Of a DNA stretch of 64,000 bases, positions 1 to 64,000 are shown one piece after another (positions within the stretch are counted from its first letter, which is position 1; each line of letters starts with the position of its first letter). The notes below the pieces were generated by a model. The model had not been told where the DNA came from and did not search any database. It saw nothing but the letters and a program-made list of their open reading frames with translations. The stretch is from Ferruginibacter sp. (GTDB lineage: Bacteria > Bacteroidota > Bacteroidia > Chitinophagales > Chitinophagaceae), in assembly GCA_025359625.1 (NCBI GenBank), contig JANYFT010000365.1, positions 1 to 64,000 on the forward strand. Direction: 5' to 3'. Position numbers and translations under genes: made by a program.

Positions 1-255
1 GTGACCCGGACAGTCAACGTGTGCATAGTGGCGTTTTTCAGTAGCGTACTCAACGTGCGCTGTATTGATTGTGATACCCCTTTCTTTTTCTTCAGGAGCC
101 CCATCAATTTCATCATAATTTTTTTTCACCGCTAAACCTCTTTTTGACAAAACATCGGTTATAGCGGCTGTTAGTGTTGTTTTACCGTGATCCACGTGAC
201 CGATAGTACCAACGTTTAAGTGGGGTTTATCCCTCTTGAAAGATTCTTTTGCCAT
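1..255 (-). CDS. tuf: Elongation factor Tu, N-terminal part (cut by window edge)
   Basis: This is the GTPase that carries aminoacyl-tRNA to the ribosome in the cytoplasm. Reading leftwards from the ATG at 255, the first 85 residues are present and the frame runs off the window edge. The P-loop GHVDHGKT lies at about residues 19-26, the switch I region ERGITI near 58-63, and the start of the DCPGH G3 motif is the last thing visible. The family is about 395 residues long, so roughly four fifths are missing. The gene follows four tRNA genes on the same strand with no clear terminator between them, so co-transcription is likely. I see no Shine-Dalgarno sequence before the ATG. Confidence 0.97.
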
Positions 256-371
256 TGTTTATTTTTTAATAATTGTTTTGAAAATTGGTTTTCATTTAAA
301 GTCTGTAACCATAGACCGTATTAGTTTATTCTTTTCTCCAAATATCCATCCTGCACCAAAATAACTTTTAG

Positions 372-443
372 AGCCGTTGGTGAGAATCGAACTCACGACC
401 TCTTCCCTACCAAGGAAGTGCTCTACCCCTGAGCTACAAAGGC
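372..443 (-). tRNA. tRNA-Thr (anticodon GGU)
   Basis: A 72-nt cloverleaf can be drawn on the minus strand: D-stem GCTC/GAGC, anticodon stem CTTCC/GGAAG around TTGGTAG (anticodon GGT) and T-arm GTGAG-TTCGATT-CTCAC. The acceptor stem GCCTTTG/CAACGGC has one T-C mismatch at its fourth pair. CCA is not encoded. It is the last tRNA before tuf, matching the position of thrT in E. coli. Confidence 0.95.
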
Positions 444-472
444 TTAAATACCACTGCCCAAAGGCAACAAAG

Positions 473-545
473 AGCGGAAGACGAGGCTCGAACTCGCCAC
501 CTATAGCTTGGAAGGCTATCGCTCTACCAAATGAGCTACTTCCGC
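473..545 (-). tRNA. tRNA-Gly (anticodon UCC)
   Basis: A 73-nt cloverleaf on the minus strand with a perfect GCGGAAG/CTTCCGC acceptor stem, anticodon stem ATAGC/GCTAT around CTTCCAA (anticodon TCC), and T-arm GCGAG-TTCGAGC-CTCGT. CCA is not encoded. It is third in transcription order in the Thr-Tyr-Gly-Thr-tuf cluster. Confidence 0.95.
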
Positions 546-647
546 TTGTTAATTTTCAAATGTGAAAATTAGTAAATTTGAAAATGTTAGAACAAAGAAC
601 TGTTTAAATTGAGCAAGTTTTAAATTTTAAAATTTGCTAATTTAAAG

Positions 648-730
<83 letters not shown>

Positions 731-773
731 AAAAAAAGCGAAATATATTTTGCAATTTATTTCTATGGTTCAG

Positions 774-846
774 AGCCGAAGACTGGAGTCGAACCAGCGA
801 CCTACTGATTACAAATCAGTTGCTCTACCAACTGAGCTACTTCGGC
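774..846 (-). tRNA. tRNA-Thr (anticodon UGU)
   Basis: A 73-nt cloverleaf on the minus strand with acceptor stem GCCGAAG/CTTCGGC, anticodon stem ACTGA/TCAGT around TTTGTAA (anticodon TGT) and T-arm CTGG-TTCGACT-CCAG. It is the first tRNA of the cluster, directly downstream of a good Bacteroidota promoter, and corresponds in position to E. coli thrU. Confidence 0.95.
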
Positions 847-909
847 TTATTTTCAAAAGAACTTTTCCCAAAAAACGATTACAGTATCGTACTACTATTT
901 TTGGGATGG

Positions 910-938
910 CAAAGGTAAGTATATTTGACTAATACAAA
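910..938 (-). promoter_or_regulatory. Promoter of the tRNA-tuf cluster
   Basis: On the minus strand a TTTG -33 element (935-938) is followed after 17 nt by TACCTTTG (910-917), which fits the Bacteroidota consensus TTTG-N17-23-TAnnTTTG. The predicted transcription start is about 55-60 nt before the first tRNA. It lies downstream of the hpf terminator, so the tRNA-tuf unit can be transcribed independently of rpsU-xerC-hpf. Confidence 0.75.
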
Positions 939-1000
939 AACTTTGTAAAAGATTTTTTTACACGAAAAAAATAAAAATGTGTATAAGCATAAAATGGCAT

Positions 1001-1024
1001 AAAAAAACCCCCGTTTTTCGGGGG
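1001..1024 (-). terminator. Rho-independent terminator after hpf
   Basis: The minus strand reads CCCCCG-AAAAA-CGGGGG followed by seven T residues. This is a perfect 6-bp GC stem with a 5-nt loop, beginning 8 nt after the hpf stop codon. It separates the rpsU-xerC-hpf block from the tRNA-tuf block. Confidence 0.9.
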
Positions 1025-1032
1025 TGATATAT

Positions 1033-1332
1033 TTATGCTGCCAGCTTTTCTTTCTTTCGTTTTATCTGCAATATTACAGAGTCCAGCGCTTCATCAAAAC
1101 TTTCTTCAAATGACTTGGAAGAATGCTTCACAAAAAAATCATACTTGGGAATATGAACTTTAATTTCCGCTACTTTGTCTTTAATGGTGTGTACCACATT
1201 GTCAAGCTTTAAATACACATCAACTTTTGTAATCCTGTCATGAACCTGAAATAGCTTTGAAAGCTTCTTTTCAATATAGGATTTTAATTTTGAATCTGCG
1301 TCAAAATGCACAGTCTGAATGTTTACGTTCAT
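1033..1332 (-). CDS. hpf: Ribosome hibernation promoting factor, short HPF/RaiA family
   Basis: The 99-residue protein matches the short ribosome-associated inhibitor family, which binds the 30S decoding region and stabilises inactive ribosomes in stationary phase. The beginning MNVNIQTVHFDADSKLKSYI is the typical first strand and helix of the fold. The middle VDVYLKLDN and AEIKVHIPKYDFFVKHSSKS are the beta strands with basic residues that contact 16S rRNA. The C-terminal helix ends in a basic KRKKEKLAA tail. It lacks the long-HPF C-terminal dimerisation domain, so ribosome dimerisation would need another factor. It lies downstream of xerC in a same-strand series headed by rpsU and is followed immediately by a strong terminator. 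Confidence 0.9.
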   Translation of the reverse strand: MNVNIQTVHFDADSKLKSYIEKKLSKLFQVHDRITKVDVYLKLDNVVHTIKDKVAEIKVHIPKYDFFVKHSSKSFEESFDEALDSVILQIKRKKEKLAA

Positions 1333-1527
1333 AGCAATCTAAATTTTTAATCAGTGAACAAATGTGTGAAAAATTTGGGTAAACTATTACATCATAGGCT
1401 AAATTATTTGGGTTTAAAATGAACAATTATTCAAATTCAAGTTACTGCTTACAAGTGTAATTTCCAAAAAAAGTACACTCTATTGATAAACTATTTAAGT
1501 GCCCAATTTATTGCACCAACAATTAAT

Positions 1528-2430
1528 TTATGCTTTAGGGTGAGCTTTATTATGCACCTCTTTTAACTTTTCAATAGTATTATGTGTATATATCTGCGTA
1601 GCGGCAAGACTACTATGACCCAATAATTCTTTTACGGCATTTATATCTGCCCCATTATTCATTAAATGAGTAGCAAATGTGTGCCGCAATACGTGGGGGC
1701 TTTTTTTGTCGATGGTCGTAACAGCAGACAGGTATTTTCTCACTACATTATAAATATATTTTGGATATAACTTTTTTCCTTTTTTATTTACCAGCAAAAT
1801 TTCAGTATCTGCCAATTCAAAAGCAATTCTCTTATCGGCTATATATTTTTGAATGAGCTGCGATAATTCAATATTAACCGGAAGTATCCTTTCTTTGTTC
1901 CCTTTACCCAAAACCTTTATGGTGCTATTTCCTTTATCTGTGTGCGCTTCTTTAAGGTTCATCAACTCTGCCTGGCGTATCCCTGTATTATAAAGTAGCT
2001 GAAATATTAAGCGATCTGTTTTTCCACTCCAGTCATACGGAAATTCTACATAATTGAATAATGTGCTGATATCTGTTTCTGCAACAAATTGAGGTAATCT
2101 TTTTTTTACTTTGGCAGAAAGTATAGTTGACATCGGGCTATCCTGAAGTAACTCCTGTTTTAACTGGTACTTAAAAAAAGATTTTAGGGTTGATATTTTT
2201 CGGTTAATACTTTTTGATTCCATCCCCTTTTCTTTTAATCCCGCCAGCCAGCTGCGAACAAAAGATGCATTTATTTCGGCAAGTAAAATAGCCCCAAACT
2301 GCAATTCAATAAAATCAAAAAAATCAGTAAGGTCATTTTGGTATGATAGGATAGTATGCGGGGAATACCTTTTTTGAAATTTGAGGTAATCTAAAAAAGT
2401 CTGTATTAGTTGAAGATGGCTTATGGGCAT
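1528..2430 (-). CDS. xerC: Tyrosine recombinase XerC/XerD type
   Basis: A site-specific tyrosine recombinase of about 300 residues, the usual XerC/D length, expected to resolve chromosome dimers at dif. The N-terminal SAM-like core-binding domain includes FLDYLKFQKRYSPHTILSYQ. The C-terminal catalytic domain carries the Arg of NTGIRQAELMNL, the HVLRHTFATHL box, the His of ELLGHSSLAATQ and the nucleophile Tyr of IYTH. I prefer the ATG at 2430 (MPISHLQ) over the upstream ORF start at 2448, because family members begin shortly before this point. Its place between rpsU and hpf suggests a housekeeping Xer gene rather than a mobile-element integrase. XerC cannot be told from XerD by eye. Confidence 0.9.
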   Translation of the reverse strand: MPISHLQLIQTFLDYLKFQKRYSPHTILSYQNDLTDFFDFIELQFGAILLAEINASFVRSWLAGLKEKGMESKSINRKISTLKSFFKYQLKQELLQDSPMSTILSAKVKKRLPQFVAETDISTLFNYVEFPYDWSGKTDRLIFQLLYNTGIRQAELMNLKEAHTDKGNSTIKVLGKGNKERILPVNIELSQLIQKYIADKRIAFELADTEILLVNKKGKKLYPKYIYNVVRKYLSAVTTIDKKSPHVLRHTFATHLMNNGADINAVKELLGHSSLAATQIYTHNTIEKLKEVHNKAHPKA

Positions 2431-2501
2431 AAAAAAGCTGATAACCAAAGTTACAAAGTAACCGATTATCAGTTTAAAATATTAAGTAATGATAAATAGA
2501 A

Positions 2502-2699
2502 CTAAATATCTATTTTACCACTTGCTATGTTCTGTTTGTAAACAGCTTTTAGCACCTGTGTACGGCGCCTTATAGACGGTTTAATAAATGCCTGTCTTTC
2601 TCTTAACTGTAGTAGTACTCGGCTTTTTTCAAATTTTTTCTTGTACTTTTTTAAAGCCTTGTCTATGTTCTCGCAATCTTTTGAATCTATTATTAACAT
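2502..2699 (-). CDS. rpsU: Small ribosomal subunit protein bS21
   Basis: A 65-residue, highly basic protein with the bS21 signatures: an N-terminal strand then NIDKALKKYKKKFEKS, and the RERQAFIKPSIRRR core. bS21 binds the 30S platform near the 3-prime end of 16S rRNA. In Bacteroidota, bS21 with bS18 and bS6 is known to help sequester the anti-Shine-Dalgarno tail. The gene heads a leftward series with xerC and hpf and is divergent from ribE. Its start codon is preceded by an exceptionally strong Shine-Dalgarno sequence, unlike its neighbours, which suggests autogenous control (see the RBS entry and findings). Confidence 0.95.
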   Translation of the reverse strand: MLIIDSKDCENIDKALKKYKKKFEKSRVLLQLRERQAFIKPSIRRRTQVLKAVYKQNIASGKIDI

Positions 2700-2707
2700 T
2701 TTGATAT

Positions 2708-2716
2708 ACCTCCTTT
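2708..2716 (-). promoter_or_regulatory. Extended Shine-Dalgarno site of rpsU
   Basis: The minus strand reads AAAGGAGGT ending 8 nt before the rpsU ATG, nine contiguous bases complementary to the 16S anti-Shine-Dalgarno sequence. Genes around it start without any GGAGG-like motif. In Bacteroidota such a site on rpsU is thought to let bS21-lacking ribosomes, whose anti-SD is free, translate rpsU preferentially. Confidence 0.85.
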
Positions 2717-2735
2717 GGTAGTTTTTTTAGAAGCG

Positions 2736-2765
2736 CAAAGATAGCAGAAATATTTAAATTTCAAA
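2736..2765 (-). promoter_or_regulatory. rpsU promoter
   Basis: On the minus strand TTTG (2762-2765) is followed after 18 nt by TATCTTTG (2736-2743), an excellent match to the Bacteroidota housekeeping promoter. The predicted start site is about 30 nt upstream of the rpsU ATG, so the Shine-Dalgarno sequence is included in the leader. Confidence 0.8.
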
Positions 2766-2785
2766 ATTCAAAATGATAAAAAAAG

Positions 2786-2793
2786 TATTTTTG
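2786..2793 (+). promoter_or_regulatory. Putative ribE -7 element
   Basis: TATTTTTG matches TAnnTTTG and ends only 4 nt before the ribE ATG. If used, it would give a transcript with almost no 5-prime leader. I see no TTTG/TTG at the expected -33 distance, so the call is tentative. Confidence 0.45.
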
Positions 2794-2797
2794 ATAA

Positions 2798-3388
2798 ATG
2801 TTTACAGGAATAATAGAAACTACCGGTGTCATTAAAGATATTTTTTCATTAGGTACCAACAAAACATTTTGGATTGAATCGTCGCTTTCAAATCAATTTA
2901 CTATCGACCAAAGTATTGCCCACAACGGCGTTTGCCTTACGGTTGAAGAAATAAAGAATAACCTGCACCGCGTTACCGCCATAGAAGAAACACTTTCAAA
3001 AACCAATTTAAATAGCTGGAAAATAAATACGGTTATTAATTTGGAAAGGTGCATGCAAATGAATGGAAGGCTTGACGGCCACATAGTACAGGGTCATGTT
3101 GATACGGTTGCCACCTGCATTGAAACTATTTGTAAAACGGGCAGCTGGGAATACCAGTTTGAATTTGATAAGCAGTTTTCGGCGCTTATAATTGAAAAGG
3201 GTTCTATTTCTCTCAACGGAATAAGCCTTACGATTTTTAATATAAAAGAAAACGGTTTTACCTTAGCAGTTATACCCTACACTTACGAACACACAAATAT
3301 GCAATGCCTGCAAAAAGGAGATTTGATAAATTTGGAGTTTGATATGATTGGAAAATATGTTAACCGTATTTCTCAATTTAAAAAATAG
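2798..3388 (+). CDS. ribE: Riboflavin synthase alpha chain
   Basis: The 196-residue protein condenses two 6,7-dimethyl-8-ribityllumazines to riboflavin in the cytoplasm. It shows the two tandem lumazine-binding repeats of the family. The first begins MFTGIIETTGVIKDI and includes HNGVCLTVEEI; the second begins GHIVQGHVDTVATCIE and includes ISLNGISLTI. The length is normal for a trimeric riboflavin synthase. It is divergent from rpsU with a spacer of about 100 nt, stands alone as a transcription unit, and has no visible FMN riboswitch upstream. Other rib genes are not in this window. Confidence 0.95.
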   Translation: MFTGIIETTGVIKDIFSLGTNKTFWIESSLSNQFTIDQSIAHNGVCLTVEEIKNNLHRVTAIEETLSKTNLNSWKINTVINLERCMQMNGRLDGHIVQGHVDTVATCIETICKTGSWEYQFEFDKQFSALIIEKGSISLNGISLTIFNIKENGFTLAVIPYTYEHTNMQCLQKGDLINLEFDMIGKYVNRISQFKK

Positions 3389-3549
3389 AAATCAACATTT
3401 TGTCTTCCCTGCTTTATTATATTATTTGCTCTTTTTTCACGAGTAATTTCTTAAAACGTTATAGCTGCTTAAACCGGCTTGTTACCCATCTGACTGCAAG
3501 CGGCAAGCGAAAAAAAAATCTTTATATTTACCCGGTACAACTTTTTTAA

Positions 3550-4653
3550 ATGAAAGAAAAGAAGATTATTCCTGCGCTTACCGGAATCAGAGCCATTTGT
3601 GTTTATCTGATTTTTTTTTATCATCTAAATTCTTTTGACCCAATCTTGCATCCTAATTTATACCTGATTCTTAATCAATTTTACACCTTTCTTACTTTTT
3701 TTTTTGTATTAAGCGGCTTCCTGATTTATCACAGATACGGTGACGTGAGGTATTCTGACAAAACAAAAATTCATAATTATTTTGTAAGCCGCATTTCAAG
3801 GGTGTTCCCTATTCTACTGCTGTTAATAACACTCACCTTTCTTTTAGCTCTTTACCATGGCTATTACGATAAAAAGGAAACGCTGTTACTTTACTTATTG
3901 AATATTTCTTTGCTCAAAGGATTTTCATCTAATTACTTTTTATCTGGCATTGGCCCGAGCTGGAGCATGAGTGTTGAAGAACTATTTTACCTGTTAAGTC
4001 CAATACTTTTTCTGTATGGAAACAATATAAAATCTCTTATCATTACCATTTTGATATTTTACGGATTGGGTATTGTTATTACTTATTCCTTTTCCCTATT
4101 TCCAAATGCAGGCTTTTTCAATAGCTATATTTTCACTGCGTATCACACATTTTTTGGACGGATATTTGAATTTGCATGTGGCATTTTTTTAGGGTTTCTC
4201 GTAAAAGGATTTTATCCCAATCACATTATACATAGGTTAGGTAAAAAAAGCCTGCACATTGGAATATTTATAATAGTCATTTCAGTTTTCCTATTGTCAT
4301 TAATTACTAAGAAATATCAAATTCAACATGCTGTAGAAGTGTGGCCGGGGGTAGCCGTTAATAATATTTTGATGCCGGTTGGTATCACATTTATTTTTTA
4401 CAGTTTAATATACCACAACAGTATTTTACGCAATTTTCTATCAAGTAAAATCATGGTTCAGTTAGGCAATGCTACTTATTCATTTTACCTCTTGCATACC
4501 ACATTTTTACTGTCCTACATCTACAAATTTATCGGTAGAAACATAGCAGTAACCTTTATCACAATGATTATCGTTTCTTACATTTTTTATAGACTCGTTG
4601 AACAGCCTGCAGCTGTTTTTATAAAAAAAAGGTTTTATAAAAAGAAAGGTTAA
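3550..4653 (+). CDS. Membrane acyltransferase, acyltransferase 3 (OafA-like) family
   Basis: The 367-residue polytopic inner-membrane protein matches the acyltransferase 3 family, which transfers acyl (often acetyl) groups from cytoplasmic donors to sugars of surface polysaccharides. The N-terminus PALTGIRAICVYLIFFYHLN contains the conserved Arg and His of the family, and GPSWSMSVEELFYLLSP is the second hallmark motif. About ten hydrophobic segments follow, and the protein ends in a basic cytoplasmic tail. There is no periplasmic SGNH domain. It converges with the next gene on the other strand with only 5 nt between stops. The neighbouring polytopic proteins and methyltransferase suggest a surface glycan role, but the substrate cannot be read from sequence. 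Confidence 0.85.
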   Translation: MKEKKIIPALTGIRAICVYLIFFYHLNSFDPILHPNLYLILNQFYTFLTFFFVLSGFLIYHRYGDVRYSDKTKIHNYFVSRISRVFPILLLLITLTFLLALYHGYYDKKETLLLYLLNISLLKGFSSNYFLSGIGPSWSMSVEELFYLLSPILFLYGNNIKSLIITILIFYGLGIVITYSFSLFPNAGFFNSYIFTAYHTFFGRIFEFACGIFLGFLVKGFYPNHIIHRLGKKSLHIGIFIIVISVFLLSLITKKYQIQHAVEVWPGVAVNNILMPVGITFIFYSLIYHNSILRNFLSSKIMVQLGNATYSFYLLHTTFLLSYIYKFIGRNIAVTFITMIIVSYIFYRLVEQPAAVFIKKRFYKKKG

Positions 4654-4658
4654 TTACA

Positions 4659-6236
4659 CTACTGGTGTTTAAATGAAAGCACTATAATACCAGGATAAAG
4701 ATCTCCCATTACCGATGATGCTTTTGATGCAATTGCGCCATGCAATAGTTCATTTTTTTGATAATCAGAATGATAAAATAACAAGTAGTTGTCTATCTTA
4801 TATTTCTCAATACCATTTAATATTTCGTCTGCTGAATAATTAGTTTCGAATGGACCAAAATATTTTCCCTTAAGCAAATAATTTAACACAACGCAAGCAG
4901 ACCACTCATTCGAATTTTGGTGATAAGAAATAATGTTGCCGGTTATTTTATTTTTCTTTAACACCGCCGCCATTTCATAAACATCTTTTCCTGATCCTAA
5001 TCCATGCTTTAAATCCATTACCGGAAAAATGCAAAAGCTGGTTACTATCATAAGTGATATAAAATCTAAAAAACTTTTATTAAGAAAATTCATTTTGTTT
5101 ATGCAGGTAAGCAATATGCCTGCAAGTAACAAAGTTACCATTGCCATAACCCATAAAAACCTTGTTTCTACATGCAACAGCAATAATCCTAAAGGCCAAA
5201 CAGCTATGAAACTCATTAAGATCAAATTCTTTGTTTCGGCATAAAAGACATTTGACCTTTTAAGAATTAACAATAAGGTGATAAAAATTATTGTTGTAAA
5301 AAAACAAGAGTAAATATTAAAATTTGATAAGATTTCTACTGCATTATTTAAAATAAGTTTCAGCTGAAGTAAAAAGGTTTTTGAGTTGGTGAACGGAGTA
5401 AGATTCGTTACTTGTACGTAAGATAAGTCGTCCCAGAGTGAATAACCATCGCTGTAAGGCGGAGCGTAAAATAATATTCGTGGTTGCACATAAGCTTTTG
5501 ACAGAGACCATGTCATATTGTAAGCCCCTGTACGTGACAACATAAAAGACCCATATTTATATTTTAAAACAAATGCCCAGGGAACAACTGAGGTGATGAG
5601 GACTAACACTGCAGCAAGCATTTTTTTAAATGCAATTTTGCTGAAGTAGCTGTTGTTATACCTCTTTTCGCAAACTATAATGACGATTACCAAATTTGCA
5701 ATAGCAAAATAAAAGGTGTAAGCCTTGGCATAAAACCCGATACCGCACAAAAAGGCGGCTAGAATTATTTTTTTATAACTGCTGTAGAAATTTCTGCTAC
5801 AGACTACATTTAAATACAGCAGTATAAATAAAGCCTGCAACAGATCGCCAAATAACCTCAAAAATACTATTTGCAATATTAGAAACATACCTGCTACTGA
5901 AATACCAAAAGCTATTTTTTCTGGCAGCAGATTTTTTTTAATAAGTAACAAAAATGCCAATAGCATAATAAAGCCATACACACCGTTTAAACTCTTTACA
6001 CTTAATATCGGATCTAACCCCATGCTTATAAAGGGTGCCAGCAACCACGAACCTAATGGGCTCCACAGACCATTTATTGAATTAAAATAATCTCCTTTTG
6101 AAACGCGTTCAGCAACTTTAAGATAACCTGTGGCATCGGGATCGATAGAATAACGATACCCCGGAAAAAGGAGACAAAAAAGAACAACATAGCTCAGTAA
6201 TAATAAAACCAGGTATTTCGGCTTCATGAGGCGCAA
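4659..6236 (-). CDS. Polytopic membrane protein, probable GT-C-type glycosyltransferase
   Basis: A 525-residue membrane protein with about eleven hydrophobic segments. The first periplasmic loop carries YSIDPDATGYLKVAERVSKG. An acidic first loop after TM1 is characteristic of GT-C/ArnT-PMT-like glycosyltransferases that use polyprenyl-phosphate sugars. The C-terminal soluble tail (about residues 430-525) resembles the small periplasmic domain often seen there. No family can be assigned confidently by eye. It is divergent from the next gene, which has a similar layout, and both sit beside an acyltransferase and a methyltransferase, so I infer a role in building or decorating an envelope glycan. 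Confidence 0.6.
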   Translation of the reverse strand: MRLMKPKYLVLLLLSYVVLFCLLFPGYRYSIDPDATGYLKVAERVSKGDYFNSINGLWSPLGSWLLAPFISMGLDPILSVKSLNGVYGFIMLLAFLLLIKKNLLPEKIAFGISVAGMFLILQIVFLRLFGDLLQALFILLYLNVVCSRNFYSSYKKIILAAFLCGIGFYAKAYTFYFAIANLVIVIIVCEKRYNNSYFSKIAFKKMLAAVLVLITSVVPWAFVLKYKYGSFMLSRTGAYNMTWSLSKAYVQPRILFYAPPYSDGYSLWDDLSYVQVTNLTPFTNSKTFLLQLKLILNNAVEILSNFNIYSCFFTTIIFITLLLILKRSNVFYAETKNLILMSFIAVWPLGLLLLHVETRFLWVMAMVTLLLAGILLTCINKMNFLNKSFLDFISLMIVTSFCIFPVMDLKHGLGSGKDVYEMAAVLKKNKITGNIISYHQNSNEWSACVVLNYLLKGKYFGPFETNYSADEILNGIEKYKIDNYLLFYHSDYQKNELLHGAIASKASSVMGDLYPGIIVLSFKHQ

Positions 6237-6307
6237 TATTTTTTTAATAATAATTGAGGTATATTGTTTGAATTATCGATGCAATTAAAACTTCAACTCA
6301 TAAATAT

Positions 6308-7492
6308 ATGGTATTAAAATATTGTCAGAATGTATTACTAAAAAATGGCAAATTTTACCTTGCAGCTATTTGGGGGTTGACTACAATTTTGTATCTGCAA
6401 AAATTTGGAATAGTATCAAACATGGAAGCATCAAAATATATAAATGAGGCGGAGCTGCTTATAAAAAATGGTAGTTTTTCTGCATCAAGGTATTGGTTTT
6501 ACAGCATCACAATTTTTATTATTACAATTGCCCTGAAACTTAAAATAGGTTTAACAGGCGCATTTATACTACAAGCAATTCTTAACCTTTACGCTTATTT
6601 ATTTTTTTACAAAGCTTTAAAAAAAGCCTTTCAAATGCCTGCAACAGCTTTCTTTATTATTGTGTACCTGCTTATTTTTTGGCCCTATCAAAACTGGGTA
6701 GTTTTTTTATTTACCGAGTCAGCTTTTTTTAGTTTGATCCTTATCCTATTTTCTGCTATAATATTATACAGACCTGAAAGTGTTAAAAACATTTTACTTA
6801 TTTGTATCGCTTTGGTACTTGTTATAATGTCTCGTCCATTAGGAATTCTTTTTGGAGGCAGTATTTATTTGTATCTTTTTTATAGCGCCAATAACAAATG
6901 GAAAATCATTCTTGGCTGTTGCTCCTTATTTCTTTTAGCATTTGCTTTTTATACCATCAATACCATATTTTCTACTATAAAAGACTGGAGCATTACACAG
7001 GCTTTTGAGCAGGAAAGTGTTATTTGTGATTTGCCCACTACTACTCCATCTTTCACTAAATTAAACCTTGCTACAAGTGGTAATCCTGTTTACCATCTTT
7101 ACTATTATTTAACACACAACTTTTCTCATTTCCTGCATTTTGCCAGCCTGAAACTTCAATATTTTTTTTTAATGACGAGGCCTTTTTACAGTAAAGCGCA
7201 TAATTATTTTTTATTGATAGATACGATTACAGTGTATCTTTTAATGATTGGAAGTTTTTTTATAAAAAAAATAAAGTTCGATAAAGGATTAAGCATTTTT
7301 TTAATCACCAGTATTGCACTTTACACTTTAACAATCATTATTCAATGTGATGATTACCAAAACCGGTTTATCCTTTCTATCTATCCGTTCTTTGTAATTC
7401 TTGCGGCACGAACAATAGAACATTTTATTTTACATTTTTTTAAAAACCACAAACAAACTGCCGGTACCGGTATAGAAAAAACGGTTCTTTAA
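6308..7492 (+). CDS. Polytopic membrane protein, unknown (GT-C-like)
   Basis: A 394-residue protein with about nine or ten hydrophobic segments and a first external loop NMEASKYINEAELLIKNG. This recalls the acidic first loop of GT-C glycosyltransferases, but no decisive catalytic motif is visible. Base composition is AT-rich like its neighbours. It is divergent from the 525-residue membrane protein, and its last 63 bases overlap the 3-prime end of the convergent methyltransferase gene. It could be a lipid-linked sugar transferase or simply an uncharacterised membrane protein. Confidence 0.55.
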   Translation: MVLKYCQNVLLKNGKFYLAAIWGLTTILYLQKFGIVSNMEASKYINEAELLIKNGSFSASRYWFYSITIFIITIALKLKIGLTGAFILQAILNLYAYLFFYKALKKAFQMPATAFFIIVYLLIFWPYQNWVVFLFTESAFFSLILILFSAIILYRPESVKNILLICIALVLVIMSRPLGILFGGSIYLYLFYSANNKWKIILGCCSLFLLAFAFYTINTIFSTIKDWSITQAFEQESVICDLPTTTPSFTKLNLATSGNPVYHLYYYLTHNFSHFLHFASLKLQYFFLMTRPFYSKAHNYFLLIDTITVYLLMIGSFFIKKIKFDKGLSIFLITSIALYTLTIIIQCDDYQNRFILSIYPFFVILAARTIEHFILHFFKNHKQTAGTGIEKTVL

Positions 7493-8305
7493 ATTCAGCA
7501 ATTGAAATATCTTATCAAATAATTTTGAGAGAAATATAAAGTGATAATATTTAAGCCTTGTAACCAGAAAATGTGCATCGCCATATTGCCCGCATTTGGA
7601 AGCATGTATAATTTGCAAATTATTACGCCTTGCAAAAACAGCAAGGCTTTGCCTGGTGAAGTACTGAATATGCTCTATGGGTTTGTATTGAAACCATCTT
7701 TTCCTAAAAAGTTTTCGCTGAAAGCTATTGTGATTTGGAGTCACCATTATTACAATACCGTCTGCATCCAGCAAGTGGCTTAATTGCTTAAATGCAGCAT
7801 CTATAACTGGAATATGTTCTATTACATCAAAGAGCGTAATAACCTGGTATCGATGTTTAGTTTCAAAATTATCCAATGAACGATGATACACTATCTGGCC
7901 GTCTTTCTCTAAATTAATACACATTTCAGCATCGAGTTCCAAGCCTTCTGCATTCCATCCCTTCGCCTTCATAACGTCTAAACAATAACCAGCAGCACAG
8001 CCAACATCCAATGCATTTACCGGTTTGTTAACAGGCATAAATGGTGCTGCTTCCTTCAACCATCGTTCAAAATTCTTTATCCTTAACCTCTTTTCCAGTT
8101 CGTATCCTACATATCCATAGTCTTTATTTTTGAAATAGTTATGCTGATAGATATTTTGTAGTTGTTCATTTGTTATGCGTGGATTCACATAAACAAAATT
8201 ACATCCAGCACACTGCACAATAGGGAAGCCTAATTTAACTACCAATGGTTTTGTGTTATTACTATTACATAAAGAGCAGGGATATTCTTGCGTGGTAAAT
8301 TCCAT
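7430..8305 (-). CDS. Class I SAM-dependent methyltransferase with N-terminal zinc-binding module
   Basis: The 291-residue cytoplasmic protein starts with a four-cysteine module, CSLC and CAGC within the first 35 residues, seen in methyltransferases that modify sugars or related metabolites. The Rossmann methyltransferase core follows: motif I ALDVGCAAGYCLDVMKAKG near residue 100, an acidic residue in EGLELDAE, and the motif IV-like VITLFDVIEHI. A C-terminal part includes QYFTRQSLAVFARRNN. This layout is typical of Methyltransf_23-type enzymes in polysaccharide loci. The gene converges on and overlaps the preceding membrane-protein gene by 63 nt. The substrate is unknown. Confidence 0.8.
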   Translation of the reverse strand: MEFTTQEYPCSLCNSNNTKPLVVKLGFPIVQCAGCNFVYVNPRITNEQLQNIYQHNYFKNKDYGYVGYELEKRLRIKNFERWLKEAAPFMPVNKPVNALDVGCAAGYCLDVMKAKGWNAEGLELDAEMCINLEKDGQIVYHRSLDNFETKHRYQVITLFDVIEHIPVIDAAFKQLSHLLDADGIVIMVTPNHNSFQRKLFRKRWFQYKPIEHIQYFTRQSLAVFARRNNLQIIHASKCGQYGDAHFLVTRLKYYHFIFLSKLFDKIFQLLNLKNRFFYTGTGSLFVVFKKM

Positions 8306-8338
8306 TGAAATTAGTTAAGCCAATGTTGAAGAACAATA

Positions 8339-10195
8339 TTAAACTATTTTTCCTTTCATCGCATGCCCTATCGCTGTATCCATTATCCTTTCTGCATAAG
8401 GCCTTGAGATATCATTTAGCGCTTCCACTTTTATATGGATAAGGTCTTTGTCTTCCATCGTTAATGCTAACTGTAACGCCTGCATTGCAGCAGCTGTCTG
8501 CATCATTTCTTCTTTGGTAAGCTGACTGGCATTTTTTTGAATAAACTTTTCTGTATTCTCCAGTAACTGCTCTCCTTCTGTTCTGGCTTCTACCAATGCC
8601 CTGGTGGCTATATCTTCTTTGGCATGTGTAATAGAATCCCGTAACATTTTTTCCAGCTCCTGGTCTGTTAAATCCTGTTGTGCTTTTACTTCAATACTTT
8701 GTTCAATACCACTGCGTAGTTCTTTTGCTTTTACTACTAAAATACCATCTGCATTTATCAAAAAACTTACTTCTACTTTTGGTAATCCGGCAGGCATACC
8801 CGGTATGCCTGTTAAATTAAATTCCGCCAATTTTCGGTTATCTTTTACCATATCCCTTTCTCCCTGGTACACGGATATTTTCATTCCACTTTGCCCATCT
8901 TTATGTGTTGTATATTGCCTGGCAGCCTTATTGGGTATTTTTGAATTTCTCGTAATCAGTACATCCATTAACCCACCCATTGTTTCTATGCCCAATGAAA
9001 GTGGCGTAATATCCAGCAACAAAACATCTTTGTTGTTACCAGCTAAAATATCTGCCTGTATAGCTGCTCCCAACGCCACCACCTCATCGGGATTAACTGT
9101 ATCGTTTACCGGCTTATCAAAAAACCGGCTGATATTTTCCTTTACTAATGGTACTCTTGTAGACCCTCCCACCATTACAATCACTTCAATGTCTTTTGTT
9201 GTTAAGCCTGCATCTTTCAATGCACCGGAGCAGCAAGCAATCGTTTTATCAACCAATGGCTGAACCAATGATTCAAAAACTTTTTTAGTAAGGGTTAACT
9301 GATCAGCATTTAATACGCCTTCAAAAATATCGTTTGATGAAAGATGAATTTTTGCTTCTTCTGCCTTTAAGCGAATGGCCTGTGCAAATTCTTTATTTAG
9401 TTTTAGCTCTTCTTCGTTTATACCTGACTGCTGCAACCAATATTTTACAATGCTGTTATCAATATCATCGCCTCCTAAATAAGTATCTCCGTTTGTAGAA
9501 AGCACTTCAAAAATACCATTGCTAATCTTCAAGACGGAAATATCAAAAGTGCCACCGCCCAAATCATATACGGCAATTGTTTTTTCTTCTTCTTTATTTA
9601 AACCTAAACCATAGGCAAGGCTTGCTGCTGTTGGCTCATTTACAATACGCAATACATCTATTCCCGCTAATTTTCCTGCATCCCTTGTTGCCTGTCTTTG
9701 AGCATCGTTAAAATAAGCAGGCACCGTGATTACAGCCTTATTGACCGGTGTTTTCAAAATATGTTCTGCCCGATGTTTTAATTCTTTTAAAATAAAGGAA
9801 GACAAATCTACCGGAGAATAAAATTTATTGCCCACCTGTATCTTTATCATACTTTGGGTGTTATCATCAATTACTTTGTAAGAAAAAAAAGAAGCATTTT
9901 CTTTTATATCGTCATACGATTTACCCATTAAGCGCTTAGCAGAAAAAATAGTATTTTGTGGTTCAGTGATTAAAAAGTTTTTAGCTTCTTCTCCAACTGT
10001 AATATTTCCAACTGCATCAAAGTGTACCACCGATGGCACCAACGAACTGCTGTTGTGTTCCTTCAAAGCAACAGCTTGCCTTGTGTCTGGATGAATGATG
10101 GCCACTAAACTATTAGTTGTGCCTAAGTCTATCCCCACTATGATTTCTTCTTTTTGCAAGCTGCCTGTTGCTATATTGATCGCAATCTTCGCCAT
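8339..10195 (-). CDS. hscA: Hsp70-family chaperone, HscA-like
   Basis: The 618-residue protein is a DnaK-superfamily ATPase. It carries the phosphate 1 motif [13 protein letters not shown], the phosphate 2 motif [13 protein letters not shown] and the adenosine motif [12 protein letters not shown]. The substrate-binding domain begins near [17 protein letters not shown]. It is somewhat shorter than DnaK, has an N-terminal extension before the first motif ([17 protein letters not shown]), and lacks the long C-terminal lid tail and EEVD-like end. These traits match the HscA-type proteins of Bacteroidota linked to iron-sulfur cluster assembly. No isc or hscB gene is adjacent here, so the iron-sulfur role is inferred from family only. 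A TACTTTTG -7-like element lies about 40 nt upstream. Confidence 0.8.
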
Positions 10196-10334
10196 AATTT
10201 TTATACTTAATTACCTGTAATAAATAATTGCTGCAAAAGTAACAAATAATAAAGGCCGCTATTAAATAGCTTAGATGGTTTGCTTTCGAAATAGGAAATT
10301 TAAAAGCTTGGGGTATTGCAAAAAAACTGCCTGC

Positions 10335-10361
10335 AAAAAAGCCCCCTGCAATGCAGAGGGC
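10335..10361 (-). terminator. Terminator after the OmpA-family gene
   Basis: The minus strand forms AGCCCTCTGCA-TTGCAGGGGGCT with one mismatch, followed by six T residues. It lies about 30 nt after the stop codon of the OmpA/TSP3 gene and isolates it from hscA. Confidence 0.85.
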
Positions 10362-10390
10362 TAAATCATTTGATAATTCGATTTTGCCAA

Positions 10391-11719
10391 TTAATAATTT
10401 TTTGCTTTCATTTCCACACGACGGTTTTTAGCACGTCCTGCTGCAGTTTTATTATCTACCAGTGGTTTATCCTGGCCATATCCTGTTGCAATTAATTTTG
10501 TTTCATCTACTCCTTTACTCTTTAAATATGTTACAACAGCCTTAGCCCTACCTTCACTTAACAGTTGATTTTTATCTGGCTTACCTATATTATCTGTATG
10601 ACCATCAATGTCTAATTTATAAGAAGGGTTATCGTTTAATATTTTTACCACTTCATTTAAGGATTTAAATGATTTGGGTAATAATTTGGTGCTGCCGGTA
10701 GCAAAGAAAATATTTTTAGCTGCTACATTTATTTTGTCTATTACTGCTTTGGCTATTTCGGGACAACCAAAGTTGCTTGCCGGACCCGCTACAGCAGGGC
10801 ATTTATCTTCTTCATCACTAACACCATCGCCATCAGTATCCGGAACAGGGCAACCCTGGTATCGGGCCACACCGGCCACTGAAGGGCATTTATCAGCTTC
10901 GTCATTAATACCATCGCCATCTGTATCTGGTATGGAGCAACCATTGTAACGGGCAAGGCCGGCTACATCCGGGCATTTGTCATCCGCATCTGTAATGCCA
11001 TCGCCATCTTTATCAGGGCAACCTTTTAAAGAAGCAATACCTGCAACATCAGGACAGTTATCCAGAGAATCAATTATACCATCTCCATCCCTGTCTTTTA
11101 CCGGTTCAACAAAGGGAACCGGAAGTGGCTTAGGTATTTCTACTTTATGCGTAAAGAGATTTGCTCCCACACCAAAGCTATGATAGAAATGATACTCTGT
11201 GTTTTCGGTAACCCTTACCCGGTATTGAGAATTCACTAAAATAAAAGCATCATCAGAAAGATTAAACTGTAACCCCACACCTAATGGAACAAAAGCTCCA
11301 TAATACCCTCTGTATTTAGATGCTCCTGCACCGACAGTAAGGAAGGGGGAAATAAAATATTTATCTGTTAGCAACTTTATATTGACAGTAGCAGCTACTT
11401 CAAATAAAAAACTTTCGTATCCCAGCAACCCTTTATCTGGAATAGGATAGTCCAAAAATGACCCGGAACCTGTTGCTACAAAATCTACATGGTTACTTAA
11501 TCCCTTTATATAACTAAAAGCAAGACCAGCTTTTAAACGATCACTTTTTGATTTCTGTTGTAAGAAACTTGAAAGGCCATTAGCTCTAATGTCTGCAGCT
11601 GATTGAAAATCATCGAAAAATAAATGAATACCAAAAGAAGGATTTCTTACGTAATCTTTTTGAGCATAAGTTAAAATACATAGACTATAAGCTAAAAAGG
11701 ATAAAATAATTTTTTTCAT
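10391..11719 (-). CDS. OmpA-family outer-membrane protein with thrombospondin type 3 repeats
   Basis: The 442-residue protein has a signal peptide ending near CILTYAQ, then a predicted eight-strand beta-barrel to about residue 200. Four calcium-binding TSP3 repeats follow, of the form DGDGIxDxxDxCPxVAG, to about residue 325. The C-terminal OmpA domain (NIFFATGSTKLLPKS, IDGHTDNIGKPDKNQLLSEGRA, GRAKNRRVEM) binds peptidoglycan through the conserved Asp and Arg. It is therefore a structural anchor between outer membrane and cell wall. It has its own terminator and a TAAATTTG -7-like element about 25 nt before the start. It precedes, on the same strand, no partner gene; RlpA and an L,D-transpeptidase lie upstream. 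Confidence 0.92.
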   Translation of the reverse strand: MKKIILSFLAYSLCILTYAQKDYVRNPSFGIHLFFDDFQSAADIRANGLSSFLQQKSKSDRLKAGLAFSYIKGLSNHVDFVATGSGSFLDYPIPDKGLLGYESFLFEVAATVNIKLLTDKYFISPFLTVGAGASKYRGYYGAFVPLGVGLQFNLSDDAFILVNSQYRVRVTENTEYHFYHSFGVGANLFTHKVEIPKPLPVPFVEPVKDRDGDGIIDSLDNCPDVAGIASLKGCPDKDGDGITDADDKCPDVAGLARYNGCSIPDTDGDGINDEADKCPSVAGVARYQGCPVPDTDGDGVSDEEDKCPAVAGPASNFGCPEIAKAVIDKINVAAKNIFFATGSTKLLPKSFKSLNEVVKILNDNPSYKLDIDGHTDNIGKPDKNQLLSEGRAKAVVTYLKSKGVDETKLIATGYGQDKPLVDNKTAAGRAKNRRVEMKAKNY

Positions 11720-11844
11720 ATAAAAGGTAGTTTTCTTTATGGCAAATTTAATTGCTTGGCATTAAAACATAAAATTATTTACCAACACTGGTAAAATTAA
11801 CATTGAGTACCACAGAGGGTTTAAACTATATTTAAGTGAATTTT

Positions 11845-12282
11845 TTAATGAGGCTTATTTTTTCCCATCACTTCTACCTTTACCCTTACCACACCCCTGG
11901 CTGTGTAACCAAGCATTTTTGCGGCGGCTTTTGTAAGATCAACAATACGTTTCATTTTTGGATGGAGGCGGTCATTTACTTTTACTGCAACCATTTTTCC
12001 ATTGCGAACATTGGTTACTTTTATCCAGGTACCAAATGGCAAAACATTGCAGGCGCAGGTAAATTTATTTTGACTGAATATTTCTCCGCTTGCTGTTTGC
12101 CTGCCATTAAATTTATTAGCGTAAAAGCTTGCCTCACCATATAAAACCCTGCTGCTGGCAGTTGTTGGTTTATTTGCTGCTATTGTTTTTTGGGCCGATG
12201 CGTAAAGGCCCCAACCAATAAAAAATGGTAAGTAAAAAAATAGTTTGGCCAATTGCCTTGTGGCAGGTAAAAGTATTTTCAT
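11845..12282 (-). CDS. rlpA: RlpA-family septal-ring lytic transglycosylase-like lipoprotein/secreted protein
   Basis: The 145-residue secreted protein has a hydrophobic N-terminus followed by one double-psi beta-barrel domain typical of RlpA. Visible motifs are GEASFYANKFNGRQTASGE, LPFGTWIKVTNVRNGK, VKVNDRLHP (the NDR catalytic Asp region) and RIVDLTKAAAKMLGY. RlpA enzymes cleave denuded peptidoglycan glycans during division. This copy has no SPOR domain, so septal targeting would need other means. It lies 22 nt downstream of the L,D-transpeptidase gene on the same strand, an arrangement that suggests a shared cell-wall operon. Confidence 0.88.
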   Translation of the reverse strand: MKILLPATRQLAKLFFYLPFFIGWGLYASAQKTIAANKPTTASSRVLYGEASFYANKFNGRQTASGEIFSQNKFTCACNVLPFGTWIKVTNVRNGKMVAVKVNDRLHPKMKRIVDLTKAAAKMLGYTARGVVRVKVEVMGKNKPH

Positions 12283-12304
12283 AATAGGAGATTGAATCGT
12301 TTTG

Positions 12305-14008
12305 TTATTTATCAGTAAAGTATTTCTCTCTTATGGCTTTATCCTCTCCATAAATATCATCGTAAAATTTTATTTTACCATTTTTTGCTTCGCACGTCAA
12401 ATAACGGATAAATAATGAAACCCGGTTTTTCACTCCAATTCGTTTAAACTCTTTCTTTGCCAGCCATGTTTTTATAGAATCGGTCGTATACCGTAATTTA
12501 TCCCCGGCTTTCAAATTCATACTATCATTTCTCGCAATGTAAAATGCCAGTTTATCCCATTCCTGAACCCGTACACATCCATGGCTTAGCGCCCTTGCAG
12601 CATTTTTAAATAAATAACGCTGATTGGTGTCATGTAAATAAACGGCATAGGAATTATTAAAATTAAACTTCAAAATACCCAATGCATTATCATCTCCACT
12701 GCCTTGCATCACTTTATAAGGAATACCTTTTGAATACTTGCTCCATTTAACATCACTCCCATTGATTGTTTCCCCTTTATCATTTTCCAGATGCAATCCT
12801 ATTCTTGATAAATAATCAGGGTCATTTTTTAGCTTTGGTAAATACTGTTTCACAATAATACTGTTTGGTACCGTCCAGGTGGGATAAATAACCATATCAG
12901 TAATATAACTGTTTAGCAAAGGGGTTCTGGTAGCAGGTTTGCCGCAAATAATTTTGGAATTTATTACCAGTGTATCATGATCCCATACCTGCATATAGAA
13001 AGTGGGCAAATTTACCCAAATATATTTTTCGGGCATTGTATCGGGAAGTTGTTTGTACCTGTCAAGGGTAATAGCAATTCTTTTAAACCGTTCTGCATCT
13101 GTTTGGTTTAATATTTTTACAAGGGATAAACTTACGGCTCCATCTTGCTTTATACCTTTTAGATGCTGATACTTTTTTACGGCAGTTTTTAATTGCGAAG
13201 AATCAGGAAGTTTATTGGTAAAATCAATACACTGGCTTTCATTTAATCTTTTCTGCAAAGTTTTTATAAAAGATAACGAATCCTTCTGGTCATTGGTTTT
13301 AAAAGGGTAAGCAACATAAGTATATGTGCGTTTATCCATACTGTCTAAAAAATTTCCGATGCAATTTTTTAGGTCCCAATAAGCCATATTTTTTGGCTGT
13401 AAATTATTAAGTAAGCCTGTTAATTGTTTGGCCAATAATAAAGTGGTGAGGGTTGCAGTATAGAAACTATCTGATAGTTCCTTTTTATTTAAAGAAATAC
13501 TGTCATTATTAAACCTGCCTTTTTTAAGGTCTTTAATAATATGCATAAAGCCATCAGTCAGCATCAGATCTGCTTTTGTCCAAAGATTGGCATCCATCCT
13601 TTTTAAAGAATCGCCATCTAATTTATTTTTTAAAGATTGCAGGTTTTTAAAATGATAATCATTAGAAAATAATCCTGACAAGTTCGCATTTTGAATGAAC
13701 TGGTACAAGGAATCTGCCAAAGGCTCCCATTTTTCTTTGTGACTCCATACATTATCGTAATCAGTATTATTATAAAAACTAATTACAAAAGGGGCTAACT
13801 TTAAACTGATGCTGTCGTCAATTTTTCCATTGTGCTGCCCAGCATACTCTAATGTTTCCCTGATGCTTTGACTGGTTTGCTGATCCATTTTTTCAGGTGT
13901 GCTCACAATTTTTGGCTCATCATGATGTGGGTGATTGTTGCAGCCAATAAATAATATACACGCAAATAAAAAAAGGAGTAGTGAAAGTTGGTTCTTGAGA
14001 TGGGTCAT
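12305..14008 (-). CDS. L,D-transpeptidase, YcbB/LdtD-like, lipoprotein
   Basis: The 567-residue protein has a lipoprotein signal with lipobox FIGC near residue 23, placing it in the periplasm on a membrane. The middle includes a peptidoglycan-binding-like segment (IKTLQKRLNESQ to GIKQDGAVSLSLVKILNQ). The C-terminal YkuD catalytic domain begins around YIWVNLPTFYMQVWD and contains the active-site ALSHGCVRVQEW with the catalytic Cys. Such enzymes make 3-3 crosslinks between meso-DAP residues. The length and order match the scaffolded YcbB subfamily. It is likely co-transcribed with rlpA; the neighbouring degraded D-Ala-D-Ala dipeptidase fits a peptidoglycan theme. Confidence 0.9.
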   Translation of the reverse strand: MTHLKNQLSLLLFLFACILFIGCNNHPHHDEPKIVSTPEKMDQQTSQSIRETLEYAGQHNGKIDDSISLKLAPFVISFYNNTDYDNVWSHKEKWEPLADSLYQFIQNANLSGLFSNDYHFKNLQSLKNKLDGDSLKRMDANLWTKADLMLTDGFMHIIKDLKKGRFNNDSISLNKKELSDSFYTATLTTLLLAKQLTGLLNNLQPKNMAYWDLKNCIGNFLDSMDKRTYTYVAYPFKTNDQKDSLSFIKTLQKRLNESQCIDFTNKLPDSSQLKTAVKKYQHLKGIKQDGAVSLSLVKILNQTDAERFKRIAITLDRYKQLPDTMPEKYIWVNLPTFYMQVWDHDTLVINSKIICGKPATRTPLLNSYITDMVIYPTWTVPNSIIVKQYLPKLKNDPDYLSRIGLHLENDKGETINGSDVKWSKYSKGIPYKVMQGSGDDNALGILKFNFNNSYAVYLHDTNQRYLFKNAARALSHGCVRVQEWDKLAFYIARNDSMNLKAGDKLRYTTDSIKTWLAKKEFKRIGVKNRVSLFIRYLTCEAKNGKIKFYDDIYGEDKAIREKYFTDK

Positions 14009-14164
14009 ATATGGGTAAAATAATGGTAACTTTCGGTAACGGATTCTCTCAGAAAAAAATATTTAAAAAACCAAATGCCCTACAAGATAATAAATAGCTT
14101 TAATATAAAGGCGATTTGCACACTTCTTTTTTTTATTGCCTTTAAAAAATAATACTCAAAATGA

Positions 14165-14790
14165 TTAGTTAAACAAATACGGGCTACCGGTCGTCAAAGA
14201 TATTGCTGCTTACAAAAAATATTCAGCAGAATCCTGCCCTGGAAATGATCATGTTAAAAAAACTTATTCCCCATTTAAGTATTGAACTTCGCTATGCTAC
14301 CGATAATAATTTTTTAAACCAAAAACTTTATACAGAACAAGCAGAGCCTATCTGCGAAAACCTGCTGCTACGGCACTTGCAGCGGTTCAAAAAGAGTACA
14401 GATAAGAGGTTTGGGTTTGAAAATTTTTGATGCTTACAGACCTTATTATATAACAGAAAAAATTTGAGAGGCTGTTAAAGATGAGCGGTATGCGGCTAAC
14501 CCTAAAAATGGAAGTGGCCATAACAGGGGTACCTAAGTTGACCTGAGCATTATTGCTTTGAAAACAAAAACAGACTTGAATATGGATACCGGGTTTGACA
14601 ACTTTACAGACAGTGCCCATCACAACTTTATACTTTTTCAAAAGAAGTTATTGACACCCGGATATTGCTTAAAACCACGATGGAGAAATATGGATTTGCT
14701 TCATTTGATACAGAATGGTGGCATTATAGTTTACCCAATACCATAAATTATCCTTTGATGGATATTGAGTTTGGCATGTTAAAAAAATAG
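14165..14790 (+). pseudogene. D-alanyl-D-alanine dipeptidase (VanX/DdpX family), degenerate
   Basis: Reading the three plus frames in turn gives an ordered VanX-like protein. The segments are KYGLPVVKDIAAYKK, then LKKLIPHLSIELRYATDNNF (frame change), PAATALAAVQKEY, GLKIFDAYRPYYITEKI, DERYAANPKNGSGHNRGT-VDLS, DTGFDNFTDSAHHNF and finally FDTEWWHYSLPN ending LKK-stop at 14790. The zinc ligands His and Asp of GHNRGxxVDLS and the EWWH active-site motif are still visible. At least three frameshifts and two in-frame stops (TGA after TEKI, TAA after RGT) interrupt it, and no signal peptide is found upstream. VanX-type enzymes hydrolyse D-Ala-D-Ala in wall turnover. It is divergent from the L,D-transpeptidase gene. 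Confidence 0.9.
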
Positions 14791-14904
14791 GAATCATCCC
14801 CTATCGCCCAAAGGGGAAGAAAAAATTTGGAGTTTAGAGATCAGTAGAAACTATAAGTTTTTTCTCACGGCATTCAGTAATTTACAGTTCCAACCAAAAA
14901 ATCC

Positions 14905-15201
14905 TTAATTAAATTTCGCCGTTTTTTCATCACCGGTAATGTCCCCATTAGCCCTTATCTGAATTTGCACATTCAGTATCCATTCTGCACAACCCTTTTG
15001 CTGCAGGTAATCATTTACGTTATTGATCACCGATAGTAATTCATCATAAGTACCTTCAACAACTGTTGCAAAAGGCCCTACTTCATATTTTATATTTGAT
15101 TGCTGAATAACCGCAATGGCTTCATCTATCCATTCGTAAGGATGCCTGTCCTGAACAATTGGTAGGATTTGTAACGAAGCATTGATAGTGTGTTGATGCA
15201 T
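14905..15201 (-). CDS. Thiamine-binding protein, MTH1187/YqgV (UPF0045) family
   Basis: The 98-residue protein matches the small ferredoxin-like-fold family MTH1187/YkoF, members of which bind thiamine or hydroxymethylpyrimidine. Typical features are INASLQILPI at the start, a helix DEAIAVIQQSNIKYEVGPFATVVEG in the middle, and the last strand ILNVQIQIR. It is the last gene of the leftward aromatic block, about 130 nt after aroC, and may be co-transcribed. No thiamine gene is nearby, so a role in thiamine metabolism rests on family resemblance alone. Confidence 0.75.
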   Translation of the reverse strand: MHQHTINASLQILPIVQDRHPYEWIDEAIAVIQQSNIKYEVGPFATVVEGTYDELLSVINNVNDYLQQKGCAEWILNVQIQIRANGDITGDEKTAKFN

Positions 15202-15339
15202 CCGGATAGTTTGTTTTTTGGTTACCGTTTTTGCTTTTTGTTTTGTCGAATGGATAGTTTAAAAAACTGCAAACTGCTCTGCTATTTGAAGAAAGAATAT
15301 GCTCTAAAAAACTGAACGTTAAAGTGAGATCAATCTATT

Positions 15340-16329
15340 TTAAACGATTCTTCCAATTCTTTGTTCAAGCAGCATCAGGTCTGCCAATACAAAAGCAGTA
15401 ACCGCTTCCAGCACAACTGGTACCCTTAGTGCTATGCACAAATCGTGTCTGCCTTTTACAGAAAAATCTTCTGTTTCTCCTGTTTCCACATTTAGTGTAT
15501 GCTGAATTTTTGGTGTAGAAGAAGTTGGTTTAATGGCAATACGAAAAACTAATTCGTTGCTGTTGGTGATACCGCCAACAACACCACCTGCATGATTGGT
15601 TACCGTTTTTCCATTACTGTTTTCTATAGCATCATTGTGCTCGCTGCCAAACATGCGGGCTGCTGCGAAGCCGGTTCCAAATTCAATACCTCTAACGGCG
15701 GGTATGGCAAACACTGCATGGCCAATCAATGATTCCGCTGAATCAAAAAATGGTTCTCCCAAACCTATGGGCAAGCCATTTACTTTACACTCTACAATGC
15801 CGCCGATGGTATCTTTTGCATCAATGGCTTTTTGCAAACCTACTTCTGTGTTAGCTTCACCACCTATTTCCAATATTGTTGCTGTAATATTTATTTCGGT
15901 CAACAATTTTTTTGCCACCACACCTGCCGCTACCAAACACACCGTCAGCCTTCCACTAAAATGTCCGCCACCCCTGTAATCTTCAAAGCCGCCAAATTTT
16001 TTGGTGGCAACAAAGTCTGCATGACCAGGTCTTGGTACCGCTCTTTGTTTTTCGTAATCGCCGCTTCTAGTGTTGGTATTATCAAATAAAATAGTGATGG
16101 GCGCACCGGTAGTTTTGCCATTGTAAACGCCATTCATTATTTTGGGAAGGTCAGCTTCCTTACGTGGCGTTGTTCCTTTGGCTCCTGCTTTTCTTCTATC
16201 AATATCAGTTGTAAAATCATCCACACTTAATGGCAAGCCTGCAGGGCAGCCATCAATATTAATGCCCACACATTCGCCATGTGACTCTCCAAAAATACTT
16301 ACCCTAAATATTCGTCCAAAACTGTTCAT
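15340..16329 (-). CDS. aroC: Chorismate synthase
   Basis: This enzyme makes chorismate from 5-enolpyruvylshikimate-3-phosphate with reduced FMN, the last step of the shikimate pathway. Signatures are GESHGECVGINIDGCPAG at the N-terminus, RPGHADFVATKKF, the catalytic-region DYRGGGHFSGR, and GGVVGGITNS. The ORF track starts at 16344, but I choose the ATG at 16329 (MNSFGRIFRVS) because family members begin there; MGNNY upstream is extra. The length of about 329 residues is on the short side for chorismate synthase but all motifs are present. It lies downstream of aroA with a gap of about 100 nt in the pheA-to-aroC series. Confidence 0.95.
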   Translation of the reverse strand: MNSFGRIFRVSIFGESHGECVGINIDGCPAGLPLSVDDFTTDIDRRKAGAKGTTPRKEADLPKIMNGVYNGKTTGAPITILFDNTNTRSGDYEKQRAVPRPGHADFVATKKFGGFEDYRGGGHFSGRLTVCLVAAGVVAKKLLTEINITATILEIGGEANTEVGLQKAIDAKDTIGGIVECKVNGLPIGLGEPFFDSAESLIGHAVFAIPAVRGIEFGTGFAAARMFGSEHNDAIENSNGKTVTNHAGGVVGGITNSNELVFRIAIKPTSSTPKIQHTLNVETGETEDFSVKGRHDLCIALRVPVVLEAVTAFVLADLMLLEQRIGRIV

Positions 16330-16429
16330 ATAATTATTTCCCAAGCCCTTTCAGAAAAAATCCGGATGTTCAAAAAAAGGCTTTTAGTTTATAATGATTT
16401 AAAGATACTTCTCATTGTTTAAAAATTTG

Positions 16430-17713
16430 TTATTGCGTAACCATCGCTCCCAGTATTTTCAAATGCTCATAAAATTCAGGATAAGATTTATTGATGGCTT
16501 CTGCGGCTTCGATAATGATTTCACCATCCGCTTTTAAACCGCCAACAGCACAAGCCATCGCAATACGATGGTCATGATGCGAATGAACCGTAGCACCATT
16601 TACTCCAGTACCTCCTTCAATCAACATCAGGTCATCCTGTAATTTTATAACAATGCCCATTTTACCAAATTCTTCCTGCAGGGTTAATCCACGATTGCTT
16701 TCTTTATGTACCAGCCTCTTAACACCTTCAATAACTGTGGTGCCATTGCAATAAGCTGCCAAAGCAACTAAGGGAGGAAAAAGATCCGGGCAATCTGTGG
16801 CATCAAAATGAAAAGGTTTTAAACCACTGTTTCCATTAGCCGGACTTCCAATATCAATTTGTTTTTCCTGGATAGAAATAGTGCTGCCGCAATCTATCAA
16901 TGCCTGCAAAATAGCTTTGTCGGCTTGTGTAGAAAATGTATCTAATCCTTTTACCGTGATTTGCCCGGCGATAGCGCCTGCTACCAGCAAAAATGCGCCC
17001 CCACTCCAGTCACCTTCAACTGTATAATCAATTGCCCGGTCAACTAAATTGTTAACTGGTTTTATAAGGAAAGATTCGTACTTGTTATTCGTAATATCAT
17101 AGCCAAAATGATTCATCACCTGCAAGGTTAAATCAATGTAAGGCTTACTCTTTAAATTAGTAACCGAAATGGTAACAGGTTGTGTAGCTGCTTTACCATA
17201 AGCCATTAGCAAGCCTGTTAAAAATTGAGAACTCAGCGATCCATCAATGGTTATATCCTTTGGTTGTAACGGCCCTTTTATTTTGATGGGTAGTTTACCT
17301 TTATTCGATTCAATAATGATATCCAGTTGCGGAAAAATTTCATCAAAAAAATCCATGGGTCTTGTTAGCAAACTCCCCGTTCCCTTTATAACGATTAGCT
17401 CTTTGCCCAAAGCAGCTATTGGTGTAAACATCCTGATCCCTAATCCACTTTCACCGCAGTTCATTTCATTGCTTACCGGCTGAACTCCCTTACTGGCAAC
17501 AATTAACCTGTTATTGACGGCTTCAGTTACTGTTGCTCCTAAAATTTTAATTACTTCCAACGCTGCAAGATCATCATTACTTTTTCCTGCATTCTCAATG
17601 GTAGTTTTTCCATTATGCAACAACGCCGCAGCACAAGCCCTTTGCATTGAACTTTTAGAAGTGGGCGCATTAACAGAGCCTGAAATAACTGAAGGCTGAA
17701 TGGTTACGATCAT
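16430..17713 (-). CDS. aroA: 3-phosphoshikimate 1-carboxyvinyltransferase (EPSP synthase)
   Basis: EPSP synthase transfers the enolpyruvyl group of PEP to shikimate-3-phosphate. The duplicated IPT-like fold is evident. N-terminal motifs are SVNAPTSKSSMQRACAAAL and NCGESGLGIRMFTPIAAL; C-terminal motifs are DATDCPDLFPPLVALAAYC, GVKRLVHKESNRG and HHDHRIAMACAVGGLK, with basic residues expected to hold substrate. I use the ATG at 17713 (MIVTIQPS) rather than the ORF start at 17752, since the extra 13 residues do not belong to the family. It sits between aroB and aroC on the same strand. The N-terminal substitution pattern (NAPTSKS instead of the common PGSKS) deserves note when judging inhibitor sensitivity class. 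Confidence 0.94.
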   Translation of the reverse strand: MIVTIQPSVISGSVNAPTSKSSMQRACAAALLHNGKTTIENAGKSNDDLAALEVIKILGATVTEAVNNRLIVASKGVQPVSNEMNCGESGLGIRMFTPIAALGKELIVIKGTGSLLTRPMDFFDEIFPQLDIIIESNKGKLPIKIKGPLQPKDITIDGSLSSQFLTGLLMAYGKAATQPVTISVTNLKSKPYIDLTLQVMNHFGYDITNNKYESFLIKPVNNLVDRAIDYTVEGDWSGGAFLLVAGAIAGQITVKGLDTFSTQADKAILQALIDCGSTISIQEKQIDIGSPANGNSGLKPFHFDATDCPDLFPPLVALAAYCNGTTVIEGVKRLVHKESNRGLTLQEEFGKMGIVIKLQDDLMLIEGGTGVNGATVHSHHDHRIAMACAVGGLKADGEIIIEAAEAINKSYPEFYEHLKILGAMVTQ

Positions 17714-17786
17714 AATTACTATCTGTATTTTCCAAACCGGGTAGCTGATCATCTGTCAAAAAAAAAGCTACTATGCGGTATTCATT

Positions 17787-18839
17787 TTAATGAATTAAAT
17801 TTTCCAGTTCGCTCATTGGGATGGGTTGTATTATAGCATGACCAATTGCATTCAACAGAATAAAATTCATGCTATTGCCCGCCCTCTTCTTATCCATCTT
17901 TAATACTTCCCATATTTTATCTTTATCAAAATCATATTGGGCAGGCAGATGGTATTTTTCCAAAAGTTGTTTTACTTTTTTCAAATCATCAGCCGAAAAA
18001 TTATTGATTGATGCTGATATATGGCAGGCAGCCATCATACCAATACTTACTGCATGGCCATGCGGCAACTGGTACATATTCTCTATGGCGTGCCCGAGGG
18101 TATGGCCAAAATTTAATAATTTCCTATCGCCCTTTTCGAACTCATCATTTACTACAACACTTGTTTTTATCTGCACATTTTTTTCAATCAACGCAGCCAG
18201 TTTATTTTTATCCAATTGAAAACTTTCTATTGATTCAGCCTCCAGCATTGCAAACATCTCTGCGTCTTTTATACAGGCATGCTTTATCACTTCTGCAAAA
18301 CCATTTATCCATTGATGATCGGGTAACGTTTTTAACAGGGCATAATCAAACAATAAAAATTCAGGTTGCTTAATAAGACCCACCAAATTTTTATAGATAC
18401 CGACATCAACGCCATTTTTACCACCGATAGAAGCATCTACCATTGCCAGTATGGTGGTAGGAATAAAACCAAATTTTACCCCACGCATATAGATACTGGC
18501 AGCATAGCCGGTTATATCCGTGACAACACCTCCGCCAATACCAACAATGAAAGTATTTCTGTCAGCATTTTTTGTAATGAGTTCCCCAATGATATAATCT
18601 ACGGTAGCCTGCTGTTTATGTTGCTCACCGGCAGGAAGCACAATGGTTTGCCAGCCACTAAATAATTGCCGGTGAATTTCAAATACATTTTCATCGGTAA
18701 TAAGAATGGTTTGTTGTTTAGAAACAATTTGTTCCAGGTAAGCAAACTCCGCATCAAAATAATAAACACCATTAAAATTGCCTCCCGATGGAAGCGCCTC
18801 TGAAGCACCCGCTAATGACGAAACTTTTATAACTTTCAT
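17787..18839 (-). CDS. aroB: 3-dehydroquinate synthase
   Basis: AroB converts DAHP to 3-dehydroquinate using NAD and a divalent metal. Motifs visible are VLPAGEQHKQ, GIGGGVVTDITGYAASIYMRG (NAD-binding glycine-rich loop), PTTILAMVDASIGGKNGVD, FAEVIKHACIKD, and LLNFGHTLGHAIENM with the metal-binding His residues, followed by HGHAVSIGM. The length of about 350 residues is normal. I prefer the ATG at 18839 (MKVIKVSS) over 18854. It is followed closely by aroA and preceded by the DAHP synthase gene, all on the minus strand. Confidence 0.95.
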   Translation of the reverse strand: MKVIKVSSLAGASEALPSGGNFNGVYYFDAEFAYLEQIVSKQQTILITDENVFEIHRQLFSGWQTIVLPAGEQHKQQATVDYIIGELITKNADRNTFIVGIGGGVVTDITGYAASIYMRGVKFGFIPTTILAMVDASIGGKNGVDVGIYKNLVGLIKQPEFLLFDYALLKTLPDHQWINGFAEVIKHACIKDAEMFAMLEAESIESFQLDKNKLAALIEKNVQIKTSVVVNDEFEKGDRKLLNFGHTLGHAIENMYQLPHGHAVSIGMMAACHISASINNFSADDLKKVKQLLEKYHLPAQYDFDKDKIWEVLKMDKKRAGNSMNFILLNAIGHAIIQPIPMSELENLIH

Positions 18840-18928
18840 AAAGCCAATCCTCAATAAAATAAAAAGCGTTAATAACTAAATCTCTTAAAAGTACCCCCGC
18901 AACAAGAAAAAAATGTAGCAGGATTACT

Positions 18929-20017
18929 TTAAGAATTCATCACTTTATTCTGATGGTTAATACTTTCCAAATGCACCGCATCAAAATACCTGGTAATAAA
19001 ATCCTGGCTTAAACCCAGTGCATCGCCTTTCTTAAAAGCTTTTTGTAAGATATCATTCCAGCGGTTGGTTTGTAAAATAGTGATATTATTAGCTCTTTTG
19101 TATTCACCAATTTTATCAGCAATTTTCATGCGTTGTGCAATCAAAGCCAGCAACTCATCATCTACATGGTTAATCTGCTCTCTCAGGGTAGCCAGTGCCG
19201 TTATGAACTCTTGTTTGTCTGTAGCTTCAGAACGCCAGATCAATGCATCCAGCATTTCTGCCAAACGCTCCGGGGTAATTTGTTGCTTGGCATCGCTCCA
19301 TGCATTGTCAGGATCAATATGGCTTTCAATCATCACGCCATCAAAATCAAGATCAATACTTTTTTGAGATACCGATTGCAAATTGGTCCTGTTACCGCAA
19401 ATATGTGAGGGATCACAAATCAAAATCATTTCAGGAAACCGCCGTTTCATTTCAATGGGCAAATGCCACATTGGTGCGTTACGGTATTCTGTATTTCCAT
19501 AGTTGGAAAATCCGCGATGGATCATACCTACTTGTTTAATACCTGCTTTCTGGATACGTTCAATAGCGCCAGTCCATAATTCAAGATCAGGATTAATAGG
19601 ATTTTTTATTAGCACCGGAATATCCACGCCACGCAGGGCATCTGCTACTTCCTGCACACTAAAAGGGTTCACAGTAGTTCTTGCACCAATCCATAACATA
19701 TCCACATCAAACTGTAATGCATCTTCCACATGTTTGGCGGTAGCCACTTCTACTGTAGTTGGCAGGCCAGTAATTTTTTTTGCCTGCAATAACCATGGTA
19801 ACCCTTTTGTACCGATACCTTCAAACAATCCGGGCTTGGTACGGGGTTTCCATATGCCAGCACGTAAAACATCTACCTTGCCTGTTTTAGCCAGTCTGGT
19901 AGCGGTTTCCAGCATTTGCGTTTCGGTCTCGGCACTGCATGGGCCGCTAATAATTAACGGGCGCTTTGCCCATTTTTCCTGCATTAACTCTTTCATTGTT
20001 TTGTTTTCTGTTTGCAT
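18929..20017 (-). CDS. Bifunctional DAHP synthase / chorismate mutase
   Basis: The protein joins the first committed step of aromatic biosynthesis to chorismate mutase. Residues up to about 260 form a type I beta/KDO8P-like DAHP synthase with PLIISGPCSAETETQ, LRAGIWKPRTKPGLFEGIG, IGARTTVNPFSVQEVADAL and LICDPSHICGNRT. The C-terminal about 95 residues form an AroQ-type chorismate mutase helix bundle beginning LREQINHVDDELLALIAQRMKIADKIGEYKR. The mutase end is expected to act as an allosteric sensor for prephenate or chorismate. I use the ATG at 20017 (MQTENKTMK); an ATG at 20044 is also possible. It follows tyrA and the GNAT gene after a 176-nt spacer that holds a small aromatic-rich ORF. Confidence 0.93.
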   Translation of the reverse strand: MQTENKTMKELMQEKWAKRPLIISGPCSAETETQMLETATRLAKTGKVDVLRAGIWKPRTKPGLFEGIGTKGLPWLLQAKKITGLPTTVEVATAKHVEDALQFDVDMLWIGARTTVNPFSVQEVADALRGVDIPVLIKNPINPDLELWTGAIERIQKAGIKQVGMIHRGFSNYGNTEYRNAPMWHLPIEMKRRFPEMILICDPSHICGNRTNLQSVSQKSIDLDFDGVMIESHIDPDNAWSDAKQQITPERLAEMLDALIWRSEATDKQEFITALATLREQINHVDDELLALIAQRMKIADKIGEYKRANNITILQTNRWNDILQKAFKKGDALGLSQDFITRYFDAVHLESINHQNKVMNS

Positions 20018-20056
20018 TGTAAAATTAGTTTTTGTTACCAACATTTATAATTCTAT

Positions 20057-20176
20057 TTAACATCGTTGTGTCACTCCCTTGTACCGCATACCATCGTGGA
20101 GCATTGAGCAAAGTCGAAATGACCAAACGGTAAATGACCAAAAGTAAATTATTGCGAATACTATTTTTTTCACCAT
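20057..20176 (-). CDS. Small aromatic-rich ORF upstream of DAHP synthase (doubtful)
   Basis: A 39-codon ORF starts at ATG 20176, 17 nt after the GNAT stop, and ends 39 nt before the DAHP synthase start. Residues 7-20 read FAIIYFWSFTVWSF, with seven aromatic residues of all three kinds in fourteen positions. Such a composition before the first aromatic-pathway enzyme recalls a leader peptide. Against this, I find no T-run terminator after it, a TACTTTTG -7-like element lies inside it, and its second half overlaps a repeat-like sequence (TCGACTTTGCTCAATGCTCC). It may be fortuitous. Confidence 0.25.
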   Translation of the reverse strand: MVKKIVFAIIYFWSFTVWSFRLCSMLHDGMRYKGVTQRC

Positions 20177-20193
20177 TAACTATCCACCACTCA

Positions 20194-20634
20194 CTACCTC
20201 CTGTTTAGCCATTCTTCATAACTCATCTCAAATTTTATTTCTTTTGTTCCATGCATGCCTGCTTCTTTCCATCCCTGCATTTCGTAAAATTTCGCTGCCC
20301 TTGTTTCAGGGCTTGTACCTAACCAAATTTTTTCTTTGTTATGTTCAAAATACCAGTCGAGCATAATATCATGCAATCTTTTTCCAATTCCCCTTTTTTC
20401 AAAATCCGGATGAACAAACAAAGCCCAGATATTGTGGTCTTTCAAATCAACAATAGAAAAACCAACTACAACATTATTTGTCAAACAAACCCAGCCCTTA
20501 CCACGGTTAAATAAATATGCTTCGCAATCAGCATCAGTAATCAAGGCAGGGTTGCTTAACCTATTTTCCTTTACTGCATTTCTTACAACCTGTATTTGTT
20601 TTATATCATCAATGTGTGTTTCCCTAAAAATCAT
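20194..20634 (-). CDS. GNAT-family N-acetyltransferase
   Basis: The 146-residue protein has the GNAT fold. The first strand is MIFRETHIDDIKQIQVVRNAV, the central strands include GWVCLTNNVVVGFSIVDL and NIWALFVHPDFEKRGIGKRLHD (the acetyl-CoA pyrophosphate loop with the RGIGKRL signature), and the late segment is YEMQGWKEAG. The start overlaps the tyrA stop by 4 nt (ATGA), so the two are translationally coupled within the aromatic operon. The substrate is unknown; its location could reflect simple hitchhiking or modification of an amino-acid-like metabolite. Confidence 0.85.
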   Translation of the reverse strand: MIFRETHIDDIKQIQVVRNAVKENRLSNPALITDADCEAYLFNRGKGWVCLTNNVVVGFSIVDLKDHNIWALFVHPDFEKRGIGKRLHDIMLDWYFEHNKEKIWLGTSPETRAAKFYEMQGWKEAGMHGTKEIKFEMSYEEWLNRR

Positions 20635-21563
20635 TGCAAAATTCTTTTTATCTTGTTTGCATTCTCCATCAACTCTACCAGATACTCCAGGTTCTCTTTT
20701 TCAAGGCTTGCTTTAAATTTTCTTAACTGCGAAATATGTTCGTTTAATACATCCAGTACATTCTCCCGGTTCTGCATAAAAATGGGCGCCCACATGGCAG
20801 AGTTACTTTTTGCCAAACGAACCGTACTTTCAAAACCACCACCAGCCAGCGCAAAAATAGCATCATCTTCCTTCTCTTTTTCCAATACTGTATTCGCCAA
20901 TGCAAAAGAAGTAATGTGCGATATATGGCTAATGTATGCTGCATGAATATCATGGCTATGTGCATCCATATAAACGATGTTCATGCCAAACGATTTGTAA
21001 ATATTTTCAACACACTTTACAACATCTGCATCGGTTTTTTCTTTTTCACAAATAACGCAAGCCCTTCCTTCAAAAGCTCCTCTCACCGCAGCTTCCGGGC
21101 CACTGTATTCCGTTCCCCACATCGGGTGCGTTGCGATAAAACGGTGGCGCATCGGATGGTCTTTTAATGCATCGCACAAAACAAATTTTGTGGAGCCTGC
21201 ATCAGCTACCATTTGTTTATCCGTTAGCAGATCCATTATTTGTTTCATTACCACCACAGTGGCATCTACCGGAATTGCAACGTAAATAAAATCACTTTGC
21301 TTTACTGCTTCGGCCAATGGCAATGCTTCATCAATTATACCAAGCTCCTTTGCTTTTTGCAAACTTGTTTCGGTTTTGCTTACACCAATTAGTTTTTTTG
21401 CAAAACCTTTTTCCTTCATGGCCAAAGCAAATGAACCGCTTATTAATCCCACGCCTACTATGGTTACAATTAATCCTTCTATTTTCTCCCCGACAGGCAA
21501 AGATCTTTCAGCCGTTGATTGTGTCTGGATCTTTTGTTTAGTGACAGGTTCCTTACTTTCCAT
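20631..21563 (-). CDS. tyrA: Prephenate dehydrogenase
   Basis: This enzyme oxidatively decarboxylates prephenate to 4-hydroxyphenylpyruvate on the tyrosine branch. The NAD-binding motif IVGVGLISGSFALAMKEKG is near residue 36, followed by FIYVAIPVDATVVVMKQI, VADAGSTKFVLCDAL, and the catalytic FIATHPMWGTEYSGP containing the conserved His. The helical C-terminal domain has HDIHAAYISHISHITSFALAN. There is no ACT or chorismate-mutase fusion; the mutase is on the DAHP synthase downstream. The first about 30 residues before LIVTIVG are atypical, so a later start is possible. It lies between the aminotransferase and the GNAT gene. Confidence 0.93.
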   Translation of the reverse strand: MESKEPVTKQKIQTQSTAERSLPVGEKIEGLIVTIVGVGLISGSFALAMKEKGFAKKLIGVSKTETSLQKAKELGIIDEALPLAEAVKQSDFIYVAIPVDATVVVMKQIMDLLTDKQMVADAGSTKFVLCDALKDHPMRHRFIATHPMWGTEYSGPEAAVRGAFEGRACVICEKEKTDADVVKCVENIYKSFGMNIVYMDAHSHDIHAAYISHISHITSFALANTVLEKEKEDDAIFALAGGGFESTVRLAKSNSAMWAPIFMQNRENVLDVLNEHISQLRKFKASLEKENLEYLVELMENANKIKRILQ

Positions 21564-21610
21564 TTAATAAAAATCTTTTACTATTTTTTTTATACAATAT
21601 TGAAAGCATC

Positions 21611-22840
21611 TTACAATATTTTTTTAATCCGCTCATTGGCTTCTGTTATTTTTTCTACACTGCTGCACAAACTTACCCTTACATATTTATCGCCTGCACT
21701 ACCAAAAATTCCGCCAGGGGTAATAAATACATTCGATTCATACAATATTTTATCACTCAGTTCATAACCGTCTTTATATCCATTCGGGATGGCTGCCCAC
21801 ATAAACAATCCAGCCTGCTTTTCATCAAAACTACATTGCAGCAATTGTAGCAATTCAATTACTTTCTCCCGTCTTGCCCTGTACACTTTATTTACTTCGG
21901 TATGAAAGTCTTCATTCAATTGCAATGCTTTGGCCGCCGCTAACTGCAAGGGCAAAAACATACCACTGTCCATATTGCTTTTAAACCGAAGTACTTCATC
22001 AATCCTTTCTTTAGCACCAGCCAGCAAACCAATACGCCAGCCCGCCATGTTATGCGATTTACTTAATGAATTCAATTCTATGGCCACGTCTTTCGCCCCA
22101 TCAACACTTAATAAACTCAAAGGCTCATCATTTAAAATAAAACTATAGGGATTATCGTGTACCAATAAAATCTGGTGTTTTTTAGCAAAGGCTACCAGTT
22201 GTGTAAACAATTCTTTTGTTGGTAACTGTCCCGTTGGCATTTGCGGATAATTTACAAACATCAGCTTCACCTTTTGCAGATCTGTTTTTTCCAGCGCTTC
22301 AAAATCAGGGTACCAATTATTTTCTTTTGTTAGCGTGTACTCCACCACGTTACCACCTGCAATCTTTGCAGCACTTTTGTAAGTTGGGTATCCTGGATTG
22401 GGAATCAATACACCATCGCCTTCATTTACATACGTCATACAAATATGCATGATACCTTCTTTGCTCCCGATTAACGGCAATATTTCTGTATCTGCATTTA
22501 GGATTACATCATACCAATTTTTATACCAGTCACTCACTGCCTTTCTCAGTATCGGGCTGCCTTTATAATTCTGGTATCCATGTTGGTTAGGCTTTATCGC
22601 CTCTTCATGTAATGTCTTAATCACCTCCGGGTTCGGTGGTATATCAGGGCTCCCAATACCCAAATTAATAACCTGTTTGCCGGCCTTGTTCATATCATCT
22701 ATCTCTCTCAGTTTTTGAGAAAAATAATATTCACCAATACCTTCCAATCGCTTTGCTACGTCCATCTGTAAAACGGTGCCCGTTACTAAAGGAGATAGTT
22801 TGGAAGCTGCTGGTATTTTAGAAATTGTTTCGTTGTTCAT
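21611..22840 (-). CDS. PLP-dependent aminotransferase class I/II, likely aromatic/aspartate-type
   Basis: The 409-residue fold-type I aminotransferase has the motifs INLGIGSPDIPPNPEVI, IPNPGYPTYKSAAKIAGG, MFVNYPQMPTGQLPTKE (with the Asn-Pro region altered to Tyr-Pro-Gln), LLVHDNPYSFIL and the PLP-binding Lys in LNSLSKSHNMAGWRIGLLAG. Its location between pheA and tyrA suggests it transaminates phenylpyruvate and 4-hydroxyphenylpyruvate, giving Phe and Tyr. By sequence it could equally be an aspartate, methionine or LL-diaminopimelate-type aminotransferase. It is 41 nt downstream of pheA. Confidence 0.85.
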   Translation of the reverse strand: MNNETISKIPAASKLSPLVTGTVLQMDVAKRLEGIGEYYFSQKLREIDDMNKAGKQVINLGIGSPDIPPNPEVIKTLHEEAIKPNQHGYQNYKGSPILRKAVSDWYKNWYDVILNADTEILPLIGSKEGIMHICMTYVNEGDGVLIPNPGYPTYKSAAKIAGGNVVEYTLTKENNWYPDFEALEKTDLQKVKLMFVNYPQMPTGQLPTKELFTQLVAFAKKHQILLVHDNPYSFILNDEPLSLLSVDGAKDVAIELNSLSKSHNMAGWRIGLLAGAKERIDEVLRFKSNMDSGMFLPLQLAAAKALQLNEDFHTEVNKVYRARREKVIELLQLLQCSFDEKQAGLFMWAAIPNGYKDGYELSDKILYESNVFITPGGIFGSAGDKYVRVSLCSSVEKITEANERIKKIL

Positions 22841-22881
22841 TGATTAAATATTGTTGATAGACATCCTTAAATAATTATTGA

Positions 22882-23817
22882 TCATGCCAGACTTTTTGAA
22901 ACGGCTGCCTGAATTGATGAAGCAGGAGTGGAAAGATGCTTACCATTTTTATACACTCCATATATTTTTACTTCTTCTGTAATGGGTTCTATCTTTTTAA
23001 TCACTTTATAAAATTGTTCAACACTATCAAACTCAACATCTGCGTGAAAAGAATATTTAAAGTCGCTGCCCGGGATAGGGAATGATTGCAATTTACTCAG
23101 GTTTATTCCAGCATCAGCAATTTTGGTAAGCACTTTAGCCAGGCTGCCTTTTGAATGATCGGTATGAAAGTTAATAGAAGCTTTGTCGGCGTCAATAATT
23201 TCTTTAAAGTCTCCGGCTCTTTGCAATATTAAAAAGCGGGTGTAATTATTTTTAAGCGTATGAATATTAGGCGCAATAATATCAAGATCATAAATTTCTG
23301 CGGCCAGCTTGCTTGCTATTGCAGCCACATGCTTGCTGCGGTGCTGGTGTACTTGTTTGGCGCTAAGTGCCGTATCTTCTTTCTCTACCAGTTTCCAATT
23401 GTATTTATCTAAAAAACCAAAGCATTGCTGAATGGCCATAGGGTGAGAATGTACTTCATTGATGTCTGCCAATTGCACACCTGGGTTTACCATTAAATGC
23501 TGGTTGATCTGTAAATAAACTTCGCCAATAATAGTAAGATCGCTTTTTTGCAATAAATTGTAATTTGGTAAAATGCTGCCGGCAATAGAATTTTCTATGG
23601 CCATTATGCCTCCATTACTTTGCATTTTATCGCTGGCAATATTTATCACTTCACGAAAAGTAGAGCAGCAAACAACTTCCACATTTTTGCCGAAAAAATG
23701 CCTTGCTGCTTCCTGGTGAAAACATCCTTCAAAGCCTTGTATAGATACTTTATGCCCACTTCCGTTCCCGGTGTTATTTGTATCAGTAATATTGCCGGAA
23801 TTGTGCTGATTGCTCAT
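22882..23817 (-). CDS. pheA: Prephenate dehydratase
   Basis: Prephenate dehydratase makes phenylpyruvate on the phenylalanine branch. The 311-residue protein has the PDT domain beginning VSIQGFEGCFHQEAARHFFG, the segment GGIMAIENSIAGSILPNYNLL, and the catalytic TRF motif in LKNNYTRFLILQRAG. A C-terminal ACT domain with KGSLAKVLTKIADAGINLSKLQSFP is expected to bind Phe for feedback inhibition. It is the first structural gene of the pheA-to-aroC operon. An intrinsic terminator that can be replaced by an antiterminator lies about 60-90 nt upstream and follows a Phe/Tyr-rich leader peptide, so transcription attenuation is very likely. Confidence 0.95.
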   Translation of the reverse strand: MSNQHNSGNITDTNNTGNGSGHKVSIQGFEGCFHQEAARHFFGKNVEVVCCSTFREVINIASDKMQSNGGIMAIENSIAGSILPNYNLLQKSDLTIIGEVYLQINQHLMVNPGVQLADINEVHSHPMAIQQCFGFLDKYNWKLVEKEDTALSAKQVHQHRSKHVAAIASKLAAEIYDLDIIAPNIHTLKNNYTRFLILQRAGDFKEIIDADKASINFHTDHSKGSLAKVLTKIADAGINLSKLQSFPIPGSDFKYSFHADVEFDSVEQFYKVIKKIEPITEEVKIYGVYKNGKHLSTPASSIQAAVSKSLA

Positions 23818-23876
23818 TTACCACTAATTTAAATAGCTGTCTTTATATATATTGTTCTTTATGTCTTAGCTATAAA

Positions 23877-23905
23877 CAAAAATCCCGACCTATTTAGCCG
23901 GGATT
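23877..23905 (-). terminator. Attenuator terminator of the pheA operon
   Basis: The minus strand reads AATCCCG-N11-CGGGATT followed by TTTG TTT: a 7-bp perfect stem extended by wobble pairs, with a T-rich tail, located between the leader peptide and pheA. Its 5-prime arm plus the preceding bases (AAAAGAATCCCG) can instead pair with CGGGAGTCTTTT at the end of the leader ORF, 11 of 12 positions. This makes it a conditional rather than constitutive terminator. Confidence 0.85.
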
Positions 23906-23940
23906 CTTTTTATGTTAATCTGTTTTTATTTTTTCAGTGC

Positions 23941-24015
23941 TTAACAAAAGACTCCCGTTCTATTTTTAAAATAGAAACTAAAATAAAATCGGGTGTTTGT
24001 TGTTATATTTTTCAT
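23941..24015 (-). CDS. Phe/Tyr-rich leader peptide of the aromatic operon (pheL-like)
   Basis: A 24-codon ORF too short for the ORF track starts at ATG 24015 and ends at TAA 23941. Residues 9-16 read RFYFSFYF: four Phe and two Tyr codons in seven consecutive positions after Arg, with another Phe near the end. It begins just downstream of a promoter and lies upstream of pheA with a terminator between them. Four segments can alternate: segment 1 (ACACCCG, before the F/Y codons), segment 2 (CGGGAGTCTTTT, last codons), segment 3 and segment 4 (terminator arms). Ribosome stalling on F/Y codons would free segment 2 to pair with segment 3. This is the textbook arrangement of ribosome-mediated attenuation. 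Confidence 0.85.
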   Translation of the reverse strand: MKNITTNTRFYFSFYFKNRTGVFC

Positions 24016-24023
24016 TTGAAAAT

Positions 24024-24054
24024 CGAAAGTAGGGCAATAAATTGAATCAGCCAA
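24024..24054 (-). promoter_or_regulatory. Promoter of the pheA attenuator-aromatic operon
   Basis: On the minus strand TTG (24052-24054) is followed after 20 nt by TACTTTCG (24024-24031), one mismatch from TAnnTTTG. The predicted start lies only a few bases before the leader ATG, so the leader peptide message would be nearly leaderless. Confidence 0.65.
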
Positions 24055-24140
24055 TATTTTTCCAATAATTATCTGGATAGTTTGAAAAAATATCATTGAA
24101 CCTGCAATTTGCTTTAATATTTTTTACATGACATAATATT

Positions 24141-24168
24141 AAAATAGACGCCCCTAAGAATAGGGGCG
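24141..24168 (-). terminator. Terminator after the small lipoprotein gene
   Basis: CGCCCCTA-AGAA-TAGGGGCG is a perfect 8-bp hairpin. On the minus strand it is followed by a T-rich tract (TCTATTTTAAT). It lies about 80 nt after the lipoprotein stop and isolates the aromatic-operon promoter from upstream transcription. Confidence 0.7.
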
Positions 24169-24246
24169 ACTTTAACGATTGCTTGCCATATGAAAATTTT
24201 TATATAAAACCGGTGTTATTTACAAGCAACCTAACCGGCCTGATCA

Positions 24247-24465
24247 TTACATTTTTTTAGCTGAATCCATTTTCTTATCCATCTTCTTTGCAGCAGAATC
24301 AATTTTAACAGCAGCAGAATCTATCTTCTCAATTGCAGGAGTTGCAGCTTTAATTGAATCAGCAATTCTTGCAGAATCAATAGAAGTTGTTGCAGGTGTT
24401 TCTGTAGAATTGTTACAAGCTGTAAAAGAAGCAGCGATAGCTAATACGAAAAGTACTTTTTTCAT
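24247..24465 (-). CDS. Small lipoprotein with repetitive Asp-Ser-Ala-Lys helix
   Basis: The 72-residue product begins MKKVLFVLAIAASFTACNN, a signal peptide with lipobox FTAC and a Cys at 17, so it should be a membrane-anchored lipoprotein. The mature part is low complexity, with repeated SID/IDSAA and DSAKKMDKKMDSAKKM, a pattern expected to form an extended charged helix. Small lipoproteins like this are common in Bacteroidota; the role may be structural, comparable in kind to envelope-tethering helices, but this is not shown. It is divergent from the sigma-factor gene and is monocistronic, with a hairpin downstream. Confidence 0.75.
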   Translation of the reverse strand: MKKVLFVLAIAASFTACNNSTETPATTSIDSARIADSIKAATPAIEKIDSAAVKIDSAAKKMDKKMDSAKKM

Positions 24466-24598
24466 TTTTTGAGTTTTAATTTGTTATTTATACCCGTTAA
24501 TACAATTGGTTAAAAAAGGTAACCCAACTTTTTTAAAATATTTTTTTTTCGTTGCTTTGGGTTACTATTGCACCCTATTACGTATTAATATAAGACTG

Positions 24599-25162
24599 GT
24601 GAATACTATAGAACAAGATCAATCATTATTGAAGGGATTAGCTGAAAACGATAAAAATTCTATTGAAACTATTTATCGTTTGAATTATTCGATGATTCAA
24701 ACCTTTGTATTAAATAACAACGGTTCTGTAGATGATGCCCGTGATATTTTTCAGGAAGCGATGGTTGTGTTGTATGAAAAATCAAGAGCAACAACATTTT
24801 CCCTAAGCTGTCAAATTAAAACTTATGTATATTCCATATGCCGGCGTTTATGGCTTAAAAGATTGCAACAACTTAGTAAATTCAGTACACAAGTTGAAAG
24901 TCTGGAAGATACTGTAACTGTTGATGAGGAAATTGAAGAGCACGAAAAGATAAACAATGATTTTATTATAATGGAACATGCCCTGGGTAAAATTGGGGAG
25001 CCTTGTAAAAGTTTGCTGGATGCTTATTACCTGCAAAAAAAGAATATGGTTGAAATAGCAGGAGAATTTGGTTACACCAATGCAGACAATGCAAAAACAC
25101 AGAAGTATAAGTGTTTGATTAGATTGAAAAAATTATTTTTTGCACAATATAAAAACGCATAA
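24599..25162 (+). CDS. Sigma-70 family (ECF-like) RNA polymerase sigma factor
   Basis: The protein has an ECF-type layout. Region 2 contains NSIETIYRLNYSMIQTFVLNNNGSVDDARDIFQEAMVVLYEKSR, and region 4 contains KIGEPCKSLLDAYYLQKKNMVEIAGEFGYTNADNAKTQKYKCLIRLKKLF with a helix-turn-helix. I choose a GTG start at 24599 (VNTIEQDQSLLKGL), because family members begin there and the upstream 31 codons of the track ORF look like translated promoter region. It lies 5 nt upstream of the membrane protease gene, so the two are almost certainly co-transcribed and functionally paired. Confidence 0.87.
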   Translation: MNTIEQDQSLLKGLAENDKNSIETIYRLNYSMIQTFVLNNNGSVDDARDIFQEAMVVLYEKSRATTFSLSCQIKTYVYSICRRLWLKRLQQLSKFSTQVESLEDTVTVDEEIEEHEKINNDFIIMEHALGKIGEPCKSLLDAYYLQKKNMVEIAGEFGYTNADNAKTQKYKCLIRLKKLFFAQYKNA

Positions 25163-25167
25163 TTGAG

Positions 25168-26268
25168 ATGGAAGACATTTTACTTTTAGAAACTGTGGAG
25201 CGTTACCTGTCCGGAGATATGTCTGCGGAAGAAGTTGTAGTTTTTGAAGACCTCCGTAAAAAAAATGCAGATGTTGACCAGATGGTAGTTGAGCACACCT
25301 ACTTTTTACAGGGACTGGATAAATATGGCGTAATTAAATCTTTTAAACATTCGCTGCATGAAGTGGAAGCTAACCTTTACAATGAAGGAATTTTTGACGC
25401 ACCAAAATTAACCAGCAAGAAAATGGTTGTTAATTTTTGGAATAAGTATAAACGCAACATGGCAGTTGCCGCCTCTATTGCGGGTTTTATATCACTGCTT
25501 ACGCTTGGCTTAATGATCACTTACACAAAAAAATATAGCAATGACCATTATGTCGATTTGGTAAAAGAACTGATTAAAACAAACACAGACGTATCTAAAC
25601 TAAAGAACAATCATGTAATCCGTCCTGTTAATGAAAAGCCTGAACCTAAAGTAGATTTCAGGGGCACGGGATTTTTAATTGATGGTAAAGGTTACCTTGT
25701 TACCAACGCCCATGTTATTAGCAAGATGAAAAATATTTATGTAGAAAATACCAAAGGCCAATTTTTTGCTACTGCTACTGTTTACACCGACAACAATGTT
25801 GATCTGGCTATTTTAAAGATAAACGATACTGCTTTTAAAGTTATTACCAGCTTACCCTATAGCATTAAGAAAGCCAATTCAGATCTTGGTGAGCAATTTT
25901 TTACTTTGGGTTTTCCACGTGATGAAATTGTATATGGCGAGGGTTATGTGAGCGCCAAATCGGGGAACGATGGAGACACTACCTCATACCAGTTAACAGT
26001 ATCTGCCAACCCCGGTAATAGTGGAGGCCCCGTTATTAACAGCAACGGAGAAATAATTGGAATTATTACTGCCAAAGATTCAAAAGCGGATGGTGTTGTT
26101 TATGCCGCTAAATCAAAAAACATTTTTAAACTATTGGATAAACTGAAAAAAGAGGACAATAGATATGAATTAATAAAAACGCCGGTCAATACAAATTTAA
26201 AAGGATTGGAAAGAACACAGCAGGTAAAGAAAATGGAGGAATTTGTTTACATGGTTGTTGGAAATTAA
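25168..26268 (+). CDS. Membrane-anchored trypsin-like serine protease with anti-sigma-like N-terminus
   Basis: The 366-residue protein has three parts. Residues 1 to about 85 are cytoplasmic and helical, with LLETVERYLSGDMSAEEVVVFEDLRKK recalling the start of Bacteroidota anti-sigma proteins (RYLxGxLxxEExxxFE). A single membrane segment AVAASIAGFISLLTLGLMITY is near 93-113. A periplasmic chymotrypsin-fold protease domain follows with TNAHVIS (His), NNVDLAILK (Asp) and NPGNSGGPVIN (Ser), as in HtrA/DegS, but no PDZ domain. Because the gene directly follows the sigma-factor gene, I infer that it may hold the sigma factor at the membrane and release it in response to an envelope signal. Peptidase function is well supported; the regulatory role is inference. 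Confidence 0.85.
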   Translation: MEDILLLETVERYLSGDMSAEEVVVFEDLRKKNADVDQMVVEHTYFLQGLDKYGVIKSFKHSLHEVEANLYNEGIFDAPKLTSKKMVVNFWNKYKRNMAVAASIAGFISLLTLGLMITYTKKYSNDHYVDLVKELIKTNTDVSKLKNNHVIRPVNEKPEPKVDFRGTGFLIDGKGYLVTNAHVISKMKNIYVENTKGQFFATATVYTDNNVDLAILKINDTAFKVITSLPYSIKKANSDLGEQFFTLGFPRDEIVYGEGYVSAKSGNDGDTTSYQLTVSANPGNSGGPVINSNGEIIGIITAKDSKADGVVYAAKSKNIFKLLDKLKKEDNRYELIKTPVNTNLKGLERTQQVKKMEEFVYMVVGN

Positions 26269-26287
26269 AATATTAAATCCCGAAAGC

Positions 26288-26322
26288 AAAAAAAGCGACC
26301 TGGTAAAACAGGCCGCTTTTTT
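26288..26322. terminator. Bidirectional terminator
   Basis: AAAAAAAGCGaCCTG-gtaaaa-CAGGcCGCTTTTTT is a long hairpin with one internal mismatch and A/T tracts on both sides. It lies 20 nt after the protease stop and before the 3-prime end of the convergent nucleotidyltransferase gene, so it can serve both strands. Confidence 0.85.
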
Positions 26323-26415
26323 ATGTTATTACAGAATACTAATTGTATTTATATTTGTATTAATAATTGCTATTGTGAAAAAAAATCCTGAAAAGTAATT
26401 GTGTTATAGATTGTC

Positions 26416-27318
26416 TTACACCCATAATGAAGCAGGGTATTCCCCATCTGCAACCAGTTTATCAACGCTTGCTTTTACTTCCGGCGCATCTTCTTTATAA
26501 GTAACCCCAAACCATTGTGCCGACGTAGGTATCACTTTTACACTGCCTTCTTTATTTTTTACCACTTTATCAACTACCAGCGGAATAAAAAATTCACCTT
26601 TTGGGTTGTGCAGCTCCCTGTCTAAAAATTCGCCAAAATAATTTTCGCTTTGGGTTATAAAGTTGGGAGAAAATGCAAAGAAATTCATACTCACGCTGGA
26701 GTCTTCGCTTACTTCGTGCAAACCATCCTGGTCTTCGTAAGTTATAATGCCTTTATCATTGCGAAAGATGCTTGTACGTTCATTGATATCCACCAGGTTA
26801 TTTTCATTGTCTATTTTACACACACCACGGCTTACACTACCATTATCGCTGAGCGTTTTCTTTAACTCATACCCAATAATGGCATAATTGTTATCAGCCA
26901 CTTTAGTGGTTAAAAAATCATACGCTTTTTCAAAACCTTCCCTGCCATAAAAATCATCTGCATTGATTACAGCAAAAGGTTCATTCACTATTCCCTTGCA
27001 ACAGAGCACTGCATGTGCTGTACCCCAGGGTTTTTTTCTTTCCTCAGGTATTTGCCTGGCACCAACATATTTCGACAATTCCTGAAAAGCAAAATCAACT
27101 TTAATTTTCCCTTCCAGCTTGGCTGAAAATGTTTCTTTAAACATATCCAGAAATTCTTCACGGATAAGAAATACCACTTTGCCAAATCCTGCACGGATGG
27201 CATCATAAATGGAATATTCCATAATGGTTTCACCGCTTGGGCCAAAACCCTGAACCTGTTTCATACTGCCATAGCGGCTGGCCATACCTGCTGCTAATAC
27301 TACAAGAGTTGGTTTCAT
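26416..27318 (-). CDS. Nucleotidyltransferase (NDP-sugar pyrophosphorylase-like)
   Basis: The 300-residue cytoplasmic protein has the nucleotidyltransferase signature LAAGMASRYGSMKQ at the N-terminus, with the GxGxR-like loop slightly altered, and the metal-binding VINADDFYGREGFEKAYDFL. It is the size of glucose-1-phosphate uridylyl- or thymidylyltransferases, and the KKPWGTAHAVLCCK segment matches the GTAxAv motif that contacts the base and sugar. The exact nucleotide and sugar cannot be read. In this phylum single-domain members often act in UDP-sugar supply. It is monocistronic and converges with the protease gene across a shared terminator. Confidence 0.85.
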   Translation of the reverse strand: MKPTLVVLAAGMASRYGSMKQVQGFGPSGETIMEYSIYDAIRAGFGKVVFLIREEFLDMFKETFSAKLEGKIKVDFAFQELSKYVGARQIPEERKKPWGTAHAVLCCKGIVNEPFAVINADDFYGREGFEKAYDFLTTKVADNNYAIIGYELKKTLSDNGSVSRGVCKIDNENNLVDINERTSIFRNDKGIITYEDQDGLHEVSEDSSVSMNFFAFSPNFITQSENYFGEFLDRELHNPKGEFFIPLVVDKVVKNKEGSVKVIPTSAQWFGVTYKEDAPEVKASVDKLVADGEYPASLWV

Positions 27319-27463
27319 TCTTTATGTAAATTTTATTCCTGCCTTTTACAGGAGATGGTTAAATATGATATTCTATAAATTTTATTGCAATTAAGATTAA
27401 TCAACTAAATTAGATTGAGTTGTATATTAACGGGTACGAAATTAATCTAATCAGTTTACAAAA

Positions 27464-28360
27464 ATGCTTTTCAATACTTCAAATATATTTATTGACACTA
27501 TAGCAAACGATTGCCTGAGCGAAAAAAAAATAAGCTTATCTGTTGTAAGGCTTGATAAAATTCATCCAATTGTGTCTGGTAATAAATTATTTAAGTTGCA
27601 TTATTTTTTAGAGGAAGCCATGACATTGCTTATACCCGGTATAGTTACTTTTGGCGGTGCTTATTCTAATCATTTAGTGGCTACGGCCTTTGCCTGCAAA
27701 ACAAGCGGGTTAAAAAGTGCGGCCCTTGTAAGAGGTGAAAAACCTGCAAAATTATCGCCTACTTTAATAACCTGTATTGCCTATGATATGCAACTCCATT
27801 TTATTTCAAGAACCGAATATGAGCAAAAAGAAAAACCTGCATTTATAGAAAAAATATTGCAACAGTTTAAAGGTTTTATGGTAGTCCCGGAAGGAGGTTA
27901 TCATCCAAAAGGGGCTGCTGGCGCTGCTTTGATAAACAATTTTATTGTAGAAGATACCACCCACATTTGCAGTGCAGTAGGTACCGCCACTACCCTTGCA
28001 GGGCTAATAACAGGGGCAAAACAAAATCAACGGGTTATCGGTATACCTGTTTTAAAAGACATGAACGATATTGCCGGAAGAATAAGTTACTTAGCCAATA
28101 CGACTCACCAGTTTCAATTGCTGGATGGTTATCATTTTGGCGGATATGCAAAAAAAACACCAGAGCTTATCCGTTTTATGAATCATTTATATGAGCAATA
28201 TAAATTACCAACAGACTTTGTTTACACTGCCAAAATGATGTATGCGGTTATGGATTGTATAGAGAAAGATTTTTTTGCTCCAGGCAGTAAAATAACCTGC
28301 CTGCATACCGGCGGTTTACAGGGCAATGCATCTTTACCTTCGGGCACTTTAATTTTCTGA
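27464..28360 (+). CDS. PLP-dependent 1-aminocyclopropane-1-carboxylate deaminase / D-cysteine desulfhydrase family
   Basis: The 298-residue fold-type II PLP enzyme shows the PLP-lysine motif VVRLDKIHPIVSGNKLFKLHYFLEEA with Lys in GNKLFKL. Next comes the serine loop VTFGGAYSNHLVATAFACK (the GGxxSNH motif), then VVPEGGYHPKGAAGAALIN, and the phosphate-binding TATTLAGLITGAK preceded by CSAVGT. Members either open the ACC ring or remove sulfide from D-cysteine; sequence does not decide between them. It is followed after 66 nt by a secreted-protein gene on the same strand and divergent from the nucleotidyltransferase gene. Confidence 0.85.
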   Translation: MLFNTSNIFIDTIANDCLSEKKISLSVVRLDKIHPIVSGNKLFKLHYFLEEAMTLLIPGIVTFGGAYSNHLVATAFACKTSGLKSAALVRGEKPAKLSPTLITCIAYDMQLHFISRTEYEQKEKPAFIEKILQQFKGFMVVPEGGYHPKGAAGAALINNFIVEDTTHICSAVGTATTLAGLITGAKQNQRVIGIPVLKDMNDIAGRISYLANTTHQFQLLDGYHFGGYAKKTPELIRFMNHLYEQYKLPTDFVYTAKMMYAVMDCIEKDFFAPGSKITCLHTGGLQGNASLPSGTLIF

Positions 28361-28426
28361 TTTGTTTTAACAGCATGTTATATTTGTAGCTTAAAAAATT
28401 TTACCTTTCCTGCGTTTAAAACAATT

Positions 28427-29290
28427 ATGCAAAAAAAGCTTCTGTTTGTTTTTATGTTAACTGTGGCATTTGCCGGCAATACGTTTGCACAGGATACATT
28501 GCCCAGGATTTCGGTAAAAAATATTAGTAGCCAAATAATTATTAGCTGGAAAAATAATTACGGTGCCAACATCAGCAATATAAATATTCAACGTTCGCAC
28601 GATAGTTTAAAAAACTTTATCACCATCGGCACAGTATTAAATCCATTAAATAAAGAGAACGGTTATGTAGACAGAAGCGCAACCAATCCCAATATGTTTT
28701 ACCGGATATTTGTGGCATTTGAAGGAGGGACTTATTTCTTTTCTCATTCGCACAAACCCGTAATTGATATTCCCGAAAAACTAGCAACTGACACTACTTA
28801 CAAACCGGAAATGGCGCCCGCCAACAAAGAGGTGATTGATACCGCAAACAAACCGGCATCAGACAATTTTACGAAACAACTAATTGAAAATACGGGTTCG
28901 GAACGTATGGCTGTACCTGCTAAAGGACAAGATCTTATTCCTGCAAGAAAATTTCCCAAACTAATAAAACCGATGGGTTTTGTACCTAGTAAATTTATAT
29001 ATGCAAATAAAGAGAATAACCTTATCATCAGTTTACCTGATTACGATAAAGTAAAATTTTCGCTGCGTTTTTTTGATGATAAGGACAGGCCGGTTTTTGA
29101 AATAAAAAAAATTACTGAACCTTACCTGATAGTAGAAAAAGTAAATTTCCGGCACACGGGCTGGTTCTATTATCATTTGTATGATGATGGTATTTTGCTG
29201 GAAAAATATAAATTCTTTATTGGTAAAGATGGCTGGGTTGGGTCACCCCCACCGGAAACAAAAAATTCAACAACCGAAGAGCAGCATTAA
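28427..29290 (+). CDS. Secreted hypothetical protein with Fn3-like N-terminal domain
   Basis: I do not recognise a named family. The 287-residue protein starts with a signal peptide, MQKKLLFVFMLTVAFAGNTFAQ. A beta-rich domain (about residues 25-105) includes IIISWKNNYGANISNINIQRS and YVDRSATNPNMFYRIFV, resembling fibronectin III-like modules in surface proteins. A Pro/Thr/Lys-rich linker (about 110-175) follows, then a second beta domain with LIISLPDYDKVKFSLRFFD and FRHTGWFYYHLYDDGILLEKYKFFIGKDGW, which recalls T9SS-type C-terminal domains but is followed by a further tail. It is likely periplasmic or surface exposed. It converges with lipB, with 4 nt between stops. Confidence 0.7.
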   Translation: MQKKLLFVFMLTVAFAGNTFAQDTLPRISVKNISSQIIISWKNNYGANISNINIQRSHDSLKNFITIGTVLNPLNKENGYVDRSATNPNMFYRIFVAFEGGTYFFSHSHKPVIDIPEKLATDTTYKPEMAPANKEVIDTANKPASDNFTKQLIENTGSERMAVPAKGQDLIPARKFPKLIKPMGFVPSKFIYANKENNLIISLPDYDKVKFSLRFFDDKDRPVFEIKKITEPYLIVEKVNFRHTGWFYYHLYDDGILLEKYKFFIGKDGWVGSPPPETKNSTTEEQH

Positions 29291-29294
29291 GCCT

Positions 29295-30086
29295 TTACTG
29301 TAATGCTGCACCAAACACTTTTTCAAAATTTGCTTTCACCTTGTTTTTTGCATCTTCATAATCAACAAAACGGTTTAACTCTTTTTGCAGGGATGTTACT
29401 TTTTTATTTTCTATGCCACAGGGAATAATGGTATTGAAATAACTAAGGTCGGTGTTAACATTAAATGCAAAGCCATGCATGGTAATCCAGCGGCTGCAAC
29501 GCACACCCATGGCACAAATTTTTCTTTCGCTGCCGGGTATACCAGCATTTATCCATACCCCTGTTTCACCTTTGCTGCGTTCGCCTTTTAAACCATATTC
29601 CTGTAGGGTAAGTATAATCACTTCTTCCAGTGAACGAAGGTATTTGCCAATATCTGTATAATATTTTTCCAGGTCAATGATAGGATACCCAACAATTTGT
29701 TGTGGCCCGTGGAAAGTAATATCTCCTCCCCTGTTGGTTTTAAAATATTGTATGCCTTTTAGCGCCATTTCTTCTTCGCTAATTAAAATATTTTCAGCAT
29801 GTCCGCTTTTACCTAAAGTTAATACTGGCGGGTGTTCGCATAAAAGAAAATGATGCTGCGTTGCAGGTATTGTTTGTTCTCCTCGTAAATCAGCATTGAT
29901 AGTCTGCTGGGCCTTACCCGGCTCTAAATTAGTATTTGCAAGTTCTCTTTTTCTTAGTAAAGATTTAATACCCACATTTTGCTGAAACAATCGCTCCTGA
30001 TAATCCCAGGCCGACTGGTAATCAATTAAACCTAAATCTTTAAACAATACAATCTGCTTATCCAAGGTAATTAGTTTATTTTGCAA
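29295..30086 (-). CDS. lipB: Lipoyl(octanoyl) transferase
   Basis: LipB moves octanoyl from acyl carrier protein to lipoyl domains of 2-oxoacid dehydrogenases. Motifs are CEHPPVLTLGKSGH, NRGGDITFHGPQQIVGYPIIDL, RKICAMGVRCSRWITMHGFAFNVNTDL (with the catalytic Lys) and NTIIPCGI (catalytic Cys). Compared with the usual 210-240 residues it has extra sequence around residues 40-60 (NLEPGKAQQTINADLRGEQ). The track start is a TTG at 30086, but TAACTTTG, a good -7 element, spans 30084-30091, so the true start may be the TTG at 30065 (LDKQIVLFKDLG). No ATG is available nearby. Confidence 0.92.
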   Translation of the reverse strand: MQNKLITLDKQIVLFKDLGLIDYQSAWDYQERLFQQNVGIKSLLRKRELANTNLEPGKAQQTINADLRGEQTIPATQHHFLLCEHPPVLTLGKSGHAENILISEEEMALKGIQYFKTNRGGDITFHGPQQIVGYPIIDLEKYYTDIGKYLRSLEEVIILTLQEYGLKGERSKGETGVWINAGIPGSERKICAMGVRCSRWITMHGFAFNVNTDLSYFNTIIPCGIENKKVTSLQKELNRFVDYEDAKNKVKANFEKVFGAALQ

Positions 30087-30210
30087 AGTTAATTGAATCG
30101 GGTATCATCTAATAAGCAGTGTAGCAGTAGGGAGTATTGAATAAAAAGAATAAAACATCAGGTATCAATTAAGCATCATCAATTATCAATTAAAAATTAT
30201 CAATAAAAAA

Positions 30211-31272
30211 ATGACCAACGAAATAATAGCCACCGCTGAAGAAGACCTGCAGGAAAATGAAGAGTTGTATGAAAGACTGGTGATTGAAATTGCCAAAGGG
30301 CAGGAAGCTCTTCGCATTGATAAATTTTTAATGCATCGCATTGAAGGTGCCACCCGCAATAAAATTCAGCAGGGTATTGATAATGAAATGGTGCTGGTGA
30401 ATGATAAGCCGATAAAGGCTAATTATAAAGTGAAGCCTTACGATAAAATTATAGTTTTCGATAACCGCCATCCCGAAAGCAATAATATTATTCCAGAAAA
30501 TATGCCGCTTAATATTGTGTTTGAAGATGAGGATGTTTTACTCATCAACAAACCTGCAGGGCTTGTGGTGCATCCCGGCAGCGGCAATCCCAATGGCACT
30601 CTGATTAATGGTGTTGCTTATTATTTACAGCAGCAAAATCCTGAGCTGGAAGAAAATGGGTTACCCCGTTTTGGGATGGTACACCGGATAGATAAAAACA
30701 CTACCGGTTTATTGGTGCTGGCCAAAACGCCCAAGGCCATGACGGACCTTGCCAAACAATTTTTTAATCATACTGTACACCGCCGCTACATTGCTTTGGT
30801 ATGGGGCGATTTTGAAGAGAACGAAGGCACCATCCGTGGCCATGTGGGCCGCCACCAGCGTTTTAGAAAATTATTTACTACCTACCCTGATGGCGAGCAT
30901 GGCAAAGAAGCCATCACTCATTATAAAGTGCTGGAACGTTTTAATTATGTAACACTGATAGAATGTCGCCTTGAAACGGGCCGCACACACCAGATACGGG
31001 TACACATGCAATACATTGGCCACCCTTTATTTAATGATGATTTTTATGGTGGCGATAAAATTGTAAAAGGTACCATCTTTACCAAATACAAACAGTTTGT
31101 AGATAATTGTTTTGCCCTTTGCCAACGGCAAGCATTACATGCTAAGGAGTTGGGCTTTACACATCCTACTACCAAACAACCCATTTTATTTGAAAGTAAT
31201 TTACCCGATGATATGTTGGCCGTTATTGAAAAATGGAGAAAGTACAGTGAAAATAAAAATGATATTGGGTAA
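30211..31272 (+). CDS. rluD: RluA/RluD-family 23S rRNA pseudouridine synthase
   Basis: The 353-residue protein begins with an acidic stretch and an S4 RNA-binding domain (LRIDKFLMHRIEGATRNKIQQGI, VLVNDKPIKANYKVKPYDKI). The RluA catalytic domain follows with VLLINKPAGLVVHPGSGN, the active-site Asp in GMVHRIDKNTTGLLVLAKT, and TGRTHQIRVHMQYIGHPLFND. This order matches RluD, which modifies helix 69 of 23S rRNA, though RluA-family specificity is not certain from sequence. It is separated from lipB by about 120 nt containing AATTATCAATT-type repeats. Downstream is the degenerate DUF1801 gene on the same strand. Confidence 0.9.
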   Translation: MTNEIIATAEEDLQENEELYERLVIEIAKGQEALRIDKFLMHRIEGATRNKIQQGIDNEMVLVNDKPIKANYKVKPYDKIIVFDNRHPESNNIIPENMPLNIVFEDEDVLLINKPAGLVVHPGSGNPNGTLINGVAYYLQQQNPELEENGLPRFGMVHRIDKNTTGLLVLAKTPKAMTDLAKQFFNHTVHRRYIALVWGDFEENEGTIRGHVGRHQRFRKLFTTYPDGEHGKEAITHYKVLERFNYVTLIECRLETGRTHQIRVHMQYIGHPLFNDDFYGGDKIVKGTIFTKYKQFVDNCFALCQRQALHAKELGFTHPTTKQPILFESNLPDDMLAVIEKWRKYSENKNDIG

Positions 31273-31304
31273 ATATTTTAAAAATTCTATGTAGGCTTGG
31301 TTTA

Positions 31305-31686
31305 TTTAAAGATGGATGCAAGTAATAAAAATACTCACTTGTGGAATTTGTGGAAGCAGTAAGACAATTTATTTTTAATTACCGATAAAGAATTGGTCAA
31401 GAAATAAAATGGAATGCTCCTTATTTTTCTTTTATTGCAGGGAAATTATACCACTCAATCCATAAGAATGTAAAAGATATATTGTAGTATTTAACCTGTT
31501 TAAAAAAAATTGCATCCCCTTGGCTTTCCAACCGGGGCAAAGGTAAACGACCAATCAGGTTTACGGGAAGGCGACAAAGCAGACGGAAGAAAGATAGCCA
31601 TGTTTTATAGCATGGAAGGCGTAAAATTGAAAGAGAAGATAATGAAAAAAGTTATAAAAAGTTGGCTGAAAATATTGAACAAATAA
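31305..31686 (+). pseudogene. DUF1801 domain protein, degenerate
   Basis: No ORF longer than a few dozen codons is present, but switching frames yields an ordered DUF1801-like protein. The segments are LVEFVEAVRQFI, ITDKELV, then QEIKWNAPYFSF (frame change), DIVVFNLFKKNCIPLAFQPG (frame change), and finally RKIAMFYSMEGVKLKEKIMKKVIKSWLKILNK-stop. The IKWNAPxFxF and AMFYSMExVKxKE motifs are characteristic of that small family of unknown function. Several frameshifts separate the parts. It lies between rluD and the convergent DUF1203 gene, 3 nt from the latter stop. Confidence 0.8.
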
Positions 31687-31689
31687 AAC

Positions 31690-32169
31690 TCATACCCTTT
31701 CAATTTTACAGATATAACAGCATGCTTCCGCACTGCGTGCAGGCAGGTATACCACTTCAGGATGTTCATCAAATATTTTCATAATCAGTTCGTCCACATC
31801 ATCGTCACCAACCAGTTGCGCAATTACCATCATTTGCCATTTATCATAACCTATAAGTGTTAAATGAAAGTGCTCCTTATCCATTTTTATTGCTGGTGGA
31901 AAACGATGAATGTCTTTATATGCTTCCACCTCTTCTTTATTAATAAATATCGGCCCTGGCTGATTAAATGCGTTGCCAACCATAAATGGATTGTGGGATA
32001 AAAGTAACCGCATATCTTCACCTGTTGTAAAAGGTTGCAAAGAAACCCTGCAGGGGCCTCTTCCGGTTGCCACCTGTTCAATTAAGGTATTGACAAAATA
32101 ATCCATTTTTGTTTTCCGAATTTTTTGTGCATATTCCGCACTTAAAGGAACAATCCTAAATGGTTTCAT
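31690..32169 (-). CDS. DUF1203 domain protein
   Basis: The 159-residue cytoplasmic protein matches the DUF1203 family. Recognisable segments are FRIVPLSAEYAQKIR at the start, GRGPCRVSLQPFTTGEDMRLLLSHNPF in the first half, QPGPIFINKEEVEAY in the centre, and SAEACCYICKIERV at the C-terminus. The function is not known; the CR/Cys positions and an RGPCR motif are conserved in the family. It stands alone, divergent from glucokinase and convergent with the DUF1801 pseudogene. Confidence 0.75.
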   Translation of the reverse strand: MKPFRIVPLSAEYAQKIRKTKMDYFVNTLIEQVATGRGPCRVSLQPFTTGEDMRLLLSHNPFMVGNAFNQPGPIFINKEEVEAYKDIHRFPPAIKMDKEHFHLTLIGYDKWQMMVIAQLVGDDDVDELIMKIFDEHPEVVYLPARSAEACCYICKIERV

Positions 32170-32544
32170 TTGTAAAATTTTAGTTCTGCAAAGTTGTACA
32201 AATGGGTGCAGAAGAAAAACCCGAAACTTGCTATGTTATGGTTGTAATTGGGGATATAATCCTGCAATAAAAAGAGCGAGAATGCCGCTGTTAAACTTTA
32301 TCACAAACAGCAAGAGACTGCACCATAAAAAATTATTATTATAAACGGGCTAGCATTGTTTCAAAGCACTAATAATAAACTCAGCCATCTTTTTTAAAAG
32401 CGGCTGTATTATATTTTGAACATGCATCCTGTGACTTGGTTCTTAATACTTCGTAAGGATATTACTCTTTATTTTTTTATAGGATAAAACGGAAAAATAA
32501 TAAAAAAAAGGATAAGGCCATTTTGTTTTAACTTCAAATTTATT
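32170..32544. other. Intergenic region between divergent DUF1203 and glucokinase genes
   Basis: About 375 nt without a credible coding frame, RNA gene or hairpin with a T-run. It should contain both promoters, but I see no full TTTG-N-TAnnTTTG match on either strand. A CAACTTTG near-match lies about 25 nt before the DUF1203 start. Confidence 0.5.
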
Positions 32545-33585
32545 ATGAATATAGAATTGCTTATACCGATAGCTTTCAAAAACATGCTGCAAAGCAACAA
32601 TACTAATGCTATTATTTTAGCGGGTGATATTGGTGGCACAAAAGCTAATATACAACTTAGCCATTATTCAGCGGGTAGCCTGCAAACTATTAAAGAGAGC
32701 CGCTATGTTACTAAAAATTTTAACTCATTTAATGATATTCTTACCCACTTTCTTGAAGGGCAAGCACAGCCTGATAAAATTTGTTTTTCTGTTGCAGGAC
32801 CCGTAATAGAAGGAAAAGTGAAGTTCACCAACCTTAGCTGGCAAATTGATACTGTGGAGATAAGCCATCACGTTGGCGGCCGTCCTGTCGCAATTTTAAA
32901 CGACCTCGAATCTACGGCATATGGACTGGCAGCACTAAAAAAAGAGGAGTTAAATCTACTTTACTCAGGATCAAATGAAACACCCGGAAATATTGCCATA
33001 CTTGCTGCTGGTACAGGCCTCGGCGAAGCAGGGCTATTCTTCGATGGTAACCAATATCACCCTTTTGCTACAGAGGGGGGCCATAGCGATTTCGCACCCC
33101 GTTCTTCACAGGACATAAATATGTTGACCTTTTTGCTGGAAAGACACGAACATGTGAGCTGGGAAAGGTTGCTTAGTGGCAATGGTATTTTTACAATCTG
33201 GGAATATCTTACGCTGGTAGAGAAAAAAGAAAGCCCTTCATGGCTGCTGCAACAAATGGAAAATACAGATCCTGCCCCCATAATAAGTAAGGCTGCTTTG
33301 GAGGGAGCCTGCCCCGTTTGTATGGAAACAATGGAAATTTTTAACCGCTATTTAGCAACCGAAGCAGTTAACATGATTTTGAAATTAAAAGCTACTGGGG
33401 GCATTTATCTTGCTGGTGGCATTGCGCCAAAAATTTTTCCACTACTAAACCCTGCTACATGGAAAGATGTTTTTACCAAGAGTGGCCGCATGAGCCAATT
33501 GCTCAAAAAAGTATCGGTTTATGTAGTGCTGAATGAAAAAGCACCAATGCTTGGTGCCAGTTATTTTGCCTGTTTAAATATGTAA
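32545..33585 (+). CDS. glk: Glucokinase
   Basis: The 346-residue protein matches bacterial (Glk-type) glucokinase, which phosphorylates glucose with ATP. It has the phosphate 1 motif ILAGDIGGTKANIQL near residue 25, AILNDLESTAYGLAAL with the substrate Asn-Asp, AILAAGTGLGEAGLFFDGNQYHPFATEGGHSDFAPRS (ATP and glucose contacts, with the EGGH segment), and GGIYLAGGIAPKIFPLL. The length is typical. The first about 18 residues before the motif core are extra, and a start at ATG 32584 (MLQSNN) is also possible. It is monocistronic and converges with the DUF6089 gene. Confidence 0.92.
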   Translation: MNIELLIPIAFKNMLQSNNTNAIILAGDIGGTKANIQLSHYSAGSLQTIKESRYVTKNFNSFNDILTHFLEGQAQPDKICFSVAGPVIEGKVKFTNLSWQIDTVEISHHVGGRPVAILNDLESTAYGLAALKKEELNLLYSGSNETPGNIAILAAGTGLGEAGLFFDGNQYHPFATEGGHSDFAPRSSQDINMLTFLLERHEHVSWERLLSGNGIFTIWEYLTLVEKKESPSWLLQQMENTDPAPIISKAALEGACPVCMETMEIFNRYLATEAVNMILKLKATGGIYLAGGIAPKIFPLLNPATWKDVFTKSGRMSQLLKKVSVYVVLNEKAPMLGASYFACLNM

Positions 33586-33715
33586 TGATTTTTGCAGACT
33601 TAAGTTTGTGTAAGCAACCATTTTAGATTACAATAACAGCTTACGGTTAAACAGTAAAAAAATAAATAAACAGGTAATAATATCAAATGTTTTTATTGAC
33701 TTTCATGCAGGCAAA

Positions 33716-34501
33716 TTATTGCTCACCCAGCTTAATTAATATTTTTATACCGGTCATATAATACCAGTCCTTTGCTTCCGGATTACCTCTTATTCTACCT
33801 GCAACAGCAGTAGCCGGAGTTTTGTACCGCCATGCCAATTCTGCTGCTTCGGAGCCCCTGTTGGTCAGCAGCAATTGTGGATTGGCATAAGTGCTGCTTA
33901 CATCATCCAGATAATCTGTGTTAGTGTAGCGAAAACCTAGTTCGTAAATAAGGTCGTACCTGTCATTTACTTTATATTTCCAGCCAAGCCCAAAAGGTAT
34001 GCACGCCCTTGTTAGTGAATACATAAATCTGTTAGGGTATTCTGCCAACCCCTGTCCCTCTGTTCCAAGAGGTTGCAAAAAAGTTTTTTTATTGTTTTTA
34101 TCGTACGTATAAGGGTTAAAATGAAAAAAGCCTACCCCTGCAAACAGGTAAGGATATCCATCATATTCAGCAGGATCCACCAGGTTTATCTCAACGCATA
34201 AATTACCTTCCAGGATATTACTTTTGAAACTTAGATTGCGCCTTTGCAAATCAGTACTCTTACTATTTGCATCACTCCCTTTTATTTTACCATAGCCAAT
34301 GCCAGCCCGCAGTGCAATAAAATTATTAGGCAGCAGGTATTTAAGGTTAAGGTTTACTGCAGGTCCCAGTGTTTTAAAATCAACACCAGTAGCGGCCAAA
34401 TCACCATGATAACCTGTTGCACCAACCATTAATTCTGCCTGCCATTGCTGCGCAACACAGGTATTAACAAGGAATATAAAAACAACTGTAAAAAATTTCA
34501 T
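33716..34501 (-). CDS. DUF6089-like outer-membrane beta-barrel protein
   Basis: The 261-residue protein has a signal peptide (MKFFTVVFIFLVNTCVAQQ). Alternating beta strands typical of a small outer-membrane barrel follow, beginning WQAELMVGATGYHGDLA with many aromatic-rich strands and glycines, and including YPYLFAGVGFFHFNPYTY and FGLGWKYKVNDRYDLIYELGFRYTNTDYLDDVS. These segments match the DUF6089 family common in Bacteroidota, sometimes seen beside undecaprenyl-pyrophosphate synthase and BamA. The function is unknown. Here it stands alone, convergent with glucokinase. Confidence 0.75.
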   Translation of the reverse strand: MKFFTVVFIFLVNTCVAQQWQAELMVGATGYHGDLAATGVDFKTLGPAVNLNLKYLLPNNFIALRAGIGYGKIKGSDANSKSTDLQRRNLSFKSNILEGNLCVEINLVDPAEYDGYPYLFAGVGFFHFNPYTYDKNNKKTFLQPLGTEGQGLAEYPNRFMYSLTRACIPFGLGWKYKVNDRYDLIYELGFRYTNTDYLDDVSSTYANPQLLLTNRGSEAAELAWRYKTPATAVAGRIRGNPEAKDWYYMTGIKILIKLGEQ

Positions 34502-34848
34502 AATCAGGATAGCTTTGTTTTGTAAAAATAATACTAAAATAAGTCTTTTTATTATATTTCTATTATAAAAATACTTGCACTTATGCCTTTTTGTTTCTAT
34601 TTAATTCTTCATGGCCCTACTTTATAAATGGTGCCAGCAATTTAAATACTTCTTAAACGGAGCAACTTTCATTACTGGGTCCGAATTTGCCCTTTAACAT
34701 TATGCTCTATGACAATTATTACTTCGATATTTTCTGTAACAATTTACCGTATAAAACCTATAGCTTATTTGTTAAATAGTGTTTTCGCTTTCAATAAAAT
34801 GTGGCTTCCTCTAACCCTAAACAATTTTCAGACAAGGAGAAAAAGAGC
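34502..34848. other. Intergenic region with nothing recognised
   Basis: About 347 AT-rich nucleotides between two leftward genes. The 80-codon track ORF from 34709 runs into the antisense of the next gene and has no family resemblance. I see no hairpin terminator or RNA gene. The promoter of the DUF6089 gene should lie at its left end. Confidence 0.45.
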
Positions 34849-35769
34849 TTATTTAAAATTAAAGAGTGTTGCGGTAAATATGCCCCTCTCCCGCTTTTTA
34901 AAAATTACTTTCCAGTCACCGTTATACCGAATTAATACAGGTACCAGATAAGTGCCGGCATGTGCCAGTTGTACTTCCATCTGCACTTTAAAATCGTATA
35001 CGCCTGCATCGTAACTTAATGTATAATTTCGGGCTACCACTTCAAAGGTTTTATCATTAAACCAGGTAATCATTTCATCAACCACTACACTGTCTTCTTT
35101 GCCTGGTTTTACTTTTTGTTTAAAAATATAACAACTTGTTTGATTGTACTCTGCCATATCCACACTCATATCATAGACGCCGGCCAATTCATCATCATAA
35201 ATAGCTGTTTTATCCGCAATAAAGGGTAGCCCTTTTATTTTTTCTCCGGGATTAAAAAACAACATCTTTAATTGTTCCTTATGCTTTTCCAGCCCGGTTT
35301 TTCCTGTAGTGCTAAACGTTGAACCGGCCACGATATTATCTTCCCCGCAAACCATGCCATTGGTAAAAAAAAGTGAGGCATACATTTGGGCAGTGTAATA
35401 ATTATATTGATGATCATCTGTGTAAAAATCACCGGAACTTTGTTCTTCCAGTACTTCCATCCGCCTGCAATTACTATCCCTTACCTGTTTGGTTTTACCA
35501 AATAACGTTGCCTGGTTGTTGCCGCTTTTATCCAGCATCCTTACATCATTGATAGCATTATAATTGAGCACACGCAGATTGAGAAACGCTTTATAAAAAG
35601 TAGTGTCGTTTTTTACACGGTCAATAAACGCTGGCACGTTTAATTTATTATTTATAACTACTTCTGTAAGTGTGATTGTTTTTTTTCCAATCAATACTGC
35701 ACTGTCCTGGGCCATGCTACAAGCACCAGCCAGCATACTAAAAAAAACAGCAATGATCTTTTTTATCAT
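34849..35769 (-). CDS. Secreted hypothetical protein
   Basis: The 306-residue protein begins MIKKIIAVFFSMLAGACSMAQ, a signal peptide that may carry a lipobox (LAGAC). The next about 60 residues, LIGKKTITLTEVVINNKLNVPAFIDRVKNDTTFYKAFLNLR, recall the carboxypeptidase-regulatory-like end of many Bacteroidota envelope proteins. The rest is beta-rich, with YDDELAGVYDMSVDMAEYNQTSCYIFKQKVKPGKEDSVVVDEMITWFND, and resembles proteins of the GLPGLI or outer-membrane-lipoprotein-sorting kind. I cannot name a family with certainty. It is probably periplasmic or attached to the outer membrane. It lies downstream of def on the same strand after a 258-nt gap. Confidence 0.65.
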   Translation of the reverse strand: MIKKIIAVFFSMLAGACSMAQDSAVLIGKKTITLTEVVINNKLNVPAFIDRVKNDTTFYKAFLNLRVLNYNAINDVRMLDKSGNNQATLFGKTKQVRDSNCRRMEVLEEQSSGDFYTDDHQYNYYTAQMYASLFFTNGMVCGEDNIVAGSTFSTTGKTGLEKHKEQLKMLFFNPGEKIKGLPFIADKTAIYDDELAGVYDMSVDMAEYNQTSCYIFKQKVKPGKEDSVVVDEMITWFNDKTFEVVARNYTLSYDAGVYDFKVQMEVQLAHAGTYLVPVLIRYNGDWKVIFKKRERGIFTATLFNFK

Positions 35770-35882
35770 GCCTGCAAATTATTACAATTGTGGTTAAAGG
35801 TGTATGGTTTATTGTTTTTAGTTTTATGTTGCTGGATGAGGTTAGCAATTTATGGTTTACTTATTTTGTTTTTGGATGATGG

Positions 35883-35908
35883 ATTGGCAGGTAACTGTAA
35901 CTGCCAAT
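35883..35908. repeat. Inverted repeat between def and a secreted-protein gene
   Basis: ATTGGCAG-N10-CTGCCAAT is a perfect 8-bp inverted repeat with no T-run on either side. It lies about 115-145 nt downstream of def and upstream of the secreted-protein start, so it may be an operator or an RNA hairpin. Its role is not evident. Confidence 0.5.
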
Positions 35909-36027
35909 TGATGACAAGGTTATGTTTAGGTTTGATATTTTACTTTTAAATTGCCGGGACGGTGTTTCCTGACCGTTGTTAACTATCAGGTTAGTTTTTA
36001 ATTTTTGAGCTATCTTTCAATGGAGTA

Positions 36028-36606
36028 TTATTTAGGGAAAACCATCCTGTAATCAACACTGACTTTTCCTTTGGAAATGTCGTTGAGCTTTCTTTTTAAT
36101 AAAGTTCTTTTTAGTGGCTTGATGTAATCTATAAACAATTTTCCTTCAATATGATCGTACTCATGCAGTAAAACCCTGGCCGTGATACCATTAAAGGTTT
36201 TTGTGTGTGGTTCAAAATTTTCATCAACATAATCCAGGGTTACAGATTCTTTACGCAATACATCTTCCCTTATTTTTGGTATGCTAAGGCAACCTTCGGT
36301 GTAGCTCCATTCTTCACCAATAAGTTCGGTAATATGAGCATTGATGAATACTCCTTTAAACCCTGGTTCATCGGGGTAATCATCATCATCTTCTTCGTCC
36401 ATATTTTTAAAAACCTGTTCGCTGTCAACTAAAAATAAGCGGATATTTTTATTAACCTGGGGAGCAGCAATACCCACGCCATTACTGGCATACATAGTTT
36501 CCCACATATCCGCAATTAGTTTGGTTAGGCCGGGATAATCAGCATTGATATCATCACAAATTTTTCTTAATACCGGCGAACCGTAAGCTACTATTGGTAA
36601 AATCAT
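36028..36606 (-). CDS. def: Peptide deformylase
   Basis: This metalloenzyme removes the formyl group from nascent proteins. All three family motifs are intact: GVGIAAPQV (motif 1, GxGxAAxQ), EGCLSIP (motif 2, with the metal Cys) and LLHEYDHIEG (motif 3, HExxH-like HEYDH). The 192-residue length is typical of Bacteroidota Def, with an acidic insertion NMDEEDDDDYPDEPGF near residue 75. The ATG at 36606 is 3 nt downstream of the stop of the degraded toxin gene, and ruvX lies further upstream. The toxin-antitoxin remnant therefore separates ruvX and def. Confidence 0.95.
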   Translation of the reverse strand: MILPIVAYGSPVLRKICDDINADYPGLTKLIADMWETMYASNGVGIAAPQVNKNIRLFLVDSEQVFKNMDEEDDDDYPDEPGFKGVFINAHITELIGEEWSYTEGCLSIPKIREDVLRKESVTLDYVDENFEPHTKTFNGITARVLLHEYDHIEGKLFIDYIKPLKRTLLKRKLNDISKGKVSVDYRMVFPK

Positions 36607-36609
36607 ATA

Positions 36610-36981
36610 CTATTTTGTAAAGGGTATTATTTCTATCTCTTTTATTTTGAAAAAAGCGGCATCAGAAGTTGCTAATGAAGCGCCCAAATATTTAGCAGTT
36701 GCAGATGATTGCATCAGGCACCTACAAATTATAGGCAAGCCGAAACTTGATTGCCAATTCATTAGTGAAAGGGTTTGTTTCAATCAGGCTAAGCCCATCC
36801 AAAAAGTCTTTTATTATACCTCTTTCTTTTGTTGTTTGTTTAGGGTTTGTTTGTAACTCAATGTCCGAAATTGAAGAAACAGCAATATTAAATTGAGATA
36901 TGATTTCTCCTGCATTTAAATTGCCCGAAAAAAAATAAATCAAACATTAGTATCACAAACAAGCGTTTTATTATTGGCCAT
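36610..36981 (-). pseudogene. VapC-like PIN-domain toxin, degenerate
   Basis: On the minus strand the pieces of a PIN-domain RNase can be read in order: KTLVCDTNV (first Asp), a frameshift in a T-run, then LIYFFSGNLNAGEIISQFNIAVSSISDIELQT (Glu). Next are DFLDGLSLIETNPFTNELAIKFRLAYNL, a TAG stop replacing a Lys codon, VPDAII (Asp), another frameshift, and ATAKYLGASLATSDAAFFKIKEIEIIPFTK-stop. All four acidic residues of the PIN active site can be traced. The start ATG at 36981 overlaps the end of the upstream antitoxin ORF (ATGGCCAATAA), the usual coupling in toxin-antitoxin operons. The stop is just before the def start. Confidence 0.88.
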
Positions 36982-37117
36982 TCCTGATACTTTTTTGATA
37001 CTCCAGCCCATCGCCAAAACTCTTTATTTTACCTAAAGATTTTGCCAGCCATTCTTTTTTGGATAGCATCTCCTCCCTTTTTTTAGCCGCTTTCTTTTTT
37101 GCTTTTGCTTTTTCCAT
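36971..37117 (-). CDS. Small putative antitoxin upstream of the degraded PIN toxin
   Basis: A 48-codon ORF below the track size limit starts at ATG 37117 and ends at TAA 36971. Its product is strongly basic at first (MEKAKAKKKAAKKREEM), then EWLAKSLGKIKSFGDGLEYQKSIRNGQ, a C-terminal pattern reminiscent of antitoxins that bind PIN toxins. The stop overlaps the toxin start codon by 11 nt. It is intact while the toxin is not, as expected when the antitoxin is the last part to be lost. It lies 24 nt downstream of the ruvX stop on the same strand. The assignment rests on position and size more than on family motifs. Confidence 0.55.
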   Translation of the reverse strand: MEKAKAKKKAAKKREEMLSKKEWLAKSLGKIKSFGDGLEYQKSIRNGQ

Positions 37118-37141
37118 AACCCAAAATTACAATTATTTATC

Positions 37142-37555
37142 TTATTGAATACTTTGCAGATACTCCTGCAATATAATGGTGGCGGCTATTATATCCACAT
37201 TGCCTTTTATGCGGCGGTCCTTCTTTTTCATGCCCATTTGCAGCATCGCATCTTTGGCCATCTTAGAAGTGTATCGTTCATCTACCGTTTTAATTGGTAT
37301 TTGGGGAAATTCTTTTTTCAATTTTTTAATGGCGGCTTCCGCCAGCGGTGTTCCATGGGTATCACTATCGTCCCAATTTTTGGGCAGGCCGATGATGATA
37401 AGTTCTACTTCTTCCGTTAAAAAATATTTTTTAAGATAAGGGAAGAGCTCTTTGGACTCAATGGTAATCAGGCCCGTTGCAATAATCTGTAGCGGATCTG
37501 TCACTGCAAGGCCCGTTCTTTTTCCACCATAATCTATTGCCAGTATTCGTGCCAT
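37142..37555 (-). CDS. ruvX: Putative pre-16S rRNA nuclease / Holliday junction resolvase RuvX (YqgF)
   Basis: The 137-residue RNase H-fold protein has the first Asp in RILAIDYGGKRTGLAVTDP, the conserved Glu region LIIIGLPKNWDDSDTHG, and the third motif KTVDERYTSKMAKDAM. It matches YqgF/RuvX in length and order; the family has roles in 16S rRNA maturation and was originally suggested to resolve Holliday junctions. It is preceded by ubiA and followed, 24 nt on, by the toxin-antitoxin remnant and then def. Confidence 0.93.
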   Translation of the reverse strand: MARILAIDYGGKRTGLAVTDPLQIIATGLITIESKELFPYLKKYFLTEEVELIIIGLPKNWDDSDTHGTPLAEAAIKKLKKEFPQIPIKTVDERYTSKMAKDAMLQMGMKKKDRRIKGNVDIIAATIILQEYLQSIQ

Positions 37556-37580
37556 GATCTAATGTAATAATGTTCTAATT

Positions 37581-37604
37581 TGCTAATGTGCTAATGTGCT
37601 AATG
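37581..37604. repeat. Short tandem repeat TGCTAATG x3 at the end of ubiA
   Basis: Three perfect 8-bp copies of TGCTAATG run across the ubiA stop codon (37591-37593). The final residues of the ubiA product (NTLAH) come from this repeat. Because 8 is not a multiple of 3, a change in copy number would alter the C-terminus. Confidence 0.8.
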
Positions 37605-38541
37605 TGTTGGAATGCGTAAAAATATCCAGTAAAACGAACACGGCGAATACTACCGAAGCTATCCCATTGGCCGTCATAAAGGCGACGTTTACTTTGCTAA
37701 GATCGTTTGGCTTAACGATAGAATGCTGATAAATAAGCATGCCAATAAATACTCCAATGCCAATATAATACCACCAGCCGAAATAGCCATACAGTCCGGC
37801 AAATACAACACAGGCAGCCGATAGCAGATGTAATAATTCTGACACCCGTAAAGCTTTTGTTTTACCCAGCCAGGCCGGCATTGAAAATAGTTTTTGCGAC
37901 TGGTCGAACTCCACATCCTGTAGGGCATAAATAATATCAAAACCACTTACCCAAAAAATTACGGCCAATGAAAATAAGATGGGTAAAAAAGCAAATGCAC
38001 CGGTAACAGCAAGATAGGCACCAATGGGAGCAAGACTTAAACCAACACCCAATACCAAATGGCAGAGCGGTGTAAAGCGTTTGGTATAACTGTAAAATAA
38101 AATAACAAATAACGCCACCGGCGATAAAAAGAAACATATCCTGTTAATAAAAAAAGTAGCGGTAATAAACAACAGGCAGTTAATGATAACAAAACGTAAG
38201 GCACTTTCTTTAGAGATGATGCCAGCAGGTATTTCCCGAATGGCAGTACGGGGATTTTTTGCATCAAAGCTTCTATCAAGATATCGGTTGAATGCCATGG
38301 CAGCACTTCTTGCGAAGACCATGCAAAGGATTACAAGAACAAATTTTCCTGCAAATTCATAATTTAGAAATTTTTTCTCAAACTGTTGGAAAACATAAGT
38401 CTCTTTATTATCAGGTTGAAAATAATTGATATCTTTTAATCTGCTAACTATTCCCAAAAAAAATCCAATAATTGCAAACGGCATTGCAAAAATGGTATGA
38501 CTAAACTTTACTAAACTTAAATACTTTTTTATACTACTCAT
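37591..38541 (-). CDS. ubiA: UbiA-family prenyltransferase
   Basis: The 316-residue integral membrane protein transfers a polyprenyl chain to an aromatic ring. It shows the two aspartate-rich motifs of the UbiA superfamily: NRYLDRSFDAKNPRTAIREIPAG near residue 85-105 and YALQDVEFDQSQKLFSMPAWLG near 205-225. Eight to nine hydrophobic segments are present. In this phylum, which uses menaquinone, UbiA-like members are often annotated 4-hydroxybenzoate octaprenyltransferase; the actual acceptor may be a menaquinone (MqnP-type) precursor. A tandem repeat encodes its last few residues. It is upstream of ruvX by about 35 nt and probably co-transcribed. Confidence 0.88.
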   Translation of the reverse strand: MSSIKKYLSLVKFSHTIFAMPFAIIGFFLGIVSRLKDINYFQPDNKETYVFQQFEKKFLNYEFAGKFVLVILCMVFARSAAMAFNRYLDRSFDAKNPRTAIREIPAGIISKESALRFVIINCLLFITATFFINRICFFLSPVALFVILFYSYTKRFTPLCHLVLGVGLSLAPIGAYLAVTGAFAFLPILFSLAVIFWVSGFDIIYALQDVEFDQSQKLFSMPAWLGKTKALRVSELLHLLSAACVVFAGLYGYFGWWYYIGIGVFIGMLIYQHSIVKPNDLSKVNVAFMTANGIASVVFAVFVLLDIFTHSNTLAH

Positions 38542-38638
38542 TCAATTAAATATTAAACCGGCAATTCTTCAATACAAAGGTTGCCAACCTTTGCAGCATA
38601 TTAATAATTTGTTAGTCCCCTTGCTAAGGTTGGCAACT

Positions 38639-39196
38639 TTATAACGCTCCACCTTGTCCCCCTTCAGGGGATAGGGGCTTCCTCACCAACTCCCACAACA
38701 CAACACCTGCGGCAGTGGCAATGTTCAATGAATGTTTCATACCTGCCTGTGGTATTTCAATACAACCTGCACATTGCTGAATGGTGCTTTGCTCTACGCC
38801 AGTAACTTCATTGCCAAAAATTACGGCCAGTTTATCGCCTACCTTATAATTAACCTCATTCAGCTTGATGCTTTCTTCAACCTGTTCCACTGCAAATACA
38901 GTGTACCCCAATTCGTGTAATTCGTGTATTGCTAAATTCGTGTTATCAAAATGCTTCCACGCAACTGTGTCCTCAGCTCCCAATGCTGTTTTCTTTATCT
39001 CCTTATGTGGCGGGGTGCAGGTGTAGCCGCAAATATAAATAGCTTCCAGTAAAAAGGCGTCTGCTGTTCTAAAAACACTGCCCACATTGTAAGCACTTCG
39101 TATATTTTCCAACACGGCAATCACCGGAATTTTTTCCGATTGCTTAAACTCATCCACAGTCAACCGATTCAGTTCCTCCATGCTCAGTTTTCTCAT
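38639..39196 (-). CDS. SpoU/TrmH-family RNA 2-prime-O-methyltransferase
   Basis: The 185-residue SPOUT enzyme methylates ribose in tRNA or rRNA. Signature segments are ENIRSAYNVGSVFRTADAF (N-terminal motif 1), AVIFGNEVTGVEQ (motif 2, with the conserved Asn-Glu), and CIEIPQAGMKHSLNIATAAGVVLWELVRK (motif 3, trefoil knot). The specific target base is not evident. The last residues PLSPEGGQGGAL are encoded by a copy of a dispersed palindromic repeat, and family members usually end near VLWELVRK, so the C-terminus has been replaced or extended by the repeat. A TACTTTTG -7 element lies 17 nt before the start. It is divergent from mutS. Confidence 0.88.
   Translation of the reverse strand: MRKLSMEELNRLTVDEFKQSEKIPVIAVLENIRSAYNVGSVFRTADAFLLEAIYICGYTCTPPHKEIKKTALGAEDTVAWKHFDNTNLAIHELHELGYTVFAVEQVEESIKLNEVNYKVGDKLAVIFGNEVTGVEQSTIQQCAGCIEIPQAGMKHSLNIATAAGVVLWELVRKPLSPEGGQGGAL
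38653..38675 (+). repeat. Dispersed palindromic repeat, copy 1 (inside the trmH 3-prime end)
   Basis: CTTGTCCCCCTTCAGGGGATAGG contains the hairpin CCCCttcaGGGG. The same 23 bases, with one C-to-T change, occur at 39338-39360 in the same orientation, 685 nt away, so the copies flank the trmH-like gene. Confidence 0.75.
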
Positions 39197-39212
39197 TTCA
39201 AAAAATTATGTG

Positions 39213-39220
39213 CAAAAGTA
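39213..39220 (-). promoter_or_regulatory. trmH-like gene -7 element
   Basis: The minus strand reads TACTTTTG, matching TAnnTTTG, ending 17 nt before the start codon. A good -33 element at the right spacing is not obvious. Confidence 0.5.
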
Positions 39221-39240
39221 ATTCACATTCAGCATAAACA

Positions 39241-39270
39241 TTGCCCAAACTAAGTAAAGCCCTATTTTTG
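39241..39270 (+). promoter_or_regulatory. mutS promoter
   Basis: TTG (39241-39243) followed after 19 nt by TATTTTTG (39263-39270) fits the Bacteroidota promoter. It would give a leader of about 95 nt that includes repeat copy 2. It lies back to back with the trmH-like gene promoter. Confidence 0.65.
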
Positions 39271-39337
39271 CGCCAATCGAACTTAAAAAAAGTGTACGCT
39301 TAATTTTAAGTATTTCAGAATAGATAAAACTCAGTTT

Positions 39338-39360
39338 CTTGTCCCCCTTTAGGGGATAGG
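39338..39360 (+). repeat. Dispersed palindromic repeat, copy 2 (mutS leader)
   Basis: CTTGTCCCCCTTTAGGGGATAGG, 22 of 23 bases identical to copy 1. It ends 11 nt before the mutS ATG, inside the predicted mRNA leader, so its hairpin could affect translation. Confidence 0.75.
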
Positions 39361-39371
39361 CATCAACGCAC

Positions 39372-41984
39372 ATGGCCAAAGCCACAACAGAAACACCGCT
39401 CATGCAGCAACACAATGCCATCAAGGCCCGCTACCCTGATGCTATTTTGTTATTCAGGGTAGGTGATTTTTACGAAACTTTTGGCCAGGATGCTGTTACA
39501 ACTTCTGCTGTGCTTGGCATTACGCTGACCAAAAGAAACAATGGCGATGCCAATTCTTCGCAGTTAGCGGGTTTCCCCCACCATGCGCTGGATACTTATT
39601 TACACAAACTGGTAAAGGCCGGTTACAGGGTTGCCATTTGTGATCAGTTGGAAGATCCCAAACAAGCCAAAGGAATTGTAAAGCGTGGCGTAACTGAACT
39701 GGTTACCCCTGGTGTGGCTACCAGCGATAAATTATTAGAGCATAACAGCAACAACTTTTTAGCTGCCATTCATTTTGAAGAAAATAAAACAGGCGTTGCC
39801 TTTTTAGATATTAGCACCGGCGAATTTTTTATTGCAGAAGGCGATAAAGAATATGCGGATAAATTGTTGCAAAGCCTTAAGCCCGCTGAAGTAATTTTTC
39901 AACGCAACAGGCAAAAATTTTTTAAAGAATATTTTGGCAATAAATTTTTTACCTATGCTTTGGATGAATGGGTATTTGCAGCAGCCTACGCACAAGAAAG
40001 TTTATTAAAACATTTTGGCACGCACAGCCTTAAAGGTTTTGGTATTGAAAGTTTGCACCAGGGTATTATTGCAGCAGGGGCCATCCTTCATTATTTAAAA
40101 GATACAGAGCATCCCAACCTGGGGCATATCACTTCTATACAACGAATTGACAGGGACGAGCATTTGTGGATGGACCGTTTTACCATCCGTAATTTAGAAT
40201 TATTTGGCGGCGCCGAAGGCAGCAATACTTTATTAAAAGTGCTGGACAATACCGTATCGCCTATGGGCGCCCGTATGTTGAAACGCTGGATGGTATTACC
40301 TTTAAACAATCTTTCAAAAATTCAGGAGCGGTTAGACACGGTAGAGTTTTTTATCAAAGAAATTGATATAAGAAATAAAATTACCCAACATGTTAAGCAG
40401 GCCGGTGATGTAGAAAGGTTGGTAAGTAAAGTGCCTTTAAAAAAAGTTAACCCCAGGGAGGTGTTACAAATTGCCAAAGGGCTTCAACAAGTGCAAGCTA
40501 TCAAAACTATTTGTTTAACACTTAACAACAGCTACCTGCAACGTCTGGGTGATTCTTTAAACCCCTGTACTTTTATTGTTGAAAAAATAGTGAAAGAGAT
40601 CAGTGAAAACCCTCCTGCACTTGCTTCTAAAGGTGGCATGATTGCAAGGGGCATTGATGAAGAACTGGATGCTTTAAGAAAGATTAGCAGCGGAGGAAAA
40701 GAATACCTGATAGAACTGCAACAGAAGGAAGCACTGGCAACCGGCATCTCTTCTTTAAAAATAAGTTTCAACAATGTATTTGGGTATTATTTGGAAGTGA
40801 CCAACCTGCACAAAAGCAAAGTACCCAACACGTGGATACGCAAGCAAACACTGGCCAATGCAGAACGGTACATTACGCCTGAGTTAAAAGAATACGAAGA
40901 AAAAATTGTTGGTGCAGAGGATAAGATTTTACAGATAGAAATGCAGCTCTTTGAAAAGTTATTAAATGAGCTGCAGGATTATATTGCTCCCATGCAAGTG
41001 AATGGTAATGTGCTGGCAGTGTTGGATTGCATTACCTGTTTTGCCAATAATGCATTACAGTTTAACTACAAAAAACCATTGCTGAATGACGGGCATATTT
41101 TAGACATCAAAGGTAGCCGTCATCCGGTTATAGAACGGCACTTACCCGTTGGCGATAGTTATATTGACAATGATATTGTATTGGATCCGGCAACACAGCA
41201 GATCATTATTTTAACCGGCCCAAACATGAGTGGAAAAAGTGCCATCCTGCGGCAAACAGCCTTGATTACTTTGATGGCGCACATGGGAAGTTTTGTACCG
41301 GCAAGCGATGCAAAAATTCCGCTGACGGATAAGATATTTACCAGGGTTGGTGCCAGTGATAACCTGAGTGGTGGTGAAAGTACTTTCATGGTAGAGATGA
41401 ATGAAACCGCCAGTATCATCAACAATATTACTTCCAGAAGTTTAATTTTACTGGATGAAATTGGAAGAGGCACTTCTACTTACGATGGTATTTCTATTGC
41501 CTGGAGCATTGTGGAATATCTGCATAAAAGCAGCCATCAACCCAAAACATTATTTGCTACACACTACCACGAACTAAATGAACTGGAGAACAAATTACCG
41601 GGTGTAAAAAACTACCACGTTACCAACAAAGAAGTTGGCAATAAAATTATTTTTTTACGCAAGTTAGCTCCCGGTGGCAGCATCCATAGTTTTGGTATTC
41701 ATGTAGCCCGTATGGCAGGAATGCCGCCCAGCCTCATTGAGAGGGCAAACGAAATTTTACTACAGTTAGAAAAAAGCAGGAACAGTGCTGATGACGACCA
41801 GTCTGTAAATCTGGGGCAAACCGTAAAAAATTTACATTCACCTAAAGTACAACTCAGTATTTTTGATGCCCATTCAGTTACTTTTGAAGAAATCCGTTCA
41901 TTACTAAATGCGGTTGACATTAACCGCTTAACACCCGTTGAGGCCTTGTTGAAATTGCAGGAGATAAAGGCGAAGATCAAATAA
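39372..41984 (+). CDS. mutS: DNA mismatch repair protein MutS
   Basis: The 870-residue protein recognises mismatches and starts repair. The mismatch-binding domain I shows DAILLFRVGDFYETFGQDA with the Phe-x-Glu motif (FYE). The connector, lever and clamp follow. The ATPase domain has Walker A TGPNMSGKSAILRQ, the GGESTFMVEMNE signature, Walker B LILLDEIGRGTSTYDG and the ATHYHEL switch. The C-terminal end carries the helix-turn-helix dimer region IHSFGIHVARMAGMPPSLIERANEIL and a tail with LSIFDAHSVTFEEIRSLL. The length is standard for MutS1. It is monocistronic, with a terminator about 40 nt downstream. Confidence 0.97.
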   Translation: MAKATTETPLMQQHNAIKARYPDAILLFRVGDFYETFGQDAVTTSAVLGITLTKRNNGDANSSQLAGFPHHALDTYLHKLVKAGYRVAICDQLEDPKQAKGIVKRGVTELVTPGVATSDKLLEHNSNNFLAAIHFEENKTGVAFLDISTGEFFIAEGDKEYADKLLQSLKPAEVIFQRNRQKFFKEYFGNKFFTYALDEWVFAAAYAQESLLKHFGTHSLKGFGIESLHQGIIAAGAILHYLKDTEHPNLGHITSIQRIDRDEHLWMDRFTIRNLELFGGAEGSNTLLKVLDNTVSPMGARMLKRWMVLPLNNLSKIQERLDTVEFFIKEIDIRNKITQHVKQAGDVERLVSKVPLKKVNPREVLQIAKGLQQVQAIKTICLTLNNSYLQRLGDSLNPCTFIVEKIVKEISENPPALASKGGMIARGIDEELDALRKISSGGKEYLIELQQKEALATGISSLKISFNNVFGYYLEVTNLHKSKVPNTWIRKQTLANAERYITPELKEYEEKIVGAEDKILQIEMQLFEKLLNELQDYIAPMQVNGNVLAVLDCITCFANNALQFNYKKPLLNDGHILDIKGSRHPVIERHLPVGDSYIDNDIVLDPATQQIIILTGPNMSGKSAILRQTALITLMAHMGSFVPASDAKIPLTDKIFTRVGASDNLSGGESTFMVEMNETASIINNITSRSLILLDEIGRGTSTYDGISIAWSIVEYLHKSSHQPKTLFATHYHELNELENKLPGVKNYHVTNKEVGNKIIFLRKLAPGGSIHSFGIHVARMAGMPPSLIERANEILLQLEKSRNSADDDQSVNLGQTVKNLHSPKVQLSIFDAHSVTFEEIRSLLNAVDINRLTPVEALLKLQEIKAKIK

Positions 41985-42024
41985 TTTAAGGAACTGGCCG
42001 TGCCAAATACTATAGCCTTAAAAA

Positions 42025-42056
42025 AAGTAAAGCCCCAAAGATGGGACTTTACTTTT
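42025..42056. terminator. Bidirectional terminator between mutS and the S9 peptidase
   Basis: AAAGTAAAGccCC-aaaga-tGGGACTTTACTTTT forms a long stem (AAAGTAAAG with CTTTACTTT) with A and T tracts on both strands, between convergent stop codons. Confidence 0.85.
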
Positions 42057-42086
42057 CATTCGCTTTTTATCAATAAAACTCATTTA

Positions 42087-43994
42087 CTATTTTGCCTTCT
42101 TTAGATATTTATCTAAAAAAATTTCCATAGCACCATAAAAATCAAAACGGTTGTTTTGATTGTGAAAGCCATGGCCTTCATCACTCTTAACCATATATTC
42201 TACCTGTATGCCCCTAGCTTGCAAGGCTTTTACCATCTGGTCACTTTCATCTTTATTTACCCTGGGGTCGTTGGCACCCTGTGCTACAAACAGCGGTACT
42301 TTTATTTTATCGGCATGTAATACCGGAGAGGCTTCTGCCAGCAACACACTATCTTTTGCAGGATCTCCAACCATTTCATGAAACTGGTCAAGATAAGGTT
42401 TCCAATATGGAGGAATGGTGTTCATAAAAGTAAAGAGATTACTTACACCTACATAGTCAACCGCACAGGCATATAACTCAGGTGTAAAGGTAACACCTGC
42501 CAGTGTTGCATAGCCTCCATAGCTGCCCCCGTAAATGGCTACACGCTTTGGATCGGCAATACCATTTTTTATAAGATAGGCTACACCATCACTTATATCG
42601 TCCTGCATTTTTTTGCCCCATTCTTTAAACGAGGCTTGCCAAAACTTTTTTCCATAACCGGTGCTGCCGCGATAATTCATCTGCAATACGGCATAACCCC
42701 GGTTGGCTAAAAATTGTACTTCCGGATTGTAGCCCCATTCATCCCTTGCCCATGGCCCGCCATGCGGATTGATGACCAACGGCAGGTTTGTCGCAACTAC
42801 TCCATTTGGCAAGGTGAGGTAACCGTCAATAGGTAACCCATCCCTTGACATATAGGTAACAGGCTTCATAAAAGCCAGTTCTTTTTCATGGAGCCATGGA
42901 TAAGCGTCTGCTATTTTTGTGGTGGCCTTTGTGGCAAAATCATAAGTATAATAAACGCCGGGTAAGCGATCATTACCAGTCCATACAATGGCTTTTTTTC
43001 TTTCATCATCATAAGAAGTAAAATCTACACGATAGTTATTGAACCTTACTTTTAACCCGTCACTGATTGCTTTACGGCGGGCATCAAAATAATATTCTGC
43101 CGCTTTTTTACCCGTCCACGTTACCCGGATCAGTTTTTGTTCTTTCTTATCATAATCAATACCATCAAGATCATACTCCTTGTTAGCATACAGTTCCTTT
43201 TCTTCCTTTTTATTTACAGGATCGTATAAAACCAATGCCACTTTATCCCTGCCGATATTGCTTAAGGCATAGAAGTTTTTATTATTTGCATCAAAGGCCT
43301 GTGGACTAAACTGCTCTTTAAAATTGGTAGTTAATACTGTAGCAAAACTGTCTTTTTCAGCAGCACGGTATAAGTAAGTAATATTAACGCCATCTGTTTT
43401 AGTAGCCATTCTTATGGTGCCCTTATTATCAACATACCAGCTATCGTAATTATCTTTATTCTCATACACCAAAGTCAGTTCACCGGTTTCAATATTTATC
43501 AGGTAGGGATCAAAATATTCTTTGTTCCTTTTATTTAAATTGATCATTATTATTTTTTCTTTGCCGGCAATAAAATGAAGATCATCCAGCAAATCTGTGC
43601 GATAACCCGGAAAAGGTGTCAAAGCTTTTAAATTTCTGCCATCTGTTTGAACTGCAAAAAGTTGAAAATTTTCGTCGCCCCCTACATCCTGCAGATAGAG
43701 GATATGATCCCCCTTCCAGAAATAACTGCTGATGCTTCGCAGCGTATCATTGGTAACCCTGACTGCTTTTGATTCGCCCACCTTTTGCACAAAAATGTTG
43801 ATCTTTCCTTTATAGTCTGACCGGTATGAAAAATATTTACCATTGGGAGAAATACGAAAACCTGATTTTTCGGGGTTTTTAAAAAAAGATTTCATGTCTA
43901 TCAGCTTTGCAGGATTGGCTTTTGACTGCGGCCCCTGTGAAATGGCCTGCACAACTATAACTGAGGCAAGTGTGAACAAAAGTAATTTTTTCAT
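42087..43994 (-). CDS. S9-family (prolyl oligopeptidase) peptidase, secreted
   Basis: The peptidase has an N-terminal beta-propeller (residues about 30-390) with repeated segments such as GFRISPNGKYFSYRSDYKG, and a C-terminal alpha/beta hydrolase domain. The catalytic Ser lies in AIYGGSYGGYATLAGV, the Asp in FVAQGANDPRVNKDESD, and the His in SDEGHGFHNQNN. It has a signal peptide (MKKLLLFTLASVIVVQAISQ), so it acts outside the cytoplasm, probably on peptides after proline or acylated ends. I choose the ATG at 43994 because the track start at 44054 lies upstream of the predicted -7 element, and the 20 extra residues do not look like a signal peptide. Confidence 0.9.
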   Translation of the reverse strand: MKKLLLFTLASVIVVQAISQGPQSKANPAKLIDMKSFFKNPEKSGFRISPNGKYFSYRSDYKGKINIFVQKVGESKAVRVTNDTLRSISSYFWKGDHILYLQDVGGDENFQLFAVQTDGRNLKALTPFPGYRTDLLDDLHFIAGKEKIIMINLNKRNKEYFDPYLINIETGELTLVYENKDNYDSWYVDNKGTIRMATKTDGVNITYLYRAAEKDSFATVLTTNFKEQFSPQAFDANNKNFYALSNIGRDKVALVLYDPVNKKEEKELYANKEYDLDGIDYDKKEQKLIRVTWTGKKAAEYYFDARRKAISDGLKVRFNNYRVDFTSYDDERKKAIVWTGNDRLPGVYYTYDFATKATTKIADAYPWLHEKELAFMKPVTYMSRDGLPIDGYLTLPNGVVATNLPLVINPHGGPWARDEWGYNPEVQFLANRGYAVLQMNYRGSTGYGKKFWQASFKEWGKKMQDDISDGVAYLIKNGIADPKRVAIYGGSYGGYATLAGVTFTPELYACAVDYVGVSNLFTFMNTIPPYWKPYLDQFHEMVGDPAKDSVLLAEASPVLHADKIKVPLFVAQGANDPRVNKDESDQMVKALQARGIQVEYMVKSDEGHGFHNQNNRFDFYGAMEIFLDKYLKKAK

Positions 43995-44041
43995 CAGCGT
44001 TGTTTTGTTTGTTTTTGAAGGATGGTTTGGTAGGCCCGCTA

Positions 44042-44072
44042 CAAATATATACAAATTGGGTATGTGTTACAA
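44042..44072 (-). promoter_or_regulatory. Promoter of the S9 peptidase gene
   Basis: On the minus strand TTG (44070-44072) is followed after 20 nt by TATATTTG (44042-44049). The predicted transcription start falls inside the longer track ORF, supporting translation from 43994. Confidence 0.65.
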
Positions 44073-44219
44073 CCGCAGCGGCATGGGAATATTTTTCAAG
44101 ATAGCTCATATTGCCATTGATACACCAGGTGAATATTATTTTTAGAGAGACACCCTCAGTGAAAAAAGGTTTTTATCTGGCGATGTAACTGAATTGCAGC
44201 ACGGTGTTTTTTACATGAA

Positions 44220-44921
44220 CTATTCAACTGATTGATTGATCATCCTTGTATTTCGATACACGCTAATACCTCCCATAACAATTAGGTACTGGGCAACACA
44301 ATAAGTAAACATGATAAAAAAAACGGATTGTGAAAAAGAATGATAAAATTTGTTGATAGCCAGCAGGGTATCAGACAATACAAAACTTGTAGCACCTGCA
44401 ATAAATAGCAGGCCTGTTTTAAAATCTATTTTTTTAGATTGCCACAAAGCCATATTCATCATGGCGGCCAATACAATAGCATAAACGGTAACAGGAATTT
44501 TAAGATCACCCAATGATGGGTATAACTTGTACAATAAAATAAAAACATAAGCCACTACAGGCAACAATATTAGTAAATTCTGTTGCCGTATTTTTTTAGG
44601 TTGCGCCGAAAGCCTGCTAAAATAAAAGATGTAAAAGAGGTGGCCGCATAAAAAACTGGCCAACCCCAAAATAAAGAATACAGGGTAGCTATTTTCAAAC
44701 ATCAGCAATACATCGCCCAGCCAGCAAAACAATAAACCTGTTATTAACAACCGGCTGCTATTTGCTTTTGTGTGCAGTGTTTCATTTATAAACAAATATA
44801 TAAGGCAGGGTATCAGCAATGGCTTTATAGCATAATGCAAAGCTGCTATATTAAAAGTATTAGTTACAATATCTATGATGCAAAGTATCCAAAAAGTGGA
44901 GGTAATTATTTTACTTTTCAT
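44220..44921 (-). CDS. YhhN/TMEM86-family membrane protein (lysoplasmalogenase-like)
   Basis: The 233-residue protein has about eight hydrophobic segments and the YhhN signatures LITGLLFCWLGDVLLMFE, LGLASFLCGHLFYIFYF and LLFIAGATSFVLSDTLLAINKF, which hold the conserved Asp and His of the family. Vertebrate TMEM86B hydrolyses the vinyl-ether bond of lysoplasmalogens; the bacterial activity is less certain. It is monocistronic on the minus strand. Whether this bacterium makes plasmalogens cannot be judged from the window. Confidence 0.85.
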   Translation of the reverse strand: MKSKIITSTFWILCIIDIVTNTFNIAALHYAIKPLLIPCLIYLFINETLHTKANSSRLLITGLLFCWLGDVLLMFENSYPVFFILGLASFLCGHLFYIFYFSRLSAQPKKIRQQNLLILLPVVAYVFILLYKLYPSLGDLKIPVTVYAIVLAAMMNMALWQSKKIDFKTGLLFIAGATSFVLSDTLLAINKFYHSFSQSVFFIMFTYCVAQYLIVMGGISVYRNTRMINQSVE

Positions 44922-45272
44922 ACCTACAAGATAGAAAGAAAAAAACTTGTAAAAAGTATTTTCATAGCTTTCTGATGCAAAACAAACCGTTCAATAATAA
45001 TTTCTGCAATAGTTTGCCTATCGTACATCTGAACTTCACCGGCATCATTATTTTTCAATCTCTATAAAAAAATATTACAAAAACAGGCAAGTTTTTTATT
45101 TCTGTATTTTTCACAAATAATTATCCATCAAATAGGGAATTTAAAAGGGAACTTTTGTATTTTCCATATTCTATTACTTTATCTTACAAAAAGACTCCTT
45201 TTAAAAATTGCTTTAATGAGGAGCGGCCCTATAGCTTTTTAAAGCATCCTTTATTTACCTTTGACGCATTAT
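44922..45272. other. Divergent intergenic region
   Basis: About 350 AT-rich nucleotides. Apart from the TACCTTTG element at 45256-45263 before the surface-protein gene, I see no coding frame, hairpin with T-run or RNA gene. Confidence 0.5.
45256..45263 (+). promoter_or_regulatory. -7 element of the gliding-domain surface protein gene
   Basis: TACCTTTG matches TAnnTTTG and ends 9 nt before the ATG at 45273, so the mRNA leader would be only a few bases long. No TTTG at the usual -33 distance is evident. Confidence 0.5.
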
Positions 45273-47276
45273 ATGATTAAATGTAGGCTAGTTATTATTT
45301 TATGTATTTGTTTATTTGCAGTAAATGGATATGCTCAAACCTGCAATGGTTTGGGGCAAAATCCCGGTACGGCATTTCCAGTTTGTGGCACGTCTAGTTT
45401 TATACAGGGTTCAGTGCCCATTTGTGGAGGCAGGGCTGTTCCAGGGCCCTGTGGCAGCACCTTGTTAACAGATATAAATCCCTACTGGTACAAGTTTACT
45501 TGCTTTACATCAGGCACGCTGGCATTTGTTATATCGCCCAATATAGCAAGTGATGATTATGACTGGCAACTGTTTGATGTTACCAACAAAAACCCGGGGA
45601 ATGTGTACACGGATGCTTCTATGTTTGTAGCCTGCAACTGGAGTGGTGACCCTGGCAATACAGGTGCTAATAACATGGGTACATCTTTGCAAAGATGTGA
45701 CGGACCAGGTGTACCGGTATTTAGTACTATGCCCACACTTGTTGCCGGACATCAATATATTTTATTGGTTAGCCATTTTTCAGGAGATTCTCAAAGTGGT
45801 TACAGATTAGTATTCGTAGGTGGAACGGCTAATATAACAGACCCTGTAAAACCTCATCTGCTGGCTGCAAGGGCCGCCTGCGACGGCACTACAATTTCTG
45901 TTAAGCTTAATAAAAATATGAAGTGCAGCAGTGTGAATGCAGATGGCAGCGATTTTATTGTTACACCAGCCATTGCACCCATCATAGGTGCCATTGGAGT
46001 TGGTTGCACCAGCAGTTTCGATATGGATTCTGTTGTAATTACGCTTGGTAGTGCGCTGCCACCCGGCAAATACAAGATTACCGTAAAACCGAATGATAAT
46101 CTTTTAGATAACTGTAATAATTTTATCCCTTCGGAAGATACTTTGGACGTTACTGTTTATCCGTTAATACCCACTCCAATGGGAAGCCTTAATCAATTTG
46201 GCTGTGCACCAGATGTTTTACAATTGCTTTTCAGAGATCCTATCCGTTGTAGTTCTATTGCGGCAGACGGAAGTGATTTTATTGTAACAGGTAGTGCTGC
46301 TGTAACAGTTGCAGGCGCTGCAGGAATTTGCAATGCAGATGGGCTTACAACTATTATCCAGGTAAAATTGGCAGCGCCCATTCAACAGGCTGGTACTTTT
46401 AAAATTCAATTGGTAACAGGTTTGGATGGTAATACGATTATTAACGAATGCGGGGTAGAAACCGCCACAGGTGGTAGTGTAAATTTTAATACAAAAGATA
46501 CCGTGTCCGCAGTATTTGCATCCTCCATTCAATATGGATGTGCTGCAGACGTTATTGAATATACTCATGATGGTAATAATGGAGTAAATACCTGGCTATG
46601 GAATTTTGATAATACTGTTATGAGTACAGCAAAAGATACCACGATTAATTATACTTTATTTGGACCAAAACAAGCCACGCTCATTGTAAGCAATGGCACT
46701 TGCAGGGATACCGCCACTGCTACCATTTTTTTAGACAATGCCATAAAAGCATTGTTTGAATCAACAGAAAATGTTTGTCCTGGCGACCCTGCAACATTTA
46801 TTGATAAGAGCACCGGCAGCCTCAATAATTCCTGGGCATGGACCTTTAATAACGGTAACGTAAGTACGCTACAGGCCCCGCCAAAACAATTTTACCCATC
46901 TTCCAATATTATTCATACTGTGCAGGTTCAGTTAATTGTTACAAATAGTATTGGCTGCTCAGATACCGCCACCAAAAGTATTACGGTAGTTGGCAACTGT
47001 TTTATTGCTATCCCCAAAGGGTTTTCGCCAAACGGGGATGGATTAAATGACTACCTGTACCCTACCAATGCCTATAAAGCAAAAGATCTGTTATTCAGGG
47101 TATATAACCGGGTGGGCCAGCAACTTTTTGAAACCCGTGACTGGACAAATAAATGGGATGGCACTTATAAAGGAAGTCCTCAGGATCCCGGCACTTATGT
47201 ATGGGTTTTGAATTATACCAATGTAGATACGGGTAAAAGGTTTGAATTAAAAGGCACAACGGTACTGATAAGGTAG
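45273..47276 (+). CDS. Secreted surface protein with PKD domains and gliding motility-associated C-terminal domain (T9SS substrate)
   Basis: The 667-residue protein starts with the signal peptide MIKCRLVIILCICLFAVNGYAQ. An N-terminal domain with LTDINPYWYKFTCFTSGTLAF follows, then two repeats with CSSVNADGSDFIVTPA and CSSIAADGSDFIVTGSA (Ig-like adhesion modules), and two PKD-like domains ending YTLFGPKQATLIVSNGTC and VQLIVTNSIGCSDTATK. The last about 85 residues, IPKGFSPNGDGLNDYLYP to GTTVLIR, are the gliding motility-associated C-terminal domain that directs export through the type IX system. I use the ATG at 45273; the track TTG lies within the -7 element. The function is likely adhesion or motility. 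Confidence 0.88.
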   Translation: MIKCRLVIILCICLFAVNGYAQTCNGLGQNPGTAFPVCGTSSFIQGSVPICGGRAVPGPCGSTLLTDINPYWYKFTCFTSGTLAFVISPNIASDDYDWQLFDVTNKNPGNVYTDASMFVACNWSGDPGNTGANNMGTSLQRCDGPGVPVFSTMPTLVAGHQYILLVSHFSGDSQSGYRLVFVGGTANITDPVKPHLLAARAACDGTTISVKLNKNMKCSSVNADGSDFIVTPAIAPIIGAIGVGCTSSFDMDSVVITLGSALPPGKYKITVKPNDNLLDNCNNFIPSEDTLDVTVYPLIPTPMGSLNQFGCAPDVLQLLFRDPIRCSSIAADGSDFIVTGSAAVTVAGAAGICNADGLTTIIQVKLAAPIQQAGTFKIQLVTGLDGNTIINECGVETATGGSVNFNTKDTVSAVFASSIQYGCAADVIEYTHDGNNGVNTWLWNFDNTVMSTAKDTTINYTLFGPKQATLIVSNGTCRDTATATIFLDNAIKALFESTENVCPGDPATFIDKSTGSLNNSWAWTFNNGNVSTLQAPPKQFYPSSNIIHTVQVQLIVTNSIGCSDTATKSITVVGNCFIAIPKGFSPNGDGLNDYLYPTNAYKAKDLLFRVYNRVGQQLFETRDWTNKWDGTYKGSPQDPGTYVWVLNYTNVDTGKRFELKGTTVLIR

Positions 47277-47334
47277 CAATAACTTCATTAAATTTTCCCG
47301 TTACAACTAATCAGATGGTTAACTGGGGGCATAG

Positions 47335-47378
47335 GCATATTAATATGCGACATTGGCACCGGGCAGCACTGGTGCCGG
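47335..47378. repeat. Two adjacent palindromes after the gliding-domain gene
   Basis: GCATATTAATATGC (47335-47348) is a perfect 14-bp palindrome, and GGCACC-N10-GGTGCC follows at about 47355-47376. Neither has a T-run. They lie between convergent genes and could form RNA hairpins or be protein-binding sites. Confidence 0.45.
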
Positions 47379-47438
47379 TTACCACACAGGATAACTATGT
47401 TTCACTGAGATAGCAAATAGAATAAGCAAACCATATTT

Positions 47439-48365
47439 TCAGTATAAACCGGTAGCTACTCCAGTTTTGTTTCGCCAAAAATATGACTTCATTTTTTGCC
47501 CAAAATCCTGCATTTTCCTATTGGGTAAAAACAATCCGTAAGTCAAAACAAAAATAACTTCAAAACCGTATATCATTAAGAAAATATAGATGCAAACATG
47601 AAAAAGTATGCCTGCTACCAGTAAGGGTTTACGCATTTTTTTTATCCAAATCAGTAGGGGGAAAAGCAATTCAAAAAGCAGGGTACCGTAATTGCTTGCA
47701 TAATCTAACCACCGCTGCTGAACAATGTATTTATTAAAAGGTGTGCCAATATATCTTTCCATTGACAAAGCATAATAAGTAGCCTCCCCATGCCACCAAA
47801 CCGGTTCCATTATTTTTGCTAATCCCGATGAAAAATAAGCAATGCAAAGCTGTAACATAATGGAAAGTGCAGCGAGGTTACTTAAAAGGTTTTGAAATTT
47901 TCTTTTATCATTATCCCTGTTTTTTTGTTTACACAAAACAAAATACTGGTACGAATTGGCAAAAATAAGATAGAACAATATCAGCTTTGCCAGTGCATCC
48001 CCCCCATTAACAAACGACGAATTCATTTTTTGCAAAGCACACTGCAGGGCAAAAAGTAATAATGCAGTAAACCATCTGCCGGTGCCAGCCATGTTCAAAA
48101 AAATTACCGCAATATATGTTGCCATAAACCACAGATAATAATTCTTTACCAGCAAAAAGCCTCCTGTAGGTAAACGGTTAATGAAATTATTTTTTGATAC
48201 CACAAAACCTGAATGCCCATATAACAAATCCATGCTGCCCCAGTTGATACAGACCTCTTTTAATAACCAGCAACTGATGGCTACCCTTAAAAAAGCCAGG
48301 TAAAAACATTTATAGTTTTCCAGTTGCAGCCGATGCCAGTAATATTTTATTTGCTGTTGTATCAT
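47439..48365 (-). CDS. HTTM-domain membrane protein
   Basis: The 308-residue protein has about eight hydrophobic segments and the layout of the HTTM (horizontally transferred transmembrane) family. It contains AFLRVAISCWLLKEVCINWGSMDLLYG near the start, FVNGGDALAKLILFYLIFANSYQYF in the centre, and WWHGEATYYALSMERYIGTPF later. The family includes vitamin K-dependent gamma-carboxylase-like domains, but this protein lacks the soluble carboxylase part. Its start overlaps the stop of the upstream gene by 4 nt, so the two are translationally coupled. The function is unknown. Confidence 0.8.
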   Translation of the reverse strand: MIQQQIKYYWHRLQLENYKCFYLAFLRVAISCWLLKEVCINWGSMDLLYGHSGFVVSKNNFINRLPTGGFLLVKNYYLWFMATYIAVIFLNMAGTGRWFTALLLFALQCALQKMNSSFVNGGDALAKLILFYLIFANSYQYFVLCKQKNRDNDKRKFQNLLSNLAALSIMLQLCIAYFSSGLAKIMEPVWWHGEATYYALSMERYIGTPFNKYIVQQRWLDYASNYGTLLFELLFPLLIWIKKMRKPLLVAGILFHVCIYIFLMIYGFEVIFVLTYGLFLPNRKMQDFGQKMKSYFWRNKTGVATGLY

Positions 48366-49015
48366 TGACCAAAAGGCTTAAAGGGAGTTTCAAAAACAAG
48401 GGTTTCTTTTGACAATAAATTTGTATTGGACATTTGGTTAAAAGGGCGGGTTTTTTTTTCTGTAATTACAATTTTTAGTTCTTTATCAGTTGTATCAATC
48501 TGCCTTTGCTTTAAAACTATGATAGCATAATTTTTTAAAGTTGACAGGTAAGCATTATAATTTTTGTTGTATGTAAAAGCTGCTATTGCATTGGATATAT
48601 ACAAAGAATCTTTTGTTTCCGAAAGGCCTTCTGCCGGCTTCTTTTTATTTGACCAAATGGTAAGCTTAACATTTAGTACGTTATTATTTACAAGATGGTC
48701 AATAATATTTTCTCTTTGGTTAAATGGGGCATTATGTTGTTTTTGCAGCGAAATATTTTCCAGCACTTCTATTGTATCTGTCTTATCCGGCCTGGTGATA
48801 TCCCTTACAATAAAATATAACCTGTCATTAAAAGTGCTGGGGGGTGTAAATAATCTCCAGGTAGTACCAAAAATATTTCTAAACCGTGGGGCCCTGCTTA
48901 TTATAATTTTTTTTGCATGATTTGAAGGCATCGCCAAAATAAAAATACCTGCCCAATACAAAAAAAAAGTGCCAATGCACAGGTAAGATAATATTCTGTA
49001 GAAAGGATTTTTCAT
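48362..49015 (-). CDS. HTTM partner protein, DUF5819-like, single-pass membrane
   Basis: The 217-residue protein has one membrane segment near the N-terminus (ILSYLCIGTFFLYWAGIFILAMP), after which the rest is likely extracytoplasmic. The segment RNIFGTTWRLFTPPSTFNDRLYFIVRD resembles the start of DUF5819-type proteins, which are often encoded beside HTTM genes. It is followed directly, with a 4-nt overlap, by the HTTM gene. No catalytic motif is visible. The pair probably acts as a two-component membrane complex; the role is unknown. Confidence 0.6.
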   Translation of the reverse strand: MKNPFYRILSYLCIGTFFLYWAGIFILAMPSNHAKKIIISRAPRFRNIFGTTWRLFTPPSTFNDRLYFIVRDITRPDKTDTIEVLENISLQKQHNAPFNQRENIIDHLVNNNVLNVKLTIWSNKKKPAEGLSETKDSLYISNAIAAFTYNKNYNAYLSTLKNYAIIVLKQRQIDTTDKELKIVITEKKTRPFNQMSNTNLLSKETLVFETPFKPFGQ

Positions 49016-49104
49016 GTGTAATGATCAATAAAAATATTTCACTTAAAAAAAGATTTAGTAAATAATAAACATTACACTCCAATCAAATACATTGTCGAAA
49101 AAAA

Positions 49105-50232
49105 TCAAACCATTTCCAGCAGCAGTGCAACTACTGTATCTACTTCGGCACTGGTATTGTGTTTACAAAAACTAAATCGAACTGTTACCTGATTAGGATT
49201 ATTATTTACAGCCCTTATTACATGGCTTCCCTGGTCGGCGCCGCTGGTGCAGGCGCTGCCCCCGCTGGCGCAAATATTATGTATGTCCATATTAAAAAGC
49301 AACATCTCCGACTTCTCGGTTTTAGGAAAACTTACACTCAGTAAAGTGTATAAACTTTTACCAAATACGTCGCCGTTAAACCCTACACCCGAAATATACT
49401 TTTTCAGTTCATCATACATATACTTTTTAATTCCGCTAATATAGGCACTGTCTTCCACATGAGCTGCTGTGGCCAATTCCAGCGCTTTGGCGAAACCTAC
49501 AATTCCATATAAGTTTTCTGTGCCGGCACGCATGTTACGCTCCTGACCGCCGCCGTGTACAAATGGTTTTATGCGTACATTTTCATTGATATATAAAATG
49601 CCTGCACCCTTGGGTCCATGAAATTTATGAGCAGAGCCGGTAATAAAATGCACGGGTGTATTTCTAAGATCAAAAGGGAAATGGCCTACTGTTTGCACGG
49701 TATCACAGTGAAAAACAGCGTTGTAAATCTTGCATAAATTTCCAACAGCAACTATGTCCACAATATTGCCAATCTCGTTGTTGGCATGTAATAAGGTAAC
49801 CAGTGTTTTTTCTTCGGCAGATGCCAGTAATTTCTCCAGGTTTTCAAGGTCGATATGACCGTTGTGTAATAGTTTTACATAGCTCACTTTCGCTGCATCA
49901 ATACTATGTAAATAGTTCACGGTATGCAATGTTGCATGGTGTTCAATAGCCGAAGTAATGATATGTTTGCAACCAAGGTCTTTTACGGATGCAGTGATGG
50001 CAGTATTGCTGCTTTCTGTGCCACCGCTTGTAAAAAATATTTCTGCCGGATGTGCATTTAAAATTTTAGCCACCGTTTTTCTTGCTTGCTCAATAGCCAT
50101 TTTTGTTTCACGGCCGTAAGAATAAATAGACGATGGATTACCAAATTTTTCAGTAAGATAAGGCATCATGGCTTCCAGTATTAATGGGTCCAGTGATGTA
50201 GTTGCTGCGTTATCAAAATAAATTCTTTTCAT
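49105..50232 (-). CDS. Cysteine desulfurase (NifS/IscS family)
   Basis: The 375-residue PLP enzyme releases sulfur from cysteine for Fe-S clusters and thio-cofactors. It has IYFDNAATTSLDP at the N-terminus, SAIEHHATLHTV, the PLP-lysine motif ITGSAHKFHGPKGAGILY, RAGTENLYGIVGFAKAL, and the catalytic Cys loop ASGGSACTSGAD, which is of the short group I type. I use the ATG at 50232 (MKRIYFDN) because the track start adds 21 residues absent from the family. It lies downstream of glmM with an interval of about 145 nt and has no isc neighbours, so IscS or NifS function is not decided. Confidence 0.9.
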   Translation of the reverse strand: MKRIYFDNAATTSLDPLILEAMMPYLTEKFGNPSSIYSYGRETKMAIEQARKTVAKILNAHPAEIFFTSGGTESSNTAITASVKDLGCKHIITSAIEHHATLHTVNYLHSIDAAKVSYVKLLHNGHIDLENLEKLLASAEEKTLVTLLHANNEIGNIVDIVAVGNLCKIYNAVFHCDTVQTVGHFPFDLRNTPVHFITGSAHKFHGPKGAGILYINENVRIKPFVHGGGQERNMRAGTENLYGIVGFAKALELATAAHVEDSAYISGIKKYMYDELKKYISGVGFNGDVFGKSLYTLLSVSFPKTEKSEMLLFNMDIHNICASGGSACTSGADQGSHVIRAVNNNPNQVTVRFSFCKHNTSAEVDTVVALLLEMV

Positions 50233-50376
50233 ATCCAATAGCTCCAAACTACCAGGCAGTTTGGATAGGGTATTTTTATTTAAAGTTATTTTCAATGTTG
50301 ACTAGTAACCGGAATAATTTATTCCTACACAACTTCTTTTAAAAAGAGACCTGGTGCAATATCAGTTGAAGAACAT

Positions 50377-51756
50377 TTATATCACTTCGTGAATATCCTT
50401 CATTAATCTTTTAGCAATATTATCTGCAGTTGTTTCAAAATTGCTTTCTGCATAAATTCGGATAATGGGTTCAGTATTACTGGTGCGGAGGTGTACCCAA
50501 TCATTATCAAATTCTATCTTCAAACCATCTTCTGCATTGATGGGATGATTTTTATATTTATCCTGTATCTTTTTAAAAACAGATTGTACATTGACGCCCT
50601 TTTCCAAAGTAATTTTATTTTTGCTGATGAAATACCCGGGGTATGTACTGCGTAACTGTTTTACACTTTTTTTACTATTTGCCAGGTGCGTTAAAAAAAG
50701 TGCAATGCCAATTAAAGCATCCCTGCCATAATGCAGATCGGGTACAATAATTCCGCCATTACCTTCGCCACCGATCACTGCATTTACTGCTTTCATTTTA
50801 TTAACCACATTTACTTCTCCTACCGCACTGGGAAAGTATTCTCCGCCATGTTTAACCGTCACATCTTTCAGTGCTTTTGTAGAAGACATATTAGAGACCG
50901 TGTTGCCTTTCTTTCTGCTTAACACATAATCAGCTACCGCGACCAAAGTATATTCTTCGCCAAACATGCTGCCATCTTCACAAACAAAACATAACCGGTC
51001 CACATCCGGATCAACGGCTATGCCAAGACTGGCATTTTGCTTAACCACTTCATTGCTTAGTTCGCTAAGATGTTCGGGTAAGGGTTCGGGGTTATGGGCA
51101 AACTTTCCATTTACTTCTCCATTCAATACAATAATATCCTTAACACCCAATGCTTTTAATAAGGCAGGTACTGCAATGGCGCCCGTGCTGTTTACAGCAT
51201 CCAGTACTATTTTAAATTTCGCTTTTTTAATGGCAGCAACATCTACCAACTCATAATTGATAACCGCATCAATATGTTTTTGTAAACTCAATTCATCAAT
51301 GGTGGTATGGCCCAATTTATCTACGGGTACAAAATTAAAATCTTCTGCGGCAGCAATTTTCAATACTTCCATTCCTTCTGCGGCATTAATAAATTCGCCT
51401 TTGCTATTCAATAGTTTTAATGCATTCCATTCTTTTGGATTATGGCTTGCAGTTAGTACGATACCACCGGCTGCATTTTCAAAAACCACGGCCATTTCTA
51501 CGGTAGGTGTTGTACTGTAATCCAAATCTACCACATCAAAACCCAGTGCATTCAATGTACTGATCACCAGGCTTTTTACCATTGCACCACTTATTCTTCC
51601 GTCCCTGCCCAGCACAATCTTTCTATTGGCGCCTTCTCTCATCAGCAGGGTGCCATAGGCTGCAGTAAATTTTACCACATCCAATGGTGTAAGGTTATCA
51701 TTTGTTTTGCCCCCAATTGTACCCCTGATGCCTGATATGCTTTTTATTAATGCCAT
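50377..51756 (-). CDS. glmM: Phosphoglucosamine mutase / phosphohexomutase
   Basis: The roughly 459-residue alpha-D-phosphohexomutase has the catalytic serine loop GGIVLTASHNPKEWNALKLL, the metal-binding loop GIAVDPDVDRLCFV, the sugar-specificity loop GGEGNGGIIVPDLHYGRDA and the phosphate-binding LRTSNTEPIIRIYAE. The EGNG motif and overall order suit phosphoglucosamine mutase, which makes glucosamine-1-phosphate for UDP-GlcNAc, but phosphomannomutase cannot be excluded. I use the ATG at 51756 (MALIKSISGIRGTIGG) instead of 51765. It is upstream of the cysteine desulfurase gene on the same strand. Confidence 0.88.
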   Translation of the reverse strand: MALIKSISGIRGTIGGKTNDNLTPLDVVKFTAAYGTLLMREGANRKIVLGRDGRISGAMVKSLVISTLNALGFDVVDLDYSTTPTVEMAVVFENAAGGIVLTASHNPKEWNALKLLNSKGEFINAAEGMEVLKIAAAEDFNFVPVDKLGHTTIDELSLQKHIDAVINYELVDVAAIKKAKFKIVLDAVNSTGAIAVPALLKALGVKDIIVLNGEVNGKFAHNPEPLPEHLSELSNEVVKQNASLGIAVDPDVDRLCFVCEDGSMFGEEYTLVAVADYVLSRKKGNTVSNMSSTKALKDVTVKHGGEYFPSAVGEVNVVNKMKAVNAVIGGEGNGGIIVPDLHYGRDALIGIALFLTHLANSKKSVKQLRSTYPGYFISKNKITLEKGVNVQSVFKKIQDKYKNHPINAEDGLKIEFDNDWVHLRTSNTEPIIRIYAESNFETTADNIAKRLMKDIHEVI

Positions 51757-51902
51757 GGTCTGCAAAAAATTAGGTGAGGGGCAAAGATAAACAACCCTGC
51801 TTAAATGACCAGCATAGAAGTAGATTGGTATATTAATTCACGAAAACGTTTGCAAATGAAAAGAAATGGCTGTAGAGATTTAAAAGTGTAGCCTGAAAAT
51901 AT

Positions 51903-53819
51903 TTATTTGTTTTCTTCTTTTACAAGTACTACCCTGGCTCTGTCTGTAGTATATATCTTTGATAAAAAATCGGATAGTGCCACAGCATCTGTCGCAGGAA
52001 AGCGGCCACTGTTACGTTGTAAATTTCTTACATAAACAATTTTACCGGGGCTAACTTTTACGGTAGCGTTATAGGTGCCGAATTTTGTATCAAGTGATAC
52101 ATTTGCCGGAATACTTTCGGGAGTGTAACCGGCAGGCATATTTATTTCTACCGAATCAATATCAGTATAAGCAGCAGGTAGTTTAATATCAAATTTCCTG
52201 GTGGCAGCACCTGTAATTTTTGATGAAGCTTTATTTAAAATATTGGGCGTAATGAATAATCTTTTGCCACTAATGGTACAAAAATTATTTGCAGTTAGTT
52301 CCAGCATTTCGTTTACTACAGGCAGTGTCCCCTTCTCATCACTGTAATCAAATTTTGTAATATCATAAGAGGGAAGATTGAGTTGTGTTTTTAAAATCTC
52401 CCCCACTTTTTCTTTGGATATAGCCTCTAACATTCCATGCAAGTCATCCTGCTGTTGTGCCCTGTATTTTGTATTTATGACTGCGGTTAATTTTCCTTCT
52501 TCATTTACTAATGCATTAATTTTCCTGGTTTGTAGATTATCGCTTCTTTTGTAAATAGGCGTATGTACCAGGGTTCCACCATTTTCATCTACCAGTAAAG
52601 CATTCCTGTTGCTTGTAAAGCCGCTCAGGTATCCCGTGGGCAATGTTTGGCTTGTACATTCCAGCCAAATGGAATCTGTTGCTTGTGGCACGCATATAAT
52701 AATATGGTTGAATTGATTTGCAGATGGAAAATCCGGCAAAAATGAATTATTGTTTTCTCCCGCTTTAATCAATGTATAGTAAGATTTAATACCGGCTTCT
52801 TTTAATAAAGAATACATGTAATTGCTTAATGCTTTACAATCACCATATCCCTTTGTGGCAACATAACTGGCATCAAATGTTTGCCATCCGCCAATGCCCA
52901 ACTGGATGCTGATGTAATGGGTATTCTTTTGCAGGTATTCATACAATATTTTTATTTTTTCTTTGGGCGAAGACAGGTTGTCTGTAAGCGTATGCACCTG
53001 TTGCTTAATATTGCCGGGTAACTTATCCCGTCCTGTATTAAGTGCGTAAATAAATTTACCAAAACCTTTCCAGTCTGTCATGTTACCCGTGTAGTGTTGA
53101 ATTTCAAAATCGGCAGGCGCTAAAAAAACAGCCGGTGTTATTTCATACCACTCAGGGGCATACTTTTCTTCTTCGATAGCAGGTAATTTTTCAACGGCCC
53201 ATTCGTAAACCTGCGATAGCTTTACACTACTGGTTTGTGGTTCTTTATTGTAATTAAATGTTTTAAAACGAAGTTGATACGCTATCGGACATTGCACTAT
53301 CAGTTTACTTTTTTCTACCGCATAATTTTCATCTGCTACAGGTAACCACCGGGGTAAATAAAATATGCCCTTAAACTCAATAGCAGTTTCATACTCTACT
53401 GTGTAGGGATAAATTTTACAATTGAAATCATGCAATTTGAATCTGTCATCATCTGCGAGGGAAGATTCGCTTGTGCCTGATACATCCTGCACATCACTTT
53501 TTTTAAGAGACTTTATTTTTTTCCCATTTACATCATACAGGGTGCCATCAATACTTTGTATGCTGATAAGCTGATCATACTGTTCGCTAAAGCGGGCGGC
53601 ATCATCACCGGCTGCATTCATAATGGTGAGGGCATATTTATTGTATATCGTTGCCCGGCCTGCATCTTTAATGTCGATCCTTATTTCTTCCATTCTTTTT
53701 ACCACATTGGCATGGGGTAACAATTCGGCAGGAATTAATTTTACATCGTAATTATTTTGGGCAAATGCACCATACAGGCAACTGGTATTGATGAGAAATA
53801 AAATAAACTGTTTACTCAT
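51903..53819 (-). CDS. DUF3857 / transglutaminase-fold secreted protein, intact catalytic Cys-His
   Basis: The 638-residue protein has a signal peptide (MSKQFILFLINTSCLYGAFAQ), a DUF3857 domain to about residue 230, a transglutaminase-like core, and a C-terminal beta region. In the core, ASYVATKGYGDCKALSNYMYSLL keeps the catalytic Cys, NQFNHIII the His, and the Asp position reads Glu in SIWLECTSQTLPTGYL. It is thus probably an active peptidase or transglutaminase in the periplasm, but the Asp-to-Glu change is unusual. It lies 2 nt downstream of the companion gene, so the two are co-translated. The biological role of the family is unknown. Confidence 0.8.
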   Translation of the reverse strand: MSKQFILFLINTSCLYGAFAQNNYDVKLIPAELLPHANVVKRMEEIRIDIKDAGRATIYNKYALTIMNAAGDDAARFSEQYDQLISIQSIDGTLYDVNGKKIKSLKKSDVQDVSGTSESSLADDDRFKLHDFNCKIYPYTVEYETAIEFKGIFYLPRWLPVADENYAVEKSKLIVQCPIAYQLRFKTFNYNKEPQTSSVKLSQVYEWAVEKLPAIEEEKYAPEWYEITPAVFLAPADFEIQHYTGNMTDWKGFGKFIYALNTGRDKLPGNIKQQVHTLTDNLSSPKEKIKILYEYLQKNTHYISIQLGIGGWQTFDASYVATKGYGDCKALSNYMYSLLKEAGIKSYYTLIKAGENNNSFLPDFPSANQFNHIIICVPQATDSIWLECTSQTLPTGYLSGFTSNRNALLVDENGGTLVHTPIYKRSDNLQTRKINALVNEEGKLTAVINTKYRAQQQDDLHGMLEAISKEKVGEILKTQLNLPSYDITKFDYSDEKGTLPVVNEMLELTANNFCTISGKRLFITPNILNKASSKITGAATRKFDIKLPAAYTDIDSVEINMPAGYTPESIPANVSLDTKFGTYNATVKVSPGKIVYVRNLQRNSGRFPATDAVALSDFLSKIYTTDRARVVLVKEENK

Positions 53820-53821
53820 GG

Positions 53822-55846
53822 CTATTTCTTTTTAAACACAATTTGTTCTGCATGTTTTTTAACAATATAGTCAAAAAAGTTCCTGAGGGTTTCGTAGTCT
53901 TCCGGCAAAAAAGTAGCTTTCTCCAATTTTACCCTGGTGCGTAACATGATAATATCATCAGATTTGGAAATCAGGTATTCAAAGTAACCTTCTCCATCAT
54001 TAAGACTTACTTTGGCAGATTTAGGAATTTCATCTACTACATAACCTTCAGGTATTTCAATTTGAAAATTATAGGTTTCATCCATTTGATAAGGCATTTC
54101 CACCGGGTATCTTCTTTCAGCAGCCGTAAAAAAATTATCCTTATATCCCTCTTTTAACATGGGGTTAAAATAAATAACATTGCTTTTGTCGTCTCCATCT
54201 ATTGTTATGGAATGAGACATTTTCATGGGTACCTCATCATTATTTTCTTCATCATACTTTATGTCTTCAATTGAGTATTCGCCGGTATATGATTCCTTTA
54301 ATTTCTTTTCGAAAGTTTCTTTTCCCTTTTCGCTAAATTTTTGCCTTATATTACTGGATTCGTAATATCCTAAAAAGGTATTTAAGGTACCACTCCATTT
54401 GCCAGGTTTCTTTTCTTCATTAAAAAGCATCACACTTGTTATCTTTGATTCTTTTATGCTATCTGCATAAAAGTACACAGGCTGTGGATCTTTATTAATA
54501 ATTCTTGCAGGTGCATTTAAACAATATTCAGGCAATTTATTAAATCCATAATAGGGTTTTGATGCGTCTAAAAAATAACTTACACCATCAATATCGGCTT
54601 TACAAATAACATAATTAAACCGGTTTACCAATGGGTAAAATTCATTGGTAACACCATTACCACGGGTACTTAAAATAACAGGGGTTGCTGCTATGTTCTC
54701 GTGCCTTAGCATGGTCGTTAATAACAGGTTCACATCTTCTGCATAACCACTTTTATTCCGGAAGGTTTCTTTTAAAGTTGTAGATAAATAGATGCCGTGA
54801 ATACCATTGGATTTGATATTGTTTTTCACAAAAGCATATATTTTTTTTGCTTCCTCCAGTTTGCCGGTTGTTCCCGTCCTTACCAGTTTCATATCATCAT
54901 TCAACCAGGGATTATCTTTATCTAATTTTTCACCAAAGTCCTCATCTTTTAACAATGCTTCAGATAAGCTGGCCCAGGTACCTAAAATATCCCGATGTGG
55001 GGAATTCGGAAATTGCTGTCCCGACATTTGAAATTCTATCTTCGATATATGGTTATCCAAAGAAGTGGTAAATTTTTCTTCCTTTAAAGCCGACACATTT
55101 TTCATCACCCATCTGCTAAGGGTATTTGTAGATGGGATAAAATATGTTTCTGATCTGCCACTCAGATCATCTCCCTTGCCATTTACGGAGTAAGTAGCAC
55201 TTCTTTCCTTACTTGTTTTTATATCGAACGTATTGTATCCCTGGGCTAAAAAAACGTACTCGAAAAAATTAGGAAGATCCAGTTGATATTCGCTCCATAC
55301 ACGGGGGTAAGCACCTTGAAAACTCCATGGCTGCAGGTTGAATAAAAAATCAGAATTGACGATGTAGGAATATTCTATTATAGAGCCTTCTTTGATTGCG
55401 GGCATGGTGAATTTCTTTACCACATGATTTTTGTCCTGCTTATCTTTAAAGACAGCATCTTTATCCAGCTTTGTTTCCACTACAACACCGTTTTCCAGGT
55501 TGTAAGTACTTGCTTTAAGGCTCTCCAGCTTTTCTTCATCATTAGATTTGGTCGAGATGTAAAGGGGTATCTCCACACTTGCCAGGTCAAATCCTTTTTT
55601 ATTGATTATTTTAATGCGGCGCTGGTGTTTATATATCAAACTAAACCAGCCTTTGTTGTTGCCTTCAAAAGAGCTACTTCCAATATCGGCAATTATTACT
55701 GCACCATAAGAAGTATCTAGTTTCAATTGGGCAATATTAAAATCTTCCGGTAAAACGTGATTGAATTTAATTCCTGGCTTGTCTTGGGCATTGGAGGAAC
55801 AATATAAAAAAGCAAATACAACCAGGAATACAGGGCGTTTATTCAT
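53822..55846 (-). CDS. DUF3857 / transglutaminase-fold secreted protein, catalytic residues lost
   Basis: The 674-residue protein has a signal peptide (MNKRPVFLVVFAFLYCSSNAQ), a DUF3857 domain to about residue 250, a transglutaminase-like core near 330-430, and a C-terminal DUF2569-like beta region. In the core, KSGYAEDVNLLLTTMLRHENIAATPV aligns with the GYGDCKA loop of the downstream gene but has Asp in place of the catalytic Cys, and NRFNYVIC has Tyr in place of His; YFLDASKPYYGF retains the Asp. It should therefore be catalytically inactive and act as a binding protein. It is co-transcribed with the next gene, 2 nt away, which carries the complementary intact Cys and His. Confidence 0.78.
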   Translation of the reverse strand: MNKRPVFLVVFAFLYCSSNAQDKPGIKFNHVLPEDFNIAQLKLDTSYGAVIIADIGSSSFEGNNKGWFSLIYKHQRRIKIINKKGFDLASVEIPLYISTKSNDEEKLESLKASTYNLENGVVVETKLDKDAVFKDKQDKNHVVKKFTMPAIKEGSIIEYSYIVNSDFLFNLQPWSFQGAYPRVWSEYQLDLPNFFEYVFLAQGYNTFDIKTSKERSATYSVNGKGDDLSGRSETYFIPSTNTLSRWVMKNVSALKEEKFTTSLDNHISKIEFQMSGQQFPNSPHRDILGTWASLSEALLKDEDFGEKLDKDNPWLNDDMKLVRTGTTGKLEEAKKIYAFVKNNIKSNGIHGIYLSTTLKETFRNKSGYAEDVNLLLTTMLRHENIAATPVILSTRGNGVTNEFYPLVNRFNYVICKADIDGVSYFLDASKPYYGFNKLPEYCLNAPARIINKDPQPVYFYADSIKESKITSVMLFNEEKKPGKWSGTLNTFLGYYESSNIRQKFSEKGKETFEKKLKESYTGEYSIEDIKYDEENNDEVPMKMSHSITIDGDDKSNVIYFNPMLKEGYKDNFFTAAERRYPVEMPYQMDETYNFQIEIPEGYVVDEIPKSAKVSLNDGEGYFEYLISKSDDIIMLRTRVKLEKATFLPEDYETLRNFFDYIVKKHAEQIVFKKK

Positions 55847-56048
55847 ATACCAGCAGGGGGTTAAGGTTTAGGAATTAAATATAACAATAAATTTTAAATA
55901 CAATCAGGTAACGATTTATGCTGCAAATTATTTGATAAGCCTTAAACTGCAATATGCCTAAAGGAGAAGTTGCGAAGGTTATAAATAATAATAGCTACCC
56001 ATTTTTAAAGGATAGCTATCATAAGAAATGTGGTATGATTGATTTTAT

Positions 56049-57389
56049 TTATTGCATCTTAAAAGTTTCCATAAACTTGGTAGTAAAATTTCCTTGTCTA
56101 AAATCTTCGTTCTTCATCAATTGTAAATGGAAGGGAATGGTTGTTTTTACGCCCTCAATAACATATTCGCTTAAAGCACGGTGCATAGTATCTATGGCTT
56201 CTTCCCTGGTTTGTGCCACGGTTATTAATTTACCAATCATACTATCATAATAAGGAGGGATAACATAACCTGCGTACACATGGCTATCAACTCTAACACC
56301 ATGACCCCCTGGTGTGTGCAATACGGTTATTTTACCAGGGCTGGGGCGGAAGTCGTTGTACGGGTCTTCGGCATTGATACGGCATTCAATAGCATGCATC
56401 TGAGGATAATAATTCTGACCGCTTACCTTGTGGCCGGCGGCTATTTTTATTTGTTCTTTTATTAAATCGTAATTCACTACTTCTTCAGTTACACAATGCT
56501 CTACCTGTATACGGGTGTTCATTTCCATAAAATAAAAATTGCGGTGCTTGTCTACCAAAAACTCAATGGTACCAACGCTTTCATAACTAATTGCGCTGGC
56601 GGCTTTAATAGCAGCATTGCCCATTTCTTCCCGTAATTCCGGCGTCATAAAAGGTGAGGGTGACTCTTCTACCAACTTTTGATGACGACGTTGGATAGAA
56701 CAATCCCTTTCACTTAAATGGCACACATTACCAAACTGATCGCCTGCAATTTGTATTTCAATATGGCGGGGTTCTTCTACAAATTTTTCCATGTAGATAC
56801 CATCATTTTTGAATGATGCTGCCGCTTCTGTTTTAGCATTGTCAAAAGCTTTTTCCATTTCACTTTCCTGCCACACTACCCGCATTCCTTTACCTCCGCC
56901 ACCAGCTGTTGCTTTTAATATTACCGGATAACCAACTTCATTTTTAGCAAGGCCTATTGCCTGCTCTACACTTTCAAGCAAACCACCACTGCCAGGTACA
57001 ACCGGTACACCTGCTTTTATCATTGTTTCTTTGGCGGTTATTTTGTCCCCCATGGCATTGATCATGTCGGGGGTTGGTCCAATAAATTTTACGCCATGAT
57101 CAGTACATATCTGCGCAAATTTTGCATTCTCTGCTAAAAAACCATAGCCGGGATGTATGGCGTCTGAGTTGGTGATTTCTGCAGCTGCCATAATGTGGTG
57201 AATGTTCAGGTAAGAATCCATACTGCTGGGCTTACCGATACACACTGCTTCATCTGCAAACTTTACATGCAGGCTATCTTTATCTGCGGTAGAATAAACG
57301 GCCACGGTTTTAATGCCCATCTCTTTACAGGTGCGTATAATCCGTAAGGCAATTTCGCCACGATTGGCAATCAATATTTTTTTGAACAT
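56049..57389 (-). CDS. accC: Acetyl-CoA carboxylase, biotin carboxylase subunit
   Basis: The 446-residue enzyme carboxylates biotin on AccB using ATP and bicarbonate. It shows the biotin carboxylase N-domain [26 protein letters not shown], the ATP-grasp glycine loop [16 protein letters not shown], the active-site [34 protein letters not shown], and the late [18 protein letters not shown]. The length is standard. In this phylum accB and accC are normally adjacent; here a four-helix-bundle gene lies between them on the same strand, with about 85 nt to accC. Confidence 0.96.
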
Positions 57390-57475
57390 GGTGGTAATAA
57401 ATTTGAAAATGACTTAATTTGAAAATGGCTCAATTTGAAGATAATTCTATTTCAAAATAGCTCATACTCAAAACA

Positions 57476-57859
57476 TCAGGAATTTAATAAATAACTAAAC
57501 GGTGATTTCTTTTTAGAAGTAGACAATATTTTATCTAATACTTTATTTACCTCTTCTAATTTAGCCTGAGCTAAAACACACTCAGGATAATTGGTTGAAT
57601 ATTGGCAGAGCCACAACCAGTATTGTGATTCCTCTGCTTCTTTTGCAGCAATTTTCATTTTATGAATAAAATCTGCTTTGCTTTCTGCGTTCTGTGCTTC
57701 CATTGCAGTTGCGCCAATAGAAGTGCCAGACCTAAGAAGTTGTCTTGCTAAAATATATTTTTTATTGCTTTCCAATTTTTCACAATACTCAATAATCATT
57801 AATGAAAAATCAAAAGATAATTTTAAAATAGGGTTGCTATCAAATAATTCTTTTTTCAT
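57476..57859 (-). CDS. Four-helix bundle protein (23S rRNA intervening-sequence protein family)
   Basis: The 127-residue protein matches the S23/IVP family: LSFDFSLMIIEYCEKL, ARQLLRSGTSIGATAMEAQNAESKADFIHKMKIAAKEAEESQYWLWL and VNKVLDKILSTSKKK. Members were first found inside intervening sequences of 23S rRNA genes and also occur elsewhere as small helix-bundle proteins of unknown function. The gene is inserted between accB and accC, which are usually directly adjacent. A perfect 24-bp tandem repeat lies 40 nt upstream of its start. It may ride on the accB-accC transcript. Confidence 0.82.
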   Translation of the reverse strand: MKKELFDSNPILKLSFDFSLMIIEYCEKLESNKKYILARQLLRSGTSIGATAMEAQNAESKADFIHKMKIAAKEAEESQYWLWLCQYSTNYPECVLAQAKLEEVNKVLDKILSTSKKKSPFSYLLNS

Positions 57860-57899
57860 TTTTAAATTTTATTGAAAACTAGTTCACCAGAATTTGCTT

Positions 57900-57947
57900 T
57901 TTGTAGCTACCCGAAATTTGCAATTTGTAGCTACCCGAAATTTGCAA
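57900..57947. repeat. Two tandem copies of a 24-bp repeat
   Basis: TTTGTAGCTACCCGAAATTTGCAA occurs twice with no gap (57900-57923 and 57924-57947). It is between accB and the four-helix-bundle gene and includes the motif GTAGCTAC, itself a palindrome. Only two copies and no spacers are present, so it is not a CRISPR. Confidence 0.85.
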
Positions 57948-57972
57948 ATTGAGGAATTGGCTAATTTTCACA

Positions 57973-58461
57973 TCAATTTGGCTCTACCAAAAACAATGGC
58001 TGATCGTATTCAACAGGGCTTGAGTCCTGCACCAATATTTTTACAACTTTACCACTCACTTCACTTTCAATTTCGTTGAAGAGTTTCATGGCTTCAATAA
58101 TGCATACCACTTTGCCTACCGTTACTTCGTCACCCACATTAATAAAGAGGGGTTTATCCGGGCCAGACTGGCGGTAAAATGTACCGATCATGGGGCTTTT
58201 TATAGTGATGTAATTATCTGTTTTGGAAATTTCTGCTGCTGGTGGCAAAGCTACCGGTACTGGTGGTGGCGAAACAGAAGGAGTTTGTAGTTGTGGTGCG
58301 TTGGTATAAATTTGGCCTGACTGGCCCCCTGCGATGATATGCTGAACAGGGTCTTTTTTTTGTTTAACTGTTATTTTAACGCCTTCTTCTTCTATTGTAA
58401 TTTCACCAATGTTGGTTTTGTTGATGAGCTTTACCAGCTCCTGAATTTGCTTGATATCCAT
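57973..58461 (-). CDS. accB: Acetyl-CoA carboxylase biotin carboxyl carrier protein
   Basis: The 162-residue protein carries biotin between AccC and the carboxyltransferase. The N-terminal helix (MDIKQIQELVKLINKTNIGEITIEEEGVKITVKQ) and a Pro-rich linker lead to the biotinyl domain with KSPMIGTFYRQSGPDKPLFINVGDEVTVG and the biotinylation motif IEAMKLFNEIESE, Lys being the attachment site. The start is MDIKQIQ at 58461. It is upstream of the four-helix-bundle gene and accC. It stands after efp across a terminator. Confidence 0.95.
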   Translation of the reverse strand: MDIKQIQELVKLINKTNIGEITIEEEGVKITVKQKKDPVQHIIAGGQSGQIYTNAPQLQTPSVSPPPVPVALPPAAEISKTDNYITIKSPMIGTFYRQSGPDKPLFINVGDEVTVGKVVCIIEAMKLFNEIESEVSGKVVKILVQDSSPVEYDQPLFLVEPN

Positions 58462-58629
58462 ATTGAAAGGTTAATGGTTTTTTATTAGAAACGGGCGGCT
58501 AAGGTAGGTAATGATTTATTAATAAAGCCGATTTTGAAAATTTAAAAAAATAAGAAAATCATTAAAAAGAGATCAAAAAAGAGTAAAAAGCGCAAAAAAA
58601 TGGCAAATATGTCCCGCTTTTAAGAAATA

Positions 58630-58664
58630 AAAAAGGACTGATTTTTAAAATCAATCCTTTTTTT
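58630..58664 (-). terminator. efp terminator
   Basis: AAAAAGGAcTGATTTT-TA-AAATCAaTCCTTTTTTT is a near-perfect hairpin just after the efp stop on the minus strand, and is followed there by a T-tract. It separates efp from accB. Confidence 0.85.
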
Positions 58665-58680
58665 ATACAAATTTAATTTA

Positions 58681-59250
58681 TTATTGTTCCTTTACCCTTT
58701 CAACATAATCTCCGGTTTTTGTGTTTACCCTGATCAATTCTCCCTCATTTACAAACAACGGTACGTTTACAGTAGCCCCTGTTTCAACGGTGGCAGGTTT
58801 TAGTGTTTTAGTGGCTGTATCGCCCCTCATGCCCGGCTCGCTATAGGTTACAAGCAACACAATTTTATCTGGTAATTCAACACCCATTGGCATATCTGTA
58901 TCACCATTGATCAATACAGAAACTTCCTGTCCATCCTTTAAAAACCTGGGTGCATCCACCATTGATTCCGGTACCGTAATTTGTTCAAAAGTCTCTACGT
59001 CCATAAAACTATAACCGGTATCATCTTTATATAAGTATTGGTAGGCTTTCTTTTCAACACGTACCGGAAAAATAACTTCGCCGCTATTCCAGGTAAGTTC
59101 AATGGTGCGGCTGTTATCAACACCTTTTAATTTTGCCCATACTTTTGCGGCAGCACGGGCTGTTTTATTTTGCCCAAATTCTATTACGGTGTACAAACTT
59201 CCATCTACTTTAATGATGAGGCCTGAGCGCATATCTGCTGTTGTTGCCAT
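58681..59250 (-). CDS. efp: Elongation factor P (non-canonical tip loop)
   Basis: EF-P relieves ribosome stalling at polyproline. The 189-residue protein has the three-domain order, with the OB C-terminal signature LLVTYSEPGMRGDTATKTLKPATVETGATVNVPLFVNEGE. In domain I the usual KPGKG beta-hairpin tip that carries the modified Lys is replaced: the sequence reads VIEFGQNKTARAAAKVWAKLKGV. A simple alignment places Thr30 where Lys34 (E. coli) or Arg32 (Pseudomonas) would be, with Lys29 and Arg32 nearby. The modification chemistry is therefore not predictable. It has a TACTTTTG -7 element about 65 nt upstream and a terminator downstream. Confidence 0.9.
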   Translation of the reverse strand: MATTADMRSGLIIKVDGSLYTVIEFGQNKTARAAAKVWAKLKGVDNSRTIELTWNSGEVIFPVRVEKKAYQYLYKDDTGYSFMDVETFEQITVPESMVDAPRFLKDGQEVSVLINGDTDMPMGVELPDKIVLLVTYSEPGMRGDTATKTLKPATVETGATVNVPLFVNEGELIRVNTKTGDYVERVKEQ

Positions 59251-59316
59251 GTTGTTTTATTTATTTACTTGTTAATTTTTTATTGCACCTCCCCTCAATA
59301 GCTTTTAAGTGGGTTG

Positions 59317-59324
59317 CAAAAGTA
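59317..59324 (-). promoter_or_regulatory. efp -7 promoter element
   Basis: The minus strand reads TACTTTTG, a TAnnTTTG match, about 65 nt before the efp ATG. A clear TTTG at the -33 distance is not seen. Confidence 0.5.
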
Positions 59325-59461
59325 GCAATAGTAATGGTAAAACTAAAATTTAAAGCAACAGCATGCAGTTTACTCCTTTTTAAAAGGTTTAAACTTTATG
59401 GAGACACATTCTCCTTAACAGTTGCTTTGCATTTTTAAAATTATCTTCACCAAAAATTAAC

Positions 59462-59959
59462 TTGAAAAAATTGTCACTACTAATTGCATTTGTTGTCGGC
59501 ACAATAATAGTTCAGGCACAAAAAGATTCATCGGCTAAAAATCTTTCAAAGTTTGAAAATATTCCTTCATTCAACATGTACACGGTTCCTGACAGCGCCC
59601 ATTTTTCAAACAAAAACCTTAAGGCAAACAAGCCTTTTATCATTATGTTTTTTAGCCCTGATTGTGAGCATTGCCAAAAAGAAACCAAGGAATTGCTGGC
59701 CTATAAAAATGAATTAAAAGATATACAAATTTTAATGGCTTCCCCTAGCAGTTATGGCATGGTGAAACAATTTTACGAAGACTACAATTTATCTACTATG
59801 CCTAATATTAAACTTGGTAACGATGTTAACTATGCTTTAGGCAGTCTCTTTCAATTAAGAACATTCCCTTCAATGTTTGTTTACGACCATACAGGAAAAT
59901 TAGCCAAAGCTTTTGTAGGTAATATTGGCGTACCAACTATTTTAGAAGCCGTGAAATAA
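59462..59959 (+). CDS. Thioredoxin-like protein, TlpA/AhpC-TSA type, secreted
   Basis: The 165-residue protein starts (TTG) with a signal peptide KKLSLLIAFVVGTIIVQAQK. It has a thioredoxin fold with IMFFSPDCEHCQKETKEL (CxxC active site: Cys-Glu-His-Cys) near residue 70 and the cis-Pro loop LRTFPSMFVYDHTGKL. It is expected to reduce disulfides or support cytochrome maturation in the periplasm. The length is typical of short TlpA-like proteins. No ATG is found at the right place, so the TTG start is likely. It lies upstream of mdh on the same strand with a separate promoter between them. Confidence 0.82.
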   Translation: MKKLSLLIAFVVGTIIVQAQKDSSAKNLSKFENIPSFNMYTVPDSAHFSNKNLKANKPFIIMFFSPDCEHCQKETKELLAYKNELKDIQILMASPSSYGMVKQFYEDYNLSTMPNIKLGNDVNYALGSLFQLRTFPSMFVYDHTGKLAKAFVGNIGVPTILEAVK

Positions 59960-59973
59960 TTTCCGCTTCACTC

Positions 59974-60003
59974 ATTACACAATAGTGTAATCAGCTACCT
60001 TTG
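59974..60003 (+). promoter_or_regulatory. mdh promoter with inverted repeat
   Basis: TACCTTTG (59996-60003) is a clear -7 element about 40 nt before the mdh ATG. Directly upstream, ATTACAC-AATA-GTGTAAT (59974-59991) is a perfect inverted repeat with 7-bp arms, placed between the -33 and -7 positions. A dimeric repressor bound there would block the promoter. Confidence 0.6.
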
Positions 60004-60042
60004 CAGCGCAAATTATTTTTTCTACTTATAAATATATTTATT

Positions 60043-60972
60043 ATGAAAGTTACCGTTGTTGGTGCAGGAGCTGTAGGCGCAACCTGTGCAGATAATATTG
60101 CCCGTTTAGCATTGTGCGAAGAACTGGTATTGCTGGATATTAAAGAAGGCATTGCAGAAGGAAAAGCCATTGACATGATGCAAACCTCTACCCTGCTTGG
60201 TTTTGACACCAAGATTATTGGAAGCACCAATGACTACAGCAAAACAGCCAACAGCGATATTGCGGTAATTACATCAGGCCTGCCCCGTAAACCGGGAATG
60301 ACAAGAGAAGAGTTGATTGGCATAAATGCAGGCATCGTAAAAGGTGTTGCCGAAAACATTTTAAAATATTCTCCCGGGGCTATCATCATTATCATCAGTA
60401 ACCCGATGGACACCATGACTTACCTGGCATTAAAATCTACTGGCTTACCAAAAAACAGGATCATTGGTATGGGTGGCACTTTGGATAGTGCCCGTTTTAA
60501 ATATTATTTATCAACAGCTATGGGATGTTCACCAAATGATCTGCAAGGTTTTGTTGCAGGCGGCCATGGCGATACCACCATGATTCCATTAACAAGGCTG
60601 GCTACTTACCAGGGTACACCGGTAAGCAATTATTTAGATGAGGCAACCTTGAAAAAAGTAGCTGCAGATACTATGGTTGGTGGCGCTACATTAACCGGTT
60701 TGTTAGGTACATCTGCCTGGTATGCACCCGGCGCTGCTTGTGCTGCAATGGTAAAATCTATTGTGAAAGATGAGAAAAAAATATTTACCTGCTGTGTAAG
60801 CCTTGATGGTGAATATGGCCAAAAAGATATTTGCATTGGTGTTCCGGTAACCCTTGGCAAAAAGGGTTGGGAAAAAATTGTTGATTACAAACTTAATGAA
60901 GAAGAACAGGCTGCCTTTAATAAAAGTGCAGAAGCTGTAAGGAGTATGAACAGCGTGTTGAGTACATTGTAA
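60043..60972 (+). CDS. mdh: Malate dehydrogenase
   Basis: The 309-residue NAD enzyme of the LDH-like type oxidises malate in the TCA cycle. It contains the nucleotide-binding MKVTVVGAGAVGATCADNIA, LDIKEGIAEGKAIDMM (the Asp that binds NAD ribose), the active-site loop ITSGLPRKPGMTREELI with the malate-binding Arg, IIISNPMDTMTY, and the catalytic His in FVAGGHGDTTMIPL. I use the ATG at 60043; the track start adds a 14-residue hydrophobic peptide encoded by the promoter region. A terminator follows. It is preceded by an inverted repeat next to the -7 element. Confidence 0.95.
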   Translation: MKVTVVGAGAVGATCADNIARLALCEELVLLDIKEGIAEGKAIDMMQTSTLLGFDTKIIGSTNDYSKTANSDIAVITSGLPRKPGMTREELIGINAGIVKGVAENILKYSPGAIIIIISNPMDTMTYLALKSTGLPKNRIIGMGGTLDSARFKYYLSTAMGCSPNDLQGFVAGGHGDTTMIPLTRLATYQGTPVSNYLDEATLKKVAADTMVGGATLTGLLGTSAWYAPGAACAAMVKSIVKDEKKIFTCCVSLDGEYGQKDICIGVPVTLGKKGWEKIVDYKLNEEEQAAFNKSAEAVRSMNSVLSTL

Positions 60973-60994
60973 ATTTGAGCATTAAAAAGATATT

Positions 60995-61024
60995 AAAAAA
61001 CCTCCGCATTTTTGGAGGTTTTTT
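60995..61024 (+). terminator. mdh terminator
   Basis: AAAAAACCTCC-gcattttt-GGAGGTTTTTT is a hairpin with A and T tracts about 25 nt after the mdh stop. The symmetrical tracts may let it act on both strands. Confidence 0.88.
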
Positions 61025-61188
61025 ATTGCAATCACTTAAATATTTTTTTGCAAATAGTATTGTCCGGGCTAAGAAGCAATAAGGTTCTTCATTGGCAGCC
61101 TATCCGCCCCGGGATCGCACATTTGTACATTTATTTCTGTGGAACTTCAGCTTCCAATTGAGGTAACTCTTAGGAAATTATCCATTAA

Positions 61189-62079
61189 TTAATTAACCCC
61201 ATCAGTCACCATTTCTTTATTGATTTTTAACACCAATCCCTGCAATACTTTACCAGGACCAACTTCTGTAAAATGAGTAGTACCATCCGCAATCATGGCT
61301 TGCACACTTTGTGTCCACCTCACTGCACCGGTTAACTGATCTATTAAATTTCTTTTTATTTCAGTTGCATCGGTTACACCTTTTGCAACTATATTTTGGT
61401 ACACCGGACACAAAGGAATATTAAAGGTTGTTGCTTCAATTGCAGCAGCCAACTCTTCTTTTGCAGGTAACATTAAAGGTGAATGGAATGCCCCACCAAC
61501 TGGTAAAACCAATGCCCTTTTAGCACCGGCCGCTTTCATTTTTTCGCAGGCAATTTCAATACCTTTTATAGAACCACTTATCACCAGTTGCCCCGGGCAA
61601 TTGTAATTTGCCGGCACAACAATTTCGCCTGTTTCATTTTGTACGGCAGCACATACTTCTTCAACTTTATCATCTGCCAGAGCCAACACTGCAGCCATTG
61701 TAGATGGATTTAATTCACAGGCTTTCTGCATGGCTTTTGCCCTGATGGAAACTAATTTAAAGGCATCTTCAAAACTTAATGTACCATTGGCAACCAGCGC
61801 AGAAAATTCGCCCAACGAATGGCCTGCAACCATATCCGGTTTTGTATCAGCCAACATTTTAAACGCAATAACAGCGTGTAAAAAAACGGCAGGTTGTGTT
61901 ACATTGGTTTGCTTCAGGTCTTCATCTGTACCGGTAAACATGATATCAGAAATTCGAAAACCTGCTATATCATTTGCCTGTTCAAATAATTCCTTTGCCA
62001 GCGGATTGGTATCATACAAAATTTTACCCATCCCGCTAAACTGACTTCCCTGACCGGGGAATATGTATGCATGTGCCAT
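61189..62079 (-). CDS. fabD: Malonyl-CoA:acyl carrier protein transacylase
   Basis: FabD charges ACP with malonate for fatty acid synthesis. The 296-residue protein has AYIFPGQGSQFSGMGKILYD at the N-terminus, NVTQPAVFLHAVIAF, the nucleophile loop MVAGHSLGEFSALVANG with the catalytic Ser, and the His in LPVGGAFHSPLMLPA. It also shows VGPGKVLQGLVLKINKE near the C-terminus. The length is standard. A TATTTTTG -7-like element lies 17-24 nt before the ATG. It is divergent from the Uma2-family gene. Confidence 0.95.
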   Translation of the reverse strand: MAHAYIFPGQGSQFSGMGKILYDTNPLAKELFEQANDIAGFRISDIMFTGTDEDLKQTNVTQPAVFLHAVIAFKMLADTKPDMVAGHSLGEFSALVANGTLSFEDAFKLVSIRAKAMQKACELNPSTMAAVLALADDKVEEVCAAVQNETGEIVVPANYNCPGQLVISGSIKGIEIACEKMKAAGAKRALVLPVGGAFHSPLMLPAKEELAAAIEATTFNIPLCPVYQNIVAKGVTDATEIKRNLIDQLTGAVRWTQSVQAMIADGTTHFTEVGPGKVLQGLVLKINKEMVTDGVN

Positions 62080-62131
62080 AAAAACAAGTTTAATTCAAAA
62101 ATAAATTTTAAATTTGAACAACGAAATTATT

Positions 62132-62677
62132 ATGGAACTATCAGACCAAATATTTAAGCCAGAGCGATATACTTACCAAGATTACTTGCTATGGAAGGGC
62201 GATTGGGAATTGGTGAATGGTTATCCATACGCAATGGCGCCATCTCCCAACAGAACTCATCAATGGTTTTCAAAGAAATTCACAATGCAGGTAAGTAAAG
62301 AAATTGACAAAGCTTCTTTAAAATGCAATTGTGAAGCATATTATGAACTTGACTGGGTCATTGATGAAAACTCAGTAGTAAGACCTGATTGTATGATAGT
62401 TTGTGGCAATTTTACGGAAGACTTTTTAAGGTTTGCACCTGCACTTATTGTGGAGATTTCTTCAAGAAAAACCAAACTAAGGGATAGAAATACAAAGTAT
62501 AATTTATACGAATTACAAGGAGTTATATATTACGTGATAGCCGATACAGAAAAAAGATCAGTTGAAATTTTTGAATTATTTAATGGAAAATATATACCAA
62601 AAAGTGATACACAATTTCAACTTATGCCTGAATGTGTCATTGATTTTGACATATCCGGCATTTGGCAATTAATGTAG
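62132..62677 (+). CDS. Uma2-family PD-(D/E)xK nuclease-like protein
   Basis: The 181-residue protein matches the Uma2 (DUF820) family, a restriction-endonuclease-like fold of unknown role, abundant in cyanobacteria and present in other phyla. Visible motifs are [23 protein letters not shown] at the start, then [25 protein letters not shown] with the first Asp, [35 protein letters not shown] with the Glu-x-Ser and a Lys, and a C-terminal strand. I choose ATG 62132; the track TTG start lies 6 codons upstream. It converges with folE, with a 9-nt overlap of the coding ends. Confidence 0.82.
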
Positions 62678-63265
62678 TTTAGCACTGATTAGTTTTACAA
62701 ACTCACTCCGGGTTTCATTCTTTTCAAACTCGCCCCAAAAAGCAGAAGTAGTAGTAACGGAATTTTGTTTTTGCACCCCCCTCATCATCATGCATAAATG
62801 TGATGCTTCAATAACAACAGCAACACCAAGCGGATTCAACGTTTCTTTTATTGAATTTAATATCTGGTGCGTTAATCTTTCCTGCACCTGCAAACGCCTG
62901 CTATACACATCCACTACCCTTGCAATCTTACTCAACCCGGTTATCCATCCGTTAGGTATATATGCTACGTGCGCTTTGCCATAAAAAGGTAACATATGGT
63001 GCTCGCACATGCTATACAATTCAATATCTTTTACGATGATCATTTCGCTAACCTCTTCATGAAATTTGGCAGAATTTAAAATGGCGTTAGCATCCTGCTG
63101 ATAACCCTGGGTTAAAAACTGCATTGCTTTTGCCATTCTTTCCGGTGTTTTTTCGAGCCCTTCCCTCTTGGTATCTTCTCCTAGTAAATCCAGCGCTGCT
63201 TTGTAATTTTTTATCAATCCTGAAGTGACCGCTTCATCATACTGTTCTATTTTTTTATACGCCAT
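62669..63265 (-). CDS. folE: GTP cyclohydrolase I
   Basis: FolE opens the imidazole ring of GTP to dihydroneopterin triphosphate, the start of folate, queuosine and pterin pathways. The 198-residue protein has the zinc and catalytic motif [25 protein letters not shown] with Cys and two His, the region [26 protein letters not shown], and [21 protein letters not shown] with the second Cys. It lies on the same strand just downstream of the PTPS/QueD homologue, so the two are likely co-transcribed and linked in one pathway. Its 3-prime end overlaps the Uma2 gene by 9 nt. Confidence 0.95.
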
Positions 63266-63368
63266 TTGCTTGTGTTATAATTATTTTTTGTTTAATTGTA
63301 TCAATCACATCATACAGCAATTTTTATTCTCGCCGCCGCTTTTATTTTTATCCGTTTAATGTTTGTTA

Positions 63369-63785
63369 TCAAATAGCAGGATATTCTACAAAATTTCTTT
63401 CCGTTTCGTACAAGCGTACCTGCAAGTCAAAACGGGGGTCAATCTTCTCTCTCAAAATAGTATAAATAACCACTACAATATTTTCTGCACTGGGATTTAT
63501 ATTTTTAAACTCCGCAGTATCCAGGTTTAAATTTTTATGATCAAAGCGGTCCAATACATTTTCCTTTATCAGGCCGCTTAATAATTTCATGTCGTATACA
63601 TAACCTGTCGCTTCATCAGGCACACCAATAACTTTTACTATCAATTCATAATTATGACCATGAAAATGTGGATTATTACATTTGCCAAATATCCTTGCAT
63701 TGGTAGCATCATCCCAGAATGGATTGTTTAAACGATGGGCGGCATTAAAATGTTCTCTCCGGAAAACTGCTACTTTGTTATTCAT
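63369..63785 (-). CDS. queD: 6-pyruvoyltetrahydropterin synthase / 6-carboxytetrahydropterin synthase (QueD) family
   Basis: The 138-residue protein has the PTPS fold. It has HFNAAHRLNN with the first zinc His, then CNNPHFHGHNYELIVKVIG with the catalytic Cys and two more zinc His (here PHFHGHN, with an extra residue relative to the common LHGHN). DRFDHKNLNLD holds the second catalytic His-Asp, and a Glu near ERNFVEYPA. It converts the folE product further, for queuosine or tetrahydropterin. I choose the start at 63785 (MNNKVAV); the track start at 63797 is also possible. It is upstream of folE. Confidence 0.85.
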   Translation of the reverse strand: MNNKVAVFRREHFNAAHRLNNPFWDDATNARIFGKCNNPHFHGHNYELIVKVIGVPDEATGYVYDMKLLSGLIKENVLDRFDHKNLNLDTAEFKNINPSAENIVVVIYTILREKIDPRFDLQVRLYETERNFVEYPAI

Positions 63786-63823
63786 GATGTTTGCCAACTT
63801 TAATTACAATAATTAAAATACAC

Positions 63824-64000
63824 TTAAAATCTTAAGATTGAGATTTTTTTTAACCGTTCAAGATAATTTTCTGGATATAATACAGAAGTGTGCTGTTTAA
63901 ACAATTCAGGTTTTAAGATCAATAACAAATCATGATGCAATTTTGTTTGCAACACCTTATGGTTCAATTGCCATAATACTCCACAAAAATACGTGGTGTT
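63824..64000 (-). CDS. C-terminal end of an unidentified protein (cut by window edge)
   Basis: Reading leftwards from the window edge there is an open frame of 58 residues ending at TAA 63824. It reads TTYFCGVLWQLNHKV then LHHDLLLILKPELF and ends HTSVLYPENYLERLKKISILRF. I do not recognise the family. The stop lies about 27 nt before the queD track start, so the gene is probably co-transcribed with queD and folE. Codon use looks like that of real genes here. Confidence 0.6.
   Translation of the reverse strand, partial: NTTYFCGVLWQLNHKVLQTKLHHDLLLILKPELFKQHTSVLYPENYLERLKKISILRF

Follow-up and report, generated by a model that had tools for sequence, protein, structure and literature searches.

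A predicted ribosome-mediated attenuator with a Phe/Tyr-codon leader peptide precedes the aromatic operon in Chitinophagaceae and many other Bacteroidota

Results

An aromatic operon is preceded by a Phe/Tyr-codon leader and a terminator

The window, as we call the whole 64,000-nucleotide (64-kb) stretch of DNA that was analysed, comes from a Ferruginibacter-like member of the Chitinophagaceae; by PheA, the closest named genomes are Ferruginibacter (Chitinophagaceae), with 82-86% identity. Its minus strand carries an aromatic operon that begins with pheA (prephenate dehydratase, 22882..23817; Pfam PDT, 188 bits; prephenate dehydratase is also the best NCBIfam match, below cut-off), and the parts of a complete ribosome-mediated attenuator lie upstream of this gene at 24054-23874. 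After pheA come a class I aminotransferase gene (21611..22840; profile match and gene order), tyrA (prephenate dehydrogenase, 20631..21563; NF006307, 357.6 bits against a cut-off of 295), a gene for a GNAT-family acetyltransferase-like protein (20194..20634; profile match and gene order), aroG (DAHP synthase-chorismate mutase fusion, 18929..20044; profile match), aroB (3-dehydroquinate synthase, 17787..18854; TIGR01357, 339.8 bits), aroA (EPSP synthase, 16430..17752; TIGR01356, 323.3 bits), and aroC (chorismate synthase, 15340..16344; NF003793, 358.2 bits), all on the minus strand. The order pheA-aminotransferase-tyrA-(GNAT)-aroG-aroB-aroA-aroC is complete in 49/58 loci with enough sequence, in agreement with the pheA-to-aroC operon proposed in the initial annotation. 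The GNAT-like gene is found between tyrA and aroG in only part of the relatives (16/58 related loci). Given the conserved operon order and the Phe/Tyr codons of the leader, one leader stands ahead of the first shikimate step and of both end branches. The gap before aroG in the window measures 149 nt and could hold a second promoter, so that leader control of the distal genes (aroG onward), which we infer, is less certain than control of pheA-tyrA.

The predicted promoter of the leader is of the Bacteroidota sigma-A type, with a -33 element TTG (24052..24054, minus strand), also present in the -33 zone of relatives, 20 nt from the -7 box TACTTTCG (24024..24031; consensus TAnnTTTG), which recurs exactly in relatives. 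Transcription is predicted to start near 24019, giving a 5' UTR of about 4 nt before the 24-codon leader peptide ORF MKNITTNTRFYFSFYFKNRTGVFC and its stop (23941..24015), which is conserved in the same family. The regulatory codons, R-F-Y-F-S-F-Y-F, occupy 23968..23991, and segment 1 (CCCG) lies at 23990..23993. Segment 2, the 5' strand of the antiterminator (CGGGAGTCTTTTGTTAA, 23941..23957), falls within the last leader codons, 10 nt past the last Phe codon, and was assigned from duplex energy, covariation, and spacing. An A-rich spacer separates the ORF from the intrinsic terminator hairpin (segments 3:4, 23881..23905), which reads AATCCCGGCT-AAATA-GGTCGGGATT and is backed by its sequence, conservation, and covariation. 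The hairpin is followed by a U-tract (23874..23880) and ends 63 nt before the pheA ATG (23817). Segment 3, the 3' strand of the antiterminator (TTAACATAAAAAGAATCCCG, 23899..23918; duplex energy and covariation), includes AATCCCG, which doubles as the 5' arm of the terminator. CGGGAGTCTTTT is able to pair with AAAAGAATCCCG, and the pairing continues via GTTAA/TTAAC to the full duplex of CGGGAGTCTTTTGTTAA with TTAACATAAAAAGAATCCCG, which has an energy of -16.8 kcal/mol compared to a shuffle mean of -6.0. The 161-nt leader folds with z = -4.77 (0/200 shuffles as good). A second terminator-like hairpin is located at 24168-24149, between the upstream gene and the leader promoter.

The promoter, 24-codon ORF, terminator, and segments thus all lie on the minus strand where the initial annotation had placed them, with some corrections. 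The terminator is intrinsic and at a distance from pheA within the 60-90 nt given there, but its stem has 10 bp, two G-U pairs included, rather than 7; the 2:3 pairing is present, but its last conserved part (GTTAA/GTTGA) had been overlooked.

The leader is conserved across the Chitinophagaceae

PheA orthologues were found in 105/150 same-family genomes, and the DNA upstream of these was examined. In 101/105 of these loci, a hairpin and its T-rich tail lie downstream of a short F/Y-rich ORF, and inspection of one of the four loci that the script called negative (L080) revealed such a leader as well. We then combined the 105 same-family loci with 80 named loci to give 185 upstream regions. Of these pheA upstream regions, 179/185 contained an ORF that reached 6 or more F/Y/W within 10 codons; the corresponding figures were 9/185 for the opposite strand and 3.5% for a set of 3,700 dinucleotide-shuffled regions.

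Phe and Tyr both occur in 151/151 distinct leaders, with codon totals of 509 TTT, 221 TTC, 267 TAT, and 225 TAC. Across leaders the F/Y run interchanges TTT with TTC, TAT with TAC, and F with Y. The peptide varies at its N-terminal end and is not conserved outside the run. Trp codons are found within the F/Y run of 23 of the 151 distinct leaders, and several further families have them too (FWFYF, TYFWFYP); Trp may be a third sensed amino acid in such leaders. At L095 and L096, the stretch about 390-50 nt upstream of the PheA core accommodates two complete F/Y attenuators, one after the other. Both have a leader peptide and a terminator of their own, and a Trp codon is also present in the first of the two leaders. 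A covariance-model search (segments 2-4) of the window's genome returned the window element, an ilvD leader (see below), and then mainly ordinary terminators, so by that test a second F/Y leader is absent from this genome.

The predicted transcription start lies next to the leader start codon

An exact TAnnTTTG was found upstream of 115/151 distinct leaders, mostly 4-10 nt before the ATG, compared to 3.4% of shuffles, and 107/143 leaders having a -7 box also have TTG in the -33 zone. With the Bacteroidota -7 box at -12 to -5, as given in a Flavobacterium psychrophilum study (PMC9723704), the predicted 5' UTR measures about 0-6 nt in Chitinophagaceae leaders and 4 nt in the window. Among sequences with a strict -33/-7 pair, the pair was that close to the start in 81/98 leaders vs 1/13 ordinary ORFs of at least 200 aa from the same loci. 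Outside this family, leaders of the class mostly have the box 15-35 nt from their start. The initial annotation had regarded a near-leaderless start as suited to Bacteroidota in general; this view does not hold, since leaderless mRNAs make up just 5.5% in F. psychrophilum according to the same source (PMC9723704). Predicted near-leaderless initiation is therefore a special conserved trait of the Chitinophagaceae leader and not a general Bacteroidota habit.

Antiterminator and terminator covary as alternative structures

The segment 2 core CCGGGA lies in the last leader codons, where it reads as PGMLLL, SRVVFA, PGCFC, or SRDCFC. Measured from the F/Y codons, all three frames are used (87, 29, and 14 leaders), which indicates that segment 2 is kept as RNA and not as peptide. 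The segment 2:3 duplex had a mean energy of -19.1 kcal/mol compared to -7.4 with segment 2 shuffled, and in 90/101 loci it was better than all 30 shuffles.

Covariation was scored in gapless blocks anchored by sequence alone, using 63 dereplicated loci and 1,000 shuffles; a count from a MAFFT alignment was dropped because a 1-nt length variation in segment 2 put half the sequences out of register. There were 23 two-sided cells for 2:3 (shuffle mean 8.0, max 15; 0/1000 reach) and 38 for 3:4 (shuffle mean 7.4, max 15; 0/1000 reach), counts that are inflated by sequence relatedness and so serve as support, not as probabilities. Sliding the register lowered pairing from 78.5% to at most 66.4% for 2:3, and from 96.1% to at most 67.5% for 3:4. 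Covarying pairs include CTGAGGC/GCCTCAG (L100), CTGAGGT/GCCTCAG (L102), and CAGGG/CCTG (L086). In the second stretch of the antiterminator, GTTGA occurs with TCAAC 33 times and never with TTAAC (0 times), and the partner of GTTAA is TTAAC in 20 cases and TCAAC in one. The initial annotation had proposed a check of related Chitinophagaceae for conserved F/Y-rich ORFs and for covarying 2:3 and 3:4 segments; both are there, and together with the conserved operon they support its reading of the locus as an attenuator.

The picture differs for segment 1. CCCG is present and conserved in close Ferruginibacter relatives only, as seen by leader comparison, and the window fold pairs it with segment 4 rather than with segment 2, as had been supposed. 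Pairing of 1:2 beats shuffles at p ≤ 0.05 in just 26% of leaders. The classic 1:2 protector pairing appears to be no general part of these leaders.

Spacing is compatible with ribosome stalling

In 134/142 leaders, 9-13 nt separate the last F/Y codon from the beginning of the segment 2 core, and in 80 the distance is exactly 10 nt (both mode and median); it is 10 nt in the window and 8 nt in Escherichia coli pheL. From the start of segment 2 to the end of the stop codon, the median is 24 nt among the leaders and the window has 17 nt. Judged by established ribosome footprints, stalling with an F/Y codon in the A site would place the ribosome's edge just short of segment 2, and segment 2 would be covered by a ribosome that has reached the stop codon.

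In a folding model, the antiterminator forms in 173/178 loci while segment 4 is unmade, and the terminator mostly wins once segment 4 has been made. At equilibrium, the terminator is preferred in 165/178 loci even when the footprint of the stalled ribosome is masked, and the same masking gave the same result for the proven E. coli pheL. Antitermination must hence be kinetic, in the window type and in pheL alike. Equilibrium folding was rejected as proof of the switch because the terminator comes out ahead for almost every ribosome state, pheL included.

Related leaders extend beyond the family and beyond Phe/Tyr

A Phe/Tyr-codon leader with a switchable terminator is located ahead of the aromatic operon in nearly all Chitinophagaceae and in many other Bacteroidota. 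Under a laxer rule for loci outside the family (at least 5 F/Y/W plus a hairpin), 38/56 readable loci from other families of the class were positive, and the 2:3 duplex beats shuffles in 29 of these positives. At least one positive (L109) looks like a chance match. One family (f13) was uniformly without the leader among its loci scanned. In other classes of the phylum, the leader was found at four loci (L307, L311, L322, and L323), all with a Bacteroidia-type PheA, and the remaining scorable tested loci were without it. This association suggests that operon and attenuator travel together at these four loci, possibly by co-transfer.

Leaders matching other amino acids were present in the same genus. 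Upstream of hisG, we found the His leaders MKKITHIHHHHLLPTGKLC (L169; HHHH type), MKQIVHIHHHHTLPQG, and MNINNKHHHHLPIG (L167, L170), with terminators; in the window's genome, the region upstream of hisG is off the contig. Upstream of trpE, five loci (L171-L174 and L176) have two or three adjacent Trp codons after an Asn-rich part (NNNSWWW), followed by terminators, as in MKMINTNNNGWWWSIVK (L172). The window's own genome (L175) shows no Trp leader within 1.5 kb of trpE; another ORF, putatively GxxExxY-like by eye, stands directly before that gene. Ile/Val-rich leaders such as IKNIAIIIIVVLVITIPVANG, then terminators, precede ilvD in the window's own genome (L183) and in two others (L182, L184). 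The antiterminators of these His, Trp, and Ile/Val leaders were less clear in a quick test. At thrA (L286, L287, L289, and L290), Thr/Ile-rich short ORFs (TTTFTTGTTR, TIITTITIR) are followed by a short GGTTGTA-type repeat; we do not claim Thr attenuators here since no proper intrinsic terminator was found behind the ORFs.

Discussion

The element ahead of pheA has an amino-acid codon-run ORF before its cognate operon, a terminator, a covarying antiterminator that excludes it, and a spacing compatible with stalling. We regard it as very probably an attenuator of transcription, mediated by the ribosome and responsive to the charging of tRNA-Phe and tRNA-Tyr. Sequence and comparison show the leader with its codons, the terminator, the covarying antiterminator, the spacing, the promoter match, and the gene order, and from these we infer transcription start, leader translation, stalling, termination and its relief, and read-through. 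The RNA would start 0-6 nt ahead of the leader AUG and take up a ribosome at its 5' end. When both tRNAs are charged, the ribosome would reach the stop codon and cover segment 2, so that the 3:4 terminator would form and transcription would end before pheA. When either tRNA is uncharged, the ribosome would stall in the F/Y codons with segment 2 free just past its footprint; 2:3 would pair ahead of the synthesis of segment 4, letting RNA polymerase continue into pheA-AT-tyrA-aroG-aroB-aroA-aroC.

The attenuator might act as proposed and, in addition, release a leader RNA or peptide with a function in trans, like peTrpL/rnTrpL of Sinorhizobium meliloti; rnTrpL is an example of a short, near-leaderless transcript that is both translated and trans-acting (PMC7298713). 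We consider this addition very unlikely, since there is no conserved peptide portion beyond the codon run. Slightly less probable still is that the leader ORF acts without stalling on uncharged tRNA, through nascent-peptide arrest, Rho-dependent polarity, or control of pheA translation. Other leader peptides are known to arrest ribosomes, and leader translation near the operon start would permit such action, but the peptide beyond the F/Y run is unconserved, segment 2 is kept as RNA in three frames, the conserved switch includes an intrinsic terminator, and each of the His, Trp, and Ile/Val leaders found in the same genus carries codons for the amino acid of the operon it precedes. The least probable reading, a constitutive terminator making a short RNA in which the F/Y-rich ORF is a by-product of U-rich sequence, fits an A/T-rich region and codons built from T and A, but it is contradicted by the rarity of the F/Y score in dinucleotide shuffles (3.5%) and on the reverse strand (9/185) and by synonymous codon variation with F/Y retained, and it would leave the covarying antiterminator and its fixed spacing to the codon run unneeded.

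For the ribosome-mediated attenuator, selection on the codon run, the spacing, and the covarying strands in many Bacteroidota families is strong evidence that ribosomes closely trail RNA polymerase. We lean towards the view that ribosome-coupled attenuation is ancient and general for the amino-acid operons of Bacteroidia, which make little use of Shine-Dalgarno sequences; that the Chitinophagaceae leader sits at the extreme 5' end for immediate ribosome loading and coupling to RNA polymerase; and that strict transcription-translation coupling, at least at operon starts, is conserved in the phylum. The element also offers a ready Phe/Tyr sensor for a phylum that matters in soil and gut; an Rfam family could be built on it, and with its help hundreds of unannotated leader genes could be annotated.

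Rfam models run over the 64-kb window gave only tRNAs at the gathering threshold, and no T-box or riboswitch model reached it. The best Rfam match of the window leader is Phe_leader (RF01859), full length at 27.7 bits, below the gathering threshold of 55; the same model was the best match in several relatives, also sub-threshold (29.3-36.6 bits in six relatives). Most documented cases of classic attenuation are from Proteobacteria and Actinobacteria. A 2010 survey placed leader-peptide systems only in these two groups, plus its own hisS case in Firmicutes (PMC2965389). The 2021 F. psychrophilum transcriptome had already yielded strong indications that leader peptides attenuate amino-acid operons, together with a structured element at pheA that is conserved within Flavobacteriaceae (PMC9723704). 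We found homologous leaders across the class, and that 5' element is probably one of them; the main text of that paper is without the leader sequence, F/Y sensing, covariation, or extension beyond Flavobacteriaceae. The attenuator transcript of S. meliloti trpL likewise starts at or next to the start codon (PMC7298713), but it belongs to the Alphaproteobacteria, is a Trp leader, and has an unrelated sequence.

E. coli trpL and hisL share the general four-segment logic, and WWW and HHHH leaders occur in the window's genus; the F/Y leaders differ from them in amino acid and operon and apparently in having the 1:2 protector as no general part. The element also resembles E. coli pheL-pheA (RF01859), which has a Phe-codon run, an intrinsic terminator before pheA, an antiterminator strand near the last Phe codon (8 nt, against 10 nt in the window), and the same behaviour in the folding model. 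Unlike pheL, the window element is predicted to sense Phe and Tyr from a near-leaderless promoter, heads a whole aromatic operon, and has its antiterminator strand inside the ORF and not past the stop. The mechanism is of a known kind, classic ribosome-mediated attenuation. The antiterminator strand inside the ORF and the wide distribution appear new, though a 2010 comparative paper by Lopatovskaya and others (cited in PMC4833913) may hold earlier predictions. The evolutionary proof, the sensing of both Phe and Tyr for an entire operon, the near-leaderless design, and the coupling of transcription to translation that it implies also appear to set this attenuator apart from the systems described so far.
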